64,000 nucleotides of DNA from Polaribacter litorisediminis (GTDB lineage Bacteria > Bacteroidota > Bacteroidia > Flavobacteriales > Flavobacteriaceae): contig NZ_CP082966.1 of the NCBI RefSeq assembly GCF_019968605.1, forward strand, positions 476,001 through 540,000. Reading direction: 5' to 3'. The translations under genes were made by a program, and so were the position numbers. Shown here piece by piece: positions 1 to 64,000 of the stretch (within the stretch, counting starts at the first letter, position 1; each line of letters begins with the position of its first letter). The notes under the pieces are model-generated. The model saw nothing but the letters and a program-made list of their open reading frames with translations. It was not told the DNA's origin and did no database searches.

Positions 1-665
1 CCTTCCGTTCTACCAGACATTTTAAAAAGTTTATTAATGTTTCCTCCAGAGCCAATTAAAGATAAGTTTTTTAAACCATTTGTATTTTTCTTAACCCATT
101 TTTCAACATTTGCAAAAATTTCTTTGTTAACAGCTTTTTTATTATTGAGTAAACGTACTGTTCCCATTTTAAAAGACTTTGAGGTAATAATTTTACCTCC
201 TGAAAAAACAGTAAACTCAGTGCTGCCGCCGCCAACATCTACATATAAGTACGAACTATCGCCTTCTATAAGTTCGTTTAAATCGGTAGATGATATAATG
301 GCTGCTTCTTCTTTTCCGCCAATAATATGAATTTGAACACCAGTCTCTTTAAAGATTTTTTCAACAAGTTCAACACCATTTTTAGCCTCTCTCATTGCGG
401 AAGTAGCGCAGGCTTTGTAGCGTTCCACATGATGAACTTTCATTAATAATTTAAAAGCTTCTATGGCATCTATCATTCTAATGGTATTTTCTTCACTAAT
501 AATACCGCTTACAAATGCGTCAGCTCCTAAACGAATGGGAACACGGACTAAAGATGATTTTTTAAATTGAGGTTCTTGTCCTTCTTTTACAACTACGTTG
601 GATATCAGCAATCTAATGGCATTTGAACCGATATCAATAGCGCCAAATTTTTTTATTTCTAGCAA
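1..665 (-). CDS. Ppx/GppA family phosphatase (exopolyphosphatase-like), C-terminus outside window
   Basis: The reverse strand encodes about 221 residues of a sugar-kinase/Hsp70-fold phosphatase. The phosphate-1 loop is near the start (GAIDIGSNAIRLLIS) and a second glycine-rich nucleotide loop reads YVDVGGGSTEF. Family members hydrolyse polyphosphate or pppGpp. The only credible start is TTG at 665-663, reading LLEIKKFGAIDIGS, seven bases after the stop of the SixA-like gene, so the two are probably co-transcribed with coupled translation. The 3' part of the gene lies beyond position 1. Polyphosphatase versus pppGpp phosphatase cannot be decided from this part. Confidence 0.9.
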   Translation of the reverse strand, partial: MLEIKKFGAIDIGSNAIRLLISNVVVKEGQEPQFKKSSLVRVPIRLGADAFVSGIISEENTIRMIDAIEAFKLLMKVHHVERYKACATSAMREAKNGVELVEKIFKETGVQIHIIGGKEEAAIISSTDLNELIEGDSSYLYVDVGGGSTEFTVFSGGKIITSKSFKMGTVRLLNNKKAVNKEIFANVEKWVKKNTNGLKNLSLIGSGGNINKLFKMSGRTE

Positions 666-672
666 ACTAAAA

Positions 673-1161
673 TTATTTGTGGTTTTTAGGGAATTCAGCC
701 ATCACTGTTTTTCCTTTCTTAATATCCTTCCAATGTTTATCCTCGAATTTAATTCCTATAATTCCGCAAGTAGCAACATGCGCTAAAGGTTTATTGCCAA
801 ATTTATTTACAAAGGTATTGATGCCATGATCATGACTAAAAATAATGGCAGTATTAAAGGAATCGTCTAAAGCCTTTACGGTTTTTACTAAATAACCATC
901 GCTAAAACTATATAATTGGCGTCTTATTTTTAGGTTAGATAGGGGATAGTCAAAATTTTCGCAAAAAATTACGGCAGTATGCAAAGCTCTATTTGCGCTA
1001 CTAGACATAAAAACATCGGGTTTAGAGATTTTTTTTGATAAAAATTTAGACATTAAATGAGCGTCTTTAATTCCTCTTTTCTTTAAAGGTCTATCAATAT
1101 CTTCAATTCCAGAATATTCCCAAGAAGATTTTGCATGGCGAACTATGTAAAGTGTTTTCAT
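673..1161 (-). CDS. SixA-like phosphohistidine phosphatase (histidine phosphatase family)
   Basis: This 162-residue protein begins MKTLYIVRHAKSSW, so the RHG-type catalytic motif (Arg8, His9) is at the extreme N-terminus. A later SHDHG segment supplies the second conserved histidine of the phosphoglycerate mutase-like fold. The short length without an insertion fits the SixA branch, which removes phosphate from phosphohistidine in phosphorelays. The actual substrate here is unknown. It sits between pdxH (32 bp upstream) and the Ppx/GppA gene (7 bp downstream), suggesting one transcript. There is no signal peptide, so it should be cytoplasmic. Confidence 0.85.
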   Translation of the reverse strand: MKTLYIVRHAKSSWEYSGIEDIDRPLKKRGIKDAHLMSKFLSKKISKPDVFMSSSANRALHTAVIFCENFDYPLSNLKIRRQLYSFSDGYLVKTVKALDDSFNTAIIFSHDHGINTFVNKFGNKPLAHVATCGIIGIKFEDKHWKDIKKGKTVMAEFPKNHK

Positions 1162-1193
1162 TTAATTTGATTATTGAAATGTAAATATAAAAA

Positions 1194-1841
1194 TTAAGGT
1201 GACAATCGCTCTAATTTCCATGAAAAATCTTTTTGTAAAGAATATCGTATTCTATCATGCATTCTATTGGGTCTTCCTTGCCAAAATTCTAGAGAAATTG
1301 GTTTAACAAGGTAGCCTCCCCAATGTTTTGGTCTTACAATTTCTGCTCCCTCAAACTTTTTTTCGAACGTTTTTAAGTTTGTGTCGAGCTCTTCTCTAGA
1401 TTTTACCACAGCACTTTGATTAGAAGCCCATGCGCCTAATTTACTACCATCAGGTCTCGATTCAAAATAGCCATCAGATAAATTTTCTGAAAGTTTTTCT
1501 GCTTTTCCTTTGATGATAATTTGTTGTTCTAAAGCAGGCCAGAAAAAAGATAGACAAATATTTTGATTGGCCTCAATGGCCTTGCCTTTTTCTGAGTTGT
1601 AATTGGTGTAAAAAATAAAGCCTTCCCAAGTATATTTTTTTAGAAGCACAATTCTACTTTTCGGAAATCCGTCTTTACCAATCGTAGAAATAGTCATAGC
1701 ATTCGTTTCGACTGCAGTGCCAGAATTGTCTGCATCTAAAAACCAGGTTCGAAATAATTCCATTGGATTTTCTGGACAGTTGTCTTCTAAAAGTTCTTGC
1801 TTTTCGTAAGATTTTCTGTAATTACTTAAGTCTTTAGACAT
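1194..1841 (-). CDS. pdxH: Pyridoxamine/pyridoxine 5'-phosphate oxidase
   Basis: The 215-residue product matches PdxH in length and layout. The N-terminus has a YRKSYEKQEL-type lead. A flavin-binding split-barrel core follows (segments SRIVLLKKYTWEGFIFYTNY and CLSFFWPALEQQIIIKG), and the C-terminus is the typical RPNRMHDRIRY...WKLERLSP. The enzyme uses FMN and O2 to make pyridoxal 5'-phosphate in the cytoplasm. A link to the neighbouring heme genes is plausible because HemL (9773-11062) needs pyridoxal phosphate, but that is inference. The ATG start is well placed and no in-frame alternative looks better. Confidence 0.95.
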   Translation of the reverse strand: MSKDLSNYRKSYEKQELLEDNCPENPMELFRTWFLDADNSGTAVETNAMTISTIGKDGFPKSRIVLLKKYTWEGFIFYTNYNSEKGKAIEANQNICLSFFWPALEQQIIIKGKAEKLSENLSDGYFESRPDGSKLGAWASNQSAVVKSREELDTNLKTFEKKFEGAEIVRPKHWGGYLVKPISLEFWQGRPNRMHDRIRYSLQKDFSWKLERLSP

Positions 1842-1999
1842 ATTGAATATTTATGTAAAAATACAAATGTTTTTTAGTAAAAATAAAAAGGTTTTGACTG
1901 ATTTTTGGTTACTTGTTTTTTATTTTTATCGGATAAATAAAGGATCTACTTTAATTTAAACGATTAAGATATGTAAGCTGAATTCGCGTTATTTAAAGA

Positions 2000-2590
2000 C
2001 TAATCCACATTGTTTTTATCTTTTTTTAAGATGATATTCTCGCTTTTTTCCCAACTTCTTTTTTCTCTAATTTTTTTATAAAGTTTAATACCTAACATTA
2101 GTAAAATCCCAAAAAGTATGATGCCAACAACACCCCAAATCCAATTAATGGCACTTTTAATGGTTACTAAAAATACTACAGCAAAAAGGATTATGGTCGC
2201 GATTTCATTCCAAATTCGAAGTTGAAAAGCAGAATATTTAATAATATCTTTCTGCAATTGAGCATAAATTATTTGACAAGAATAATGAAATAAATACAAT
2301 GCTAAAACAAAGGCTAGTTTTACCAACATCCAGGGTTCTGATAAATAATAAGGATTTTCAAACAACATCCAAAAAGCAAAAAAACTTGCCAAAATTGCGG
2401 AAGGCCATGTAATAATATACCAAAGCCTTTTGCTCATTAATTTATATTGCGTCTGTAAAATTTCTTTTGCAGGTTCTGGCTTTTTTTCGGCCTCTATATG
2501 ATAAATAAATAACCTCGGAATATAAAATAAACCTGCAAACCAAGTAACTACAAAGATAATATGTAATGCTTTTACGTAATAAAAACTCAT
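2000..2590 (-). CDS. hemJ: HemJ-type protoporphyrinogen IX oxidase (CopD/UPF0093 family)
   Basis: This is a 196-residue integral membrane protein with about five hydrophobic segments. It opens with the HemJ signature LHIIFVVTWFAGLFYIPRLF, containing the conserved His10 used for heme binding, and then KRLWYIITWPSAIL. HemJ oxidises protoporphyrinogen IX to protoporphyrin IX, the step just before ferrochelatase. The C-terminus carries a lysine-rich cytoplasmic tail. It lies 160 bp downstream of hemH on the same strand. No HemG or HemY is visible in the window, so HemJ is probably the oxidase used here. Confidence 0.85.
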   Translation of the reverse strand: MSFYYVKALHIIFVVTWFAGLFYIPRLFIYHIEAEKKPEPAKEILQTQYKLMSKRLWYIITWPSAILASFFAFWMLFENPYYLSEPWMLVKLAFVLALYLFHYSCQIIYAQLQKDIIKYSAFQLRIWNEIATIILFAVVFLVTIKSAINWIWGVVGIILFGILLMLGIKLYKKIREKRSWEKSENIILKKDKNNVD

Positions 2591-2621
2591 AGTTTTATTT
2601 TAAAGTTTAAGATATAATATT

Positions 2622-2663
2622 CAAAGTTCAAAGTTCAAAGTTCAAAGTTCAAAATTCAACGTT
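2622..2663. repeat. Heptamer tandem repeat (CAAAGTT)
   Basis: Six consecutive heptamers lie in the hemH-hemJ gap: four perfect CAAAGTT units at 2622-2649, then CAAAATT and CAACGTT. A similar heptamer array occurs upstream of rpmI at 59703-59733. It encodes nothing obvious. Confidence 0.9.
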
Positions 2664-2750
2664 CTTTGTTTTTATTTTTTAAAGTTGATAATTGTTATGA
2701 TAAACTTAAAAAGTACTTGAATTGAGTTTTTCAGCTTTGATCACAAACCA

Positions 2751-3782
2751 CTAACCATTTATCACTTTTTCTCCTTGCCATTCATCAATCCAAGAAACCA
2801 TTACATCAACCCAATCGTCATTATCATTCATACAAGGAATGTGTTTGTAATGAGTACCTCCAGCAGCCATAAAATCTTCTTCACCTTCCATGGCAATTTC
2901 CTCTAAAGTTTCTAAACAATCTGAAACAAAAGCAGGTGTAATCACTGCTAATTTCTTTTTTCCCATTTCTGGAAATTTCTCTAATTCAAAATCGGTGTAG
3001 GGCTTTAACCATGGATCTTTTAACAATCTTGACTGAAAAGAATTGCTCCATGTTCCTTCTTTTAAATTTAAGGTTTTGGCAATTTCTTTGGTGGTTTCAA
3101 AACATTGATGTCTATAGCATGTATAATGTGCCACAGAATTGCGCTCGCAACAAGAACCATCTATTTTACAATGACTTTTTGTTGGATCTGATTTTCTGAT
3201 ATGGCGCTCAGGAATTCCGTGGTAAGAAAACAGAATATGATCATACTCGAAACCTTTTAAATGATGCGCAATATTGTTACTCATCGCTTTTATATACTCT
3301 GGTTTGTTATAAAAAGGAGGTAAGGTATCTAAAATAATATGCGGATATTTTTCAGCTAAAATTTCTTCGGCCTGTACTACTACAGTTTCGTAAGAAGACA
3401 TCGCATAATGAGGATATAGAGGGGCTAAAAAGATTTCTGTAACTCCTTGGTCAGCTAAATTTTTAATTCCTTTTTCCATGGACATAGAGCCATAACGCAT
3501 CGCTAATTCAACCGGAATGTCTGTTTTGTGGTTTACTTTTTCTGCAAATCGTTCTGATATCACAACCAATGGCGACCCTTCATCCCACCAAATTTTTTTG
3601 TAAGCTTTCGCTGATTTTTTAGGTCTGAAATTTAAAATGATCCCTTTAATTAAAATGTAGCGTTTCCAATAATCAATATCGATAACACGACCATCCATTA
3701 AAAATTCATCTAAATATTTTTTAACGTCTTTTAATTCTGTAGAATCTGGTGATCCTAAGTTGTTTAGTAAAACTCCTTTCAT
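2751..3782 (-). CDS. hemH: Ferrochelatase
   Basis: The 343-residue protein inserts Fe2+ into protoporphyrin IX, the last step of heme synthesis. It begins KGVLLNNLGSPDS, has the catalytic histidine in SYHGIPERHIRKSD (His188), and has the acidic metal-site segment DCLETLEEIAMEG near the C-terminus. The cysteines around SHCKIDGSCCERN resemble the insert seen in many Bacteroidetes ferrochelatases, but a cluster was not verified. The gene is 42 bp downstream of the SpoU methylase gene and upstream of hemJ. The terminal two heme steps thus sit on the strand opposite the hemA-hemF genes. Confidence 0.96.
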   Translation of the reverse strand: MKGVLLNNLGSPDSTELKDVKKYLDEFLMDGRVIDIDYWKRYILIKGIILNFRPKKSAKAYKKIWWDEGSPLVVISERFAEKVNHKTDIPVELAMRYGSMSMEKGIKNLADQGVTEIFLAPLYPHYAMSSYETVVVQAEEILAEKYPHIILDTLPPFYNKPEYIKAMSNNIAHHLKGFEYDHILFSYHGIPERHIRKSDPTKSHCKIDGSCCERNSVAHYTCYRHQCFETTKEIAKTLNLKEGTWSNSFQSRLLKDPWLKPYTDFELEKFPEMGKKKLAVITPAFVSDCLETLEEIAMEGEEDFMAAGGTHYKHIPCMNDNDDWVDVMVSWIDEWQGEKVING

Positions 3783-3824
3783 TGTATGCTGAATTTATTT
3801 CAGATGCTGTTTGTTTATATTTTG

Positions 3825-4334
3825 CTAACTTTTTGTTACTTTTTGCTTCGTTATCTCATAAAGCATAATGGCCAAACTGTGAATTACATTCATGCTAGAA
3901 TTTCTGCCATACATGGGTATTGAAATTGTGTAATCCATTAAATTGATGTCTTCAATTCCATTGCGTTCACTGCCCAAAATTAAGACTATTTTTTCATGAT
4001 TTTTAAAATTAAAATCTTGAATATTGATGCTTTTATCAGTAATTTCTATTCCTATAATGGTGTTTCCTGCGGCTTTTAGTTGTGCGATAATTTTAGGGAA
4101 ATTGACATAATACTCATAATTAATTTGAGCAATTGTATTTCTTGCCGTGTTGATTACTTTTCTGTTTTCTATGGCAGGTGAATCTTTATGAAAATAAATT
4201 TTTTCTACACCAAAACTTTCAGAAATTCTAAAACACATACCAATATTTTCTGGTGTTCTAATAGCATCGCAAACAATAGTTATTGGAAACTGTTTCTGAT
4301 TGTTTTCGATATCGTAATGTGTAAGTTGTTTCAA
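3825..4334 (-). CDS. TrmH/SpoU family RNA 2'-O-methyltransferase
   Basis: At 169 residues this is a stand-alone SPOUT domain. Motif 1 is seen in RTPENIGMCFRISESFG, motif 2 in LILGSERNGI, and motif 3 in IPMYGRNSSMNVIHSLAIMLYE. Together these form the trefoil-knot AdoMet site, so the enzyme should 2'-O-methylate ribose in tRNA or rRNA. The N-terminal RNA-binding extension of the larger TrmH/RlmB proteins is absent. The exact target cannot be read from the sequence. It follows the AraC gene by 23 bp and precedes hemH by 42 bp, so the three may share a transcript. Confidence 0.88.
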   Translation of the reverse strand: MKQLTHYDIENNQKQFPITIVCDAIRTPENIGMCFRISESFGVEKIYFHKDSPAIENRKVINTARNTIAQINYEYYVNFPKIIAQLKAAGNTIIGIEITDKSINIQDFNFKNHEKIVLILGSERNGIEDINLMDYTISIPMYGRNSSMNVIHSLAIMLYEITKQKVTKS

Positions 4335-4357
4335 ATTGTATATTTTTCTTCAAATTG

Positions 4358-5242
4358 CTAATTCTGTAAACCCATCACATATTTTTTTGGTGTCGTACCA
4401 AATTTCTTTTTAAAGGCGGCAATAAAATGACTTGAAGTGCTGTAACCAACTTGCAAACCTACTTCATTTACGTTATAGAGGTTTGTTTCTAACAATCTTC
4501 TAGAATGTTCCATTTTATAATCGAACAAGAAACTAAAAACGGTATCTCCATAAATTTGCTTAAAACCTTCTTTTAATTTTTTAATATTTAAACCAACTTC
4601 ATTTGCTAATTCTTGTAAACTTGGCGGTTCAGCCATATTTTCGATGATAATTTCTTTTGCTTTTCTAATTTTTAAAACATTTTCTTCATCCACTAAAAAC
4701 GGACAATATTCACCCTCGGCACTTTCATCTTTCTGAAAATGCAAACTTAATAATTCGTAAACTTTTCCTTTTACATATAATTCTCTAATAGAACTGTTAA
4801 TATTAGAATTGATGATTTGCTGTAAAACAATAGAAACTGTTGGTTTAATTTCTGCATCATCATAATATTTTCGGTTGCTATTTTCATCACTCAAAAAAGG
4901 AATGTAACCAGATTCTTTAGAGAATAAAGAATGAAATTTTTCTATAGAAATTAACAAAGAAATTAGGGTTGTTTTGGGTTGAATTTCTAAATGGATAGGC
5001 AATATTCTTTGTGGGTTGTATAACAGGATAGATCTGTTATCTAAAACATCAAAAGTATAAGAACCCGAATTGAATAAAAATTTAGAATTTCCTCGCAAAC
5101 AAAAATGTATTTGTATAAAAGTGCTGTTGATTTCTCTTTCAAAATTTTGCACTTCGTTGCTTTCATTCTGAAAATGAAGTACATAAAACCCTTTTTCAAG
5201 ATTTATTTCATCAAAAGAACTTTTACCGACATTTTTGAACAT
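4358..5242 (-). CDS. AraC family transcriptional regulator
   Basis: The 294-residue protein has an N-terminal sensing region of about 190 residues without a recognised ligand motif. The C-terminal double helix-turn-helix domain of AraC/XylS regulators spans about residues 195-290 (PSLQELANEVGLNIKKLKEG, then NEVGLQVGYSTSSHFIAAFK, ending GTTPKKYVM). It is transcribed away from hemA with about 200 bp between the starts, the usual position for a regulator of the divergent gene. Control of the heme genes is therefore a reasonable inference, but no operator was identified. Confidence 0.88.
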   Translation of the reverse strand: MFKNVGKSSFDEINLEKGFYVLHFQNESNEVQNFEREINSTFIQIHFCLRGNSKFLFNSGSYTFDVLDNRSILLYNPQRILPIHLEIQPKTTLISLLISIEKFHSLFSKESGYIPFLSDENSNRKYYDDAEIKPTVSIVLQQIINSNINSSIRELYVKGKVYELLSLHFQKDESAEGEYCPFLVDEENVLKIRKAKEIIIENMAEPPSLQELANEVGLNIKKLKEGFKQIYGDTVFSFLFDYKMEHSRRLLETNLYNVNEVGLQVGYSTSSHFIAAFKKKFGTTPKKYVMGLQN

Positions 5243-5420
5243 TAAAAATTATTTTTAAAGATTTAATTTATTTAGAACCATTCTACATAAATGCATTAAG
5301 AAACCTTGCTAAGGCAACAAAAATAAGGGTTTTTATAAATTTATTTATTAAATAAAAGCTAAAAAACAGATAACGTTATAAAAAGTACTTTGAGCGACAT
5401 TTTTTTCTAGATGAAGTTTC

Positions 5421-5428
5421 TATTTTTG
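5421..5428 (+). promoter_or_regulatory. -7 element of the hemA promoter
   Basis: TATTTTTG matches the Bacteroidetes TAnnTTTG element and ends 17 bases before the ATG at 5446, which would give a very short leader. The nearest TTTG upstream (5389-5392) is 28 bases away, outside the usual 17-23, so only the -7 part is claimed. Confidence 0.5.
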
Positions 5429-5445
5429 TGCAACTTTTTAATTCT

Positions 5446-6681
5446 ATGCACGAGAATAAAACAACACATTTCTATAATATTGGAGTGAGCTACAAAAAAG
5501 CTGACGTAAAAACACGTGGAAAATATTCCTTATCTAACGAGAGTCAAGAATCTTTGTTAGCGTTAGCAAAGGCTAAAAAGTTTGAAGGAGTTTTTATTTT
5601 ATCAACTTGTAATAGAACGGAAATTTGTGGTTTTGCAGAGCATCCTTATCAACTAATACAATTATTATGTCATTTTTCTGAAGGTTCTGTAGAAGAATTT
5701 GCTTCGATTTCTAATGTCTATAAAAACCAAGAAGCTGTTGAACATTTATTCAGAATTGGTACAGGTTTAGAAAGTCAGATTTTAGGAGATTATGAGATTG
5801 TTGGGCAATTAAGGCAGTCGTTTAAAATGGCTAAATTGCAAAATACCACAAATGCATATCTAGAAAGGCTGTTAAATAGTGTTTTTCAGGCTAGCAAAAG
5901 AGTTAAAAATGAAACAAAATTAAGTTCAGGCACAACATCTGTTTCATACGCTGCCGTGCAATATCTTATTAAAAATGTGCCCAATTATAACACCAAAAAT
6001 ATTTTAGTTTTTGGTCTGGGTAAAATGGGGAAACACACTTGTAAAAATTTAGCAGAATACACGCAAAACAAGTCAGTTTGTTTAATTAACCGCACAGAGC
6101 AAAAAGCGATTGAATTTATAAAAGAGCATGCTTCTATAAGAAAATCGGTTATTAAAAACTTATCAGCAGAAATTGAAAATGCTCATGTTTTAATAGTTTC
6201 TACAGGTTCTGACAAACCTACTATTTTAAAAGAACATGTTCAAAATAATAAGAAATTACTGATTTTAGATTTATCGATGCCAGAAAATGTTGCAAAAGAT
6301 GTTAGAGATTTAGAAGGAGTTTCTTTGGTAAATGTTGATGAACTCTCTAAGATTACAGATGAAACTTTGGCAGTACGTCAAAAGGAAATCCCTTTGGCAG
6401 AGGCGATTATTCTAAAACATAAAACAGAATTTAACGATTGGTTAAATCACAGGAGATTTACGCCAGCAATTGCCGCTTTAAAAGAGTATTTAGAAGTTAT
6501 AAAAAATGATGAAATAAATTTTCAGAAAAAGAAAATTGTTAATTTTGATGAAAATCAAGCAGAAATATTAACTTCACGTTTTATTCAAAAAATTACTACA
6601 CAGTTTGTAAAACACCTAAAAGATGATGAAACTTCGGTAACAGAAAGCATCGAAGTAATGCAAAAAGTGTTTCAATCTTAA
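5446..6681 (+). CDS. hemA: Glutamyl-tRNA reductase
   Basis: This NADPH-dependent enzyme reduces glutamyl-tRNA to glutamate-1-semialdehyde, the committed step of C5 heme synthesis. The catalytic cysteine is in LSTCNRTEICG (Cys55). The Rossmann domain follows with VFGLGKMGKHTC, and a C-terminal helical dimerisation domain ends the protein. ATG 5446 is preferred over the in-frame GTG at 5428, because the GTG lies inside the promoter -7 element and family proteins begin just before the HFYNIGVSYKKA segment. The product is 411 residues, the normal length. It is followed after 9 bp by the hemC-hemD fusion. Confidence 0.95.
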   Translation: MHENKTTHFYNIGVSYKKADVKTRGKYSLSNESQESLLALAKAKKFEGVFILSTCNRTEICGFAEHPYQLIQLLCHFSEGSVEEFASISNVYKNQEAVEHLFRIGTGLESQILGDYEIVGQLRQSFKMAKLQNTTNAYLERLLNSVFQASKRVKNETKLSSGTTSVSYAAVQYLIKNVPNYNTKNILVFGLGKMGKHTCKNLAEYTQNKSVCLINRTEQKAIEFIKEHASIRKSVIKNLSAEIENAHVLIVSTGSDKPTILKEHVQNNKKLLILDLSMPENVAKDVRDLEGVSLVNVDELSKITDETLAVRQKEIPLAEAIILKHKTEFNDWLNHRRFTPAIAALKEYLEVIKNDEINFQKKKIVNFDENQAEILTSRFIQKITTQFVKHLKDDETSVTESIEVMQKVFQS

Positions 6682-6690
6682 TTAAATTTC

Positions 6691-8280
6691 ATGCAAAAAA
6701 TCATTAGAATAGGAACTCGCAATAGTGAATTAGCGCTTTGGCAAGCGAATAAAGTACGTAAAGAATTAAGAGAATTAGGCTACGAATCTGTTTTAGTTCC
6801 TATAAAATCTACAGGAGATATTATTTTAGATAAACCTTTGTATGAGTTAGGAATTACAGGAATTTTTACCAAAAATTTAGACATCGCCATGTTAAATGGT
6901 GATATCGATATTGCTGTACATTCTCTAAAAGATGTGCCAACTGCTTTACCAGAAGGCATTGTTCAGGCTGCCGTTTTAAAACGCGGTAATTACAACGATA
7001 TTTTAGTTTTAAAAGGTAATGAAGAGTTTTTCGGTGAGCCAGAAGGATTAATCGCTACAGGTAGTTTGCGAAGAAAAGCCATGTGGTTAAATAGATATCC
7101 AACCCATAAAGTTGAAGATTTAAGAGGAAATGTAAATACACGTTTAGAAAAATTAAAAAATAGCGAAACTTGGAACGGTGCTGTATTTGCGGCGGCCGGA
7201 CTAGAAAGACTTGGCATACTTCCTAAAGATGCTATCGATCTTCCTTGGATGATTTCTGCACCTGGTCAAGGAGCAATTATGATTACTGCTTTAGAAAAAG
7301 ATGATTTTTCATTAGATGCTTGTGAGCAATTAAATCACCATGAAACTAAAGTTTGTGTAGGTGTGGAACGTGAGTTCTTAAGATTGTTAGAGGGCGGTTG
7401 TACTGCACCTATTGGAGCGCTAGCCTATGTTGATTCAAGAACTGAAGAAGTAAATTTTAAAGCTGTTTTATTAAAAAAAGATGGTTCTAAAAAAATAAGA
7501 GTTGCAAAAACGGCAAAACTAGGAAATCATAGATACCTAGCAAAAGATTGTGCAGATTATATAATTAATAAAGGAGGAAAAGAAATGATGGCAGAAGATG
7601 AAGGTGTTTCTACTAAAATAGCATCTGTCTATTCTACAAAAAAACTTTCTGAACTTCAAAAAGAAATATTATCCGATGCTATTGACATAAAGGATAGCGA
7701 TTTTATAAAAATTCGTTTTAATAGAATTCCACCAAAGGTGATGAAAAACGAAATTGAAAATGTAATTATCACCAGCCAGAATGGAGTAGAATCAATTTTA
7801 AACTCTTTTACAAAAGATGAAATAAAATTCAAGAATATTTTTTGTGTAGGTAGAAGAACTAAAAAATTGATTGAAAATAGAATTGGTAAAGTCGCTAAAG
7901 TTGCAAAAAATGCAAAAACATTAGCAACTTATTTATCAACAACATTAGAGAATAAAGAAGTAACCTATTTTTGCAGTAATGTAAGAATGGATATTTTACC
8001 GGCCTATTTGCAAACAGCAGATATTGTGGTAAATGAAGTGGAAGCCTACAAAACAATGTTAAGTCCAAATAAATTAAACGATGCTGTTTCTGGTGTTTTA
8101 TTCTATAGTCCGTCAGGAATAGAAAGTTATTTACAAGAAAATACGAAAGACAAAATTGCTTTTTGTATCGGTGAAACGACGGCAAAAGAGGCAAGAAAGC
8201 ATTTTGATAATGTTCAGGTTGCCAATATGCCCAGTGTAGAGAGTGTTTTAGAATTGATAAATAGTTATTATTCAAAATAA
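6691..8280 (+). CDS. hemC: HemC-HemD fusion: hydroxymethylbilane synthase / uroporphyrinogen-III synthase
   Basis: Residues 1 to about 300 are porphobilinogen deaminase. They begin IRIGTRNSELALWQA, contain VHSLKDVPT and DLRGNVNTRL, and have the dipyrromethane cofactor cysteine in EGGCTAPIG (Cys237). Residues from about 325 to 529 form a second domain with uroporphyrinogen-III synthase features: NVIITSQNGVESI, FCVGRRTKKLIE, VVNEVEAYKT, LFYSPSGIESY and FCIGETTAKEAR. There is no stop or frameshift between them. One polypeptide would convert porphobilinogen to hydroxymethylbilane and then close the ring with D inversion. A stand-alone HemC is about 310 residues, so the extra 220 fit HemD, and no separate hemD is seen in the window. 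Confidence 0.93.
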   Translation: MQKIIRIGTRNSELALWQANKVRKELRELGYESVLVPIKSTGDIILDKPLYELGITGIFTKNLDIAMLNGDIDIAVHSLKDVPTALPEGIVQAAVLKRGNYNDILVLKGNEEFFGEPEGLIATGSLRRKAMWLNRYPTHKVEDLRGNVNTRLEKLKNSETWNGAVFAAAGLERLGILPKDAIDLPWMISAPGQGAIMITALEKDDFSLDACEQLNHHETKVCVGVEREFLRLLEGGCTAPIGALAYVDSRTEEVNFKAVLLKKDGSKKIRVAKTAKLGNHRYLAKDCADYIINKGGKEMMAEDEGVSTKIASVYSTKKLSELQKEILSDAIDIKDSDFIKIRFNRIPPKVMKNEIENVIITSQNGVESILNSFTKDEIKFKNIFCVGRRTKKLIENRIGKVAKVAKNAKTLATYLSTTLENKEVTYFCSNVRMDILPAYLQTADIVVNEVEAYKTMLSPNKLNDAVSGVLFYSPSGIESYLQENTKDKIAFCIGETTAKEARKHFDNVQVANMPSVESVLELINSYYSK

Positions 8281-8294
8281 AAAAGAATGTCTCC

Positions 8295-8338
8295 TCGAGC
8301 GCAGTCGAGAGGTTAATTTAGTTCTCGACTGCGCTCGA
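8295..8338. repeat. Intergenic inverted repeat, 16-bp perfect arms
   Basis: TCGAGCGCAGTCGAGA (8295-8310) is exactly inverted at 8323-8338 with a 12-nt loop, between the hemC-hemD and hemB genes. The GC-rich arms stand out in an AT-rich genome. No T-run follows, so it looks like a REP-type extragenic palindrome more than a terminator. Confidence 0.85.
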
Positions 8339-8359
8339 ACTGACAATAAGTGCAAATAA

Positions 8360-9328
8360 ATGTTCAGAACTCGCAGATTAAGAAAGTCAGAAGGAATTCG
8401 CAGATTAGTTAGAGAAACTAAATTGTCTGTAGATAATTTTATTTACCCATTATTTATAGAAGAAGGAGAAAACATTGAAACTGAAATTGTTTCTATGCCA
8501 GGCATCAAACGTTTTTCTTTAGACAGAATTTCTAAAGAATTAAATGAAGTTGTTTCTTTGAATATTCCTGCAGTATTATTGTTCGGAATTCCGTCCAACA
8601 AAGATGATGAAGGTACAGAAACTTGGAACGAAAACGGAATTATGCAACAAGCAATTCGTTTTATTAAAAAAAATTATCCTAGTTTATATGTAATTACAGA
8701 TGTTTGTTTTTGCGAATATACATCGCATGGTCATTGCGGCATTATTCATGAGAATGATGTTGATAATGATGCAACTTTAGTAAATATTGCAAAACAAGTA
8801 GTTTCGCATGCAAAAGCTGGCGTAGATATGGTAGCGCCTTCAGGAATGATGGATGGAACCATAGATATGGTGCGCCAATCTTTAGACAATTCGGGGTTTG
8901 TAAACTTGCCAATTATGGCATATGCAGTAAAATATGCATCCGCTTTTTACGGGCCATTTAGAGATGCTGCAGATTCTGCACCTACTTTTGGTGATCGAAG
9001 AACCTATCAAATGGATCCTGCGAATAGAGATGAAGGAATGCGTGAAGCTACTTTTGATGATCAAGAAGGAGCCGATATTTTGATGGTAAAACCAGCATTA
9101 TCCTATTTAGATATCATTAGAGATTTAAAGAATAATTTCGACAGACCGATTGCATGTTATAATGTAAGTGGAGAATATGCAATGGTAAAAGCTGCAGCAG
9201 AAAAAGGTTGGATTGACGGTGAAAAAGTAATGATGGAAAGTTTACTATCAATGAAAAGAGCAGGAGCAGACATTATTATTACGTATTTTGCAAAGGAGGC
9301 AGCTAAAGTTTTATTAAAGGGCTGTTAA
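8360..9328 (+). CDS. hemB: Delta-aminolevulinic acid dehydratase (porphobilinogen synthase)
   Basis: The 322-residue enzyme condenses two 5-aminolevulinate molecules to porphobilinogen. The metal-binding region [15 protein letters not shown] keeps three cysteines, which indicates the zinc-dependent type. The Schiff-base lysines are seen in [16 protein letters not shown] and [13 protein letters not shown]. Length and start ([16 protein letters not shown]) are typical. The gene lies 79 bp after the hemC-hemD fusion, with a palindromic repeat in the gap. It is followed by the GIY-YIG remnant, which separates it from hemL. Confidence 0.96.
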
Positions 9329-9375
9329 GATGTGTAATTTTATTTATAAATTAAGTAAAAAATAAATTAGCGGTC

Positions 9376-9403
9376 ATTCCTGCGAAGGCAGAAATCTCAA
9401 ACT
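9376..9403. repeat. 28-bp direct repeat, left copy
   Basis: This 28-base sequence begins ATTCCTGCGAAGGCAG and is identical to 9731-9758. It contains a near-palindrome (TTCCTGC and GGCAGAA around GAA). The two copies bracket the GIY-YIG remnant and lie just outside the hemB stop and hemL start. Confidence 0.95.
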
Positions 9404-9419
9404 TTAAAAAAGAAAATGA

Positions 9420-9723
9420 TTGTTTAAAACTCAACATCAATATTATGTTTATATTATTACAAATAAAAAAGATGGAGTTTTATACATTGGTGTTTCAAAC
9501 GATTTGGAAAGAAGAATGTTTGAGCATAAAAATAAATTGGTTGAAGCTTTTTTCATCAAGATATAATTTAGATAAATTAATTTATTTTGAAGTTTATCAA
9601 TATATTTCTAATGCTATCAAAAGAGAGAAGAATTTAAAGAAGTGGAAAAGAGATTGGAAAATAAATTTAATTATTGAAGAAAATTCTGATTGGAATGATT
9701 TATCAGAAGATTGGTTTGATTAA
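9420..9723 (+). pseudogene. Frameshifted GIY-YIG nuclease (UPF0213/UvrC-N-like)
   Basis: The first frame, read from a TTG at 9420, encodes QYYVYIITNKKDGVLYIGVS followed by NDLERRMFEHKNKLVEAF. This is the GIY-YIG core (VYIIT...YIGVS, conserved Arg, His and Glu). It then stops at 9564-9566. The second frame, ending at 9723, continues with SRYNLDKLIYFEVYQ and ends DWNDLSEDWF, the expected C-terminal half. Removing one T from the T6 run at 9548-9553 rejoins the halves at about 100 residues, so a single-base insertion explains the break. The start codon is also not ATG. Small nucleases of this type have no established physiological role. This copy should be inactive unless ribosomal slippage on the T-run restores it. 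Confidence 0.85.
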
Positions 9724-9730
9724 TTAGGAG

Positions 9731-9758
9731 ATTCCTGCGAAGGCAGAAATCTCAAACT
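9731..9758. repeat. 28-bp direct repeat, right copy
   Basis: It is identical to 9376-9403 and ends 14 bases before the hemL start codon. The centre-to-centre spacing to the left copy is 355 bp. Confidence 0.95.
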
Positions 9759-9772
9759 GGAAAAGAGTAAAT

Positions 9773-11062
9773 ATGAAATTCAAGAATTCAAAAAAATTAT
9801 ATAACAAAGGATTGGTAAACTTGGTTGGGGCAGTAAATTCTCCAGTAAGAGCATTTTCATCCGTTGGTGGAAATCCGTTGTTTATCAAAAAAGCAAAAGG
9901 AAGTAAAATTACAGACGTAGACGGAAACGAATACATAGATTTGGTGCTTTCTTACGGTCCCATGATTTTAGGACATCGTCATAAAAAGGTTCAAAAAGCA
10001 ATAACAAAGGCCTTAAAGAATGGGTATTCGTTTGGAGCCTCGACAAAAAATGAAATCAAACTAGCAAAAATAGTTTGCGATGCTTTTCCAGGAATGGACA
10101 AAGTTCGTTTTGTGAATTCTGGCACCGAAGCGGTCTTAAGTGCAGTTCGTTTGGCAAGAGCATTTACAGGAAAAGATAAAATTATAAAATTTTCTGGTTG
10201 CTACCACGGGCATCAAGACTCATTATTAGTTGCAGCCGGTTCTGGCTTAGCAACTTTAAGTTTGCCAGGTTCTAAAGGTGTTCCGGAAGGAGCCGTAAAA
10301 AACACTTTAATTGCTACATATAATGATTTAGAAAGTGTAAAAAAGCATTTTGAGGAACATGATGATATTGCAGGTGTCATTATAGAGCCAATCTGTGGCA
10401 ATATGGGAGTTGTAATTCCGCAGAATAATTTTTTAAAAGAATTGAAAGCCTACATAGAAACCAAAGGAGCGCTATTAATTGCAGATGAGGTTATGACAGG
10501 TTTTCGTTCTAAATTTGGTGGTGCGCAAGAATTACTGGGGGTTACAGCAGATATTACTTGTTTAGGAAAGGTAATTGGTGGCGGTTTTCCTGTAGGAGCT
10601 TACGGAGCGAGAAATGAAATTATGCAAGAAGTTGCCCCTTTAGGAGGCATGTATCAAGCAGGAACGTTAAGTGGAAATCCGATTGCAATGGCAGGCGGAA
10701 TAGCAACTTTAACCGAAGTGAAGAGACAGAATCCGTATGATCAGTTTAATGAAACTGCGGCTATTTTAGAAGTGATTTTATTAGAGACTGCGAAAAAATA
10801 CAATGTAGATTTGGTTGTGAATCGTTTTGGTTCTATGATGAATCCATTTTTTACAAAAGAAAAAGTGACGAATTTTGCTGAAGCTCAGACTTCGGATACG
10901 AATAAGTTTGCGATTTTCTTTTGGGAAATGATTAAAAATGGTGTGTTTTTACCCCCAAGTCAATTTGAAGCTTGGTTTTTATCATCAGCAATTAAAGACA
11001 AAGACATTAAAAAAATAGCAGAGGCAGTTGATAAGGCCATGTTTGCAGTTTCAAAAATATAA
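9773..11062 (+). CDS. hemL: Glutamate-1-semialdehyde 2,1-aminomutase
   Basis: This 429-residue class III aminotransferase converts glutamate-1-semialdehyde to 5-aminolevulinate with pyridoxal phosphate. It has the N-terminal GAVNSPVRAFSSVGGNP signature, the cofactor-binding NSGTEAVLSAVRLAR, the LIADEVMTGFR aspartate, and the Schiff-base lysine in CLGKVIGGGFPVGAYG. The repeat-flanked GIY-YIG remnant lies directly upstream, so hemL may be separated from a promoter that originally served it together with hemB. The lipoprotein gene follows after 3 bp. Confidence 0.96.
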   Translation: MKFKNSKKLYNKGLVNLVGAVNSPVRAFSSVGGNPLFIKKAKGSKITDVDGNEYIDLVLSYGPMILGHRHKKVQKAITKALKNGYSFGASTKNEIKLAKIVCDAFPGMDKVRFVNSGTEAVLSAVRLARAFTGKDKIIKFSGCYHGHQDSLLVAAGSGLATLSLPGSKGVPEGAVKNTLIATYNDLESVKKHFEEHDDIAGVIIEPICGNMGVVIPQNNFLKELKAYIETKGALLIADEVMTGFRSKFGGAQELLGVTADITCLGKVIGGGFPVGAYGARNEIMQEVAPLGGMYQAGTLSGNPIAMAGGIATLTEVKRQNPYDQFNETAAILEVILLETAKKYNVDLVVNRFGSMMNPFFTKEKVTNFAEAQTSDTNKFAIFFWEMIKNGVFLPPSQFEAWFLSSAIKDKDIKKIAEAVDKAMFAVSKI

Positions 11063-11065
11063 AAG

Positions 11066-11512
11066 ATGAAAACAGTGATCACGATTTTGTTTAGTTTGTT
11101 ACTAGTAGGTTGTCCTAAAAACCAAGAAGGAGGTTTTACGTCGCTGTCTAAAGGAAGTTTATTTGGAAATGGTGCGGAAGGATTTAAAAAAGAGAACCTT
11201 GTAATTTCTTCAAAACAAGAATGGAAATCTTTTTTATCAAAAATAGATACTACAAATAAAGTTTCTAACACATTTGAAAATGTAATTGATTTTTCAAAAG
11301 AAATGGTTCTTGTTTGTATGGATAAGGTTCGGAATTCAGGAGGATTTTCAGTTGAAATTATAGAAGTTACACAAGAAAAAGATACTGTATTCATTAAAAT
11401 AAAAAGAAAAGGTCCAAAACCCATGAGTATGGCAACTACTGTTATAAAGCAACCTTATCATATTGTGAAAATTAATAAGACAAATAAGGAAATAAAATTT
11501 CTAGAGTTATAA
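11066..11512 (+). CDS. PrcB_C-like domain lipoprotein
   Basis: The 148-residue product has a lipoprotein signal (LLLVGCPKN, lipidation Cys17). The body resembles the PrcB C-terminal domain in its [10 protein letters not shown] segment, the [15 protein letters not shown] strand, a [12 protein letters not shown] strand and a terminal [15 protein letters not shown] strand. PrcB was described as a partner of the dentilisin protease complex, but single-domain bacterial homologues have no fixed function. It sits 3 bp after hemL and 5 bp before hemE, so it is co-transcribed with heme genes. A role in heme metabolism is not shown. Confidence 0.65.
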
Positions 11513-11517
11513 AAATT

Positions 11518-12549
11518 ATGATTAAAAACGACTTATTTTTAAGAGCTTTACAAGGAGAAACTGTAGACAGGCCACCCGTTTGGATGATGCGTCAAGCAGG
11601 GAGATATTTACCAGAATTTCAGGTAATCAAAAAGAAATACGATTTTTTTACCCGCTGCAGAACACCAGAATTAGCATCAGAAATTACAGTGCAACCTATC
11701 AGAAGATATGGTATGGATGCTGCAATTTTATTTTCAGATATCTTGGTCATTCCGCAAGCAATGAATATTGAAGTGGAAATGAAACCCAATTTCGGACCTT
11801 ATTTACCAAATCCTATTCGCAATCAAAAAGATTTAGATCGCGTAATTGTTCCTGATGTTCATGAAACTTTGGGGTATGTAATCGAAGCTATAAAAGCTAC
11901 CAAAGAAAAGTTAAATGATGAGGTTCCGTTAATTGGTTTTGCTGGTTCACCTTGGACAATTTTATGTTATTGTGTACAAGGTCAGGGTTCTAAAAACTTT
12001 GATAAAGCAAAAGAATTATGTTTTACGAATCCTGTTGTTGCACATTCTTTACTTCAAAAAATTACAGACACAACAATTGCATATTTAAGGGCAAAAGTTG
12101 AAGCTGGTGTAAATGCTGTTCAGATATTTGATTCTTGGGGAGGAATGCTGTCTCCGATAGATTATCAAGAATTTTCTTGGCAATATATGCAGCAAATAAT
12201 TGATGCTTTAAAAGATAGCACACCCGTAATCGCATTCGGAAAAGGGTGTTGGTTTGCTTTGGATAAAATGGCAAAATCAGGCGCTTCTGCTTTGGGAGTA
12301 GATTGGACCTGTTCTGCCAGAAATGCACGTTATTTATCAGGAGGAAATATTACTTTACAGGGTAATTTTGATCCTTCAAGATTGTTATCGCCTCCATCAG
12401 AAATTAAGAAGATGGTACATCAAATGATCAATGATTTCGGAAAAGATAAATATATTGTAAATTTAGGTCACGGAATTTTACCAAATATTCCTGTAGAAAA
12501 TGCAAAAGCGTTTGTAGATGCTGTGAAAGAATATAAAAGCCCATCTTAA
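11518..12549 (+). CDS. hemE: Uroporphyrinogen decarboxylase
   Basis: The 343-residue enzyme removes four carboxyl groups from uroporphyrinogen III to give coproporphyrinogen III. The N-terminal signature [17 protein letters not shown] is intact, including the substrate-binding arginines, and the second signature [16 protein letters not shown] follows. The catalytic aspartate is in [11 protein letters not shown], and the C-terminus has [20 protein letters not shown]. Length and start are typical. It lies 5 bp after the lipoprotein gene and is followed by a compound palindromic repeat. Confidence 0.97.
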
Positions 12550-12616
12550 TCTTCCCAAAGGGAAGAAAAACTTGTGGTTTTAAGTATGAGTTTCCTTTCC
12601 TTTGGAAAGGATTAAG
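12545..12616. repeat. Compound palindromic element between hemE and the EI24 gene
   Basis: Two hairpins (CTTCCC-AAA-GGGAAG at 12551-12565 and CCTTTCC-TTT-GGAAAGG at 12594-12610) are enclosed by inverted termini CTTAATC (12545-12551) and GATTAAG (12610-12616). The left end overlaps the hemE stop and the right end is 10 bases before the next ATG. Confidence 0.8.
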
Positions 12617-12625
12617 GATAGGGTA

Positions 12626-13384
12626 ATGATTAAAAACATCATTTTAGGGATTAAAGAATATGCAGGCGCTTTCGAATTGATTTCAAAACTAAAACTTTGG
12701 AAATATTTTGCCATTCCTATTTTGATAAGTATTGTTACAGCAATTTTTATAGGAATTGAAGCGTATGTTTTATCTGATAATGTAGGTGCATACATCAGTA
12801 ATATATGGACTTGGGATTGGGGTAAAGAAACATTTACATCCATTAGTAATTTTATAGGAGGTTTAATTGTATTAATAATTGGTTTAATTTTATATAAACA
12901 CATTATTATGGCTTTTTCAGCACCTTTTATGAGTCCTGTTTCAGAAAAAATTGAAAAACACTTTTACGGAGATGTAACGCATCTCTATAGAAAAACTACA
13001 AATACACAGCAATTAATTAGAGGAATCAGAATAAATATTAGAAATTTAATTAGAGAATTACTAATTACGTTACCTCTATTGTTATTAAAATTTATACCGA
13101 TTGTAAATATATTATCAACATTGGCTTTATTTTTTGTACAATCTTATTATGCTGGTTTTGGGAATATGGATTATACCTTAGAACGTCATTTTGATTATAA
13201 GAAAAGCGTTCATTTTGTTGATAAAAATAAAGGATATGCTATTGGAAATGGAATTGTTTTTATGTTATTTTTATTACTTCCGATTATTGGAATTATTCTT
13301 GTTTTACCATTATCGGTTACTGCAGCCTCAACAAGTACACTGAAAATTTTACACGGAAATCCTAAAATTGTTTATGAAAAATAA
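12626..13384 (+). CDS. EI24/CysZ-like integral membrane protein
   Basis: The start is taken at ATG 12626 (MIKNIILGIKEYAGAFELIS). An in-frame TTG at 12602 lies inside the palindromic element and gives an atypical leader. The 252-residue product has several long hydrophobic segments and the EI24 family motif around ILYKHIIMAFSAPFMSPVSE, then the region FVQSYYAGFGNMDYTLER that resembles CysZ. CysZ transports sulfate in enterobacteria, but the function of flavobacterial EI24 proteins is not established. It is located between hemE and hemF and is conceivably co-transcribed. Confidence 0.75.
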   Translation: MIKNIILGIKEYAGAFELISKLKLWKYFAIPILISIVTAIFIGIEAYVLSDNVGAYISNIWTWDWGKETFTSISNFIGGLIVLIIGLILYKHIIMAFSAPFMSPVSEKIEKHFYGDVTHLYRKTTNTQQLIRGIRINIRNLIRELLITLPLLLLKFIPIVNILSTLALFFVQSYYAGFGNMDYTLERHFDYKKSVHFVDKNKGYAIGNGIVFMLFLLLPIIGIILVLPLSVTAASTSTLKILHGNPKIVYEK

Positions 13385-13483
13385 ATTAGAGCTCAAAAAC
13401 AGATAATTTACCCAATAAAGAATTTATTAAATTAACAAATCCTTTTATAAATATCGGGAACACCTGCAAAATGTCAATAACCT

Positions 13484-13512
13484 CCTGCAAGGTTTCTTTT
13501 TAACCTTGTAGG
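13484..13512. repeat. REP-type palindrome upstream of the RAYT
   Basis: Arms CCTGCAAGGTT (13484-13494) and AACCTTGTAGG (13502-13512) form a hairpin with one G-T pair and a 7-nt loop, 20 bases before the RAYT start. A related half-site (CACCTGCAA) lies about 20 bases upstream. Further copies lie inside the fused gene. Confidence 0.88.
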
Positions 13513-13532
13513 TGTTAAAAATTTAAAAATTA

Positions 13533-15161
13533 ATGAAATTAGAAATTTTAGAAAAAGATAAATATTATCATATTTTTAATAGAGGTATTAATGGTAATAC
13601 CATTTTTGACAGTGATGAAAATATGAGGTATTTTTTAACTTTAATAAACAAATATCTTTCAGGTAAAGTTTCTGTTTTATCTTATTGTTTACTAAAAAAT
13701 CATTATCATTTTTTAGTGAGAATTGATTGTGAAGGAGAAGAAGCAACTCAACTCTTTTCTAATTTATTAAATTCTTATGCAAAAGCATTTAATAAACAGC
13801 AAAAAAGAACAGGTAGTTTGTTTGAAAAACATTTCAAAAGAAAAAATATAACTACGGATGAATATTTGAAAAATAGTATTCTCTACATTCATAAAAACCC
13901 TCAAAATCATAATATAATTTCTGATTTTTCAAAGTATAAATTTTCTTCTTATAATGAAATTATAAATTTTAAATCAGATTTGATTTCTGTGGATGAAGTT
14001 ATTACGTTATTTGATGATAAAAACAATTTTATTTTTTGTCATAAAAATCCGATAATGGACGAAAAAGAAAACCTACAAGGTTCTGAAAACCTTGTAGGAA
14101 GTTCTGGAAAAGTTTCAGGAAGTTTTGAAAACCTTGCAGGAGAATATCAAGATAATTTTGGAAAGAATAAATATACCTACAAGGTTTTGGAAACCTTGCA
14201 GGACAAGTCACATAGATTGCAGGAAGTTCCAGAAAATTTCCAGGAAAACAATATTAGTCTTAAAAATAAATTCTACAAATACATAGAAAACCTTCAAGAT
14301 ACAATTACTTCTAAATTAGAAAAAGTTGATGGGAAAGCCAAGTTTGAAGAAGATCTTTGGGAGAGAAAAGAAGGAGGAGGAGGTAGAACGCGTGTTCTTG
14401 AAAATGGTGCTGTTTTTGAAAAAGGAGGTGTCAATATTTCTGCAGTTCATGGCGAATTACCAGAAGCCTTAAGAAATCAGTTTCAGGTAAAAGAAGGAAA
14501 TTTCTTTGCCTGTGGATTGAGTTTAGTGTTACATCCAATCAATCCTTTTGTGCCAACGGTGCATGCAAATTGGCGTTATTTCGAAATGTATGATGCAGAA
14601 GGAAATGTGGTAACACAATGGTTTGGTGGCGGACAAGATTTAACACCTTATTATTTATTTGATGAAGATGCTACTCATTTTCATGCTGTTTGTAAATCTG
14701 CTTGCGACAAACATCATTTAGAATTTTATCCGAAGTTTAAAAAAACCTGTGATGAATATTTTTGGAATTCACATAGAAACGAAGCACGTGGAATTGGTGG
14801 TTTATTCTTTGACTATTTAAAGGAAAACGAGGAGTTTTCTATTGAAGATCGATTCAATTTTGTGACAGAAGTCGGTAATAGCTTTTTAAATAGTTACGTT
14901 CCCATAGTTGAAAAAAGAAGAGGGTTTGAATTTACAAAAGAACATAAAGATTGGCAAGAAGTTAGAAGAGGTCGTTATGTAGAATTTAATTTGGTCCATG
15001 ATAGAGGAACTTTATTTGGCTTAAAAACAAACGGAAGAATTGAAAGTATTCTTATGAGTTTACCTCCAATAGTGCAATGGAAATACAATCATCATCCAGA
15101 AGAGAATTCAGAAGAAGCGAGACTTTTACATGTTTTGGCAAATCCTAAAGATTGGATTTAA
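13533..15161 (+). CDS. hemF: RAYT (Y1 transposase) fused in frame to HemF coproporphyrinogen III oxidase
   Basis: The open frame is 542 codons. Residues 1-172 are a complete REP-associated tyrosine transposase: YYHIFNRGINGN, the metal-binding HYH in LKNHYHFLVRI (His57, His59), and the catalytic tyrosine in LYIHKNPQNH (Tyr118). Residues 175-242 are a low-complexity linker that translates the REP palindromes (ENLQGSENLVG, FENLAG, YKVLETLQD). Residues 243-542 are full-length oxygen-dependent HemF, with WERKEGGGGRTRVLENGAVF, the histidine-rich VHANWRYFEMY region and FGLKTNGRIESILMSLPP. Where HemF homologues begin with Met-Lys there is CTT at 14259, so the native start codon is gone. HemF must come from the fusion or from an internal start (ATG 14055 or TTG 14217). 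No other hemF or hemN is in the window. Confidence 0.9.
   Translation: MKLEILEKDKYYHIFNRGINGNTIFDSDENMRYFLTLINKYLSGKVSVLSYCLLKNHYHFLVRIDCEGEEATQLFSNLLNSYAKAFNKQQKRTGSLFEKHFKRKNITTDEYLKNSILYIHKNPQNHNIISDFSKYKFSSYNEIINFKSDLISVDEVITLFDDKNNFIFCHKNPIMDEKENLQGSENLVGSSGKVSGSFENLAGEYQDNFGKNKYTYKVLETLQDKSHRLQEVPENFQENNISLKNKFYKYIENLQDTITSKLEKVDGKAKFEEDLWERKEGGGGRTRVLENGAVFEKGGVNISAVHGELPEALRNQFQVKEGNFFACGLSLVLHPINPFVPTVHANWRYFEMYDAEGNVVTQWFGGGQDLTPYYLFDEDATHFHAVCKSACDKHHLEFYPKFKKTCDEYFWNSHRNEARGIGGLFFDYLKENEEFSIEDRFNFVTEVGNSFLNSYVPIVEKRRGFEFTKEHKDWQEVRRGRYVEFNLVHDRGTLFGLKTNGRIESILMSLPPIVQWKYNHHPEENSEEARLLHVLANPKDWI
14072..14098. repeat. REP palindrome inside the RAYT-HemF linker
   Basis: Arms CCTACAAGGTT (14072-14082) and AACCTTGTAGG (14088-14098) are perfectly complementary around a 5-nt loop. 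They are translated in frame as part of the linker. The right half matches the right half of the upstream palindrome 13484-13512. Confidence 0.92.
14130..14140. repeat. REP half-site inside the linker
   Basis: AACCTTGCAGG is one arm of the same palindrome family. Its left arm is degenerate (GGAAAAGTTTCAGGAAG precedes it). Confidence 0.7.
14176..14202. repeat. REP palindrome inside the linker, second full copy
   Basis: Arms CCTACAAGGTTT (14176-14187) and AAACCTTGCAGG (14191-14202) pair with one G-T wobble. It lies 57 bases before the first HemF codon. A degenerate relative (TTGCAGGAAG) follows. Confidence 0.9.
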
Positions 15162-15169
15162 AAGAAAAA

Positions 15170-15195
15170 AGCAGGAACTAAGTTCCTGCTTTTTA
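15170..15195. terminator. Bidirectional terminator between hemF and the porin gene
   Basis: AGCAGGAA and TTCCTGCT form an 8-bp stem with a 5-nt loop. An A-run precedes it and a T-run follows, so it can serve both convergent genes. Confidence 0.85.
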
Positions 15196-15216
15196 GATTA
15201 ATTCAAATAATAATTA

Positions 15217-16536
15217 TTAGAAAGAAATTACGGCTTCTACAACTAAACCATTCATTTCTGCACCAGATAATATGTTAGACCAAACAGATGTATCAGAATT
15301 GTAAGATTGTTTTACATACTCAGCTTTTACAAGTACATTTTTTGTCATAAACCAACCAGCTCCAATATTTGTTCTTGTAATTTTTTGATCATTTGGTTTT
15401 GTTGTGCCAGAAGCATAACCTTCATTTCCGTTTACAGAATTATATCTACCTGCAACGTAGAATTGGCCTTGTTCACCAAATCTGTATAGAAGTTCAGTTC
15501 CTAGTTGTGTAAAAGAACCTTTTTCGTCTCCTTCGATTCTATTTCCTTTACTTGTTTCGTAAATTCCGAAGAATTCTAGGCCTTTATATTGTATAAATGG
15601 ATTAATTTGATATGAGGCATTGTTTTTAAAGCCTGGAGTAAATCTTCCAGAAAAATCTCCACTACCAGCTAAGTTACCACCAATATTTGCATTAAAAATA
15701 TTGTAATATCTTGATCCTGCTCTGTCTCCACTATACAAGTGATCTCCATTATTATAACCACTTTCACTAATAAAAGAACCTGTTAAACGAACTCTCAAAG
15801 CTTCGTTTACTTGACGATCGATACCTAATTTACCATAAAAAGTAACTTTTAAATCCTTTTCACCTAAAATAGCACCTGTACTTCTACTTGTAATGGTTTG
15901 ATCTACAGTTGGGTTTAACAACCCATTAGAGATACCAGCAACAAAAATATAGTCTTTTGGTTGCACATTAATTTCAATAAAAGGTTCAACAGTATAAGAA
16001 TCCATTAAATAGTTACCTACAAAAGGGTTGTAAATAGCCATGGCGTTATCAGACCTTCTAAAATGAGCATCACCATAATTTAATTGATCCACACCAATTC
16101 TTATTGTAGTTACATCCATAATATTCTTTAAAAAATCTTGTTTAATAAAGTTAAGTCTATCCATTTGTATATGCCCCCCTTTTACCCAAGTTTCATTATG
16201 ATGTCTAGATGAAAGAAAAGTTCTTAAATGCATTCTTACACCATCGGCCAATTGTACATCAAAATTTAAGTTAGCGGTTGGTAAATTTACATTTCCACCA
16301 ATTGCTGCTAGATTGTTAGCATCATTAGAATGATCCACTGCTTGAAATTGTATGGCAAAATCACCACCTACTCTTATTTTTACTTTTTCGAACTCTACAT
16401 TATTATCTTTTTTTGTTTCAAATACATTTAATCCATCATATCCTGCTTGCCTAAAATATTGTATTTCCTGTGCATTTGTATTTAACCAACCTAAGGTTAA
16501 AAGCAGCGCTAATAAAGTGTTTTTAATTGTTTTCAT
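15217..16536 (-). CDS. Porin-like outer membrane beta-barrel protein
   Basis: The 439-residue protein starts with a signal peptide (LLALLLTLGWLNTNAQ) and contains alternating amphipathic strands with frequent Gly, Asn and aromatic residues. It ends in GLVVEAVISF, the C-terminal phenylalanine typical of outer-membrane barrels. Segments such as VKIRVGGDFAIQFQAVDHS and MHLRTFLSSRHHNETWVKGG resemble phosphate-selective or alginate-type porin-like barrels, but the substrate cannot be assigned. It lies 42 bp downstream of the YceI gene on the same strand and is presumably expressed from the YceI promoter. Confidence 0.75.
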   Translation of the reverse strand: MKTIKNTLLALLLTLGWLNTNAQEIQYFRQAGYDGLNVFETKKDNNVEFEKVKIRVGGDFAIQFQAVDHSNDANNLAAIGGNVNLPTANLNFDVQLADGVRMHLRTFLSSRHHNETWVKGGHIQMDRLNFIKQDFLKNIMDVTTIRIGVDQLNYGDAHFRRSDNAMAIYNPFVGNYLMDSYTVEPFIEINVQPKDYIFVAGISNGLLNPTVDQTITSRSTGAILGEKDLKVTFYGKLGIDRQVNEALRVRLTGSFISESGYNNGDHLYSGDRAGSRYYNIFNANIGGNLAGSGDFSGRFTPGFKNNASYQINPFIQYKGLEFFGIYETSKGNRIEGDEKGSFTQLGTELLYRFGEQGQFYVAGRYNSVNGNEGYASGTTKPNDQKITRTNIGAGWFMTKNVLVKAEYVKQSYNSDTSVWSNILSGAEMNGLVVEAVISF

Positions 16537-16578
16537 AATTATTTAAGTTTATTATTGTAGTTTGTTATTTATTATTTA

Positions 16579-17145
16579 TTATTCGAATGTTAAATTAAAT
16601 GCTATGGTTATTTCATTTCCTGTTTTAATGGTTCCTAATAATGCTTTTGGAGGTTCGATTCCAAAGTCTGTCATTTTTAATTTATGACTTCCTTTTAATA
16701 TTATTGGTTTACCAGATTTGTTTATTTTCGTTTCTACAGCAACACTTTTGGTAACTCCTGCAATAGTTAAATCTCCAATTAACTTTATATCGATATGTTT
16801 TGCACCTTCATTTATAATTTCTCCTTTTTTGAAGATGAATGTAATGTTCGGATGATCTTCATACTTTAAAGCTTTATAAGTAAGCTTATCCATTAAGTTT
16901 TTTCCACTTTTTATGCTTATAACTTCTACAGATACATTTAAGGTTTCTATTTTTTGGTTATTTAGTTCGTTAGTAGCTAATTGCGCAACTGTTTTTTCAA
17001 CGATACTCTCCCAATCATGTAAAGTAGAAGTGCCATTTATAATGACTGTACTGGGTAATTTTATTTTTAAAATTTGGCTCTTCTCTTGCGCAGAAACCAT
17101 AAAAAATATTGGTAGTAATACTATTAATAAAATTATTTTTTTCAT
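16579..17145 (-). CDS. YceI family periplasmic protein
   Basis: The 188-residue product has a signal peptide ending near VSAQEK and a YceI-like lipocalin-type beta-barrel. Diagnostic segments are TVIINGTSTLHDWESIVEKT, VEVISIKSGKNLMDKLTYKA, ALKYEDHPNITFIFKKGEI and GDLTIAGVTKSVAVETKINK. YceI-fold proteins bind polyprenoid or other lipophilic ligands; the role here is unknown. It is the first gene of a two-gene unit with the porin-like gene. A TAnnTTTG element and a CRP/FNR-type palindrome lie directly upstream, so regulated expression is likely. Confidence 0.85.
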   Translation of the reverse strand: MKKIILLIVLLPIFFMVSAQEKSQILKIKLPSTVIINGTSTLHDWESIVEKTVAQLATNELNNQKIETLNVSVEVISIKSGKNLMDKLTYKALKYEDHPNITFIFKKGEIINEGAKHIDIKLIGDLTIAGVTKSVAVETKINKSGKPIILKGSHKLKMTDFGIEPPKALLGTIKTGNEITIAFNLTFE

Positions 17146-17165
17146 CTGATTAATTATTTATAGTA

Positions 17166-17173
17166 CAAAACTA
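17166..17173 (-). promoter_or_regulatory. -7 element of the YceI-porin promoter
   Basis: On the minus strand this reads TAGTTTTG, a match to TAnnTTTG, 20 bases before the ATG at 17145. No TTG is found at the usual -33 distance, which fits an activator-dependent promoter. Confidence 0.6.
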
Positions 17174-17194
17174 ATGGTATTACTTAGCTTAAAT

Positions 17195-17210
17195 TATGAT
17201 AAAAATCATA
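17195..17210. promoter_or_regulatory. CRP/FNR-type operator palindrome upstream of YceI
   Basis: TATGAT-AAAA-ATCATA is a perfect 16-bp palindrome resembling the CRP/FNR family site TTGAT-N4-ATCAA. Its centre lies about 41 bases upstream of the start point predicted from the -7 element, the class II activator position. Confidence 0.55.
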
Positions 17211-17444
17211 TGCTGTAAACAAAGTTTTTTCTGACTAAAAAGCACATTGAATATTAGGTGTTTAAATAATGTAAAAAGAAAAAAATATTTAGAAATTTAA
17301 TAATTTATAAAAAATAGCAGTTTTTTATCGGTTATATTTTACTATTTTCATAAAAAGTTTGTTTTTTTTATATATCATATAAAGTTAACTTTCTTTTTGT
17401 ATTATTTTTAAGTTCATATTTTATTAAAAATCATCGCTTTTTTG
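17211..17444. other. AT-rich intergenic stretch
   Basis: This is the remainder of the 330-bp gap between the divergent YceI and E2 genes. It is rich in A and T runs, and no open frame, hairpin or repeat is recognisable. Confidence 0.6.
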
Positions 17445-17452
17445 TATTTTTG
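17445..17452 (+). promoter_or_regulatory. -7 element of the E2 gene promoter
   Basis: TATTTTTG followed by C matches TAnnTTTG and is 22 bases before the ATG. A clear -33 TTG is missing at the standard distance. Confidence 0.55.
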
Positions 17453-17474
17453 CAATCCTTAAAATCATATATAA

Positions 17475-18791
17475 ATGGCAATTTTTGAATTAAAACTACC
17501 CAAAATGGGCGAAAGTGTTGCAGAAGCAACCATTACTTCTTGGTTAAAAGAAGTAGGCGATATGATTGAATTAGATGAAGCCGTTGTAGAAATAGCTACG
17601 GATAAAGTAGATTCTGAAGTTCCGAGTGAAGTAGAAGGAAAATTGATAGAAATTTTGTTTCAGCAAGATGAGGTTGTTGCTGTTGGCGAAACGATTGCTA
17701 TTATAGAAATTGAAGGTAAAGATGCTGAAGAAGTTAAAACCGATGCTTCGCCTAACGAAGTAAAAGAAGTAGAAGCGATTATTGAAAAGGCATCAGAGGT
17801 TGTTGCGGCCCCGATTTCTAAAACTTCAGATTCTGGTAAATTCTATTCGCCACTAGTAAGAAATATTGCACAAACAGAAAATGTTTCTATGCAAGAGTTA
17901 GAAACTATTTCTGGTACAGGTAAAGATGGTAGGGTTACTAAAGATGATATTTTATCGTATATAGAAAATAAAGGAACATCAATTGAAAAAGAGGAGACTC
18001 TGGTTAAAGTGAATGCTCCAAAAGCATCTGAAAAAATTGAAGCAAAACCTGTTTCAAAAGTAACACCAGTTGCTGTTAATGATGGTGATGAAATCATTGA
18101 AATGAGTAGAATGGGTAAATTGATTGCAAAACACATGGTAGATTCTGTTCAGACATCTGCTCATGTACAATCATTTATTGAAATTGATGTCACAAATATT
18201 GTAAAGTGGAGAACGAAAGTAAAAGATGCTTTCTTTCAAAGAGAAAAAGAAAAATTAACGTTTACGCCAATTTTGATGCACGCCATCGCATCAACCATTA
18301 AAAAATATCCGATGATTAATATTGCTTTAAATGGCGATACAATCATTAAAAAGAAAAATATCAATTTAGGAATGGCGGCAGCTTTGCCTGATGGGAATTT
18401 AATTGTACCTGTGATTAAAAATGCGGATCAATTAAATTTAGTGGGTATGACAAAAGCCGTAAATGATTTGGCAACTAGAGCAAGAGGCAATGCATTAAAG
18501 CCAGATGAAATTCAAGGAGGAACTTATACTGTAACGAATGTGGGTAGTTTTGGTTCTGTGATGGGAACCCCAATCATCAATCAACCACAAGTGGCAATTT
18601 TAGCGTTGGGAGCTATTCGAAAAGTGCCTGCCGTGATAGAAACACCAGATGGAGATTTTATCGGAATTAGACAAAAAATGTTTGTGTCACATTCTTACGA
18701 TCACAGAGTTGTAAATGGTGCTTTGGGCGGAATGTTTATAAAAACCTTAAAAGAAACTTTAGAAGCTTGGGATTTGAATGCTGATTTTTAA
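17475..18791 (+). CDS. Dihydrolipoamide acyltransferase (E2), probably branched-chain 2-oxoacid dehydrogenase
   Basis: The 438-residue protein has three parts. An N-terminal lipoyl domain carries the lipoylated lysine in EIATDKVDSEVPS. A peripheral subunit-binding domain lies around residues 117-152 (YSPLVRNIAQTENVSMQELE, then GTGKDGRVTKDDIL). The C-terminal catalytic domain covers about residues 210-435. The lipoyl sequence MGESVAEATITSWLKEVGD is closer to branched-chain than to pyruvate or 2-oxoglutarate E2 proteins, so that assignment is favoured but not certain. The active site reads SYDHRVVNGALGG, so the Asp of the usual HxxxDG motif is Asn. It stands alone without E1 or E3 genes nearby and ends at a strong hairpin. 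Confidence 0.85.
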   Translation: MAIFELKLPKMGESVAEATITSWLKEVGDMIELDEAVVEIATDKVDSEVPSEVEGKLIEILFQQDEVVAVGETIAIIEIEGKDAEEVKTDASPNEVKEVEAIIEKASEVVAAPISKTSDSGKFYSPLVRNIAQTENVSMQELETISGTGKDGRVTKDDILSYIENKGTSIEKEETLVKVNAPKASEKIEAKPVSKVTPVAVNDGDEIIEMSRMGKLIAKHMVDSVQTSAHVQSFIEIDVTNIVKWRTKVKDAFFQREKEKLTFTPILMHAIASTIKKYPMINIALNGDTIIKKKNINLGMAAALPDGNLIVPVIKNADQLNLVGMTKAVNDLATRARGNALKPDEIQGGTYTVTNVGSFGSVMGTPIINQPQVAILALGAIRKVPAVIETPDGDFIGIRQKMFVSHSYDHRVVNGALGGMFIKTLKETLEAWDLNADF

Positions 18792-18819
18792 TATTAAATA
18801 TCAAATATAAATAATAGAG

Positions 18820-18845
18820 CGCTTGGAAATTTCCAAGCGTTTTTA
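18820..18845. terminator. Terminator after the E2 gene
   Basis: CGCTTGGAAATTTCCAAGCG (18820-18839) is a perfect palindrome followed by a T-run. It overlaps the 3' end of the convergent GNAT gene. Confidence 0.88.
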
Positions 18846-19529
18846 TTTTTTACCATACAGCCACCAATTCATATCTCTCGTAATTTTATAACCCAACTTT
18901 TCATAAAGCTCAATGGCTGGGTTTCCTTTATTTGTATGTAAAATAGGTAGTTTGTTTTCTTTTAAAATTTCTTTGGTTGTATGCTGTATTAATTGTTTAG
19001 CAAATCCTCTTCTTGTATAATTAGGATGTGTAACAACTGAGCTAACCTCAATAAAATCATCAGTTTGCATTCTCTGTCCAGATATAGCAATTAATTTATT
19101 ATTTTTAAAAATTCCATAGAAATTCCCCATTTCAAAACCTCTTTTTTGATAAAAACCTGGCATTACTAGCCAGATTAAGTCATAAACTTCATCCATGTTT
19201 TTTTGGGTTAATAAGATAATTTCTTCTGTTATTTCAACGTCTGTTAAATTGTCTAAAACCATTTGACAGCCATTAATTTTTTTCTCTAAAACTATTTTGT
19301 TGTCATCAATTATTGGCGTTTGATCTTCTGAAACTAAAAAGAATCTTTCTGTTTTTTCAGTGTATTTATTTAAAGCCTTTATGGTCTTATCAGTTTCTAA
19401 AAAGGCACCAAAATTATTGATTTCAGGGTTGTAAAATTGCACACCGTCAAGCATTATGGCGAACTTTTTATGCGTTTCATTTAAAGAATGCCAAACAGGG
19501 TTTTTTAATTTTTCTTCTAAAGTGATCAT
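18843..19529 (-). CDS. GNAT family N-acetyltransferase
   Basis: The start is set at the ATG at 19529 (MITLEEKLKNPVWHSLNETH). A GTG at 19556 lies inside the hairpin upstream and adds a hydrophobic leader not expected here. The 228-residue product has a C-terminal acetyltransferase fold: VSSVVTHPNYTRRGFAKQLI contains the acetyl-CoA pyrophosphate loop (R-R-G-F-A), followed by LHTNKGNPAIELYEKLGYKI. The N-terminal half (about 110 residues) fits the FR47-like GNAT architecture. The substrate is unknown. Confidence 0.82.
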   Translation of the reverse strand: MITLEEKLKNPVWHSLNETHKKFAIMLDGVQFYNPEINNFGAFLETDKTIKALNKYTEKTERFFLVSEDQTPIIDDNKIVLEKKINGCQMVLDNLTDVEITEEIILLTQKNMDEVYDLIWLVMPGFYQKRGFEMGNFYGIFKNNKLIAISGQRMQTDDFIEVSSVVTHPNYTRRGFAKQLIQHTTKEILKENKLPILHTNKGNPAIELYEKLGYKITRDMNWWLYGKK

Positions 19530-19545
19530 GATTATTTGAAAGATA

Positions 19546-19572
19546 AAAACTCGCACATATTGCGAGTTTTTA
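19546..19572. terminator. Hairpin terminator downstream of clpC
   Basis: CTCGCA (19550-19555) and TGCGAG (19561-19566) pair, extended by A/T runs on both sides. Read on the minus strand it ends in a T-run, placed to stop clpC transcripts before the GNAT gene. Confidence 0.7.
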
Positions 19573-19699
19573 TATTAATTAAATGAAAACAAAATTTAAA
19601 GTTCGTTTTTTAGATGATTTCTTAATTCTATTGGGTTCAAAATCGTAATTACTAGAACGAACATCATAAAACCGATTTTAAATCAAAATTGAAGAAAGA

Positions 19700-22270
19700 T
19701 TAAGAATTATTTTCTGATCTTGTTTCTTCCTTTTTTTCGCCTTTTTCTATGTTAATGGTAAGTTCATCTTTTTCATCATCAAAATCCATGGTTATAATAT
19801 CCCCTTCGGTTAAGGTGGCGTTTACAATCTCTTCAGCTAAAGCATCTTCAATATATTTTTGAATTGCTCTTTTTAAAGGTCTTGCACCATATTTTTTATC
19901 AAACCCTTTATCAGCAATATAATCTTTTGCTTTATCGCTTAAATTTAAGGTGTAACCCAAATCTAAAATTCGATGTAAAAGTTTGTCTAATTCAATATCA
20001 ATAATAGCATGAATGTCTTCTCTTTCTAGCGCATTAAAGATAATTACATCATCAATTCTGTTTAAGAATTCAGGAGCAAAAGACTTCTTTAAAGCCCCTT
20101 CAATTACCGATTTAGCATATTCATCTGCCTGATTTTTTTTAGAAGTAGTGCCAAAACCAACACCCCCACCAAAATCTTTTAATTGACGGGCACCAAGGTT
20201 AGAAGTCATAATAATTATGGTATTTCTAAAATCTATTTTTCTGCCTAAACTATCAGTAATATATCCGTCATCTAAAATTTGTAATAGCATATTAAATACA
20301 TCTGGATGCGCTTTTTCAATTTCATCTAAAAGAATAACCGCATAGGGTTTTCTACGAACTTTTTCTGTTAACTGTCCGCCTTCTTCATAACCAACATATC
20401 CTGGAGGTGCTCCGATTAATCGAGAAATAGCAAATTTTTCCATGTATTCACTCATGTCGATTCTAATTAAAGAATCGTCAGAATCAAATAACTCACGCGC
20501 TAAAACTTTTGCTAATTGTGTTTTACCAACTCCTGTTTGACCTAAAAATATAAATGAACCAATTGGTTTGTTAGGATCTTTAAGACCTACTCTGTTTCTT
20601 TGAATAGCTTTTACTACTTTGGTAACTGCCTCATCTTGCCCAATAACTTTTCCTTTAATCATGGCAGGGAGCTCATGCAATCGGTGGCTTTCTGCTTCTG
20701 CAACTCTATTTACAGGGATTCCAGTCATCATAGAAACTACTTCTGCAACATTATCTTCTGTTACAATTTCTCTGTTTAATTTAGAATCATCTTCCCATTG
20801 TTTTTGAGCGGAATTTAAGGCAGATTCCATATTTTTTTCATCATCCCGTAATTTGGCAGCTTCTTCATATTTCTGACCATTTACAGCTTTTGTTTTTTGA
20901 ACGCGAATAAGCTCTAGTTTAGATTCTAATTCTAAAACTTGTTTAGGAACTACAATATTAGTGATATGAATTCTAGAACCCGCTTCATCTAAAGCATCAA
21001 TAGCTTTGTCTGGTAAGTAGCGGTCTGTCATATATCTGTTTGTTAATTTTACACAAGCCTCAATAGCATTATCTGTATAATTTACATGATGATGTTCCTC
21101 ATATTTACCTTTAATATTATTTAAAATTTGGATGGTTTCTTCTACCGTAGTAGGTTCTACAATTACCTTTTGAAAACGACGTTCTAGTGCGCCATCTTTT
21201 TCTATATTTGTTCTAAACTCATCCAACGTAGTTGCACCAATACATTGAATTTCTCCTCTCGCTAAAGCAGGTTTTAACATGTTGGATGCATCTAAAGAAC
21301 CAGTTGCGCCACCTGCCCCTACAATCGTATGAATTTCATCAATAAAAAGAATAATATCATCGTTCTTTTCAAGCTCATTCATTAAGGCTTTCATGCGTTC
21401 TTCAAACTGGCCTCTGTATTTTGTGCCAGCAACTAAACTTGCCAAATCTAAAGAAACAATTCGCTTATCAAATAAAATTCTAGATACTTTTCTTTCTATA
21501 ATTCTAAGAGCTAAACCTTCTGCAATGGCAGATTTACCCACTCCAGGTTCTCCAATTAACATGGGGTTGTTTTTCTTTCTTCTACTTAAAATTTGAGAAA
21601 CACGCTCAATTTCTTTTTGTCTACCAACAACGGGGTCTAATTTTCCGTTTTCAGCTAAATTTGTTAAATCACGCCCAAAATTATCTAAAACGGGTGTTTT
21701 AGATTTCTTAACCGCTTTTCCTTTTTGAGAGGACTCAAAAGGATTTGATTTTCCGGAAGGATAATCATCATCATCAGAAGGCGTTTCTGCAATCGGATTA
21801 GAAGGTAAAATATCTTCATCCGTATCATCTACATGTAATTGTTTGTATAACGCTTTTGCTTCATCATAATTTACATGGTATTTCTGAATTAGCTTTGTAG
21901 TTGGGTCATTCTCATTTCTTAAAATGCACAAGAGTAAATGCGCCGTATCTATAGAATCACTTTGATACAATTTAGCCTCTAAAAAAGTGGTTTTTAATGC
22001 TTTTTCCGCTTGTCTTGTTAAACGCAGACTTGGTTTGTCAGTACCGTCTGAAAATGCCGGATTTGAAGGGTTTAATTGCTCTAGTTTTTTTCGAAGCAAT
22101 ATTAAATCAACATCAAAGGCTGTTAATATCTCAATTGCTTTTCCTTCGCCTTTTCTTATTAAACCCAATAAAAGATGCTCTGTTCCAATAAATTCGTGGC
22201 CCAATCTTAAAGCCTCTTCTTTACTAAATGTGATTACATCTCTTACTTTTGGTGAAAAATTATCGTCCAT
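19700..22270 (-). CDS. clpC: ClpC-type AAA+ unfoldase, Clp protease ATP-binding subunit
   Basis: The 856-residue protein has the full ClpC layout. A double Clp N domain covers residues 1-150 (FIGTEHLLLGLIRKGEG). AAA-1 has Walker A GEPGVGKSAIAEG and Walker B ILFIDEIHTIVGAGG. A UVR-like middle segment (YEEAAKLRDDEKNMESAL) is followed by AAA-2 with Walker A GQTGVGKTQLAK and Walker B AVILLDEIEKAHPDV. A C-terminal D2-small domain ends the protein. It unfolds substrates for ClpP and probably uses an adaptor bound at the N or middle domain. A sigma54-like promoter and a CTGTCAG element lie upstream, which fits stress-regulated expression. It is divergent from gyrA. Confidence 0.95.
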   Translation of the reverse strand: MDDNFSPKVRDVITFSKEEALRLGHEFIGTEHLLLGLIRKGEGKAIEILTAFDVDLILLRKKLEQLNPSNPAFSDGTDKPSLRLTRQAEKALKTTFLEAKLYQSDSIDTAHLLLCILRNENDPTTKLIQKYHVNYDEAKALYKQLHVDDTDEDILPSNPIAETPSDDDDYPSGKSNPFESSQKGKAVKKSKTPVLDNFGRDLTNLAENGKLDPVVGRQKEIERVSQILSRRKKNNPMLIGEPGVGKSAIAEGLALRIIERKVSRILFDKRIVSLDLASLVAGTKYRGQFEERMKALMNELEKNDDIILFIDEIHTIVGAGGATGSLDASNMLKPALARGEIQCIGATTLDEFRTNIEKDGALERRFQKVIVEPTTVEETIQILNNIKGKYEEHHHVNYTDNAIEACVKLTNRYMTDRYLPDKAIDALDEAGSRIHITNIVVPKQVLELESKLELIRVQKTKAVNGQKYEEAAKLRDDEKNMESALNSAQKQWEDDSKLNREIVTEDNVAEVVSMMTGIPVNRVAEAESHRLHELPAMIKGKVIGQDEAVTKVVKAIQRNRVGLKDPNKPIGSFIFLGQTGVGKTQLAKVLARELFDSDDSLIRIDMSEYMEKFAISRLIGAPPGYVGYEEGGQLTEKVRRKPYAVILLDEIEKAHPDVFNMLLQILDDGYITDSLGRKIDFRNTIIIMTSNLGARQLKDFGGGVGFGTTSKKNQADEYAKSVIEGALKKSFAPEFLNRIDDVIIFNALEREDIHAIIDIELDKLLHRILDLGYTLNLSDKAKDYIADKGFDKKYGARPLKRAIQKYIEDALAEEIVNATLTEGDIITMDFDDEKDELTINIEKGEKKEETRSENNS

Positions 22271-22319
22271 ATTTCTTTCTTATATTCTAATAAATGTTGT
22301 CTTCTTTTATCATAATAAT

Positions 22320-22336
22320 CACAATAAAGATGCCAA
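22320..22336 (-). promoter_or_regulatory. Sigma54-like (-24/-12) promoter of clpC
   Basis: On the minus strand this reads TTGGCATCTTTATTGTG, close to the sigma54 consensus TTGGCACG-N4-TTGC, with the GG and the -12 G ten bases apart. CTGTCAG lies just upstream (22347-22353) next to a T7 run. The leader to the ATG would be about 40 bases. Confidence 0.4.
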
Positions 22337-22534
22337 TATAAAAAAACTGACAGTTTGACTTTTGATGAAAGGTATAAAACAATTAGAAATCAGACAAATA
22401 AAAGACTGTTAAATATTATAAAAAAATGTTGATAACTCATATGTATAAGAATGATGAAAACCTTTGTAGGTACTGTAAGAAATAGTATCTTGCCTTGGTT
22501 TAAAAATTAGCATAAATACTAATAAGAATTAAAT

Positions 22535-25099
22535 ATGGCAGACGGAGAAAAATTAATTCCGATTAATATTGAAGAGCAGATGAAAGCTGCATACATTGAT
22601 TATTCAATGTCAGTAATAGTGTCAAGAGCATTACCAGATGTAAGAGATGGCTTAAAACCGGTTCATAGAAGGGTTTTGTTTGGTATGCATGAGTTAGGTA
22701 TTAAAGCCACCGGATCCTATAAGAAATCTGCAAGAATTGTTGGGGAGGTTTTAGGAAAGTATCACCCGCATGGAGATACTTCTGTGTATGATTCTATGGT
22801 GCGTATGGCACAAAGTTGGAGTCAGCGTTATATGATGGTGGATGGGCAAGGTAATTTTGGTTCTGTAGATGGAGATTCACCTGCTGCAATGCGTTACACG
22901 GAGGTTAGAATGCAGAAAATATCGGAAGATATGTTAGCGGATATTGAAAAAGATACCGTAGACCATCGTTTAAATTTTGATGATACGTTACAAGAACCAA
23001 CTGTTTTACCAACTAGAATTCCTAATTTATTAGTAAACGGAGGTTCTGGTATTGCAGTAGGGATGGCAACAAATATGGCGCCACACAATTTAACAGAAGT
23101 TGTCAATGGAATCCTCGCTTATATAGATAATACCGAAATAGAGATCGATGAATTGATGCAGCATGTTACTGCGCCAGATTTTCCTACAGGAGGAATTATT
23201 TATGGTTACGATGGTGTTAGAGATGCTTTTCATACAGGTCGTGGGCGTATTGTAATGCGTGCAAAAGCGGTTATTGAAGAGGTAAAAGGACGTGAATGTA
23301 TCATCGTTACAGAGATTCCTTACCAAGTGAATAAAGCAGAAATGATTAAGAAAACTGCAGACTTGGTCAACGAGAAAAAGATATCGGGAATTGCGAATAT
23401 TCGTGATGAATCTGATAGAAACGGAATGCGGATCGTTTATATTTTAAAACGAGATGCAATACCGAATATCGTTTTAAATAAATTATTTAAATACACGCAA
23501 TTACAAACTTCTTTTAGTGTTAATAATATTGCATTGGTAAAAGGAAGACCAGAGCAATTAAATTTAAAACAATTAATTCATTATTTTGTTGAACACAGAC
23601 ATGAAGTTATCGTCCGTAGAACAGAATATTTATTAAAGAAGGCAGAAGCAAGAGCACATATTTTAGAGGGATTAATTATTGCTTCGGATAATATAGATGA
23701 AGTTATAAAAATTATTAGAGCTTCTAACAATGCAGACGAAGCAAGAGAGAGTTTAATTGAACGTTTTGAGTTAACAGAAATTCAAGCAAAAGCAATTGTA
23801 GAAATGCGTTTGCGTCAGTTAACTGGTTTAGAGCAAGATAAGTTGCGTGCAGAATTTGATGAGATTATGCTAACTATTGCAGATTTAAAGGATATTTTAT
23901 CTAATGAGCCTAGACGTTATGACATTATCAAAGAAGAATTAGTTCTTATCAGAGATAAATATGGTGATGAGCGCAGATCTATCATAGAATATGCCGGTGG
24001 TGATATGCGTATTGAAGATATGATCCCTGATACCAAAGTTGTCGTAACGATTTCTAATGCAGGATATTTAAAACGTACAAATCTAGATGAATATAAAGTT
24101 CAGAATAGAGGAGGAAGAGGTCAAAAAGGAGCAACAACCAGAAATGAAGATTTTCTAGAACATTTATTTGTGGGTACAAACCACCAATATATGATGTTTT
24201 TTACGCAAAAAGGAAAAGTATTCTGGATGCGGGTTTATGAAATTCCGGAAGGTGGTAAAAATACCAAAGGAAGAGCAATGCAAAACCTCATCAATATAGA
24301 ACAAGACGATTCTGTAAAGGCATTTTTAGTAACACAAGATTTAAAGGACGAAGCATACATCAACAGTCATTACGTTATTATGGCTACCAAGAAAGGTCAG
24401 GTTAAAAAGACTTCTTTAGAGCAATATTCTAGACCAAGAACAAACGGTATCAATGCAATTACCATTAAAGATGGTGATGAATTACTAGAAGCTAAATTAA
24501 CAACCGGTGATAGCCAAGTAATGTTAGCCTTAAAATCTGGAAAATCGATTCGTTTTGAAGAAGCAAAAACAAGGCCCATGGGAAGAACTGCTTCTGGAGT
24601 TAGAGGAATTACTTTGCAGCATGAAAATGATGAAGTTATAGGTATGGTTGCTGTAAATGATATGGAAAGTAATATTCTTGTTGTTTCTGAAAAAGGCTAT
24701 GGAAAACGCTCTAAATTAGAGGATTATAGAGTTACCAATAGAGGTGGTAAAGGTGTAAAAACTTTAAATATTTCAGAAAAAACGGGTGATTTAGTGGCGA
24801 TTAAAAACGTAGATGATTCTAATGATTTGATGATTATTAATAAATCTGGATTAACCATAAGAATGGCTGTAGAAGATTTGCGTGTTATGGGGCGTGCAAC
24901 GCAAGGTGTGCGTTTAATTAACATTAAAGATGATGACAGTATTGCTGCCGTGGCTAAAGTAATGCGCGAGGAAGATGATGCAGATGAAAACTTAGGGGAT
25001 ACAAATCCAGAAGGTGTAGATCCAGAAAATTCAAGTTCTGAGGATATCGCTGAAAATGGCACGGAAATTGAAAAAGGTTCAAATGAAAACCAAGAATAA
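22535..25099 (+). CDS. gyrA: DNA gyrase subunit A
   Basis: The 854-residue protein cleaves and rejoins DNA in the gyrase A2B2 complex. The winged-helix/tower part begins at [20 protein letters not shown]. The active tyrosine is in [10 protein letters not shown], and the C-terminal six-bladed beta-pinwheel includes the GyrA box (NRGGRGQKG). The quinolone-determining region reads [17 protein letters not shown], with Thr82 where E. coli has Ser83. The C-terminal tail is acidic ([20 protein letters not shown]). The gene is 23 bp upstream of the TPR protein gene and divergent from clpC. Confidence 0.97.
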
Positions 25100-25122
25100 C
25101 AAATAAATAAAAACAGATTAAA

Positions 25123-26370
25123 ATGAAAAAACAAATATTAGCGCTTTCTTTAGGATTGATTTCATTAGCATCCTTTGCGCAAAAAGACGAATTAAAAGCA
25201 GCAGAAAAAGCTATTAAAAAAGATTTATTCAAAGAGGCACAAGCAGCCTTGTTACCTCTAGAAAGTATGGAGGCTACTATGGATGAAAAATATATAGCAA
25301 AATACTACTTTTTAAAAGGTTCGGCTTATGGAAAAATGAATGTAGAAAAAGCTGCCGAGGCATATAACAAACTCATGGAGGTAGAAAAGGAAAGCGGAAA
25401 ATCTAAATATACAGACCAAGCGACTCCTAAATTGAATGAACTCATTCAGTTTGTTTCTGAAAAGGCTGTTCAGGCTTATAATGTTGATAAAGATTTTGAA
25501 GAGGCTACCAAAAACTTTTATTTAACATATAAATTAAGTCCTACAGATACATCGTTTTTATACAATGCTGCCGTGAGTGCATCTTTAGCAAAAGAATATG
25601 ATACTTCTTTGCAGTATTATAAAGAACTTCAAGAAATAGGGTATACGGGTATTACCATGAAATATATGGCTACCAACGCAGAGAGTGGTGAAGAAGAAAA
25701 TTTAGGTTCTATAACGCAAAGGGACTTAATGGTAAAGACTGGCCAGTATAACAATCCTGTAGACAGTCCAACGGAATCTAAACAAGCAGATATTGTAAAG
25801 AATATCGGTTTTATTTTAATAGCACAAGGTAAAACAGAAGAGGCTATTGTAGCCATTCAAGAAGCTAGAAAGTCAAGTCCTAAAGATTTAAACTTGATAT
25901 TAAACGAAGCTCAATTGTATATTAAGCTTGATAAAATGGATATGTTTGGAAAATTAATGGAAGAAGCTATTGAGCTAGATCCAAACAACCCAACATTGTT
26001 TTTTAATCTTGGAGTTGTAAATCAAAATGAGAAAAAAACAGAGGAGGCAATTGGTTACTATAAAAAAGCGATTGAATTAGATCCTGAATATGGTGATGCG
26101 TATATGAACTTATCTGTTGCAATTTTATCAGGAGAGCAAGCTATTGTTGCAGAAATGAACCAAAATTTATCTAATTTTAAGAAGTATGATGAGTTAGAGA
26201 AAAAACAAAAAGCGTTGTATTTAAAAGCGCTTCCTTACTTAGAAAAAGCAGATGAAATTAAGAGAACAGAAGATACGGTTAGGTCTTTATTAAATATTTA
26301 TGACCTTACAGGAAATAGCGAAAAAGCAGAAGTTTTAAGACCTATTTATAAAAAGATGAGAGGAATGTAA
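25123..26370 (+). CDS. Secreted/periplasmic TPR-repeat protein
   Basis: The 415-residue protein has a signal peptide (LALSLGLISLASFAQ) and at least five tetratricopeptide-like helix pairs. The clearest are AIELDPNNPTLFFNLGVVNQ and the adjacent IGYYKKAIELDPEYGDAYMN. TPR domains are protein-docking scaffolds, so it probably works in an envelope complex, but no partner is evident. It follows gyrA by 23 bp and may be co-transcribed; this is likely coincidental to its function. A strong terminator follows. Confidence 0.82.
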   Translation: MKKQILALSLGLISLASFAQKDELKAAEKAIKKDLFKEAQAALLPLESMEATMDEKYIAKYYFLKGSAYGKMNVEKAAEAYNKLMEVEKESGKSKYTDQATPKLNELIQFVSEKAVQAYNVDKDFEEATKNFYLTYKLSPTDTSFLYNAAVSASLAKEYDTSLQYYKELQEIGYTGITMKYMATNAESGEEENLGSITQRDLMVKTGQYNNPVDSPTESKQADIVKNIGFILIAQGKTEEAIVAIQEARKSSPKDLNLILNEAQLYIKLDKMDMFGKLMEEAIELDPNNPTLFFNLGVVNQNEKKTEEAIGYYKKAIELDPEYGDAYMNLSVAILSGEQAIVAEMNQNLSNFKKYDELEKKQKALYLKALPYLEKADEIKRTEDTVRSLLNIYDLTGNSEKAEVLRPIYKKMRGM

Positions 26371-26400
26371 TTCAATCATTTATACCATAAAAACTAAAAA

Positions 26401-26427
26401 CCGAAATCTTATGATTTCGGTTTTTTT
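26401..26427. terminator. Bidirectional terminator, TPR gene / NlpC gene
   Basis: CCGAAATC and GATTTCGG form the stem with TTAT as loop, flanked by A5 upstream and T7 downstream. It serves the two convergent genes. Confidence 0.9.
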
Positions 26428-27193
26428 ATATCAATTTTTTAATAACTCTCAATCGATGCGTATGGGTTTGTAAATCATGATTAAAAATACCACTATGGTC
26501 TAAGGAATCAATCCTTACCTTGCCGTATGCGTGTATAATATGATAGTCTTTTAAGATAATTCCTACATGAACAATGTTGCCTTCATCATTATCAAAAAAA
26601 GCCAGATCTCCAGGTTCACTTTCTTCAATAAAACTCAATACTTCTCCTTGCCTTGCTTGTTGGTTGGTGTCTCGGAATAATTGGTAACCACATAGTTTGT
26701 AAACCATTTGGGTAAAACCGGCGCAATCAATGCCAAAAGGAGTTTTTCCACCCCATAAAAATGGCGTGTTTAAATAAGTAAAAGCTTTTTGGATGAGTTC
26801 ACTTTTAGGTAATTTTCCAGAAAAAACGTTTCCTTGATACTGATAGCTTTTGAAGTTTAATTGAAATTCATGATTTGTATAAAAAGGTAAACAAGATCCT
26901 AAAGGAATGGTTAGTAAATCGTTTGCTGAATTTGTTATAAAATCTATAATTTCGGCGGAATACACAGTATTTTCTGTCTCGATTTTTAAAAATAAATCTT
27001 CAGAAATTTCTTCAAATTGTTTATTGTCTATATAGCCTTCATACCCATCAAAAGATAGTTTAATTTTGCTCCAATATTTTTCTTTTTCAAGAACTGTAAA
27101 GCTTTCACCAAACAATACTTGACTCACCATTTCTGATTTGTCTGCTGGTGCTGCTCTTAAAGGAACAATACTTAAATTACAAATTCCGTACAA
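26426..27193 (-). CDS. NlpC/P60 (C40) cell-wall peptidase with SH3-like domain
   Basis: The N-terminal region (about residues 1-60, ending near DGYEGYIDNKQF) is a bacterial SH3-type domain. The C-terminal part (about 125-255) is an NlpC/P60 peptidase with the catalytic cysteine in FGIDCAGFTQMVYKLCG, the first histidine in GNIVHVGIIL and the polar third residue in HIIHAYG. Such enzymes cut D-Glu-gamma-diamino acid bonds in peptidoglycan stem peptides. No clear signal peptide is present, so a cytoplasmic muropeptide-recycling role is possible. It is 11 bp downstream of the thiolase gene. Confidence 0.88.
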   Translation of the reverse strand: MYGICNLSIVPLRAAPADKSEMVSQVLFGESFTVLEKEKYWSKIKLSFDGYEGYIDNKQFEEISEDLFLKIETENTVYSAEIIDFITNSANDLLTIPLGSCLPFYTNHEFQLNFKSYQYQGNVFSGKLPKSELIQKAFTYLNTPFLWGGKTPFGIDCAGFTQMVYKLCGYQLFRDTNQQARQGEVLSFIEESEPGDLAFFDNDEGNIVHVGIILKDYHIIHAYGKVRIDSLDHSGIFNHDLQTHTHRLRVIKKLI

Positions 27194-27204
27194 ATTTTGG
27201 TCAA

Positions 27205-28380
27205 TTAAATTCTTTCAATAATCATCGCACTTGCACCACCACCGCCGTTACAAATTGCTGCAGCACCAATTTTTGCATCATTTTGTTTTAAAATAGAGGT
27301 TAATGCAATAATAATTCTTGCTCCAGAAACTCCTAAAGGATGCCCTAAAGAAACGGCACCACCATTTACATTTACGTTTTTATCGGATAATCCTAAAATC
27401 TTCATATTGGCTAAGCCAACAATAGAAAAGGCTTCATTTAATTCAAAATAATCTACATCATCTAAAGAAAGATTTGCTTTTGCCAAAGCTTTAGGCAAGG
27501 CTTTTGCCGGTGCAGTGGTAAACCATTTAGGTTCTTGCGCAGCATCTGCATAACTTACTATTTTTGCAAGCGGTGTAAGGTTTAATTCTTTCGCTTTCTC
27601 AGCAGACATTAAAATGAGTGCAGCTCCTCCGTCATTTATAGTGGATGCGTTTGCAGCAGTTACAGTTCCGTCTTTTGTAAAAGCAGCTCGTAAAGCAGGA
27701 ATCTTCTCGAGCTTTACATTTTTAAATTCTTCGTCTTCAGAAAAAATAATAGGTTCTCCTCTTCTTTGCGGAATTGAAACCGGTACAATTTCATCAGCAA
27801 ATTTTCCTTCGCTCCAAGCTTTTGATGATCTATTGTAAGATTGAATTGCAAATGCATCTTGGTCTTCTCTAGAAAATTCATAGGCAGTAGCACATTCATC
27901 AGCACAAACTCCCATGGCAACTTTGTCATATGCATCTACCAATCCATCTTTTTGCATCCCGTCTTCCATAGTGATCGGTCCAAATTTAGAACCATTTCTT
28001 GCATGTTGATAATGCGGAATTGAACTCATATTTTCCATACCACCAGCAACTACCACATTGGCATTATTCAAAGCAATAGTTTGCGCCGCAAGCATAATAG
28101 ATTTCATTCCAGAAGCACAAACCTTATTAACCGTTGTACAAGGAACAGAATCTGGAATTCCGGCATGAATTGCAGCTTGTCTTGCAGGCGCTTGTCCTAA
28201 ACCAGCAGAAACAACATTCCCCATAAAAACTTCTTCAACTAAATTAGGGTCTAAATTAATTTTCTCTAAAGCTCCTTTTATGGCAGTAGCTCCTAAAATA
28301 GTTGCAGGTATATTAGATAAACTTCCCATAAAACTACCAATGGGCGTTCTTGCCACCGATACAATTACTACATCCTTCAT
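27205..28380 (-). CDS. Acetyl-CoA C-acetyltransferase (thiolase)
   Basis: At 391 residues it is a standard thiolase. The nucleophilic cysteine is in TVNKVCASGMKS, the histidine motif is NGGAVSLGHPLGVSGAR, and the second cysteine is in AAICNGGGGASAM. The N-terminus DVVIVSVARTPIGSFMGSL is typical of biosynthetic/degradative acetoacetyl-CoA thiolases. It could act in ketone-body/PHB-type metabolism, isoprenoid supply or beta-oxidation; neighbours do not decide. It is the upstream gene of a pair with the NlpC/P60 peptidase and divergent from the HD-domain gene. Confidence 0.92.
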   Translation of the reverse strand: MKDVVIVSVARTPIGSFMGSLSNIPATILGATAIKGALEKINLDPNLVEEVFMGNVVSAGLGQAPARQAAIHAGIPDSVPCTTVNKVCASGMKSIMLAAQTIALNNANVVVAGGMENMSSIPHYQHARNGSKFGPITMEDGMQKDGLVDAYDKVAMGVCADECATAYEFSREDQDAFAIQSYNRSSKAWSEGKFADEIVPVSIPQRRGEPIIFSEDEEFKNVKLEKIPALRAAFTKDGTVTAANASTINDGGAALILMSAEKAKELNLTPLAKIVSYADAAQEPKWFTTAPAKALPKALAKANLSLDDVDYFELNEAFSIVGLANMKILGLSDKNVNVNGGAVSLGHPLGVSGARIIIALTSILKQNDAKIGAAAICNGGGGASAMIIERI

Positions 28381-28491
28381 ACGTTATATTTAACTGTGAT
28401 TTGTTTTTGATTTGTGGTGCTAAAATAACCATTTTAAATCAAAAAGAAATCTTATTATAATTGTAATTTTCGGTGTTCGTATTTTTTACTG

Positions 28492-28499
28492 TAAGTTTG
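28492..28499 (+). promoter_or_regulatory. -7 element of the HD-domain gene
   Basis: TAAGTTTG matches TAnnTTTG and is 20 bases before ATG 28520. It overlaps the alternative upstream GTG start, which supports the later ATG. Confidence 0.55.
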
Positions 28500-28519
28500 T
28501 GTGTTTAAGAACGTTTTTT

Positions 28520-30583
28520 ATGAATGAATTTGTAAATAAAATCTACCAAAACAATACCATAATCTATAAGGTAATTTTGTTTTTAATTACCACTGTGGCC
28601 ATTGTGTATTTATTTCCGAAAGGAGGTCAGTTTAAATATGATTTTAGTAACGGACAGCTCTGGAAATATGATAATTTATATGCAACTTTTGATTTTGCAA
28701 TTCAAAAAACTCCCGAAGAAATTTCTTTAGAAAAGAAAGAAATTAGATCGAATGCAAAACTATATTTTCTTTATGATACCGAGTTGGTATCTAAAGTAAA
28801 CGAAACTTTTAAAAATAGAATAGGACTTTTAAAATCGAATGATTCTTTATCTTCTGATGAAATTATTAGGCTTAAAAGTGTTGGAGAGAGTGTGATTAAA
28901 AAAGTATATGAACCCGGTTTTTTGTCTGCAGTAAGTCAAAATAAGATCTCTAATAATAATGAAATTATTGCCTTAAAGAAAGACAATGAAGTGCAAGATG
29001 TTCCTTTTAAAAGTCTTTTAAACGCTAAAGATGTTTTAGCTATTATTAATAATAATTTAGGAAAAGAACCGTATTCTTTGGGGCAAAAATCACTTTTAAA
29101 TATTTTAGCAACCATTATAAAACCAAATGTTACTTATGATAAAATATTTACAGAAAAGGTCATAGAAAATGATATCAATCGGATATCTTACACGAAGGGA
29201 AAAGTTTCAGAAGGAGAATTAATTATTTTAAAAGGCGGTATTGTAGAGGGTAAAAAATTGGCAATTTTAAATTCATTAAAAAGTGAATCTGAATCTAAAG
29301 TTTGGACAGATTCTAATTATAATTGGATTGTTTTTGGATACACAATTTTAGTCTCATTAGCCCTATTGATGTTATTACTATTTTTGCATAAATATCGTTT
29401 TGAGATTTTTGAAAACAACAATAAAGTTACTTTTATCTTCTTTAATGTTTTTGCAATTATTTTTATTCAAACTTTGGTCATCAAGTACAATTCAGACTAT
29501 TTATATATTGTTCCTTTAAGCATATTGCCCATAATTATAAAAGCATTTTTTGATGCACGTTTAGGACTCTTTACGCATGTTTTAACGGTGTTGCTTTTAG
29601 GGTATATTGTGCCCAATAGTTTCGAGTTTATTTACCTGCATATCATTGCAGGGATTGTTACCATCCTTACCGTATCCGAACTCTACAAGAGAGCCAATTT
29701 ATTTATATCCGTTGCGCAAATTACAGGAATTTATATGATTACTTATTTTGCGTTTTCCATTATTAAAGAAGGCAATGCATCTCAAATAAATGGGGATTAT
29801 TTTATGCTGTTTGCAGGGAATGGTGCACTTTCATTTTTATCCATTATATTAATTTACATCTATGAAAAAGTTTTCGGATTAGTTTCTGATGTAACACTTT
29901 TAGAATTATCCAATACCAATACAAAGCTTTTAAGAGAACTCAACGAAAAAGCACCAGGAACCTTCCAGCACTCTATGCAAGTTGCCAATTTAGCAGAAGC
30001 GGCAGCCAATGAAATTGGCGCAAATTCTATGTTGGTAAGAACAGGGGCGCTATATCATGATATAGGTAAAATGGTCAACCCGATGTATTTTATAGAAAAT
30101 CAAGCTACTTCTGTAAATCCTCACAACGATTTATCGCCTAGAGATAGTTCTAAAATTATTACAGATCATGTTATAAAAGGAGTAGAGATCGCTAAAAAAA
30201 ATAAATTACCAGATAGGATTATCGATTTTATAAGAACACATCATGGTACTAGTTCTACCTATTATTTTTATAGAAAGGAACAAGAATTAAATATAGATAC
30301 AGAGGTCAATATCAAAGATTTTCAATATCATGGACCCATTCCGTTTTCTAAAGAAACTGCTATTTTAATGATGTGTGATGCTTCCGAAGCTGCCTCAAAA
30401 AGCATCAAAAATCCTACGGCGCAATCTATTAATAGTTTAATTGATAAAATTATCAATAAACAAATGGCAGACAATCAGTTTTTAAATTCTGATATTACAT
30501 TTCGAGAAATTGATGTGATTAAAAAAGTTATTAAGAAAAAATTGATGAATATCTACCATTTAAGGGTGGAATACCCTGAGTAA
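28520..30583 (+). CDS. 7TM receptor with intracellular HD hydrolase (PgpH-like)
   Basis: Starting at ATG 28520 the protein has 687 residues. An N-terminal membrane anchor is followed by a large extracytoplasmic region to about residue 270. Then come six to seven membrane helices, and a C-terminal HD domain from about residue 470. The HD metal site is seen in PGTFQHSMQVANLAEAAA, GALYHDIGKM and FIRTHHGTSSTYYFYRKEQE. In Listeria, PgpH of this layout hydrolyses cyclic di-AMP; that activity here is inference by architecture. An in-frame GTG at 28499 is rejected because it overlaps the -7 element. The tRNA cluster follows. Confidence 0.88.
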   Translation: MNEFVNKIYQNNTIIYKVILFLITTVAIVYLFPKGGQFKYDFSNGQLWKYDNLYATFDFAIQKTPEEISLEKKEIRSNAKLYFLYDTELVSKVNETFKNRIGLLKSNDSLSSDEIIRLKSVGESVIKKVYEPGFLSAVSQNKISNNNEIIALKKDNEVQDVPFKSLLNAKDVLAIINNNLGKEPYSLGQKSLLNILATIIKPNVTYDKIFTEKVIENDINRISYTKGKVSEGELIILKGGIVEGKKLAILNSLKSESESKVWTDSNYNWIVFGYTILVSLALLMLLLFLHKYRFEIFENNNKVTFIFFNVFAIIFIQTLVIKYNSDYLYIVPLSILPIIIKAFFDARLGLFTHVLTVLLLGYIVPNSFEFIYLHIIAGIVTILTVSELYKRANLFISVAQITGIYMITYFAFSIIKEGNASQINGDYFMLFAGNGALSFLSIILIYIYEKVFGLVSDVTLLELSNTNTKLLRELNEKAPGTFQHSMQVANLAEAAANEIGANSMLVRTGALYHDIGKMVNPMYFIENQATSVNPHNDLSPRDSSKIITDHVIKGVEIAKKNKLPDRIIDFIRTHHGTSSTYYFYRKEQELNIDTEVNIKDFQYHGPIPFSKETAILMMCDASEAASKSIKNPTAQSINSLIDKIINKQMADNQFLNSDITFREIDVIKKVIKKKLMNIYHLRVEYPE

Positions 30584-30612
30584 AAAAAATACTAAAAAAA
30601 GTTAAAAACATC

Positions 30613-30643
30613 TTGCAAATTTATAATTGTAATAGTACATTTG
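30613..30643 (+). promoter_or_regulatory. Promoter of the tRNA cluster
   Basis: TTG (30613-30615) and TACATTTG (30636-30643) are separated by 20 bases, a full match to the Bacteroidetes vegetative promoter. The first tRNA begins 40 bases downstream. Confidence 0.75.
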
Positions 30644-30682
30644 CACTCGCAATTTTAATCAACTGCGACTAAGTTCAAAACC

Positions 30683-30766
30683 GGAGAGGTGCCAGAGTGG
30701 TAATGGAGCAGATTGCTAATCTGTCGACGGGTAACTGTCGCCAGGGTTCGAGTCCCTGTCTCTCCG
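30683..30766 (+). tRNA. tRNA-Ser (anticodon GCT)
   Basis: The cloverleaf has a 7-bp acceptor stem (GGAGAGG with TCTCTCC), the anticodon loop ATTGCTAAT, a long variable arm typical of class II serine tRNA (GTCGACGGGTAACTGTCGC) and a TTCGAGTC T-arm. CCA is not encoded. Confidence 0.95.
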
Positions 30767-30833
30767 CAATTTTATATTGTTTAGTCTAGTTTCACTAATT
30801 TAAATTAGTTGCAAAACTATTATTTTACACCAT

Positions 30834-30908
30834 CGGGGTGTAGCGTAGCCCGGTCATCGCGCCTCGTTTGGGACGAGGAGGTCGCAGGTTCGAATCCTGC
30901 CACCCCGA
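30834..30908 (+). tRNA. tRNA-Pro (anticodon TGG)
   Basis: The acceptor stem pairs CGGGGTG with CACCCCG, the anticodon stem-loop reads CTCGTTTGGGACGAG, and the T-arm GCAGGTTCGAATCCTGC is perfect. CCA is not encoded. Confidence 0.95.
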
Positions 30909-30937
30909 CACTGTTTTCGTAGAAACATAAAAACTAC

Positions 30938-31011
30938 GGGCTCTTAGCTCAGCTGGATAGAGCACCTCCCTTCTAAGGAGGCGGTCGAAGGTTCGAATCC
31001 TTCAGGGCTCA
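30938..31011 (+). tRNA. tRNA-Arg (anticodon TCT)
   Basis: The anticodon stem-loop is CTCCCTTCTAAGGAG and the T-arm is GAAGGTTCGAATCCTTC. The acceptor pairs GGGCTCT with AGGGCTC, including two G-T wobbles. It is the last tRNA before a terminator. Confidence 0.95.
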
Positions 31012-31015
31012 CTTA

Positions 31016-31044
31016 AAGCTTCACAGAAATGTGAGGCTTTTTTG
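31016..31044 (+). terminator. Terminator of the tRNA cluster
   Basis: AAGCTTCACA and TGTGAGGCTT form a stem (one G-T) with a GAAA loop, followed by T6. Confidence 0.88.
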
Positions 31045-31711
31045 TTTTCTATAGGTTTTGTAAGGGTTTATGGTACTTTGCATCATTTTTAATAGTAACT
31101 TCAGAATAAACGAAACCTTTTTAAAAAGCTATCCACTTTTAAAAAATTAAAAATTAGTCATAATTTTAGACGACTTATATTATTGGTTTTGTAAAAAATG
31201 AAAACAAACTAGAAAATTAACAAGATGTGCATAGTAGTACGCGTACAAATGTTCTGAGAAATGAAACTGGAAACAATTATATCTATCAGTGGAAATCATC
31301 ATTTTTAAAGGTATTTTACACGGCATTTAAGGACTAATTTGGTGCAGCTGAAATGGTTAACAAGGAAAAAGTATATCAGCTGCAAATTATAAGGAACTAA
31401 TTACTAATCTCTACAAAAAGAAATAAGTTTATCTTCTTTCTAGACTTCAGGGGTTCTGATACCAATTCTGCATTGAAATAATCATAATAAAACGCCCTTT
31501 TTACTTTTTATTTCCGCATAAAAAAGAAACCAAACGAATGCTATGCTTTATTTTTCTATTTTCTTTAAAGAAAAAAAATCATCCTTTTATTTTACAGTAA
31601 TTCCAAAACAGCATTGGTATTAAAATCTGTAAGGTCTTTTATTAAAACAAAATTTCATTTGTTGAAGGGAACATTCATACAGATTTCTAAGGTTTTTTTT
31701 AATCAAAACCC
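31045..31711. other. 670-bp stretch without a recognisable gene
   Basis: Between the tRNA terminator and the purM promoter there is no open frame longer than about 40 codons with coding character. Short open pieces around 31225-31330 and 31365-31425 are interrupted by stops and were not recognised. They could be decayed coding sequence, since the 3' side of a tRNA-Arg gene is a common integration place. No att-like repeat of the tRNA 3' end was found. Confidence 0.4.
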
Positions 31712-31719
31712 TAAATTTG
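31712..31719 (+). promoter_or_regulatory. -7 element of the purM promoter
   Basis: TAAATTTG matches TAnnTTTG and is 17 bases before the ATG at 31737. A T8 run sits at the -33 distance in place of TTG. Confidence 0.6.
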
Positions 31720-31736
31720 CCAAACAATATAACATT

Positions 31737-32915
31737 ATGAGTCAAGAAGTTTCGAAGAGATATGCGCAAAGAGGTGTTTCTGCATCTAAAGAAGATGTAC
31801 ACAACGCTATTAAGAATATAGACAAAGGATTATTCCCAAAGGCATTTTGTAAAATTGTGCCAGATTATTTAACAAATGATGATGATTATTGTTTAATAAT
31901 GCATGCAGATGGGGCAGGAACAAAATCTTCTTTGGCTTATATGTATTGGAAAGAAACAGGTGATATTTCTGTATGGAAAGGGATTGCACAAGATGCTTTA
32001 ATCATGAATATTGATGATTTATTGTGTGTAGGGGCTACAAATAATATCATGTTATCCTCAACAATCGGTCGAAATAAAAGCAAGATTCCTGGTGAAGTTT
32101 TATCAGCAATTATAAACGGAACAGAAGAATTAATCGAAGACTTAAAAGGTTTTGGAGTTACTATTCATTCCACAGGAGGAGAAACTGCCGATGTTGGTGA
32201 TTTAGTGCGTACCATTATTGTGGATTCTACCGTAACGGCAAGAATGAAACGTTCTGAAGTTATTGATAATGCGAACATAAAGGCAGGTGATGTTATTGTT
32301 GGTCTAGAATCTTTTGGGCAAGCAACTTATGAAACTGAATATAACGGCGGTATGGGTTCTAACGGATTAACTTCTGCACGACATGATGTTTTTCATAAAT
32401 ATTTAGCTGAAAAATACCCAGAAAGTTTTGATGCTGCTGTTCCAGAAGAATTGGTCTATTCTGGAAATACAAAATTGACGGATGAGATTGAAAATTCGCC
32501 TATTGATGCTGGTAAATTAGTATTGTCTCCAACAAGAACTTATGCACCAATAATTAAAGAAATTTTATCAAAATTTAATGCTGAAACTGTTCACGGAATG
32601 ATTCATTGTTCTGGTGGCGCGCAAACTAAAATATTGCATTTTGTAGATAATTTACATATTGTAAAAGAAAATCTATTTCCAATTCCGCCTTTATTTAAAT
32701 TAATACAAGAGCAGTCAAAAACAGACTGGAAAGAAATGTATCAGGTTTTTAATTGTGGTCATAGAATGGAACTCTATGTTTCACCTGAAATTGCTGAAGA
32801 AATTATTGCCATCTCAAAATCCTTTGATGTAAATGCTCAAATTGTAGGTCGTGTTGAGGAATCTGACATAAAGAAATTGACGATTAAAAGTGAGTTTGGT
32901 ATTTTTGAATATTAA
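31737..32915 (+). CDS. purM: Phosphoribosylformylglycinamidine cyclo-ligase (AIR synthetase)
   Basis: The start is ATG 31737 (MSQEVSKRYAQRGVSASKED). The frame is open further upstream to 31614, but that part contains the promoter and has no family similarity. The 392-residue enzyme converts FGAM to AIR with ATP in purine synthesis. It contains the PurM motifs IMHADGAGTKSSLAYMYW, ALIMNIDDLLCVGAT, IHSTGGETADVGDLV and IHCSGGAQTKIL. It is about 45 residues longer than E. coli PurM, as is common in Bacteroidetes. No other pur genes are adjacent. Confidence 0.94.
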   Translation: MSQEVSKRYAQRGVSASKEDVHNAIKNIDKGLFPKAFCKIVPDYLTNDDDYCLIMHADGAGTKSSLAYMYWKETGDISVWKGIAQDALIMNIDDLLCVGATNNIMLSSTIGRNKSKIPGEVLSAIINGTEELIEDLKGFGVTIHSTGGETADVGDLVRTIIVDSTVTARMKRSEVIDNANIKAGDVIVGLESFGQATYETEYNGGMGSNGLTSARHDVFHKYLAEKYPESFDAAVPEELVYSGNTKLTDEIENSPIDAGKLVLSPTRTYAPIIKEILSKFNAETVHGMIHCSGGAQTKILHFVDNLHIVKENLFPIPPLFKLIQEQSKTDWKEMYQVFNCGHRMELYVSPEIAEEIIAISKSFDVNAQIVGRVEESDIKKLTIKSEFGIFEY

Positions 32916-33071
32916 TTTCATAGAAATAATAGCATCTTTTTTAATAGATTTATGAAAATAATAAATACATTTTTTATAAAATCTTCTGTTTTTAGAATAC
33001 AAATTATGAACTCAAAATGAAAATAAACCTTTTCACAAAGTATTTTCAGATTAATTATTAGACTATTTCAC

Positions 33072-33087
33072 GAATCTTTTTAGATTC
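33072..33087. promoter_or_regulatory. Palindrome upstream of the histidine kinase gene
   Basis: GAATCT-TTTT-AGATTC is a perfect 6+4+6 palindrome 20 bases before the kinase ATG. It could be an operator or a weak hairpin; there is no T-run after it. Confidence 0.4.
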
Positions 33088-33107
33088 TATCATACACCTT
33101 TAAAGCT

Positions 33108-34397
33108 ATGAAAAAAGATGAAATCATTAAGCAACAATTGCTTTTACAAGACTTATTAATAAGTATTTCTACAAAATATATAAATGCAGATTTATCAGAT
33201 ATTGATCAACTTGTTAGAAAATCCTTAAAACAGATAGGAGAGTTTGTAGACGCAGACAGAAGTTATATATTTTCTTATAATTTTAGAAATAACACCACTA
33301 GCAATACATACGAATGGTGTGCTAAAGATATTGCGCCCGAAATAGATAATTTACAAGACATATCTTTAAATGATTTCATTCCAGAATGGATAAATGCACA
33401 CAAAAATGGAGAAGCTTTTTATGCTGAAGATGTAAGTCTTTTGCCAAGGGATGGCGAATTTGGGCTACGTGCAATTTTAGAATCTCAAGGAATTAAGAGC
33501 TTAATTACCATACCAAAGATTAAAAATAGTGAATTAATTGGGTTTGTTGGTTTTGATTCGGTTAGGAAAATTCACCAATATTCTGAAAATGAAAAAAATA
33601 TTCTTTTTGTTTTTGCAAATATGCTTGTAAATATAATTCAAAGAAAAGAAAATGAAGAATTCATCAAAGAACAAGAGCAGAAAAAAGAAGAATTATTAAA
33701 TTATTTATCAATTCAAAATGAAGAATTAAATGATTATGCGCAAGCTGTTTCTCATGATTTAAAAGCACCATTAATCAATATTCATACATTAGTACATTGG
33801 TTTATAGAAGATAATAAGGAAGCATTAGGAGAAAACTTCTTAAATCCTTTAAAAGAGGTTTTGTTTAATGTTGAGAAAATGGATTTATTGATAAAAGGAA
33901 TTTTAGCATACTCAAGTATCGATAAATTAGAATCAGAGGATAGATCCATTCATTTAAATACGATGATTGATGAGGTTTTAAAAGCAATTTCAATCCCTTC
34001 GAATATAAAAATTAAAGTTCAAGAAAACTTACCAATTTTATACGGAAATGCTTTAAAGTTTAAACTAGTTTTTCAAAATCTAATTCAAAATGCTATTAAG
34101 TATAATGATAAAGAAAACGGAATCATTGAAGTGGGTTTCACTGAAAAAAATGAATATTTTGAGTTTTTCGTGAAGGATAACGGAATCGGTATTCACCCAG
34201 ATTATTTTGATAAAATTTTTAAAGTGTTTACCAAATTAGAAAGTACGAGTTCTTCTTCTGGAATTGGGCTTTCTATCGTAAAAAAAATTATTCATTCGTA
34301 TCATGGTTCTGTTTGGGTTGAAAGTAAAGAAGATATAGGAACAACCTTTTATTTTACCATTTTAAAAGAGTCGATGAGCATACAGGAAGCTATATAA
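33108..34397 (+). CDS. GAF-domain sensor histidine kinase
   Basis: The 429-residue protein has no membrane segment, so it senses in the cytoplasm. Residues about 20-180 form a GAF domain. A coiled coil (about 180-210) leads to the HisKA domain with the phosphoacceptor in AVSHDLKAPL (His216). The ATPase domain has the N box FQNLIQNAIKYN, G1 KDNGIGIHPDYFDKIF and G2 SGIGLSIVKKI. No response regulator is adjacent, so this is an orphan kinase whose partner is elsewhere. The ligand of the GAF domain is unknown. Confidence 0.92.
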   Translation: MKKDEIIKQQLLLQDLLISISTKYINADLSDIDQLVRKSLKQIGEFVDADRSYIFSYNFRNNTTSNTYEWCAKDIAPEIDNLQDISLNDFIPEWINAHKNGEAFYAEDVSLLPRDGEFGLRAILESQGIKSLITIPKIKNSELIGFVGFDSVRKIHQYSENEKNILFVFANMLVNIIQRKENEEFIKEQEQKKEELLNYLSIQNEELNDYAQAVSHDLKAPLINIHTLVHWFIEDNKEALGENFLNPLKEVLFNVEKMDLLIKGILAYSSIDKLESEDRSIHLNTMIDEVLKAISIPSNIKIKVQENLPILYGNALKFKLVFQNLIQNAIKYNDKENGIIEVGFTEKNEYFEFFVKDNGIGIHPDYFDKIFKVFTKLESTSSSSGIGLSIVKKIIHSYHGSVWVESKEDIGTTFYFTILKESMSIQEAI

Positions 34398-34462
34398 AGT
34401 AATTTTCATTCGGCATAAAAGAAAAAGCGTAAACCTTCGAAAATTGTAATTCTAACGAACTA

Positions 34463-34519
34463 ATGTGTCAAAAGGGATGTTTAACTTGTCAAGATTGTGG
34501 ATCTTCTAAATGCGAATAG
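34463..34519 (+). CDS. Possible cysteine-rich micropeptide, 18 residues
   Basis: An ATG-initiated frame reads MCQKGCLTCQDCGSSKCE and ends in TAG. Five of 18 residues are cysteine, spaced as in small metal-binding motifs (CxxxCxxCxxC). The frame is open for ten further codons upstream (another Cys there), so it may also be the tail of a decayed gene. It lies in the 170-bp gap between the kinase and the TonB receptor gene. No promoter or family is recognised. Chance is a serious alternative. Confidence 0.3.
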   Translation: MCQKGCLTCQDCGSSKCE

Positions 34520-34566
34520 GAGCCCAATGAATTACTAAAAAAATAAGAGCGTTTTGATTTGGTATT

Positions 34567-36879
34567 TTACCACTCAATTCTAAACACAAAATTGGTAGTT
34601 CTGCGCAAAGAAAATCTATCTACTTGAGTAATTGGATTATTAGGTGTGTTATTTCCTAAATATTCTCTGGTGATTAAATTCCGTTGGTCTAATAAATTTC
34701 GGATAGATAAACCTATTTTTCCTTGAAGTTTACTTTTTTCTGAAAATGAAAAATGATAAATCGATGAGAAATCAAATCGATTATAATTAGGGAGCCTTCC
34801 TGTGTTAATTCCTTGTTGAAAAACAGTATTATTGGTAATATTCGTTTCCGATAACGTATAAGGAGATCCAGAATGCCACTTCCATCCAAAAGCAATTTGA
34901 ACTTTTCTTGTTTTATAGGCTATAGATGATGAAATTGCATGCTGTATTTGATTATTTGCCGTAAAATATTCATTATTATTGAGTGTCGGAAACTTGTTTT
35001 TAATATCAGTAAACGAATAACTAATCCAGGTTTTTATCTGCTTAAAGTCCTTTTTTAAATAAAAATCGATCCCTGAAATTTTTTGGTCACCGATATTATA
35101 TTGATTTTGGTCGTCACTTAAAAACCCTAGTTTAAGAGCAGATATTCCAGTATTTCTTTTAAAATAGGTATCCAAATCAAAACTCCACCCTAGATGATCA
35201 TATAACAAACCGAATGTTATTTGCTGACTATTAATAATCGGAGAATTATCACCATCAGACAATCGCCAAAGTTTATTTTCTAAGGATAAATTACTGATTA
35301 ATGTTTCATCAATTTGATGGATCGTTTGATTTCTAATATCCGCAGATACTTGAAGTTTTAACCCTTTATAGATATCTTTCAGAATGATCATTCTTGGTTC
35401 TACTCTAAATTCATTGAGCTCTTTATAATAATTTGCTCTAACCCCCACATTAAAATCAAAAAAGGAAAAAGTTCTATTGTTATAATTTGTAAAAAAGGAA
35501 TACGTGTTTAATTGATTGCTCTGTTCGTCTAAAATATATTGTAAATTATTTACTGTTTCTTTAAAGGAATATCTCACATCTTTAAATACGGATTGAAACC
35601 CGAAAAGTGCAGAATTCTTGGAATCCATATCAACGTTTACTTCAGTTGAAATTGCGGTGTTTTTAACAAAATTTCGTTTATCGAAATCTGAATTTTGTTG
35701 ATCATCTTTAAAGGTTAAAAAATTATAATTTAAGCTAAAATCAGATGTGCTAAAGGCTGTTGTTTGTTTAATTTTAGAATTCCAAGTTTTATTCCAGGTA
35801 GCACTTAGACCATTATTTTCGGTGTCTAAAAGATCTTGGTAGGTATCATCATTATTAAGGTTTTCATTGTAATGTTCTAAATCGTTATCTATATGAATGT
35901 AACTAACTGAAAAGTTATTATTTTTATTGGACGCATAATTAAGTTTGATGGTTTGGTCCTTAAAATAAAAGATATCTTCAGAATAATCAGTGCTATGTAT
36001 TTCTGTAGATTGAAATACTTTATCTTCAATTTTTTCAAAAGAACTCGTCTCAAAAAGTTCGTGATATGTTTTTCTAAAGGAAACCAAAACACTTAACTTG
36101 TCTTTAATTATTGGAGTTTCAGCAAAAATATCAGCGCTAATTCCGTTAAATCCAGCTCCGATGTTCACGTTTTTTGCAATCGTGTTTTTTGTAGAAATAT
36201 TGATGACACTCGAAATTCTTTCACCATATCTGGGGTTTACTCCTTTGTTTAAAAAGACAACATCGTTTGTAATATTAGGATTAAAATTAGAAATCATACC
36301 AAAGAAATGACCACTATGATAAATGGTAATTCCGTCCCAAATTATTTGATTCTGATCTGGTGTACCCCCTCTAACATTTAAACCGGTAGCCGTTTCATTC
36401 GGACTCATTACTCCGGGAAGTTCAAGTAAACTTTCTAGTACGTCTGCTTCTATTAAGCCTGGTAAAATTTCTAATTCCTTTGGTTTTATTTTAAAAGCAG
36501 CATTTTTATTCTTGGTAATTCCTTTTGCTAAATAACTGTTAATAAGAACCTCACTAAGTTCTGTGGTTTCATTTAAGAAAGTAAAGTTATCTTTCGCTGT
36601 AACAACAATATATCGATTATTTATAAACTCAAAATTTAGGTTTAACTTTTCAGAAAGAAGGTCTAAGATCTCCTTAAGTTGACTTTTTTTGTCTAAAAAA
36701 ATAATTTTTCCTTCAACAATTTTATCCGCATAAGATATTTTTACATCAAATTCTTTTTCAAGTACTCTAAAAGCTTCAGAAACTGGTATACTATCCAATA
36801 AAACTACTTTTTCTAATTTTTTTTGCGCATAAGAAAAGCTATTAAAAGCAATACAGATAAAAAGAATTAGATTCCTCAT
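34567..36879 (-). CDS. TonB-dependent receptor/transducer with N-terminal STN domain (FecA-like)
   Basis: The 770-residue protein has a signal peptide (LFICIAFNSFSYAQ) and an STN domain at about residues 25-100 (SIPVSEAFRVLEKEFDVKIS, then EILDLLSEKLNLNFEF). A plug domain (about 130-230; GVMSPNETATGLNVRGGTPDQ runs across the conserved turn) precedes a 22-strand-type barrel to the terminal aromatic residue (FRIEW). STN domains pass ligand occupancy to a FecR protein, so this is a signalling receptor as well as a transporter. The usual carboxypeptidase-like extension is missing. It begins on the base after the fecR stop codon, in the order sigma-fecR-receptor. The ligand is unknown. Confidence 0.9.
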   Translation of the reverse strand: MRNLILFICIAFNSFSYAQKKLEKVVLLDSIPVSEAFRVLEKEFDVKISYADKIVEGKIIFLDKKSQLKEILDLLSEKLNLNFEFINNRYIVVTAKDNFTFLNETTELSEVLINSYLAKGITKNKNAAFKIKPKELEILPGLIEADVLESLLELPGVMSPNETATGLNVRGGTPDQNQIIWDGITIYHSGHFFGMISNFNPNITNDVVFLNKGVNPRYGERISSVINISTKNTIAKNVNIGAGFNGISADIFAETPIIKDKLSVLVSFRKTYHELFETSSFEKIEDKVFQSTEIHSTDYSEDIFYFKDQTIKLNYASNKNNNFSVSYIHIDNDLEHYNENLNNDDTYQDLLDTENNGLSATWNKTWNSKIKQTTAFSTSDFSLNYNFLTFKDDQQNSDFDKRNFVKNTAISTEVNVDMDSKNSALFGFQSVFKDVRYSFKETVNNLQYILDEQSNQLNTYSFFTNYNNRTFSFFDFNVGVRANYYKELNEFRVEPRMIILKDIYKGLKLQVSADIRNQTIHQIDETLISNLSLENKLWRLSDGDNSPIINSQQITFGLLYDHLGWSFDLDTYFKRNTGISALKLGFLSDDQNQYNIGDQKISGIDFYLKKDFKQIKTWISYSFTDIKNKFPTLNNNEYFTANNQIQHAISSSIAYKTRKVQIAFGWKWHSGSPYTLSETNITNNTVFQQGINTGRLPNYNRFDFSSIYHFSFSEKSKLQGKIGLSIRNLLDQRNLITREYLGNNTPNNPITQVDRFSLRRTTNFVFRIEW

Positions 36880-37812
36880 TTATTTGGATAAAGTAATAGT
36901 GTTATTTTTAATTTGATATGTAATATTCGCTGTTTTAAAGACTGCCGCAAGTGCAATGTCTATGTCTTTATGATTAAAAGAACCCGTAAAAACGATGGAC
37001 TCATCGATGGAATTACTATTAATTTTTATGTTAAATTGTTTTTCTAAAGCATTGATAACTATTTTTAAAGGAACACTTCTAAAATTACTTTCTCCTAGAA
37101 TCCAATTTGGTTTTTTGGCAGACAAAGCCAAGGTTTCTTCCGTTTTAATATCATTTACAATCCTTACAGACTTAGATGGCGTTAAAATATATTCATTATT
37201 TTTATGAACAACTTTTACCCGACCTTCATAACAAATTACTTCAAAAAAATCTTTTTGGGTGTTTACATTAAATTGTGTTCCCAACACAGAAACAGTTCCA
37301 TGATCTGTAATTACATTAAATGTGCTCCCTTTTTTCACTTTAAAAAAAGCTTCACCAGTTAACAGAACATTCCTCTTGTTTTTCCATTCTTTTTTATTGT
37401 AAGAAACGGTAGATTTTGCATTTAAAATTACTTCAGATTCATCTAAAAGTGCAATGGTTTTCATTTCACCAAAATCAGACTCAAAGCTAACATCTCTAAA
37501 ATCTAAAAAAGTGCTAATACTAAAAAACAGAGCGATAGCAGCTGCCATAGCAAGCATACTTTTGGCAAATAAAAATCTAATTTTTACAGGTTTTTTTGTA
37601 GGTTGTTTTTGAACCTCTATTTTATCCTTTATTTTAGAAAATGTTGGTGCTGTAGAAGCTTCTAAATACTCAAAAACTTCAACACCAGCTTGTAATTCTT
37701 TATAGGCTTTAAAGTCATCATCAGAGATGAGTTTTTTTAATTCGCTATCTTTAATTTCACCAGCAATCCATTTTGCTAAATAAGTATCATTATAAGTAAT
37801 TTTTTTTGCCAT
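36880..37812 (-). CDS. FecR family anti-sigma factor
   Basis: The 310-residue protein has a cytoplasmic N-terminus of about 80 residues that should hold the sigma factor and one membrane helix (about residues 82-102, LFAKSMLAMAAAIALFFSIS). The periplasmic FecR domain includes DESEVILNAKSTVSYNKKEW, LLTGEAFFKVKKGS and VLGTQFNVN. A C-terminal DUF4974-like domain has LGESNFRSVPLKIVINALEK. It relays receptor state to the ECF sigma factor encoded 50 bp upstream. A promoter element shared with the divergent lipoprotein gene lies in that 50-bp gap. Confidence 0.92.
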   Translation of the reverse strand: MAKKITYNDTYLAKWIAGEIKDSELKKLISDDDFKAYKELQAGVEVFEYLEASTAPTFSKIKDKIEVQKQPTKKPVKIRFLFAKSMLAMAAAIALFFSISTFLDFRDVSFESDFGEMKTIALLDESEVILNAKSTVSYNKKEWKNKRNVLLTGEAFFKVKKGSTFNVITDHGTVSVLGTQFNVNTQKDFFEVICYEGRVKVVHKNNEYILTPSKSVRIVNDIKTEETLALSAKKPNWILGESNFRSVPLKIVINALEKQFNIKINSNSIDESIVFTGSFNHKDIDIALAAVFKTANITYQIKNNTITLSK

Positions 37813-37833
37813 TGTTTTGTTTTAGTATTAATA

Positions 37834-37861
37834 ATACAACTGAACATTTAAAAACCCTACC
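37834..37861 (-). promoter_or_regulatory. ECF-type promoter of fecR-receptor operon
   Basis: On the minus strand GGTAGGG (37861-37855) and GTTGTAT (37840-37834) are separated by 14 nt, 22 bases before the fecR ATG. The same two boxes with identical spacing occur at 38435-38462 in front of the lipoprotein gene. Confidence 0.7.
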
Positions 37862-37862
37862 T

Positions 37863-38375
37863 TTAAATAAGTTCAATTTTTTCTTTTAAAGATTTTAAAG
37901 CAGTATGCATTCTTTTTTCAACAGCTTTTACAGAAATATTTAGTTGCGTTGCGATTTCTTTATACTTCTTTTTCTCAATTCTGCTCAATAAAAATACTTC
38001 GCGCTGTTTTTCAGATAAATTTGCCACAGCATTTTCTAATTTCTCATAAAACTCATTTTCAAGAAAAATAAATTCTGGAGTCTCGTTACTATGCTCATGT
38101 GTGTATCCTTTTTGATGTTTATCGATAACCTTGTTATGTTTTACAATATTTAAAAATAAATTATTTGCTATGGTAAATAAGAAGCTCTTAACAGTATCAT
38201 ATGAAGCATTTTTGCATTCTTCCCAAAGTTTTACGAAAGCATCTTGAACAATATCTTCTGTGAGGCTTGTATCTTTTGTTTTAAAAAAAATAAAACGCTT
38301 CACATCTTTACAGTAACTATTAAAGACTTCCTCAAATACAGTAGGCTTGCAAATATTTTTTAATTCTTTTATCAT
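37863..38375 (-). CDS. ECF sigma-70 factor (FecI-like)
   Basis: The 170-residue protein has sigma region 2 (FFKTKDTSLTEDIVQDAFVK, with -10 recognition around FLFTIANNLFLNIVKHN). Region 4 is a C-terminal helix-turn-helix (LSEKQREVFLLSRIEKKKYK followed by EIATQLNISVKAVEKRM). Size and order with fecR and a TonB receptor identify the cell-surface signalling type. Its own upstream region has a vegetative -7 element (38405-38412) but not the GGTAGGG/GTTGTAT pair on its own strand. It may therefore be expressed constitutively and activate the flanking promoters. Confidence 0.92.
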   Translation of the reverse strand: MIKELKNICKPTVFEEVFNSYCKDVKRFIFFKTKDTSLTEDIVQDAFVKLWEECKNASYDTVKSFLFTIANNLFLNIVKHNKVIDKHQKGYTHEHSNETPEFIFLENEFYEKLENAVANLSEKQREVFLLSRIEKKKYKEIATQLNISVKAVEKRMHTALKSLKEKIELI

Positions 38376-38404
38376 TCTAAATCGGGGAGTTTTACGAGAG
38401 ATTT

Positions 38405-38412
38405 CAAAAGTA
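38405..38412 (-). promoter_or_regulatory. -7 element of the ECF sigma gene
   Basis: The minus strand reads TACTTTTG, a match to TAnnTTTG, 29 bases before the ATG. No -33 TTG was found at standard spacing. Confidence 0.5.
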
Positions 38413-38434
38413 ACAAAAAAACCTTCTTAATAAA

Positions 38435-38462
38435 GGTAGGGTATTTTTATTTGAGGTTGTAT
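38435..38462 (+). promoter_or_regulatory. ECF-type promoter of the acidic lipoprotein gene
   Basis: GGTAGGG (38435-38441), 14 nt, GTTGTAT (38456-38462). It extends to AAAGGTAGGGT, also identical in the fecR copy. The ATG is 63 bases downstream. It is the divergent counterpart of the element at 37834-37861. Confidence 0.7.
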
Positions 38463-38525
38463 AGTATTTGAAGAGTCGTAAAAAAAGGGCTTGTAAAATT
38501 AAAAACAACTTTAAAATTTATAAAA

Positions 38526-39947
38526 ATGAAAACTTTAAAATCAATTATTTCCTTAATGTTAATTTCTTTATTCACATTTTCATGCACATCGAATAGTGAT
38601 AATGAGTTAACGGACCCAAGCGAAACAAATCAAACTACAGAAAAAAGTGCATCAGCAAAAACAGTGGTAGAGGTTGTAAAAAGTCATTTAAAATCAGATG
38701 GTAGTTTTTATAATCAAGTAAATCATGAAAGCAGTATGACCTTCGATTTAGGATTCCAATTTTCTTATCCAGTTATATTATCATACAACAACGGTACAAA
38801 AGTAGTTGTGAATAGTATAGAGCAGTTGGCAAATGTGGCCAAAGCAATTTCACAAACTAATTATATAGATGGCATTAATTTTCCTTTTGATATTGATAAA
38901 GAAGGTATAACAGAAACCGTATTTACTGAAACTGATTTTGGTATCATGGTTAATAGTAAGGATACTGATGGTGATGGAACTCCAAATTATCAAGATACAG
39001 ATGATGATGGCGATGGTGCTTCTGACATCTCGGAAGATCAAAATCACGATGGAGATTATACCAATGATGATGCAGATAATGATGGAGATCCTAATTATTT
39101 AGATACTGACTCGGATAATGATGGTCAGGCCGATGAAGATGAAGATAATGATGGCGACGGTGATTTTACAAATGACGATTCAGATGGCGATGGTGAAGCT
39201 GATTACACGGATACAGATTCAGATAATGATGGCACAGAAGATGGCGATGATGCGGATGATGACAACGATGGTACGAATGATTCTGATGAAAGTTATAATG
39301 GCGGAAATGGAACTGATGGTTCTTACATAGATCCTGCTTCGCTTCCTCAAACAATACTCGATTATATTGCGCAAAACTATCCAAATGCATCAATTATTGA
39401 GGCTGAAGTTGAAGATTATGGAGAGTACGAAGTATATCTTAGCAATGGTGTTGAATTATATTTTAATAGTGATGGTGGTTTTATAACGACAGGAAATGAT
39501 AATGATTCCGGAGATGATAATGACGGAAGTGATGATGACAATGGCTCTGGAGATGACAATGGCTCCGGAGATGACAATGGCTCTGGAGACAGTAATGATG
39601 GAGGTAATGATGATAACGGTTCCGGAGATGACAATGATTCCGGAGATGATAATGACGGAAGTGATGATGACAACGGTTCCGGAGATGACAATGGTTCTGG
39701 AGACAGTAATGATGGAGGTAATGATGACAACGGTTCCGGAGATGATAATGGGGACAATGACAGCTCTACTATAGACGCAGCTTCGCTTCCTCAAACAATA
39801 CTAAATTATATTACAAATAACTACCCCAATGCTTCAGTAACAAAGGCAGAAATTAAAAGTAATGGAAACTATGAGGTGTCTCTAAATAATGGTATTGAAT
39901 TACATTTTGATCAGAATGGTAATTTTTTATCGATGGATAACGATTAA
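38526..39947 (+). CDS. Acidic lipoprotein with thrombospondin type 3 repeats and two PepSY-like domains
   Basis: The 473-residue protein has a lipoprotein signal (LISLFTFSC, Cys20) followed by an acidic Ser/Asp/Glu stretch of the kind linked to surface export in Bacteroidetes. Residues 40-145 are a unique domain. Residues 146-257 are calcium-binding thrombospondin type 3 repeats (DTDGDGTPNYQDTDDDGDG and variants). Residues 270-320 and 417-470 are two related PepSY/DUF2874-like domains (SLPQTILDYIAQNYPNASI and SLPQTILNYITNNYPNASV). Residues 323-413 are a Gly-Asp-Asn-Ser repeat linker. It faces the ECF sigma gene across a shared promoter region and heads the run of redox genes. A surface calcium-dependent or metal-sensing role is plausible; no function is proven. 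Confidence 0.85.
   Translation: MKTLKSIISLMLISLFTFSCTSNSDNELTDPSETNQTTEKSASAKTVVEVVKSHLKSDGSFYNQVNHESSMTFDLGFQFSYPVILSYNNGTKVVVNSIEQLANVAKAISQTNYIDGINFPFDIDKEGITETVFTETDFGIMVNSKDTDGDGTPNYQDTDDDGDGASDISEDQNHDGDYTNDDADNDGDPNYLDTDSDNDGQADEDEDNDGDGDFTNDDSDGDGEADYTDTDSDNDGTEDGDDADDDNDGTNDSDESYNGGNGTDGSYIDPASLPQTILDYIAQNYPNASIIEAEVEDYGEYEVYLSNGVELYFNSDGGFITTGNDNDSGDDNDGSDDDNGSGDDNGSGDDNGSGDSNDGGNDDNGSGDDNDSGDDNDGSDDDNGSGDDNGSGDSNDGGNDDNGSGDDNGDNDSSTIDAASLPQTILNYITNNYPNASVTKAEIKSNGNYEVSLNNGIELHFDQNGNFLSMDND
39492..39756 (+). repeat. In-frame GDDNGS-type tandem repeat
   Basis: An 18-bp unit (GGAGATGACAATGGCTCC and variants) is repeated. A higher-order block of about 110-130 bp occurs twice with small length differences, since the second block lacks one GDDNGS unit. 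This is a likely site of copy-number variation inside the lipoprotein gene. Codon variants (GGT/GGC, TCC/TCT) are shared between blocks, indicating block duplication. Confidence 0.9.
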
Positions 39948-40079
39948 AGAAATTTCTTTTAGAAGATTTTAAAAAATTAAAAAAACAATTGAGTTCGTTG
40001 AATGTTCTTTAGGATGCTTCATCACAAAAAAATCAAGACGATTTTTGATGGAGCGTACTATCGACTAAAACCAAAAAAA

Positions 40080-40517
40080 ATGAGAAAATTGGCAACTATT
40101 TTAGGATGTATTCTATTATCTTTTTCAATAAAAGCACAAGACTGGCAAACAGATTTTAGTACCGCTAAACAAATTGCTTCCGCAGAAAATAGACCTATTA
40201 TTTTAGTATTCCAAGGTTCAGATTGGTGTGCACCTTGCATAAAATTAGATCGAGAGGTTTGGAGCACCAATACTTTTAAAACCTATGCTAAGGAACATTT
40301 TGTGATGTTGCAAGCAGATTTTCCTAGAAAAAAGAAAAATGCCTTGTCTAAAAACTTAGCAAAAGCAAATGGACAATTATTTGAAATGTATAACAAAAAC
40401 GGAATTTTCCCTTTTGTAGTTGTATTAAATAGTGATGGAAAATTACTAGGAGAAACGAGTTATAAAAAAACAACGCCTGAAAAATACATCAAAGAATTAA
40501 ATTCATTTGTAAAATAA
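40080..40517 (+). CDS. Secreted thioredoxin-family protein
   Basis: The start is ATG 40080 (MRKLATILGC). A longer in-frame version from 40002 lacks a signal peptide at its N-terminus and is rejected. The 145-residue product has a signal peptide cleaved after SIKAQ and a thioredoxin fold with the WCAPC motif (Cys50, Cys53) in a thioredoxin_7-like context (ILVFQGSDWCAPCIKLDREVW). It should reduce or isomerise thiols in the periplasm or outer envelope, probably fed by DsbD encoded at 43983-45953. The Rieske gene begins 11 bp downstream. Confidence 0.9.
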   Translation: MRKLATILGCILLSFSIKAQDWQTDFSTAKQIASAENRPIILVFQGSDWCAPCIKLDREVWSTNTFKTYAKEHFVMLQADFPRKKKNALSKNLAKANGQLFEMYNKNGIFPFVVVLNSDGKLLGETSYKKTTPEKYIKELNSFVK

Positions 40518-40528
40518 AAAAATAAAGT

Positions 40529-40969
40529 ATGAATCGTAAAGAATTTTTAAAGTTAGTAGGAGCTGGAGCAGCATTTGCAGTAACAGTAACTTGTTTAGGG
40601 GGCTGCACAAATGATCATGGAGACATTTTTCCAGATGATATTGGTTTGAATCCAGATCCAATTACTGGAGCATTTTTAACTATTGATGTATCCAATGAAG
40701 CTTCAAGTGCCTTAAAGAATAATGGTGGTTATTTGATTAAAAACAAAATTGTTGTGGCTAGAGATTTATCTGGTAATTATGTAGCAGCAACCGTAAGATG
40801 CAGTCATGAACCTAGAGATAAAATTATTTTTAGAAATAATGAGTTTTACTGCAGAGAACATTCAGCGCGCTTTAACACCTCTGGTAGAGGTTTAAATAGC
40901 AAAGGAAGTAGTAATTTAAAAGTTTATAAGACTTCTCTGAATGGAAATATTTTAAGCGTTATTGCATAA
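40529..40969 (+). CDS. Rieske [2Fe-2S] lipoprotein
   Basis: The 146-residue protein has a lipoprotein signal with lipobox LGGC (Cys26) and a Rieske domain. The iron-sulfur ligands are in VRCSHE (Cys91, His93) and YCREHSARF (Cys108, His111), the CxH...CxxH pattern. The N-terminus MNRKEFLKLVGAGAAF resembles a Tat-like leader but lacks twin arginines. It is a membrane-anchored one-electron carrier outside the cytoplasm. No cytochrome b or oxygenase partner is encoded nearby, so the electron donor and acceptor are unknown. It lies between the thioredoxin and apbE genes. Confidence 0.9.
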   Translation: MNRKEFLKLVGAGAAFAVTVTCLGGCTNDHGDIFPDDIGLNPDPITGAFLTIDVSNEASSALKNNGGYLIKNKIVVARDLSGNYVAATVRCSHEPRDKIIFRNNEFYCREHSARFNTSGRGLNSKGSSNLKVYKTSLNGNILSVIA

Positions 40970-40997
40970 TTCAATCAACTAAAAACGAACACTACTT

Positions 40998-41987
40998 ATG
41001 AAAACAGCAATTTATGTATTTGCACTTTTTTTCTCTTTAATTTCTTTTGGTCAACCACCCTATAAAAGAACGCTTAAATTAATGGGTAGTAGTTTTGATA
41101 TTACTGTGGTAGCAAAAGATGCGGATGAAGCAAACATCGCTATTGATATGGCTATTACTGAAATTACTAGAATTGAAAAGTTGATTTCTTCTTGGGATAA
41201 AAATTCACAAACTTCTACAATTAACAGAAATGCAGGTATGAAACCAGTTCAGGTAGATAAAGAACTTTTTCAACTCATACAACGTGCAATAAAAATTTCA
41301 AAACTAACGAATGGCGCTTTTGATATTAGCTACGCTTCTATGGATAAAGTTTGGTTTTTTGATGGAAGTATGACAAAAATGCCATCCGAAGAAGTGATTA
41401 AAAAATCAGTTGAAAAGGTAGGCTATCAAAATATAATTTTAAATGAAGAAGATCATTCGGTATTTTTAAAATTAAAGGGAATGAAAATCGGCTTTGGAGC
41501 TATCGGAAAAGGATATGCTGCCGACAAAGCAAAAGCGCTACTGCAAGAAAAAGGTGTAGTTTCTGGTATTATCAATGCTTCTGGAGATTTAAATACTTGG
41601 GGAACACAACCCAACGGAAAAGATTGGTTGGTGGCAATCATAAATCCCTTAAATAAGGCTAAAGTATTTTCGTGGATGCCTGTAAAGAATAGCGCGGTCG
41701 TTACTTCAGGAAATTATGAAAAATATGTAAAATTTAATAATACTTTATATACACATATTATCGATCCTAGAACTGGGTATCCTGCAAAAGAAATCTTAAG
41801 TGCAACAATATTTACAAAAACAGCGGAATTGGCAGATGCCTTGGCAACTTCCATTTTTGTGATGGGCGTGCATACTGGATTGGATTTTATCAATCAATTA
41901 AATGGGGTAGAATGTATCATCATAGACGCAAATAATAAAATGATTTTCTCAAAAAATATTCAATTAAAAAATGTACAAAATGATTAA
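40998..41987 (+). CDS. apbE: FAD:protein FMN transferase (ApbE family)
   Basis: The 329-residue protein has a signal peptide (LFFSLISFGQ) and the ApbE domain: KLMGSSFDITVV, the FAD/Mg site in KIGFGAIGKGYAADKA, NASGDLNTWG, and THIIDPRTGYPAKEILSATI. ApbE attaches FMN covalently to Ser/Thr of extracytoplasmic redox proteins. No protein in the window has a convincing DxxSGAT-type acceptor site, so the substrate is elsewhere or atypical. Its 3' end overlaps the DUF4266 gene by 8 bp, indicating translational coupling. Confidence 0.93.
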   Translation: MKTAIYVFALFFSLISFGQPPYKRTLKLMGSSFDITVVAKDADEANIAIDMAITEITRIEKLISSWDKNSQTSTINRNAGMKPVQVDKELFQLIQRAIKISKLTNGAFDISYASMDKVWFFDGSMTKMPSEEVIKKSVEKVGYQNIILNEEDHSVFLKLKGMKIGFGAIGKGYAADKAKALLQEKGVVSGIINASGDLNTWGTQPNGKDWLVAIINPLNKAKVFSWMPVKNSAVVTSGNYEKYVKFNNTLYTHIIDPRTGYPAKEILSATIFTKTAELADALATSIFVMGVHTGLDFINQLNGVECIIIDANNKMIFSKNIQLKNVQND

Positions 41988-42189
41988 AAAGGTTTTAGTA
42001 GTAGGCATATTTATTTTTTTAAGCGCTTGTGTTACCCTAAAGGACTATGAAAAAGTAAATATTAATGATCCAGACATGGTACTCGCCCAAAAAAAGGCGG
42101 ATAAATATGAAACTATTTTTCAGGTATATAGAGAAGGAGCATCGGGCGCCAATGGCGGCAAATCTGGCGGTGGTTGTGGTTGTAATTAA
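41980..42189 (+). CDS. DUF4266 small lipoprotein
   Basis: ATG 41980 gives 69 residues (MIKKVLVVGIFIFLSAC, lipidation Cys17). The start overlaps the apbE stop; a further ATG nine bases upstream is less likely because the signal begins better at MIKK. The body is short and charged. The C-terminus ends SGGGCGCN, the glycine-cysteine tail typical of DUF4266. Two neighbouring cysteines at the very end could bind metal, form a disulfide or carry a modification. DUF4266 genes are regularly found next to DUF3570 genes; the function is unknown. Confidence 0.85.
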   Translation: MIKKVLVVGIFIFLSACVTLKDYEKVNINDPDMVLAQKKADKYETIFQVYREGASGANGGKSGGGCGCN

Positions 42190-42210
42190 CGTTTAAAAAA
42201 TTAAATAATT

Positions 42211-43668
42211 TTGAAAAAAATAGGTATCATCGTTGCGATTTTCTTCTTCGGAAAAATAGCGGCCCAACAAGATTCTGTTGCGGTGTATAAAAAGCGAGTT
42301 TTAGAGCGTACAGAAGTAGATTTTTTATCGAGTTACTATATTCAAAATGGCGACAATGCTTCTGTTACAGGAGGTATTGGGAACGAACATTTAACAGATG
42401 TGGCTTCTACCATTGTAATTAGTTTACCGATAAATGCAGATGATGTTTTAACGATTGATGCAGGTTTTTCTGCCTATAGCTCTGCATCTTCAAGTAACGG
42501 AAATCCTTTTGATGCCACTGGAGCTTCGGGAAATGGTTATGACGAGGATGACGATGACGATGACGATGACTACGATGACAAAAGTGCTGCAGTCGCCGGG
42601 ATAACTGGAAGTCCTTGGGTGGCATCTTCAGGTGCTTCTAAAAGTGATGTTTGGACCACCATTAATGGCGATTATGCCCATACTTCCGATGATCGTAATT
42701 TTAATTGGAATGTAAACGCTTCATTTTCTGCGGAATATGATTATACGTCTGTTGGGTTTGGAGGTGGAATTGTAAAACAATTTAATGAGAAAAATACTTC
42801 TCTTGGGTTGAGTACTAAAGTTTATTTAGATAATTGGAGTCCTATTTATCCCACAGAATTGAAATCATATAAGCAAGTGAATGGTAATTTAAATCAAGGT
42901 TTTTTTAATGGAGTAACGATTCTAGATCAAAACGGAAATCCAAGCACAAATTGGAGACCTCTAAATGGTTTTGATCCGATACAAGATAAAACAAGAAATA
43001 CCTATTCTGCATCGCTCAGTTTTTCTCAGATTTTAAGTAAAAATGCTCAGATATCTATATTTCTCGATGTGGTAAATCAACAAGGCTGGTTAGCAAACCC
43101 TTTACAGCGTGTTTATTTTGCAGATGTTGCAAATTATTACATTGGTAATGCCAATAGTATTCCAAATTACACATCTAAAAAGAATACGGATGTTTTTCAA
43201 CTAGCAGACGATATAGAACGGTTGCCAAGTAGTCGAATGAAAACACCTCTAGGAATGCGATTTAATTACTACGTAAATGAAGCTTTCGTAATAAGAACCT
43301 ATTATCGTTATTATTTTGACGATTGGGGATTGACGTCGCATACGGCGAGTATTGAAGTGCCCGTAAAAATATCGGATACGTTTACATTCTATCCGTCTTA
43401 CCGATATTATACCCAAACTGCAGCAGATTATTTTGCTCCTTTTGATCAACACTTATCTACCGATAGGTATTATACATCAGATTATGATTTATCAGAATTT
43501 TCGGCCAATCAGTTCGGGTTTGGTGTCTCGTATACAGATATTTTTGCGAGTAAACATGTCTGGAAATTGGGTTTAAAAAGTGTAGATCTTAGGCTTTATA
43601 AATACGATAGAAATTCAACTTTTAGCGCTAGTATTGTAAATGTTGGCTTCAAGTTTGTAATGGATTAA
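42211..43668 (+). CDS. DUF3570 outer-membrane beta-barrel protein
   Basis: The 485-residue protein begins at TTG 42211 (MKKIGIIVAIFFFGKIAAQQ as translated from the start), with a signal peptide. It has the DUF3570 pattern of alternating strands and aromatic-rich turns (YRYYFDDWGLTSHTASIEVP, VTFYPSYRYYTQTAADYF-like regions). A poly-aspartate stretch (DEDDDDDDDDYDDK, about residues 111-125) sits in an early loop and could bind cations. The C-terminus is barrel-like (VNVGFKFVMD). It follows the DUF4266 gene by 21 bp. The likely role is an outer-membrane channel or surface partner for the redox lipoproteins; this is inference. Confidence 0.85.
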   Translation: MKKIGIIVAIFFFGKIAAQQDSVAVYKKRVLERTEVDFLSSYYIQNGDNASVTGGIGNEHLTDVASTIVISLPINADDVLTIDAGFSAYSSASSSNGNPFDATGASGNGYDEDDDDDDDDYDDKSAAVAGITGSPWVASSGASKSDVWTTINGDYAHTSDDRNFNWNVNASFSAEYDYTSVGFGGGIVKQFNEKNTSLGLSTKVYLDNWSPIYPTELKSYKQVNGNLNQGFFNGVTILDQNGNPSTNWRPLNGFDPIQDKTRNTYSASLSFSQILSKNAQISIFLDVVNQQGWLANPLQRVYFADVANYYIGNANSIPNYTSKKNTDVFQLADDIERLPSSRMKTPLGMRFNYYVNEAFVIRTYYRYYFDDWGLTSHTASIEVPVKISDTFTFYPSYRYYTQTAADYFAPFDQHLSTDRYYTSDYDLSEFSANQFGFGVSYTDIFASKHVWKLGLKSVDLRLYKYDRNSTFSASIVNVGFKFVMD

Positions 43669-43742
43669 CGAATTAATCGAAAAGAATTCATCGATGCTCT
43701 GCGTCGGGGTTTCCGTTGAAATTGTCATTTCCGTGAAATTTA

Positions 43743-43834
43743 TGCTCAACTAGATTGGGTAACGGGAATCTAAATAATAGAATTTTGATTTTTGACCTTT
43801 TTAGGTCAAAGCTTGTGCTCAACTTGATTGAGTA
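43743..43834. repeat. Intergenic direct repeat with hairpin
   Basis: TGCTCAACTAGATTGGGTA (43743-43761) recurs as TGCTCAACTTGATTGAGTA (43816-43834). Between them TTTGACCT-TTT-AGGTCAAA (43792-43810) is a perfect hairpin. This is part of the 314-bp gap between the DUF3570 and dsbD genes, which otherwise shows no gene. Confidence 0.75.
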
Positions 43835-43847
43835 TGAAATGAGTGAA

Positions 43848-43869
43848 ACCTGCCTGCTGGCAGGCAGGT
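43848..43869. repeat. Perfect GC-rich palindrome
   Basis: ACCTGCCTGC and GCAGGCAGGT are exact inverted copies with two bases between. No T-run follows. It resembles extragenic palindromes common in flavobacterial genomes (from general knowledge, not a search). Confidence 0.85.
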
Positions 43870-43982
43870 ACCTATATGGCTCTGCCTTGAGGATAGTTCG
43901 TTTCAAGAAATTTTTTATTTTTTTTAAATTAAAATTGTGCTAAGAGTTCATCTTCTTGGTGCGCAGAACACCTTATCTTATT

Positions 43983-45953
43983 ATGAAAAAAATCATCTTA
44001 GTTTTAACGGCACTTATTGTTTTTTCAATGAATGCACAACAAGGAATACTAGACCCTGTGAAATGGGATTCTAAAGTTGAAAAGATTTCTGATACCGAAT
44101 ATGATATTATTTTAAAAGGATTTATTGAGAGTGATTGGCACGTTTTTTCTCAATTTACAAGTGAAGACGGATCTTTACCTTCTGTATTAACTTTCGAAAA
44201 TTTGAAAGATAATTATGAATTGATAGGAGTTGCAAAAGAGAGTGAAACAGTTACAGCTTACAATGATATTTTTAAAGTAGATGAAACTTTTTTCTTAAAT
44301 AAAGTGCAATTTACACAACGAATAAAATTAAGTTCTAATTCGGTAAAGCAAGTTCATGTTCGTCTAAATTACCAAGTTTGTAAAGAAGTTTGCCTCAATA
44401 ATGAAGAAAACTTTGTTTTAGCGCTTGATGGCAGTCCTGTACAACTAGAAAATGTAAGTGTGGATGAACGCAGTGCAGCATTAAGCAATCAACTTTTTTT
44501 AGATATTACAAATAAAGATCGGTTAAACAGCGGATCAGAAATAGTAACTTCGGACGGTAATTTGTGGAAAATTTTCATGTTAGGTTTTTTAGGAGGTTTG
44601 GTAGCTTTGTTAACACCTTGTGTTTTTCCAATGATTCCACTAACAGTTTCGTTCTTTACAAAACAATCTGGCACAAAATCGAAAGGGATAACAAATGCTA
44701 TTTTATACGGAGTTTTTATCGTAGTTATTTATGTGGGATTAAGTGTTCCTTTTCATTTTTTAGATTCTGTAGATCCTGAAATTTTAAATACGATTTCTAC
44801 AAATATTTGGTTGAATGTAATTTTCTTCATCATTTTTATCTTTTTTGCTTTTTCTTTCTTTGGATATTATGAATTGACCTTACCAAATTCTTGGTCCAAT
44901 AAAATGGATTCAGCTTCGAGTGCAGGTGGTTTGATTGGTATATTTTTTATGGCGGTAACACTAGCTTTAGTTTCTTTTTCTTGCACAGGGCCAATTCTTG
45001 GTTCTTTATTGGCAGGCTCATTGACCAGCGATGGAGGAGCTTTTCAATTAACAGCAGGAATGAGCGGATTTGGAGTGGCTTTAGCATTGCCTTTTGCACT
45101 CTTTGCTTTGTTTCCAAATTTATTAAAATCATTACCAAAGTCTGGTGGATGGTTAACAACCGTAAAGGTCTTATTAGGTTTTATTGAGTTAGCGTTGGCT
45201 TTTAAATTTTTATCAAATGCAGATTTAGTGGCACATTGGGGAATTTTGAAACGCGAGGTATTTATTGGTATTTGGATGGTAATTTTTATACTTATGGCGT
45301 TTTATTTCTTTGGATTTATTCGTTTTCCTCACGATGGAAAAAAGAAATTTAGTTTGCCTAAAACTTCGTTTGCTATTCTTATTGTTGCATTTGTAGTATA
45401 TCTTGGTACGGGGCTAACTAAAAATTCTCATTTAAAATTATTGGCAGGTTTTCCACCTCCAACTTTTTACAGTCTATATGAACAGACATCAGATTGTCCT
45501 TTAGGGTTGAATTGTTTCAAAGATTTTGATCAAGGCTTTGCTTTTGCAAAAGCCAACAACAAACCTATTCTTTTAGATTTCACTGGATGGGCTTGTGTAA
45601 ACTGTCGAAAAATAGAAGAAAATGTATGGAGTGACCCCAAAGTATATCAACTATTAAAAGAAAATTACGTATTGATTTCTTTATATGTGGATGATCGTCA
45701 AGAACTGCCAGAAGAGCAACAGTTTAAAATTAAGGTACATAAAAATCATTTAAAATCTATAAAAACTATTGGCGATAAATGGTCAACCTTTCAATATTTA
45801 AATTTTCAAACAGCATCACAACCGTATTATGTTACCATGAATACGGACTTTGAAGTGTTAAATTCGGCAAAGCAGTATGCGGGTATTGAGGAATATCAGG
45901 CTTGGTTGCAACAGAGTTTAGAGATGTTCAGGAAAGATAAAACAGTGCATTAA
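43983..45953 (+). CDS. dsbD: Thiol:disulfide interchange protein DsbD
   Basis: The start is ATG 43983 (MKKIILVLTALIVFSMNAQQ); an upstream in-frame ATG lacks a signal. The 656-residue protein has three parts. The N-terminal periplasmic domain carries a cysteine pair (YQVCKEVCLNNEE). A membrane domain of about eight helices has one redox cysteine in LLTPCVFPMIPLTV and one in VSFSCTGPILGSL. The C-terminal thioredoxin domain has GWACVNCRKIE. DsbD moves electrons from cytoplasmic thioredoxin to periplasmic thiol proteins. Next to the thioredoxin and Rieske genes it could supply reductant to the whole cluster, although the 314-bp gap suggests its own promoter. Confidence 0.94.
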   Translation: MKKIILVLTALIVFSMNAQQGILDPVKWDSKVEKISDTEYDIILKGFIESDWHVFSQFTSEDGSLPSVLTFENLKDNYELIGVAKESETVTAYNDIFKVDETFFLNKVQFTQRIKLSSNSVKQVHVRLNYQVCKEVCLNNEENFVLALDGSPVQLENVSVDERSAALSNQLFLDITNKDRLNSGSEIVTSDGNLWKIFMLGFLGGLVALLTPCVFPMIPLTVSFFTKQSGTKSKGITNAILYGVFIVVIYVGLSVPFHFLDSVDPEILNTISTNIWLNVIFFIIFIFFAFSFFGYYELTLPNSWSNKMDSASSAGGLIGIFFMAVTLALVSFSCTGPILGSLLAGSLTSDGGAFQLTAGMSGFGVALALPFALFALFPNLLKSLPKSGGWLTTVKVLLGFIELALAFKFLSNADLVAHWGILKREVFIGIWMVIFILMAFYFFGFIRFPHDGKKKFSLPKTSFAILIVAFVVYLGTGLTKNSHLKLLAGFPPPTFYSLYEQTSDCPLGLNCFKDFDQGFAFAKANNKPILLDFTGWACVNCRKIEENVWSDPKVYQLLKENYVLISLYVDDRQELPEEQQFKIKVHKNHLKSIKTIGDKWSTFQYLNFQTASQPYYVTMNTDFEVLNSAKQYAGIEEYQAWLQQSLEMFRKDKTVH

Positions 45954-45966
45954 TTTGATACCCATT

Positions 45967-46401
45967 TTATTTTATCCGATCAAATACAAAATCAATTCTA
46001 AAATCATCACTAGAAACAATTGCTTTTAGTTGCTTGTTTTGTAAGGAATATGTTATTTTTTTTGGGAAGTCATTTTTTTGATTTTCACAAACAAAAGAAG
46101 TGTCTGTTTGTTGAGTGAATTTAAAAAGTGTTGGTCGTTCGTTGATGCCTCTCACTTCTAAATACAAAGCATCTTTCATAGTAATAATTGCCAATTTTTC
46201 TTGAAAAGATTTTTTTACACCTGTTATTGTATAACCCATTCCAACTAAATTAGTGTTCCACATTTCATAAGTTTGGTTTCCAGGTTTATCATCCAATCGC
46301 TTCCATTCTCCAATCAAAAAAGTAGGTTTTTGTGTTTTGTTGCTATTTTCATTACAAGATAGCATCAAAATAAAACATCCAAATAGAAGCATTTTTTTCA
46401 T
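45967..46401 (-). CDS. DUF6265-like small lipoprotein
   Basis: The 144-residue protein has a lipoprotein signal (FILMLSCNEN, Cys16). A domain beginning LIGEWKRLDDKPGNQTYEMW follows, the start of DUF6265-type lipocalin-like domains, with several short beta strands. The function is unknown. It converges with dsbD with only 13 bp between stops and is divergent from prfA. Confidence 0.65.
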   Translation of the reverse strand: MKKMLLFGCFILMLSCNENSNKTQKPTFLIGEWKRLDDKPGNQTYEMWNTNLVGMGYTITGVKKSFQEKLAIITMKDALYLEVRGINERPTLFKFTQQTDTSFVCENQKNDFPKKITYSLQNKQLKAIVSSDDFRIDFVFDRIK

Positions 46402-46494
46402 TTCAGAAAGATTTTTATCAAATATAGTTAAATGAAAATAAAAAATAATTACGAATAAAATTTGTAAATTCGCACATCAAGAAAAGAGTAGAAG

Positions 46495-47571
46495 ATGTTA
46501 GATAAATTAAGAATTGTAAAGCAGCGTTATGATGAGGTTTCTGATTTGATTATTCAGCCAGAAATTATCATGGATCAGAAGCGTTATGCGCAATTGATGA
46601 AAGAATATAAAGATTTAGGAGATGTTAATAAAAAAGGGGAAGAATACCGAGAATTAACAGGCAATATAGAAGAAGCAAAAGAAATAATTGCTGATGGTTC
46701 TGATGCGGAAATGACAGAAATGGCGAAAATGCAATTAGAAGAGGCCAATACTAGAATTCCTGAATTAGAAGAAGAAATTAAATTTTTATTGATACCAAAA
46801 GATCCTGAAGATTCTAAAAACGCAGTAGTAGAATTGCGTGCAGGAACCGGTGGAGATGAAGCTAGTATTTTTGCAGGAGATTTGTTTAGAATGTATTCTA
46901 AATATTGTGAAAGTAAAGGTTGGAAAGTTTCTACGGTAGATTATTCTGAAGGTACTAATGGTGGTTTTAAAGAAATCCAGTTTGAAGTTACCGGAAATGA
47001 TGTTTATGGAATCTTAAAATTTGAAGCAGGTGTGCATCGTGTGCAAAGAGTTCCGCAAACAGAAACACAAGGTCGTGTGCATACATCGGCAGCTACTTGT
47101 ATGGTTTTTCCGGAAGCAGAAGAGTTTGACGTAGAAATTAACCCGAAAGATGTAAGAATCGATTTTTTCTGTTCATCAGGTCCAGGTGGTCAGTCTGTAA
47201 ACACAACGTATTCTGCCGTTCGTCTAACACACATGCCAACAGGTTTGGTCGCACAATGTCAAGATCAAAAAAGTCAGCATAAAAATAAAGAAAAGGCTTT
47301 TAAAGTATTGCGTTCTCGTTTGTATGATATGGAGCTAGCTAAAAAAAATGCAGAAGATGCTTTAAAACGTGGTTCAATGGTTTCTTCGGGTGATAGAAGT
47401 GCGAAAATTAGAACCTATAATTATGCACAAGGAAGGGTTACAGATCACCGAATAGGATTGTCTTTATATGATTTACCGAATATTATGAATGGTGATATTC
47501 AGAAAATTATTGATGAATTGATGCTTGCTGAAAATACTGAGAAATTAAAATCATTGGCAGACGGAATTTAA
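46495..47571 (+). CDS. prfA: Peptide chain release factor 1
   Basis: The 358-residue protein ends translation at UAA and UAG. The GGQ loop is in [18 protein letters not shown]. The codon-recognition tripeptide region is in the middle domain, where [20 protein letters not shown] is the class 1 core. RF1 is preferred to RF2 because the frame contains no programmed frameshift and the N-terminal domain has RF1 spacing. It stands alone and ends at two hairpins. Confidence 0.95.
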
Positions 47572-47623
47572 ATTACTCCTTTGTTATACCAATTTATATG
47601 TCTAAAATGGTATTAAATCTAAA

Positions 47624-47655
47624 AAAACCTCAAATTCTTATTGGAGGTTTTTTTG
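47624..47655. terminator. Terminator after prfA
   Basis: AAAACCTC and GAGGTTTT form the stem with a 12-nt loop and a T7 tail. Confidence 0.8.
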
Positions 47656-47676
47656 TTTCGGTAATTTCTGTAAACA

Positions 47677-47718
47677 AAAAAAGCGATGATAGTTGAAGAC
47701 CATCTATCGCTTTTTTTC
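47677..47718. terminator. Second terminator, shared with the GH31 gene
   Basis: AAAAGCGAT and ATCGCTTTT pair around a loop of about 18 nt, with A- and T-runs on the two sides. It lies 35 bp beyond the stop of the convergent alpha-glucosidase gene. Confidence 0.75.
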
Positions 47719-47752
47719 TTTATTGAGTTAAAAAACTTTATTTTAGAAGTTT

Positions 47753-50158
47753 TTATTTCCCAAATAAATGCAACTCTGTAAATTCTTTATCAACAATAAT
47801 AGATTGAGATTTGCTCGTTTCAGATTGATTTATTTCTACTTCTACATTGTCTATCTGAATAGCAGTAATGGTAAAAGGTAAATTATGTAAAACAATCTTA
47901 AATTTAGTATAAGGGGCATTAAATGTACCTTCTTTATACTGTTGTAAGATAAAATCGTCTTTTTTACCAGTTAATTTAAAGTTACGTAAACTATATCTAC
48001 CTTTTTTATAATCATACCCGTCATGAGCATCATCATATAATTGAGATTTTTCTTTCCCTTCTTTGTAGTAAACATCTAAAGTAACTTCATCAAAATTCTT
48101 TTCACCAACATACTGTTGAACAGGATATTTAGGTATCACTGCGCCTTCTTTTATAAAAATTGGCATCGAATCTAAATCTGCATCTACCCACATTTCTTTT
48201 CCTCCTTGCACTACTTCATCTGTCCAGAAGTTATACCAATTACCTCTCGGAATATACATTCTTCTTCCTTTTGCATTCGGTTCTAAAATAGGACACACTA
48301 AAATATGTTCTCCATATATAAACTCATCACTTCTATAATGTGTATGTATATCTTCTTGGTCATATAATACCAACGATTTTAACATAGGAGTTCCTTTTTC
48401 TATATGATGCCAAAATGCAGTATATAAATAAGGAAGTAATTGATATCTTATTTCAATAAATTTACGAACAATATCAGTTATTTCATCACCAAATACCCAA
48501 GGTTCTTGATTTCCATGGTCTCCAGAAGAATGTACTCTACAAAAAGCATGAAAAACTCCTAATTGAATCCAACGTGCAAAAAGTTCTCCTTGGGGTTGTT
48601 CTGCAAATCCACCAATATCAGATCCTGCAAAAGAAAAACCAGACATGGCCATTCTTTGTGCTTGATTATTTGCAATAGCTAAATGCTCCCAAGTAGCAAC
48701 ATTGTCTCCCATCCAAGTAGAGGTATAACGTTGTGCACCAGAATAGGCAGATCTTGTTATTACAAATGGTCTTTTCGGGTACGCATATTTTTTTAAACCA
48801 TGATATGTTGCACGCGCCATTTGCGTTCCATAAATGTTATGTGCTTTTCTGTGCGAGCAAGGGTTACCATCATAATCATGTCTAACATCATCTGGAAAAG
48901 ATTTGTTGGGAACATCCATTACGGCAGGTTCGTTCATATCATTCCAAACACCTTTAACGCCAATTTCTTCTATTAATTCTTTAAACAAACCAGACCACCA
49001 TTCTCTAACTTCTGGTTTTGTGTAATCTGGAAAATAACATTCTCCAGGCCACACTTTACCTTTCATATATGGGCCATCTGCACGCTTACAGAAATAATCT
49101 TTATCTAATGCCTCTTTAAAAACATCATATTCTAGATCGATTTTGATTCCTGGATCTATGATAACAACTGTTTTAAAACCATCATCCTCTAGTTCTTTTA
49201 CCATTCTTTTAGGATCTGGAAAGTAGTTCTTATCCCAAGTAAAACAGCGAAAACCATCCATATAGTCAATGTCTAAATAAATGGCATCACAAGGAATTTG
49301 TAAATTTCTAAAGGTCTTTGTAATTTCTTTTACGTTACTTTCTGGGTAGTAGCTCCATTTACATTGATGAAATCCTAAAGCCCATAAAGGGGGTAAAGTA
49401 TGAGGTTTACCGGTTAAATCTGTGTAATTTCTAACAACATCTTCCATTTCTGGGCCATAAATGAAATAATAATTCATTTCACCACCTTGTGCCCAAAAAC
49501 TTGTTACATTTCTTCGTTCATGTGCAAAATCGAAATGAGTTTTAAACGTATTGTCAAAAAATATTCCGTAGGCTTTATTATCTTGAATTGCGGTATAAAA
49601 CGGAATAGCTTTGTAAATAGGGTCGGTATTTTTGCCAAAAGCGTAAGAATCTGTTGCCCAGTTTTCAAAACGTTTCCCTTTTAAGTTTACTTCCACGGGT
49701 TTGTCTCCTAAACCATAGAAGCTTTCAGACTTTTGACAAACCTTACTCATCTTTACAATATCGCCACCAAACTCATAACTTTCCTCCCAATGAAAACCAA
49801 TTTCATCTTCATTTATTAATTTAAAATCTAAGGCATCATATAAGCTAACTTGTAAACTTAATTTCTCTACTCTACAAATTAGTTTTGAAGTTTTTATGAT
49901 GTAGTATGTTTTATCTTCGGTTATATTTAAAAATTTATAACCTCTTGAGGCATGGATAGTAACTCCATAAGAGAAATCATTTTCAAATTTACCGGAAGTA
50001 GTATATCTAAATCTAATAACGCTATCTCTAACAACGGTAACTTGTAGAATAACATTGTTTTTAGTTCTGAATTGTAATGTGTCTACATCTTTTTTGTAGT
50101 CTATTATCTCTGAGGGAAATAAATTCCCTTTTTGTTCTAATTCTGTATTAACAATCAT
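47753..50158 (-). CDS. GH31 alpha-glucosidase
   Basis: The 801-residue protein has an N-terminal beta-sandwich (about 1-240) and a GH31 TIM barrel. The nucleophile is the Asp of KGVWNDMNEPAVMD, and the acid/base region appears as WMGDNVATWEHL and FAGSDIGGFAEQPQ. Distal beta domains make up the C-terminus. It hydrolyses alpha-1,4 (possibly alpha-1,6) glucosidic ends. No signal peptide is seen, so it acts in the cytoplasm. It is downstream of the glycogen operon but separated by a terminator, so it may degrade maltodextrins from the glycogen made next door. Confidence 0.93.
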   Translation of the reverse strand: MIVNTELEQKGNLFPSEIIDYKKDVDTLQFRTKNNVILQVTVVRDSVIRFRYTTSGKFENDFSYGVTIHASRGYKFLNITEDKTYYIIKTSKLICRVEKLSLQVSLYDALDFKLINEDEIGFHWEESYEFGGDIVKMSKVCQKSESFYGLGDKPVEVNLKGKRFENWATDSYAFGKNTDPIYKAIPFYTAIQDNKAYGIFFDNTFKTHFDFAHERRNVTSFWAQGGEMNYYFIYGPEMEDVVRNYTDLTGKPHTLPPLWALGFHQCKWSYYPESNVKEITKTFRNLQIPCDAIYLDIDYMDGFRCFTWDKNYFPDPKRMVKELEDDGFKTVVIIDPGIKIDLEYDVFKEALDKDYFCKRADGPYMKGKVWPGECYFPDYTKPEVREWWSGLFKELIEEIGVKGVWNDMNEPAVMDVPNKSFPDDVRHDYDGNPCSHRKAHNIYGTQMARATYHGLKKYAYPKRPFVITRSAYSGAQRYTSTWMGDNVATWEHLAIANNQAQRMAMSGFSFAGSDIGGFAEQPQGELFARWIQLGVFHAFCRVHSSGDHGNQEPWVFGDEITDIVRKFIEIRYQLLPYLYTAFWHHIEKGTPMLKSLVLYDQEDIHTHYRSDEFIYGEHILVCPILEPNAKGRRMYIPRGNWYNFWTDEVVQGGKEMWVDADLDSMPIFIKEGAVIPKYPVQQYVGEKNFDEVTLDVYYKEGKEKSQLYDDAHDGYDYKKGRYSLRNFKLTGKKDDFILQQYKEGTFNAPYTKFKIVLHNLPFTITAIQIDNVEVEINQSETSKSQSIIVDKEFTELHLFGK

Positions 50159-50354
50159 AATTGGTTGATTTTAGCTCCACAATAATCGTAAAAAATAATA
50201 AATTTTAAAACTTTTTTTACCTTTAAGTAAACTCCTTAATTTGTTACAAAAGTATTGCTTATTTATTTATAATTAATTGGTATATACGTTCATTTTAACT
50301 TGATTCATCATAATTTTGAAAGCCTTAAAAAGGTGAGTTTTTTTTATGAACTTT

Positions 50355-50403
50355 TTAAAAAAAAGGCTGTTTTTATATGAATAATATAAGGGCAGCCTCT
50401 TTT
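50355..50403 (-). terminator. Terminator of the glycogen operon
   Basis: On the minus strand AGGCTG and CAGCCT pair around a loop of about 23 nt and are followed by T8. It lies directly after the glgB stop. Confidence 0.65.
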
Positions 50404-50406
50404 TAT

Positions 50407-52314
50407 TTATTTGAATTTAAAAGCTAACATTCCTAACGGCGGTAGGTTTAATTCAATAGAATTTTCTCTATGATTCCATCTTTTTTTATTTGAACTTAAT
50501 TTTTTGTTTTTATAATGATCTGTTCCGTTATATTTTTTGGAATCACTGTTAAATATTTCTTTTAACGTCCCTGCTTTTGGCAATCCAACTCTGTAGTTTT
50601 CTCTAGGAATAGGAGTGAGGTTTAAAATTACAATGATATTATCTTTTGGGTTTTCTCCTTTTCTAATGTACGATAAAATAGAGTTTTCATGATCTCCATG
50701 ATCTATCCACTCAAAGCCTTCAGAAGAAAATTGTTTTTGATGCAAAGCAGGTTCTTTTTTGTATAAGTTATTTAAATCTCTAACAAGTGCTTGTGCGCCT
50801 TTATGAACATCGTATTGTAATAAATGCCAATCTAAACTCCCATTAAAATCCCATTCAGAAGTTTGTCCAAATTCTCCTCCTTGAAATATTAGTTTTGTTC
50901 CTGGATGCGTGTACATTAAACTATACAATAGCCTTAAGTTTCCAAATTTTTGCCATTCATCTCCAGGCATTTTTTCTATGAGAGATTTTTTACCATATAC
51001 AACTTCATCATGAGATAAAGGAAGCATAAAGTTTTCTGTAAAAGCATAATTTAAACTGAATGTTAAATCATTTTGATGGTGTTTTCTATAGATAGGTTCC
51101 TTGGCAAAATAATTTAAAGTGTCATGCATCCAGCCCATCATCCATTTCATTCCGAAACCTAAACCACCATCGTAAATGGGTCTAGAAACTTTAGGGAAAG
51201 AAGTAGATTCTTCGGCAATAGTTTGCACATCAGGAAAAGCTTCATATACGGCTGTATTCATTTCTTTTATAAAATCGATAGCTTCTAAATATTCTCTACC
51301 CCCAAACATATTTGGTTCCCATTCTCCTTCCTCTCTAGAGTAATCTAAAAATAACATAGAGGCTACTGCATCTACTCTTAAACCATCTGCATGGTATTGA
51401 TCTAGCCAAAAAATAGCATTACTAATCAAAAAGGCTTTGATTTCATTTCTGCCGTAATTAAAAATTAAACTTTTCCAGTCTTGATGATATCCTTTGCGTC
51501 TATCAGGATGCTCGTATAAATGAGATCCATCAAAATATCCTAATCCATGATCATCTGACGGGAAATGAGAAGGTACCCAATCTAATAAAACTCCAATTCC
51601 TTTTTCGTGAAATTTATCAACTAAAAATTTAAATTCGTCAGGATATCCAAAACGGGATGTTGGTGCAAAATATCCTGTTAATTGATATCCCCAACTTGGG
51701 TCATAGGGATACTCCATGATGGGCATAAATTCTACGTGTGTAAAATTCATGTCGGCTACATAGTTCACCAATTCATCTGCTAATTCATAATAGCTTAAAA
51801 ATCTATTTTCTTCGGTTTGTTTTTTCCAAGAACCTAAATGAACTTCATATACAGAAAAAGGCGCATCTAGTGCATTGTTTTTCTTTCTGTTTTTCATCCA
51901 TTTTTTATCTTTCCATTGGTAATTATCTTCCCAAACTTGCGAAGCAGTTTTTGGCGGATGTTCGCATCTTCTTGCAAACGGATCTGATTTTTCGGTATGA
52001 ATATTACTATGAGAACTGTGTATTTTATATTTATAAATAGCGCCTTTTTCAACTCCAGGAATAAATCCTTCCCAAATTCCACTGCCATCCCAACGCACAT
52101 TTAAGTGATGTTCTCCTTCTAACCAAAAATTAAAATCTCCAATAACAGCAACGGATTTTGCACTGGGTGCCCAAACCGCAAAATAGGTTCCTTTAATGCC
52201 ATCTAACGTTATAATGTGGGAACCAAATTTTTCGTATAATCGATAATGTTTTCCAGCTTTAAATAAATTAATATCAAATTCTGTAAAAAGACTGTGTACT
52301 TTTGTTTGTGCCAT
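50407..52314 (-). CDS. glgB: 1,4-alpha-glucan branching enzyme
   Basis: The 635-residue GH13 enzyme makes alpha-1,6 branches in glycogen. An N-terminal CBM48 domain (GTYFAVWAPSAKSVAVIGDF) precedes the barrel with ADGLRVDAVASMLFLDY (nucleophile Asp), the acid/base Glu in TIAEESTSFPKV and PLSHDEVVYGKKSL. It is the last gene of the five-gene glycogen operon, 4 bp after the maltokinase gene. The length is typical of the short (single CBM48) class. Confidence 0.96.
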   Translation of the reverse strand: MAQTKVHSLFTEFDINLFKAGKHYRLYEKFGSHIITLDGIKGTYFAVWAPSAKSVAVIGDFNFWLEGEHHLNVRWDGSGIWEGFIPGVEKGAIYKYKIHSSHSNIHTEKSDPFARRCEHPPKTASQVWEDNYQWKDKKWMKNRKKNNALDAPFSVYEVHLGSWKKQTEENRFLSYYELADELVNYVADMNFTHVEFMPIMEYPYDPSWGYQLTGYFAPTSRFGYPDEFKFLVDKFHEKGIGVLLDWVPSHFPSDDHGLGYFDGSHLYEHPDRRKGYHQDWKSLIFNYGRNEIKAFLISNAIFWLDQYHADGLRVDAVASMLFLDYSREEGEWEPNMFGGREYLEAIDFIKEMNTAVYEAFPDVQTIAEESTSFPKVSRPIYDGGLGFGMKWMMGWMHDTLNYFAKEPIYRKHHQNDLTFSLNYAFTENFMLPLSHDEVVYGKKSLIEKMPGDEWQKFGNLRLLYSLMYTHPGTKLIFQGGEFGQTSEWDFNGSLDWHLLQYDVHKGAQALVRDLNNLYKKEPALHQKQFSSEGFEWIDHGDHENSILSYIRKGENPKDNIIVILNLTPIPRENYRVGLPKAGTLKEIFNSDSKKYNGTDHYKNKKLSSNKKRWNHRENSIELNLPPLGMLAFKFK

Positions 52315-52318
52315 AGTT

Positions 52319-53947
52319 TTATGAGTTCATGATGTTTACAATACCTTTTAGCGGAATAATTGTCCATTTTGGTCTTGAATTGAGTTCGTAGCCTAACTCG
52401 TAAATTGCTTTTTCTAACAAGCAATATTTTAATAAAAAAATTCTTTCATTCGTGTAACCAATGTGTAAATTGGCTTTTTGTGTAACTTCTCTATAGGTTT
52501 CTAAAAAGATAGCAACCATATATTTGTACAATAACTCTCCGTATTCAAAAAGTTCTTCTTTGCTTTTTAGAGCATCTTTTTCATTGCTAAAAATTGTTGA
52601 GTAGATTGCATAATTAAAAGATCTAAAGAGACCAGCAACGTCTTTTAATGGTGGTTGTTTTACTTTGCGATCTCTGATGGTGCTTTCTGGTTCTCCTTCA
52701 AAATCTAGAATACAAAAATCATCATCTTGCACTAAAATTTGTCCTAAATGATAATCGCCATGAATTCTAATGCGTTCTCCTTTTAGTTTTGTCCAGTCAA
52801 AATTGACTAAGCGCTTTCTAATTTTGTTTTTTTGGTCTAAAAATTCTTTAGCTAATTGTAGAGAATATCCTTCTAATTTGTGAAGATTATTTTCCATTAA
52901 ATTTAATCTGTTTTGAAATTGATAGGTCAATCTGTTTTTTAACCAAACTGAATAATCACCATTAAAACGCTCAGGAGTAAAGGCTGTATCTTCAAATTCT
53001 GAGCCTAGGGCAATGTGCATTTCTGCAGTTCTTTGTGCTATCAGATTCACTTTTTCAATTAAGTTTAACCCCATCCAATCTATAATTTCAGGAGGAAGTT
53101 CCGATATTTTTCTCCGTTCAAAAAGGTTAATGGTTGGTAATTCAGAAAACTGAATGTTTTTTACCGCGATATCCTTAAATATTACATGTAGCTCTTTTAA
53201 AAAATACTCCCAAGCATCCCCATTATTACGAACTAGTTTTTGCATTAAACCAATGGTAATGTGTACATTGTCAGAGTCGATAATATTCATGCTCCCCATA
53301 TAAGGAGGGGTGTTTTTAAAATCTTTTTTAGCTGATAAAAAACGACTCATTTCATAATCTGGGTTTTTATCAGCATAGATTCTTCGAAAGAATTTTAAGA
53401 TAAAAGTATCGTTATAAATAATGGACGTGTTGCTCTGTTCTACACCCATAAATCTTGAGGATTCATAAGCAGGAAAATCAAATCCTTCTGTTTTATGATA
53501 TTGAACAGGTGTTTTATCAACAGGTAAAGCAGCAATAATTCTATTGTAAACAACCTTTCTAAAAGCTTCTAAATGCATCGCATCAATAATAAAACCATTT
53601 TGGTTTTTAAGCTTTAAAGGAAGAATTCTACCTTCTTTATGGTCATGAATATCAGAAACAAAGGCTATCGGTAAAAAATAATGATGATAAAATGCTTCTT
53701 CAAAATTTACTTCTAAAATAAGACCAAAATAGACTTCGTTGCCCTGCTGAATTCTAAAATATTCACTTAATTCGATGTATTTTAATTTGCTAGATTTACC
53801 AGCATACCAGCGCTGACGTATGATATAATCTTCTAAAACTTCTGATAAAAAAACGGAAACAAAATTTTTGTCTTCTATCAAGTTTTCCCATTCATTTTTG
53901 GAGGAAAAGATAGCAGACAAAGAATTTGTAAATGGTTCTTTTGGCAT
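52319..53947 (-). CDS. Maltokinase (Mak/Pep2 family)
   Basis: The 542-residue protein belongs to the aminoglycoside phosphotransferase-like fold. The catalytic loop is RIHGDYHLGQILVQDDDFCI and the metal site is LDFEGEPESTIRDRKVKQPP, both hallmarks of maltokinases. It phosphorylates maltose to maltose-1-phosphate, the donor used by GlgE. It overlaps the glgE stop by one base (TAATG-type junction) and precedes glgB by 4 bp. No trehalose synthase (TreS), the common fusion or neighbour partner that supplies maltose, is in the window. Confidence 0.92.
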   Translation of the reverse strand: MPKEPFTNSLSAIFSSKNEWENLIEDKNFVSVFLSEVLEDYIIRQRWYAGKSSKLKYIELSEYFRIQQGNEVYFGLILEVNFEEAFYHHYFLPIAFVSDIHDHKEGRILPLKLKNQNGFIIDAMHLEAFRKVVYNRIIAALPVDKTPVQYHKTEGFDFPAYESSRFMGVEQSNTSIIYNDTFILKFFRRIYADKNPDYEMSRFLSAKKDFKNTPPYMGSMNIIDSDNVHITIGLMQKLVRNNGDAWEYFLKELHVIFKDIAVKNIQFSELPTINLFERRKISELPPEIIDWMGLNLIEKVNLIAQRTAEMHIALGSEFEDTAFTPERFNGDYSVWLKNRLTYQFQNRLNLMENNLHKLEGYSLQLAKEFLDQKNKIRKRLVNFDWTKLKGERIRIHGDYHLGQILVQDDDFCILDFEGEPESTIRDRKVKQPPLKDVAGLFRSFNYAIYSTIFSNEKDALKSKEELFEYGELLYKYMVAIFLETYREVTQKANLHIGYTNERIFLLKYCLLEKAIYELGYELNSRPKWTIIPLKGIVNIMNS

Positions 53948-55884
53948 TATTTATTGATTTTAAAAATATGAAAAGGTAAAGTAGCATGTAACTCTACATA
54001 ATTCCATTCATTAAACCAATGATAAGAGTTTTTTGTGATCAAGTCTACAACTTCAACTTTATGACCGTGAGGTATTCTTAAATTGTTTAAAGGTAATTGA
54101 ACAGAACCAGCCTGCGAGTGGTAAGCGTCTAAACTTATGACAGTTAAGGTTTCATTAGTTCTATCGTCATTCCATTTATAAAAAGCAATTAAAGATTCAT
54201 TACCAGTTTCTAAAAATTGAATGTTATTGGTTTGTTGAAACGATTCATTTTCTTTTCTAATTTGATTTATTCTAGAAATTAGAAAGGTAACTTTGTTTTC
54301 TTTAAACCAATCATAATGACATAATTGGAATTTCTCTGACATATAGTATTCCTCTTTTCCGGCAATAGGTGTATCGATCATTTGCTCAAAAACAGGACCA
54401 TAAATTCCGATGTTAGAACTTAAGGTTGCTGCCAAAGCATATCGCTGTAAATATTTGCTTTCTGGAGCACCTTGCAAGTGATATGGATTAATATCTGGTG
54501 TATTTGGCCAGAAATTAGGGCGCATATATTCTTTTTGATTGGTTTGAGTTAACTCATTCATGTATTCAATTAATTCATGTTTTGAGTCTCTCCAGGTAAA
54601 ATAAGTATAAGATTGCGTGTATCCCTGTTTTGCTAATTGTTGCATTATTTTTGGTCTTGTAAATGCTTCTGCTAAAAATAACACATCTGGATGTTGTTTT
54701 TTTACTTCAGCAATTATCCAGCCCCAAAAATAGTAAGGTTTTGTATGTGGATTATCAACTCTAAAAACAGTAATTCCGCAATCAATCCAATAAAGTAAAG
54801 TGTCTAAACATTCTTGCCAAAGATTTTTATAATCCTTAGATTCCCAGTAAATAGGTAGAATATCTTGGTATTTTTTTGGTGGATTTTCTGCGTATTGCAC
54901 GGTTCCATCGGGTCTCCATTTAAACCAATCTGGATGCTCTTTTACCCAAGGATGATCTGGGGCCGCTTGCAAGGCATAATCCATAGCAACTTCAATTCCT
55001 AATTCTTTTGCCTTGGCAACTAGATGTTTAAAGTCTTCTAAAGAACCTAATTCAGGATGTATGTCTTTATGACCTCCATATTTAGAACCAATTCCCCAAG
55101 TGGAGCCAACATCACCATCTTGCGCTACCGTCGTGTTGTTTTTGCCTTTTCGGTTCACCTCACCAATAGGATGAATAGGAGGGAAGTATAAAGTGTCAAA
55201 TCCCATTTGGGCAACCCTCGGTAACAACCTATGACAGTCATTAAATGTACCATGTTTACCTTCTTGTTCTGATGCTGAACGTGGAAAAAATTCATACCAA
55301 GTAGAAAATCTTGCCTTTTTTCTGTCTACATAGACAGGATATTCTTGAGATGTTTGCGTTAAGAATTTCTCTGGATTGTTTTTAAGAATATTTGTAAGTC
55401 TTTCTGACGTTGCTTCTTTGATAGCTTCATCGTACTTTTCTGTATTTTTAAAAATAAAAATAAGGTGTAATAAATATTCTTTATCTTCTGGAAGAACGTT
55501 ATCTATAATAGCAAATAAAAGTTCTGCTCCTTCTAATAATTCTGAGTTTACATGCTGATAATCATCAATTTTACGTCCAATTCCATGTTGCCAGTTTAAA
55601 GCATAATCTACCCAGCCTTCTATTTTATAAGCATAAAAGCCCTGTTTTGGAGTTTGAAAACTAGCCATGTATCCGTCATTAGAAGTAGGATACATTCTTT
55701 TCTCAGACCAAGATTTTTCTGATTCGTGTTTATATAACAAGCTTGCTTGAAGTACATCATGGCCATCAACCAAAACATCTGCAGTAACATTTACAATTTC
55801 ATCTACAACACGCTTAATCGCTACGGTTCCCTGATTTAATTGAGGAGCAACATTTTCTATGACAATTCTACTTTGATTTTGCAT
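53947..55884 (-). CDS. glgE: Alpha-1,4-glucan:maltose-1-phosphate maltosyltransferase
   Basis: The 645-residue GH13_3 enzyme adds maltosyl units from maltose-1-phosphate to alpha-1,4-glucans. The N-terminal beta and helical-insert domains precede the barrel. The nucleophile is in FRVDNPHTKP (Asp377) and the acid/base in LFLAEAFTRP (Glu406). The GlgE-specific signatures STWYEFFPRS and YFPPIHPIGEVNRKGKNN are clear. It is preceded by glgC (38 bp) and overlaps the maltokinase gene. Its presence defines a GlgE-type glycogen pathway. Confidence 0.96.
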   Translation of the reverse strand: MQNQSRIVIENVAPQLNQGTVAIKRVVDEIVNVTADVLVDGHDVLQASLLYKHESEKSWSEKRMYPTSNDGYMASFQTPKQGFYAYKIEGWVDYALNWQHGIGRKIDDYQHVNSELLEGAELLFAIIDNVLPEDKEYLLHLIFIFKNTEKYDEAIKEATSERLTNILKNNPEKFLTQTSQEYPVYVDRKKARFSTWYEFFPRSASEQEGKHGTFNDCHRLLPRVAQMGFDTLYFPPIHPIGEVNRKGKNNTTVAQDGDVGSTWGIGSKYGGHKDIHPELGSLEDFKHLVAKAKELGIEVAMDYALQAAPDHPWVKEHPDWFKWRPDGTVQYAENPPKKYQDILPIYWESKDYKNLWQECLDTLLYWIDCGITVFRVDNPHTKPYYFWGWIIAEVKKQHPDVLFLAEAFTRPKIMQQLAKQGYTQSYTYFTWRDSKHELIEYMNELTQTNQKEYMRPNFWPNTPDINPYHLQGAPESKYLQRYALAATLSSNIGIYGPVFEQMIDTPIAGKEEYYMSEKFQLCHYDWFKENKVTFLISRINQIRKENESFQQTNNIQFLETGNESLIAFYKWNDDRTNETLTVISLDAYHSQAGSVQLPLNNLRIPHGHKVEVVDLITKNSYHWFNEWNYVELHATLPFHIFKINK

Positions 55885-55922
55885 TAGATTGATTCATTTA
55901 TATAATAAAAAGTAAGAGTTTT

Positions 55923-57188
55923 TTATCCTATGACGGTTCCTTTGGCTATGGTTGCGTCTTTTTTAATGACTACTATACCATCTTTAACCATATAAGTATC
56001 TGTTTCGATATCATCTATATGTGAGCCACCATTAATTCTAACATCATCTCCAATTCTACAATTTTTATCAACGATACAATTATGAATATAGCATCTTTTA
56101 CCAATACCCATCATAATTTCTATGCCTTTACTATCAACTTCTGCTAAAGACTCATAAGAGTCATTACCCATTATATAGGTATTAGAAATTAATGAGTTTT
56201 TACCAATTCTAGAACGGATTCCAATAACAGCTCTTTCTATTTTTTCTGCTTGAATGATACAACCATCACCAATTACTGCTTTATTTAAAATTGTCCCAGA
56301 AATTTTTGAAGTAGGTAAAATTCTTGGTCTAGTATAAATTCCTTTTTCATCATATAAATTGAATTGAGGAACATCATCTGTTAAACCTAAGTTAGCTTCG
56401 AAAAAAGAATCTATGCTACCAATATCTTCCCAATAACCTTCATATTGGTAACTTAATGTTTTATGCTTATCGATGGCTTGTGGTATAATTTCTTTTCCAA
56501 AATCATTCGTGTCAGGATTATTCATCAACTCAACTAATAAATTTCTATTAAAAATATAGATCCCCATAGAAGCTAAATAATCTCTGCCTTGAGATTTCAT
56601 TTCATCGCCCACATCAGAAGTCCAATTTGGTAATAGTTCAGGAGCTGGTTTTTCAATAAAAGAAGTAATTATATTTTCATTATTAGTTTTTAACAAACCA
56701 AAGGAAGTTGCGTCTTTTGCGTTTACAGGATAGGTGGCAATAGATATTTCTGCACCACTATTTCTGTGTTTTTCAATCATATCATTAAAGTCCATTTGAT
56801 ACAATTGATCTCCAGAAAGTATTAACGCGTATTCAAAATCATTTTGTAAAAAATGGTGCATACTTTGCCTTACAGCATCAGCAGTTCCTTGAAACCATTT
56901 ATCACTATGTATGGTTTGTTCTGCCGCTAATACATCTACAAAAGCAGAACTAAAAAAACTAAAGTGATACGTGTTTTTAATATGTGCATTTAAAGAAGCA
57001 GAATTAAACTGTGTTAAAACATATATTCTTTTAATATCAGAATTGATACAATTAGAAATTGGGATATCTACCAATCTATACTTCCCAGCAATAGGTACAG
57101 CGGGTTTTGATCTATCTTTTGTTAAAGGATATAGTCTTGACCCTTGGCCTCCCCCTAAAATAATTCCTAATACTTTATCATTTATCAT
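55923..57188 (-). CDS. glgC: Glucose-1-phosphate adenylyltransferase
   Basis: The 421-residue enzyme makes ADP-glucose from ATP and glucose-1-phosphate. The nucleotide-binding start GIILGGGQGSRLYPLTKDRS and the allosteric/substrate region SKPAVPIAGKYRLVDIPISN are canonical. YEGYWEDIGSIDSFFEANL follows, then left-handed beta-helix repeats to the C-terminus (VDKNCRIGDDVRINGGSHID). It lies 4 bp after glgA/glgM and provides its donor. Confidence 0.96.
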   Translation of the reverse strand: MINDKVLGIILGGGQGSRLYPLTKDRSKPAVPIAGKYRLVDIPISNCINSDIKRIYVLTQFNSASLNAHIKNTYHFSFFSSAFVDVLAAEQTIHSDKWFQGTADAVRQSMHHFLQNDFEYALILSGDQLYQMDFNDMIEKHRNSGAEISIATYPVNAKDATSFGLLKTNNENIITSFIEKPAPELLPNWTSDVGDEMKSQGRDYLASMGIYIFNRNLLVELMNNPDTNDFGKEIIPQAIDKHKTLSYQYEGYWEDIGSIDSFFEANLGLTDDVPQFNLYDEKGIYTRPRILPTSKISGTILNKAVIGDGCIIQAEKIERAVIGIRSRIGKNSLISNTYIMGNDSYESLAEVDSKGIEIMMGIGKRCYIHNCIVDKNCRIGDDVRINGGSHIDDIETDTYMVKDGIVVIKKDATIAKGTVIG

Positions 57189-57192
57189 TTCC

Positions 57193-58398
57193 TTATTTTT
57201 TTAATGATTTATATAATTCTTTTACTTGTTTTGCTATTGCGATCCAATCAAAATGATCTTCTACTCTTTTTCTCCCTTTTTTAGCCATAGACTTTCTTAA
57301 TATTGGGTCTCTTGTCAGGGTATTAATACCATCCGCTAAATCTTTTGCAAATTTATCTGGATTTACGGGTTCAAAAGGAGCTGAATCTTGCTGTTCTACC
57401 GGAATTAGAAAACCAGTTTCTCCATGCACAACCACTTCTTTGATGCCGCCAACGGCACTCGCCACAACTGCTGTATCGCAAGCCATAGCTTCAATATTTA
57501 TGATGCCGAAGGGTTCATAAATAGATGGGCAGCAAAATACAGCTGCATGAGAATATAATTGGATAATTTCTTCTTTGGTCACCATTTTATCAATCCAAAT
57601 TACATTTTTACGTGTTTTTTGAACTTCATGAACCGCCTCTTGCATTTCTAATCCGATTTCTTTTGTATCTGGAGCGCCTGCACACAATACTATTTGAGTA
57701 TCTGGATCTATATATTTAATAGCATTTACTAAATGAATAATTCCTTTTTGTCGTGTTATTCTTCCAACAAAAAGTACATACGGTTTTGTTTTATCAATAT
57801 TGTAGGTTTCTAAAGTATCCGATTCTGAAGTTGTTATATATTGTTGAAGGTTAATGCCGTTATAAATAACTTTAACTTTACTTTCATCAACATTAAAATA
57901 CTTTAAAACATCTTCTTTGGTTTCTTCGGATACGGCTATTAATGCATCTGCCATTTCAATCGCTGTTTTTTCAATCCAAGAAGAAGTATCATAACCACGA
58001 CCTAATTGCTCTCTTTTCCAGGGTCGAAGAGGTTCTAAAGAATGGGTGGTAATAACAAGCGGAATTCCGTAACAAAGTTTTGCAATGATGCCTGCAAAAT
58101 GCGCATACCAAGTATGGCAATGAATCACATCTGCATCAATTACATCTGCATTCATTTGTAGCCCTGTGCTTAAAGTTTGAAATATAGCCTTTAATTTATC
58201 ATCAGCATTTTCAAAAGCAGGATTGTCATAAGGGAATCCTTTTACACTTAAACTGCCATCTTTTAAGTCTTGGTCTCCAAAGCATCTAACTTCAACGTCC
58301 ATCAATTTAGAGAGCTCAGTGGCAAGATATTCTACATGAACACCTGCACCGCCATAGACGTAGGGAGGAAATTCTCTAGTATAAAAAAGGGTTTTCAT
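57193..58398 (-). CDS. GT4-type glycogen synthase / maltose-1-phosphate synthase (GlgA/GlgM-like)
   Basis: The start is ATG 58398 (MKTLFYTREFPPYVYGGAGV); an in-frame ATG 42 bases upstream adds a non-conserved leader. The 401-residue protein is a GT-B glycosyltransferase with the GT4 EX7E region (CPSIYEPFGIINIEAMACD) and the RITRQKG phosphate loop. It resembles the actinobacterial type (GlgM), not classical GT5 GlgA. In the GlgE pathway GlgM joins ADP-glucose and glucose-1-phosphate into maltose-1-phosphate. Co-occurrence with GlgE supports that activity, but elongating synthase activity cannot be excluded. Confidence 0.88.
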   Translation of the reverse strand: MKTLFYTREFPPYVYGGAGVHVEYLATELSKLMDVEVRCFGDQDLKDGSLSVKGFPYDNPAFENADDKLKAIFQTLSTGLQMNADVIDADVIHCHTWYAHFAGIIAKLCYGIPLVITTHSLEPLRPWKREQLGRGYDTSSWIEKTAIEMADALIAVSEETKEDVLKYFNVDESKVKVIYNGINLQQYITTSESDTLETYNIDKTKPYVLFVGRITRQKGIIHLVNAIKYIDPDTQIVLCAGAPDTKEIGLEMQEAVHEVQKTRKNVIWIDKMVTKEEIIQLYSHAAVFCCPSIYEPFGIINIEAMACDTAVVASAVGGIKEVVVHGETGFLIPVEQQDSAPFEPVNPDKFAKDLADGINTLTRDPILRKSMAKKGRKRVEDHFDWIAIAKQVKELYKSLKK

Positions 58399-58603
58399 AA
58401 ATTTTAAGTAGTTTAAATTGGTTTGTTTTTTCAGAACCAAAATATAAGGAAATACTATTTAATACACTAAAAAATTAGATTCATTTAATTATAGATTTAG
58501 GTGATTATAAAATTATTAATATAAGTATTTTCTATTTATTTTTTATTGATTTAGAATTAAAATAGGAAAGAAACAATGTCTGGAAATCATTTAGTCTATT
58601 AAT

Positions 58604-59209
58604 TTAACTATTTCTTAATTTGTTTATTTCGTCTTGTAGTTGTCGCCTTAATTTTTGTTCTCTTTCAATAGATTTTTTTCTATGTTGTTCAAATTCTTGC
58701 TCAATTTCTAATAAGTTATTTTGAGCCTCTCTGGTGAGAACGTTACTTTTTGAAAATTTATAGATAAAATAAAATAAAGCTAAAAGGGATAGAACGATAA
58801 TACTCCAAAGTAAAATATTGTAAGTCTTTTTTTCTAATTGGGTACCCAACAGAGAAATTGAATTTTCTTTTTTATTGGCTGTTTCCAAATCTAATTGGGT
58901 TTTAGCTAAAAGATCTTTGGTTTTTTTAATATTATCTCTTTCTATTTTTAAGAGCCTTTCTTTTTCTATAATTAAATTTTTAGCAACTTTTAAGGAGTCT
59001 AAAATATTTTTCTTCAATTGGATAAATTTATCTTTATCAATAACCTTGTAAGTTTGATAGGTTGTTGAGATACGATAAATTTTGTCAAACTGGTTTTCAA
59101 CTGAATTTGAATCTTGAATTTCTTCTTTTGTTTCTTCTTTTGTTTCTTCTTGTGCAAACGATACAAAAGAAAGTAAGATCGAGAATATGGTAATTAGTTT
59201 AATTTTCAT
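58604..59209 (-). CDS. Secreted-signal, single-TM coiled-coil protein of unknown function
   Basis: The 201-residue protein has a signal peptide (IFSILLSFVSFAQ), an acidic KEETKEE stretch and a long coiled coil (about residues 60-125, rich in Lys, Leu and Glu). A membrane helix follows (ILLWSIIVLSLLALFYFIYK) and then a second charged coiled coil to the end. The topology suggests a periplasmic sensing or tethering arm joined to a cytoplasmic coiled coil. It lies between the glycogen operon and rplT on the same strand, separated from rplT by a terminator. No family was recognised with confidence. Confidence 0.7.
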   Translation of the reverse strand: MKIKLITIFSILLSFVSFAQEETKEETKEEIQDSNSVENQFDKIYRISTTYQTYKVIDKDKFIQLKKNILDSLKVAKNLIIEKERLLKIERDNIKKTKDLLAKTQLDLETANKKENSISLLGTQLEKKTYNILLWSIIVLSLLALFYFIYKFSKSNVLTREAQNNLLEIEQEFEQHRKKSIEREQKLRRQLQDEINKLRNS

Positions 59210-59241
59210 GAGTTTATTTTTATGAATGTAAATTTAAGAAA

Positions 59242-59268
59242 AAAACCCAAACTTTACGTTTGGGTTTT
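59242..59268. terminator. Terminator of the thrS-infC-rpmI-rplT operon
   Basis: AAACCCAAAC and GTTTGGGTTT form a 10-bp stem with a 5-nt loop, flanked by A/T runs. It lies 23 bp after the rplT stop on the minus strand. Confidence 0.88.
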
Positions 59269-59290
59269 AATATAAGCAAGTAATTTATAT

Positions 59291-59635
59291 TTATTTAATT
59301 TTCTCTACAACTGCCTTAAAAGCGTCTGGGTTGTTTACCGCTAAATCTGCTAAAACCTTACGGTTTAATTCGATGCTATTGGCTTTTACTTTACCCATAA
59401 ACTGAGAGTAAGACATTCCGTGTAAACGAGCTGCAGCGTTAATACGCACAATCCATAAAGAACGGAAGTTTCTCTTATTGTTTTTACGGTCACGGTATGC
59501 ATAAAGCATTCCTTTTTCAACCGCATTTTTTGCTACTGTGTAAACGTTTTTTCTACGTCCGAAGTAACCTTTTGCAGCCTTCAAGATTTTTTTTCTTCTT
59601 TTTCTTGAGGCTACTGAATTTACTGATCTTGGCAT
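59291..59635 (-). CDS. rplT: 50S ribosomal protein L20
   Basis: The 114-residue protein begins [20 protein letters not shown], a classic L20 start, and contains [20 protein letters not shown] and [21 protein letters not shown]20 is required for early 50S assembly and in many bacteria represses its own operon. The 150-bp gap to rpmI contains heptamer repeats and could hold a leader structure, but no L20 operator was identified. Confidence 0.98.
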
Positions 59636-59702
59636 AATTTCAATGTGTTTTGTAGTAGGCGGTCTACTTAGTTATTAGTTATTGGTTCTTAGTGATTTAA
59701 TC

Positions 59703-59733
59703 ACTGTAAACTGTAAACTGCAAACTGCAAACT
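59703..59733. repeat. Heptamer tandem repeat (ACTGTAA/ACTGCAA)
   Basis: Two ACTGTAA units are followed by two ACTGCAA units and a partial ACT, in the rpmI-rplT gap. It is comparable to the heptamer array at 2622-2663. Confidence 0.88.
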
Positions 59734-59787
59734 CTTTTTTTTGTTTAGCCTAACTCCATGGTTAATAATTAAATTCCCGAATTAAGA

Positions 59788-59985
59788 TTATTTCAATCTT
59801 AACTGTTGCATAATGTTAGCTTCATCAGACTTATGTACTAAAGTATGATGTGTTAACTTTAACTTACGTTTCTTAGACTTCTTTGTTAAGATATGACTTT
59901 TAAACGCGTGCTTTCTTTTAATTTTACCAGTACCAGTAATCTTAAATCGTTTTTTGGCACTAGATTTGGTTTTCATTTTAGGCAT
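59788..59985 (-). CDS. rpmI: 50S ribosomal protein L35
   Basis: The 65-residue basic protein begins [20 protein letters not shown] and ends with the [12 protein letters not shown] tail usual for L35. It is the third gene of the thrS-infC-rpmI-rplT operon. The gap to infC (125 bp) is rich in AAGTT/ACTTT repeats but has no clear hairpin. Confidence 0.98.
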
Positions 59986-60110
59986 TTCTCCTTCGTGTTT
60001 TAACTTGCTTAATATTGTTAGTTGTAAAGTTGAAGTTTAGAAAGTTGTAAAGTTAAGTACAAACAAAACTTTAAGAACTTTAAAAAATTTTAAACTTTAA
60101 GAACGCTTTT

Positions 60111-60671
60111 TTATTTTCCTTTTTTAGGAGCGATAAACATAATCATACGTTTTCCTTCTAATTTAGGTAATTGTTCCACCTTGCCATATTCTTCTAATTC
60201 TTGAGCCAATTTTAATAATAAAATTTGTCCCTGCTCTTTAAAAATAATAGAACGGCCTTTAAAGAACACGAATGCTTTTAATTTAGCACCATCTTGTAAA
60301 AATTTTACGGCATGCTTCTTTTTAAATTCGTAATCATGTTCATCTGTTTGAGGACCAAAACGAATTTCTTTTATGGTAACTTTCGTTGCTTTAGACTTTA
60401 AACTCTTCTCACGCTTCTTTTGCTCATACAAGAACTTCTTGTAATCGATTATTTTACAAACGGGAGGTTTGGCTTTAGGTGAAATTTCTACCAAATCTAA
60501 TTCTTGTTCAACAGCTAATGCTTTTGCCTTATCTAAAGGATATACACCAACTTCCACATTATCGCCCACAAGACGAACTTCGTCAACATATTTTATTTTT
60601 TCATTAATCCTATGTTGATCTTCTTTGATTACTCTTAACGGCCTTCTCGACCTGCTTCTACGTATTGCTAT
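60111..60671 (-). CDS. infC: Translation initiation factor IF-3 with non-canonical AUA start
   Basis: The full protein is 186 residues, read from ATA at 60671-60669: (M)[18 protein letters not shown], then [18 protein letters not shown]. An in-frame TAG two codons upstream rules out an earlier start. The first ATG/GTG/TTG-type codon (GTG at 60569) would delete the conserved N-terminal domain strand. infC in E. coli starts on AUU, and IF-3 rejects such starts to repress itself, so AUA here probably serves the same autoregulation. Domains: N-terminal IF3-N (1-75), linker, C-terminal IF3-C (85-175; [20 protein letters not shown]). Confidence 0.92.
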
Positions 60672-60744
60672 GACCTATAATTTTTAAATTTAACTTATAA
60701 TTGTTTTAACAATCTTTATTTTTCCTTATGAAATTCAAAATTAA

Positions 60745-62685
60745 TTAAAATTTCTTCAATGTTGTGCTAACTTCGGTTTTAATTAAAGAAATAAATTCTT
60801 CAATAGTAAAGGTACCTATATCGCCTTCACCATGTTTTCTTACCGAAACGGTACCATCTTGCTCTTCTTTTTCCCCAACAATAACCATGTATGGGGTTTT
60901 GCTTACTTCTGCATCTCGTATTTTTCGTCCAGTTTTCTCATTCCGGTTGTCTACGAGCGTGCGAATTTCGGAATTTTCTAACGATTCTAAAACTTTTTCT
61001 GAATATTTTTGATATTTATCACTGATTGGCAATAAGATAACTTGATCGGGAGTCAACCATAGCGGGAAATTACCCCCTGTATGCTCTAGTAAAACCGCGA
61101 TAAAACGTTCCATAGAGCCAAAAGGCGCTCTGTGAATCATAACAGGTCTGTGTAATTGATTATCGGCTCCTTTATAGGTTAAATCGAAACGTTTTGGTAA
61201 ATTATAATCAACTTGAATGGTTCCAAGTTGCCAACTTCTGCCCAATGCGTCTTTCACCATGAAGTCTAATTTAGGACCATAAAAAGCAGCTTCACCTTCT
61301 TCAATCACAAAATCTAAACCTTTATCTGTGGCAGCACTGATAATGGCATTTTCTGCAATTTCCCAAGTTTCAGCATCACCTATATATTTATCTGGGTTGC
61401 TTTTGTCTCTAATAGAAACTTGCGCAGTAAAATCTTCAAATCCTAAAGATCCAAATACATATAACACTAAATCTATAACGTCTTTAAATTCTTGATCTAA
61501 TTGTTCTGGCGTACAAAAAATATGAGCATCATCTTGAGTAAAACCTCTAACACGTGTTAATCCATGTAATTCGCCACTTTGCTCATATCTATATACCGTG
61601 CCAAATTCTGCAAAACGCTTTGGTAGATCTTTATAAGAATAAGGTTTAAAGTTGTACACTTCACAATGATGTGGGCAGTTCATCGGTTTTAATAAAAACT
61701 CTTCATCCATTTTAGGAGTTTTTATCGACTGAAAACTGTCTGCACCATATTTTTCATAATGCCCAGAGGTAACATATAATTCTTTCTGACCAATATGAGG
61801 TGTCATCACCATTTCGTAACCCGCCTTTTTCTGAGCTTTTTTCAGGAAATCTTCTAAACGCCCTCTTAAGGCAGCTCCTTTAGGAAGCCATAAAGGCAAA
61901 CCAGCGCCAACTTTTTGAGAAAATGTAAATAACTCTAATTCTCTTCCCAGTTTTCTGTGGTCTCTTTTTTTAGCTTCTTCTAACAGCGCTAAATATTCAG
62001 TAAGCATTTTTTGCTTCGGAAAACTAATTCCATAAACTCGCGTTAGCTGATTATTTTTTTCATCACCGCGCCAATAAGCACCGGCAACACTCATTATTTT
62101 AATCGCTTTTATAATTCCTGTGTTAGGAACATGACCTCCTCTACATAAATCTGTAAAGGTGCTATGATCACAAAAAGTAATTTCGCCGTCTTTTAAGTTT
62201 TCGATTAATTCAACTTTGTACGGATTTTTCTCTTTTTTATATAATGATAAAGCGTCTGCTTTAGAAACCGATCGAATCGAAAACTCGTATTTACCACGTG
62301 CAATTTCTAAAAATTTAGTTTCTAATTGTTTAAAATCTTTATCAGAAATAACATCATGACCTAAATCTACATCATAGTAAAAACCATTTTCAATTGCAGG
62401 TCCAATCGTCAACTTTGCATTTGGATAAAAACTTAAAATGGCCTCCGCTAAAATGTGAGCAGATGAATGCCAGAAAGCTTTTTTACCACCATCATCATTA
62501 AATGTATATAAAATTAAGGAGCCATCAGTGGTTAATGGTGTAGCGGTTTCAACGGTGGTATTGTTAAAGTTTGCTGATATTACATTTCTAGCAAACCCTT
62601 CACTAATGCTTTTTGCAACATCCATTGGAGTGCTGTTTTTAGCAAACTCCTTAATAGTTCCGTCTGGTAAAGTAATTTTAATCAT
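60745..62685 (-). CDS. thrS: Threonyl-tRNA synthetase
   Basis: The start is ATG 62685 ([20 protein letters not shown]). The frame is open to 62739, but that stretch contains the promoter. The 646-residue enzyme has an N-terminal TGS domain and the second additional domain with the zinc-binding editing site. The class II core has motif 2 ([20 protein letters not shown]), the zinc ligands in [14 protein letters not shown] and motif 3 ([19 protein letters not shown]). The C-terminal anticodon-binding domain is [20 protein letters not shown] onward. It is first in the infC operon. Confidence 0.97.
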
Positions 62686-62708
62686 TTGATGTATACTATT
62701 TGAGCGTG

Positions 62709-62739
62709 CAAAGATATTAGAAAACAATTTTTCACACAA
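62709..62739 (-). promoter_or_regulatory. Promoter of thrS-infC-rpmI-rplT
   Basis: On the minus strand TTG (62739-62737) and TATCTTTG (62716-62709) are 20 bases apart, a full match to TTG-N17-23-TAnnTTTG. The leader to the thrS ATG is about 20 bases. Confidence 0.75.
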
Positions 62740-62837
62740 TATATATATGTACTTATTAAATTTTGATTTAGTTTCTCTTTTGGGGGTTCCTTTTTTAAGG
62801 TACCAATTGTAAATAAATGAAGTTTTTGAATAGAAAA

Positions 62838-62909
62838 AAGGTCGGGCTTTCCATTATATCTTTTGTTCGTACCTCACAAAAGGATGTCATTGCAATCCCT
62901 AACCCGGTT
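62838..62909. repeat. Intergenic palindromic repeat near the rRNA operon
   Basis: ATCTTTTGT and ACAAAAGGAT form an inverted pair around TCGTACCTC (62859-62886), enclosed by GGTCGGG on the left and CCCTAACCC on the right. The layout is like extragenic repeats I associate with flavobacterial genomes; only one copy is in the window. Confidence 0.6.
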
Positions 62910-63125
62910 TTAGGCATTTTAAATCAAGAGTTTTATTTAAAATCTACTCAACGAAGTTTAAAAAAGTAGTGCACAAGAACTGTATAATTAGAATTTCCAA
63001 TACACTTTAGAGTTAAAAATGAATAAACTTCAAAAAGGTATAAAATTATTTTGATGGATAAAAAGCCTATTTTCAAAGGGTTAAAATCCTTTTAAAAATT
63101 AATCAGAAAAAAGTTAAAAAAACAG
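62910..63125. other. AT-rich spacer before the rRNA promoters
   Basis: No open frame or hairpin of note. It separates the thrS promoter and repeat from the rRNA promoter region. Confidence 0.5.
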
Positions 63126-63155
63126 TTGTTATTGTTAAAACAGGTTGTATATTTG
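63126..63155 (+). promoter_or_regulatory. rRNA promoter P1
   Basis: TTG (63126-63128), 19 nt, TATATTTG (63148-63155), followed by GCACCCGCTAACGG, the presumed initially transcribed sequence. Confidence 0.7.
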
Positions 63156-63282
63156 CACCCGCTAACGGAAATAGGGTTTGCGAAGTTCATTGAGATTTGT
63201 GTTAGTTATATTGGTTTAATTAAGATTATTTTATTTTTTAGATGTTAATAAATATTTAAAAAATAATTAAATTTTTATTAGG

Positions 63283-63310
63283 TTGATGTTATAAACTTGT
63301 GGTATGTTTG
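63283..63310 (+). promoter_or_regulatory. rRNA promoter P2
   Basis: TTG (63283-63285), 17 nt, TATGTTTG (63303-63310), followed by CAGTCCG. Confidence 0.65.
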
Positions 63311-63385
63311 CAGTCCGAAATTTCGGGGGTAAAAAAGTTCAAGTTTAGGGTTTAGAAAAAAAATTAAAATTTTATTTATTTTTTC

Positions 63386-63415
63386 TTGTCAGATTAAAAA
63401 TAAGTTTTAGATTTG
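63386..63415 (+). promoter_or_regulatory. rRNA promoter P3
   Basis: TTG (63386-63388), 19 nt, TAGATTTG (63408-63415), followed by GCACCCGCTAAC, identical to the sequence after P1. It is the promoter nearest to the 16S gene. Confidence 0.7.
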
Positions 63416-63670
63416 CACCCGCTAACAGAGATAGCAAAAAAGATCAAAAAAGATCAAGAGATTTTGGAAAGGTTTTGCGAGGAGCCAACTAGTTCGATTC
63501 TAGTGTTTCTACAAATTAGGATTCATAGTGAGTGTTTATAGCATTCATGCGATTCCCTAAGAGTTCATTGAAAATATTGAAATTGACAGCGTAAACAAAG
63601 AGTAGAATAACCATGTTTAAATAATTAGACAAATTCTTTTGAAACTTATTCATTATAATATTAAAAATAT
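63416..63670 (+). other. Transcribed leader of the rRNA operon
   Basis: This segment of about 255 bases between P3 and the 16S 5' end has no open frame. It should carry the anti-termination and 5' processing sequences that pair with the 16S 3' flank, which is outside the window. Confidence 0.6.
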
Positions 63671-64000
63671 ACAATGAAGAGTTTGATCCTGGCTCAGGAT
63701 GAACGCTAGCGGCAGGCTTAACACATGCAAGTCGAGGGGTAACATTGTGCTTGCACAGATGACGACCGGCGCACGGGTGCGTAACGCGTATAGAACCTAC
63801 CTTTTACAGGGGGATAGCCTTTAGAAATGAAGATTAATATCCCATAGTATTGCGAGATGGCATCATTTTGTAATTAAAGATTTATCGGTAAAAGATGGCT
63901 ATGCGTCCTATTAGTTAGTTGGTAAGGTAACGGCTTACCAAGACATCGATAGGTAGGGGTCCTGAGAGGGAGATCCCCCACACTGGTACTGAGACACGGA
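63671..64000 (+). rRNA. rrs: 16S ribosomal RNA, 5' 330 bases
   Basis: It begins ACAATGAAGAGTTTGATCCT, includes the 27F primer region and GATGAACGCTAGCGGCAGGC, and continues to CACTGGTACTGAGACACGGA at the window edge. CTAGCGGCAGGCTTAACACA is typical of Bacteroidetes. The start is aligned by eye to the E. coli 5' end and may be off by a few bases. Confidence 0.97.

Follow-up and report, generated by a model that had tools for sequence, protein, structure and literature searches.

A clade of REP-associated transposases (RAYTs) resident in the hemE-hemF locus of Flavobacteriaceae has probably been joined repeatedly, by way of a REP, to HemF as one protein, and would thereby be protected from loss. 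The most likely reading is that a REP-specific nuclease is locked into a heme enzyme gene from which it can still be lost. The gene at issue lies on the + strand of a 64,000-nucleotide stretch of the Polaribacter litorisediminis genome (the window), where a RAYT/Y1 domain, a linker that translates REP hairpins and a complete HemF share a single frame of 542 codons (13533-15161). This continuous frame, with CTT at the position of the HemF start, had been described in an earlier note on the DNA and is borne out.

The frame is preceded by a class A REP hairpin (13484..13512; this and the features up to the end of HemF are on the + strand). Its first part is the RAYT (Y1/HUH) domain (residues 1-176, 13533..14060), with the HYH motif at residues 57-59 (codons 13701-13709) and a tyrosine at residue 118 (codon 13884-13886). 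The linker (14061..14258), predicted to be disordered with pLDDT <50 at residues 176-180 and 189-240, contains two REP hairpins translated in different frames, as NLQGSENLVG (14072..14098) and as TYKVLETLQ (14176..14202), and between them a REP half-site (14129..14140). HemF, the oxygen-dependent coproporphyrinogen III oxidase, is complete up to and including its stop (14259..15161). It lacks a methionine of its own: CTT (14259..14261) stands in place of the ATG of unfused relatives and is followed by the right copy of the repeat AAAAATAAATT (14262..14272). An inverted repeat 3' of the HemF stop (15166..15194) is terminator-like on the - strand, that of the convergent gene. The HemF part matches PF01218 over positions 2-295 of 295 (E 1.6e-134) and NF003727 with 421 bits against a cut-off of 297; it is a complete catalytic domain above a curated cut-off, with predicted coproporphyrinogen oxidase activity. 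In structural models both domains show the expected fold, which supports the fusion. The RNA of the linker folds more stably than its own shuffles (z -4.9), a value that speaks for structure and says nothing of the control of hemF translation that the hairpins would exert according to the earlier note. Rfam at gathering thresholds gives no match in 13300-15250, and a PDB sequence search with the RAYT domain returned six matches up to E 1, none below 0.2 and none named transposase.

A heme cluster (5428..12549, +) lies 5' of the fusion. It comprises a hemA-like gene (5428), a hemC-hemD fusion (6691), a hemB-like gene (8360), a hemL-like gene (9773) and hemE (11518), the ORFs being named by eye from their translations, except for Pfam at 6691-8280. 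There, HemC (porphobilinogen deaminase) and HemD (uroporphyrinogen-III synthase) constitute one protein of 529 aa. The cluster is followed by a gene for an EI24/CysZ-like membrane protein (12602..13384, +; Pfam PF07264). In two unfused relatives of the genus, G405 and G479, the EI24 stop and the hemF start share bases (GTTTATGAAAAATAAATTT). Three fused genomes, namely that of the window, G442 and G411, retain GTTTATGAAAAATAA as the end of the EI24 gene; their HemF picks up again at AAAAATAAATT, 701-877 bases downstream, behind a codon that is not a start (CTT, TAC, TTT). A relic of the original hemF start, ATG AAA AAT AAA TT.., now 10 codons plus a stop, persists in the window (13374..13406, +); its first 14 bases are identical to the hemF start of G405, and it includes the left copy of AAAAATAAATT (13377..13387, +), which corresponds to hemF codons 2-5. 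As the stretch ahead of the insert is the old hemF start, the direction of the change follows: the intact EI24/hemF overlap came earlier and the RAYT later. The proposal that an insertion at the hemF 5' end displaced its start is thus upheld by the empty arrangement in G405 and G479 and by the relic at 13374. The two AAAAATAAATT repeats were considered as a target-site duplication and rejected; since both are hemF codons 2-5, one in the relic and one in the live gene, a transposition duplication is not needed as an explanation. Recombination between them would result in a clean hemF, as in G405.

The relic start is not seen in the other four fused genus members (G401, G421, G415 and G453). A different sequence separates EI24 from the RAYT in G401, and the fusion loci of G421, G415 and G453 show no EI24 match. 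Directly 5' of the live RAYT-HemF of G421 lies a decayed copy of the linker REP with ~61 HemF codons (L090 3040-3270); taken at first sight for a foreign HemF fragment, it is a decayed duplicate of the genome's own linker REP and HemF start, at 72% to its own HemF. In G490 (L100 2810-3900), a hemF-start-like relic at the end of EI24 is succeeded by REP-like remnants, an unrelated ORF and then a normal hemF, an arrangement that suggests another former insertion.

The earlier reading has to be corrected in that the fusion is not peculiar to this genome: the architecture recurs in Flavobacteriaceae. In whole-genome searches, a fairer count of prevalence than the protein listing, this RAYT clade was found at hemF, with the DNA checked, in at least 26 of 397 family genomes: 17 fused (17 genus codes) and nine separate. 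Any RAYT match at all occurs in 65 of the 397. Within the genus, 92 of 97 genomes have a HemF match and seven are fused; the family and genus counts are lower bounds, with few candidates per genome scored and the best loci only fetched. Among protein candidates, the best 120 of 8000 scored all carry the RAYT catalytic columns together with HemF. Two of these fused proteins, P0003 and P0012, bear source labels from outside Flavobacteriaceae (a Paraglaciecola MAG and an isopod assembly), probably through binning error or contamination. Across 84,980 species, scanned with an alignment of 22 rows, at least 80 loci were obtained; among the matches listed, 13 reach at least 53% identity, all Flavobacteriaceae by title, with 12 at hemF and one (L108) ending at a contig edge. 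Among 395 genomes of the order, searched with E up to 1e-30, matches in the one other family reach 1.7e-35 at best. Neither the plasmid collection (best 35% among 8 of 11 records listed) nor the viral collection (one locus, 33%) holds a close relative. Polaribacter hemF matches in open frames of 558-583 aa were set aside, as HemF runs 300 aa to the stop in both that were checked (L097 and L098). In two loci, L198 and L188, the RAYT lies 5' of hemE and not between hemE and hemF.

A tree of 50 RAYTs unites its 43 hemF-linked rows, the contig-edge locus L108 among them, in one clade (support 100/98). Six changes of the fused state are needed on the RAYT tree, of which well supported branches force at least three; the AU test rejects a single fused clade (p 0.0155). 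L109, omitted from an earlier tree, is included here. A quick HemF tree of 101 rows requires 17 changes (at least four forced; shuffled mean 24.7) and places the seven fused genus members inside a clade of the genus and two near relatives (97); 12 duplicate loci were removed before this and the earlier tree, and some duplicate unfused HemF rows remained. In our reading, HemF would follow the host, whereas the RAYT ahead of it would be gained and lost, or fused and split off again. The RAYT of G415 may be of foreign origin, with which its grouping with Gelidibacter (89/84) and its class-B REPs agree, but the AU test does not reject a single Polaribacter clade (p 0.17). As to a possible joint transfer of the RAYT and the 5' end of hemF, lists of the nearest segments contained a larger number of fused neighbours for the 5' half. 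Compared with 30 unfused hemF genes of the genus, six class-A fused ones have no more than a slight excess of identity among themselves at the 5' end (0.807 against 0.791 over the first 147 bases; 184 of 2000 permutations as high), and the 5'-3' contrast in identity is not clear (463 of 2000). Among 12 separate loci, the distance from the RAYT stop to hemF is 92-226 bases in six, 549 in one and >1 kb in three; the tightest spacings are a gap of 5 bases (L040) and a coupled ATGA overlap (L033, in G328). Separate copies may represent possible steps towards fusion, from spaced genes through the 5-base gap and the ATGA overlap to the fused frame.

The HUH motif and the one downstream catalytic tyrosine that characterize RAYTs are present, and nuclease activity is predicted. 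Conservation is nearly complete in the 120 listed fused proteins (best 120 of 8000 scored), with N56 in 120, H57 in 119, H59 in 120 and Y118 in 119; H57 is kept in 21 of 22 aligned RAYT domains. The RAYT dN/dS lies between 0.05 and 0.21 in 13 hand-picked pairs (10 fused-fused at 0.08-0.21, two separate-separate and one mixed), the pair L109-L037, one of 14, being left out of this range since a start placed two codons too early in L109, ahead of a stop, disrupted its codon alignment. For HemF it is 0.03-0.12 (12 pairs with finite dS), with synonymous sites near saturation. These values indicate that the RAYT is under purifying selection.

The hairpins in the linker also bear marks of conservation. 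The best hairpin 3' of the RAYT has a mean score of 10.2 against 5.5 in shuffles. In 25 of 40 loci it scores higher than every one of 20 shuffles; it fails to do so in the other 15, including REP-less ones such as Winogradskyella L114. Of the cells in 20 distinct linker hairpins, 93.8% are paired, and both sides vary in 7 of 12 pairs, a result reached by none of 500 shuffles, although these hairpins were picked as hairpins and both choice and relatedness inflate such counts. The alignment covers 21 of 28 fused loci. It omits L041, L045, L114, L115 and L119, where no REP-like hairpin was found in the linker, and L109 and L111, whose 27 bases equal those of L051. REPs are translated in two frames, LQGxENLxG and TYKVxETLQ, both of which occur within the window; this points to a constraint at the DNA level.

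The earlier note proposed a search for stand-alone REP copies with the same arms, and such copies are present elsewhere in the genome. REP hairpins that flank the gene and have related copies elsewhere, the organization of a REPtron, thus occur in the window and, with exceptions, in relatives. Class A REPs (CCTNCAAGG..CCTTGNAGG) number 8, 25, 21, 28, 12, 4 and 0 in the seven fused genus members; of the 90 other genus genomes, 70 have none and seven have four or more (Mann-Whitney p 5e-6, without correction for relatedness). The fused genome with none is G415, whose RAYT has the other hairpin class, with three class-B sites. In a comparison of 26 chosen genomes, the eight with class-B-like linkers have 16, 16, 15, 6, 3, 2, 2 and 0 perfect class-B sites, the two in G385 and in G153 being those at the RAYT itself, and 0-1 class-A sites except for G260 with 10. 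The 12 with class-A linkers have 3-28 class-A and 0-2 class-B sites, and G168, with a decayed linker REP, has four of class A. Among fusion-free controls, class A and class B number 11 and 3 in G405, 2 and 0 in G131, and none in G479, G200 and G255. To judge from these counts, the genomic REP class mostly follows the hairpin class of the RAYT. In G260 both classes are numerous (16 class B, 10 class A) though one RAYT was found. No RAYT was detected in G405, yet it keeps its 11 class-A REPs; REPs therefore outlast the RAYT and are no proof of current activity.

Remnants of lost RAYTs in relatives indicate that the fusion is not irreversible. In G480, a RAYT piece (residues 125-168, E 9e-5) and a degenerate REP precede a normal ATG-hemF. 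In G431 (L105), ATA occupies the position of the old HemF methionine and a REP but no RAYT stands at hemF; a TTG within the linker remnant may serve as the HemF start. This genome contains 33 class-A REPs. In G477 the old methionine is replaced by TTT, with an ATG just upstream; as neither REP nor RAYT is matched, it is the weakest of the three traces. G431 and G477 look like former fusions in which HemF now starts in the linker remnant. Such losses qualify the notion that the fusion acts as an addiction-like arrangement. The notion stays plausible, the HemF ATG being gone in 20 of 28 fused loci and no alternative start being left in two of 28. The lock is leaky, however: only a RAYT fragment survives in G480, G431 and G477 look formerly fused, and a second coproporphyrinogen oxidase, HemN, scores above its curated cut-off elsewhere in the genome of the window (G000:C1:1353975). 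HemF is thus not the sole enzyme of its step, which weakens the description of hemF as essential. That only seven of 97 genus genomes are fused also makes the lock weak.

Collectively, these data suggest the following course. A RAYT clade resides in the hemE-hemF locus of Flavobacteriaceae, and in several lineages its ORF reads on across the REP downstream of it into hemF, from which a single protein would result. Translation in the window would start at the RAYT ATG (13533) and yield an N-terminal HUH/tyrosine nuclease, a disordered linker (REP-encoding in most sampled cases) and HemF. As the HemF start is gone in most sampled fused genes, HemF supply would depend on the RAYT frame. The intact nuclease may maintain a small population of matching genomic REPs, and the fusion, reversible as it is, would shield the RAYT from loss and couple its expression to a heme gene. 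It is tempting to generalize this to start-codon capture, in which a domesticated transposase persists over very long times through repeated fusion, by way of its own REP, to a host biosynthetic enzyme whose start decays, loss of the frame then costing the enzyme, and in which the nuclease maintains its REPs; this wider proposal is tentative, with rather less than an even chance of being right.

Start codons bear on a different reading, in which one frame gives two products: HemF would be made mainly from an internal start in the linker (TTG 14217 or ATG 14055), and the long frame would be a by-product of translational coupling. In-frame starts are available in the window (GTG 13989, ATG 14055, and TTG 14187, 14196 and 14217) and in 26 of 28 fused loci, and the HemF methionine is kept in 54 of the 120 listed fused proteins (best 120 of 8000 candidates scored), where a separate HemF could be made for that reason. 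The apparent linker starts of G477 and G431 and the coupled ATGA of G328 agree with it. However, in all 28 fused loci the linker is open and in phase, each other frame being open in none; between RAYT residue 150 and HemF, L047 and L110 contain no in-frame ATG, GTG or TTG; and the ancestral ATG is lost in 20 of 28: at the HemF start, the 28 distinct fused loci have ATG in eight, TTG in one and other codons in 19, against ATG in all 12 separate loci. The balance makes two products rather unlikely as the main account.

HemF forms a dimer. The RAYT could be a host tool, its tether to HemF being regulatory, for instance for sensing heme status or for pairing two RAYTs on the dimer. The conserved catalytic residues and the low dN/dS would suit such a role, as would the residence of the RAYT in the hemE-hemF locus even when separate: in nine further loci it adjoins hemE and hemF in eight, all of one genus code, the exception being G727, from the genus of the window. 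Patchy presence and loss traces argue against it, as does a linker that is predicted to be disordered and is widely variable among the listed proteins, and we consider this role unlikely. A recent one-off insertion in this strain would fit the relic start and the empty sites of relatives, but the fusion is conserved in the family sample (17 genus codes) and in 120 listed proteins, which refutes a one-off event as a full account and leaves it very improbable. A sequencing or assembly artefact is excluded for practical purposes by the comparative data, with many independent assemblies, a single-contig genome here and the frame kept in 28 of 28 loci.

The fused protein has both likenesses to known systems and differences from them. 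With RAYT/TnpAREP (PDB 4er8) it has in common the HUH motif, the single tyrosine, the fold, and REPs flanking the gene and scattered genome-wide. It differs in its in-frame fusion to a metabolic enzyme, its coding downstream REP, moderate REP numbers (4-28 class-A sites in six fused genus genomes) and hairpins without a GTAG foot. E. coli-type TnpAREP has GTAG at the REP 5' foot, a tetranucleotide whose role is treated in part of PMC8266576; in the window, GTAG is absent from the 8 bases 5' of all three hairpins on either strand. Subclass 2.4 of TnpAY1, as presented in sections of Quentin et al. 2018 (PMC6006769), shares Bacteroidetes members and REPs inside tnpAREP genes, whereas the signature residues of the window, NHYH and YIHKNP, have no exact match in its lists for subclasses 2.4 and 2.6. 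The words 'hemF' and 'fused' are absent from the main text of that paper, parts of which report that a few unexpectedly long proteins were discarded and attributed to gene fusions or annotation errors. Unlike ordinary HemF, the fused protein begins with a nuclease domain, and the start codon proper to HemF is often missing. The database label 'coproporphyrinogen III oxidase/REP element-mobilizing transposase RayT' denotes the same fused proteins by name only, and no analysis attached to it was found. Among the matches listed, in a literature coverage outside which most subscription journals lie, no title or abstract describes a RAYT-HemF fusion; papers naming both RAYT and HemF terms look, by title, like chance co-occurrence, and the others are mostly general RAYT/REP papers.

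Passages of Park et al. 2021 (PMC8049555) argue that more than horizontal transfer is needed to account for the persistence of the repeats, and propose a host benefit. Physical capture of a heme enzyme gene would be a second, directly testable route to RAYT persistence, and may help to explain the survival of RAYTs as single-copy genes over millions of years. It would leave a DNA nuclease riding on a housekeeping enzyme. Loci that are empty, adjacent, coupled, fused or apparently ex-fused form a natural series for its study.

The genome of the window also encodes a second, stand-alone RAYT (L107, G000:C1:3712222-3712869) with its own REP class, mostly ACCTCACAGGTTTT..AAAACCTGTGAGGT. A wider pattern for these REPs, ACCTNNNAGGTTTT..AAAACCTNNNAGGT, occurs at 21 sites, most of them ACCTCACAGG, and three of the 21 lie beside this second RAYT.
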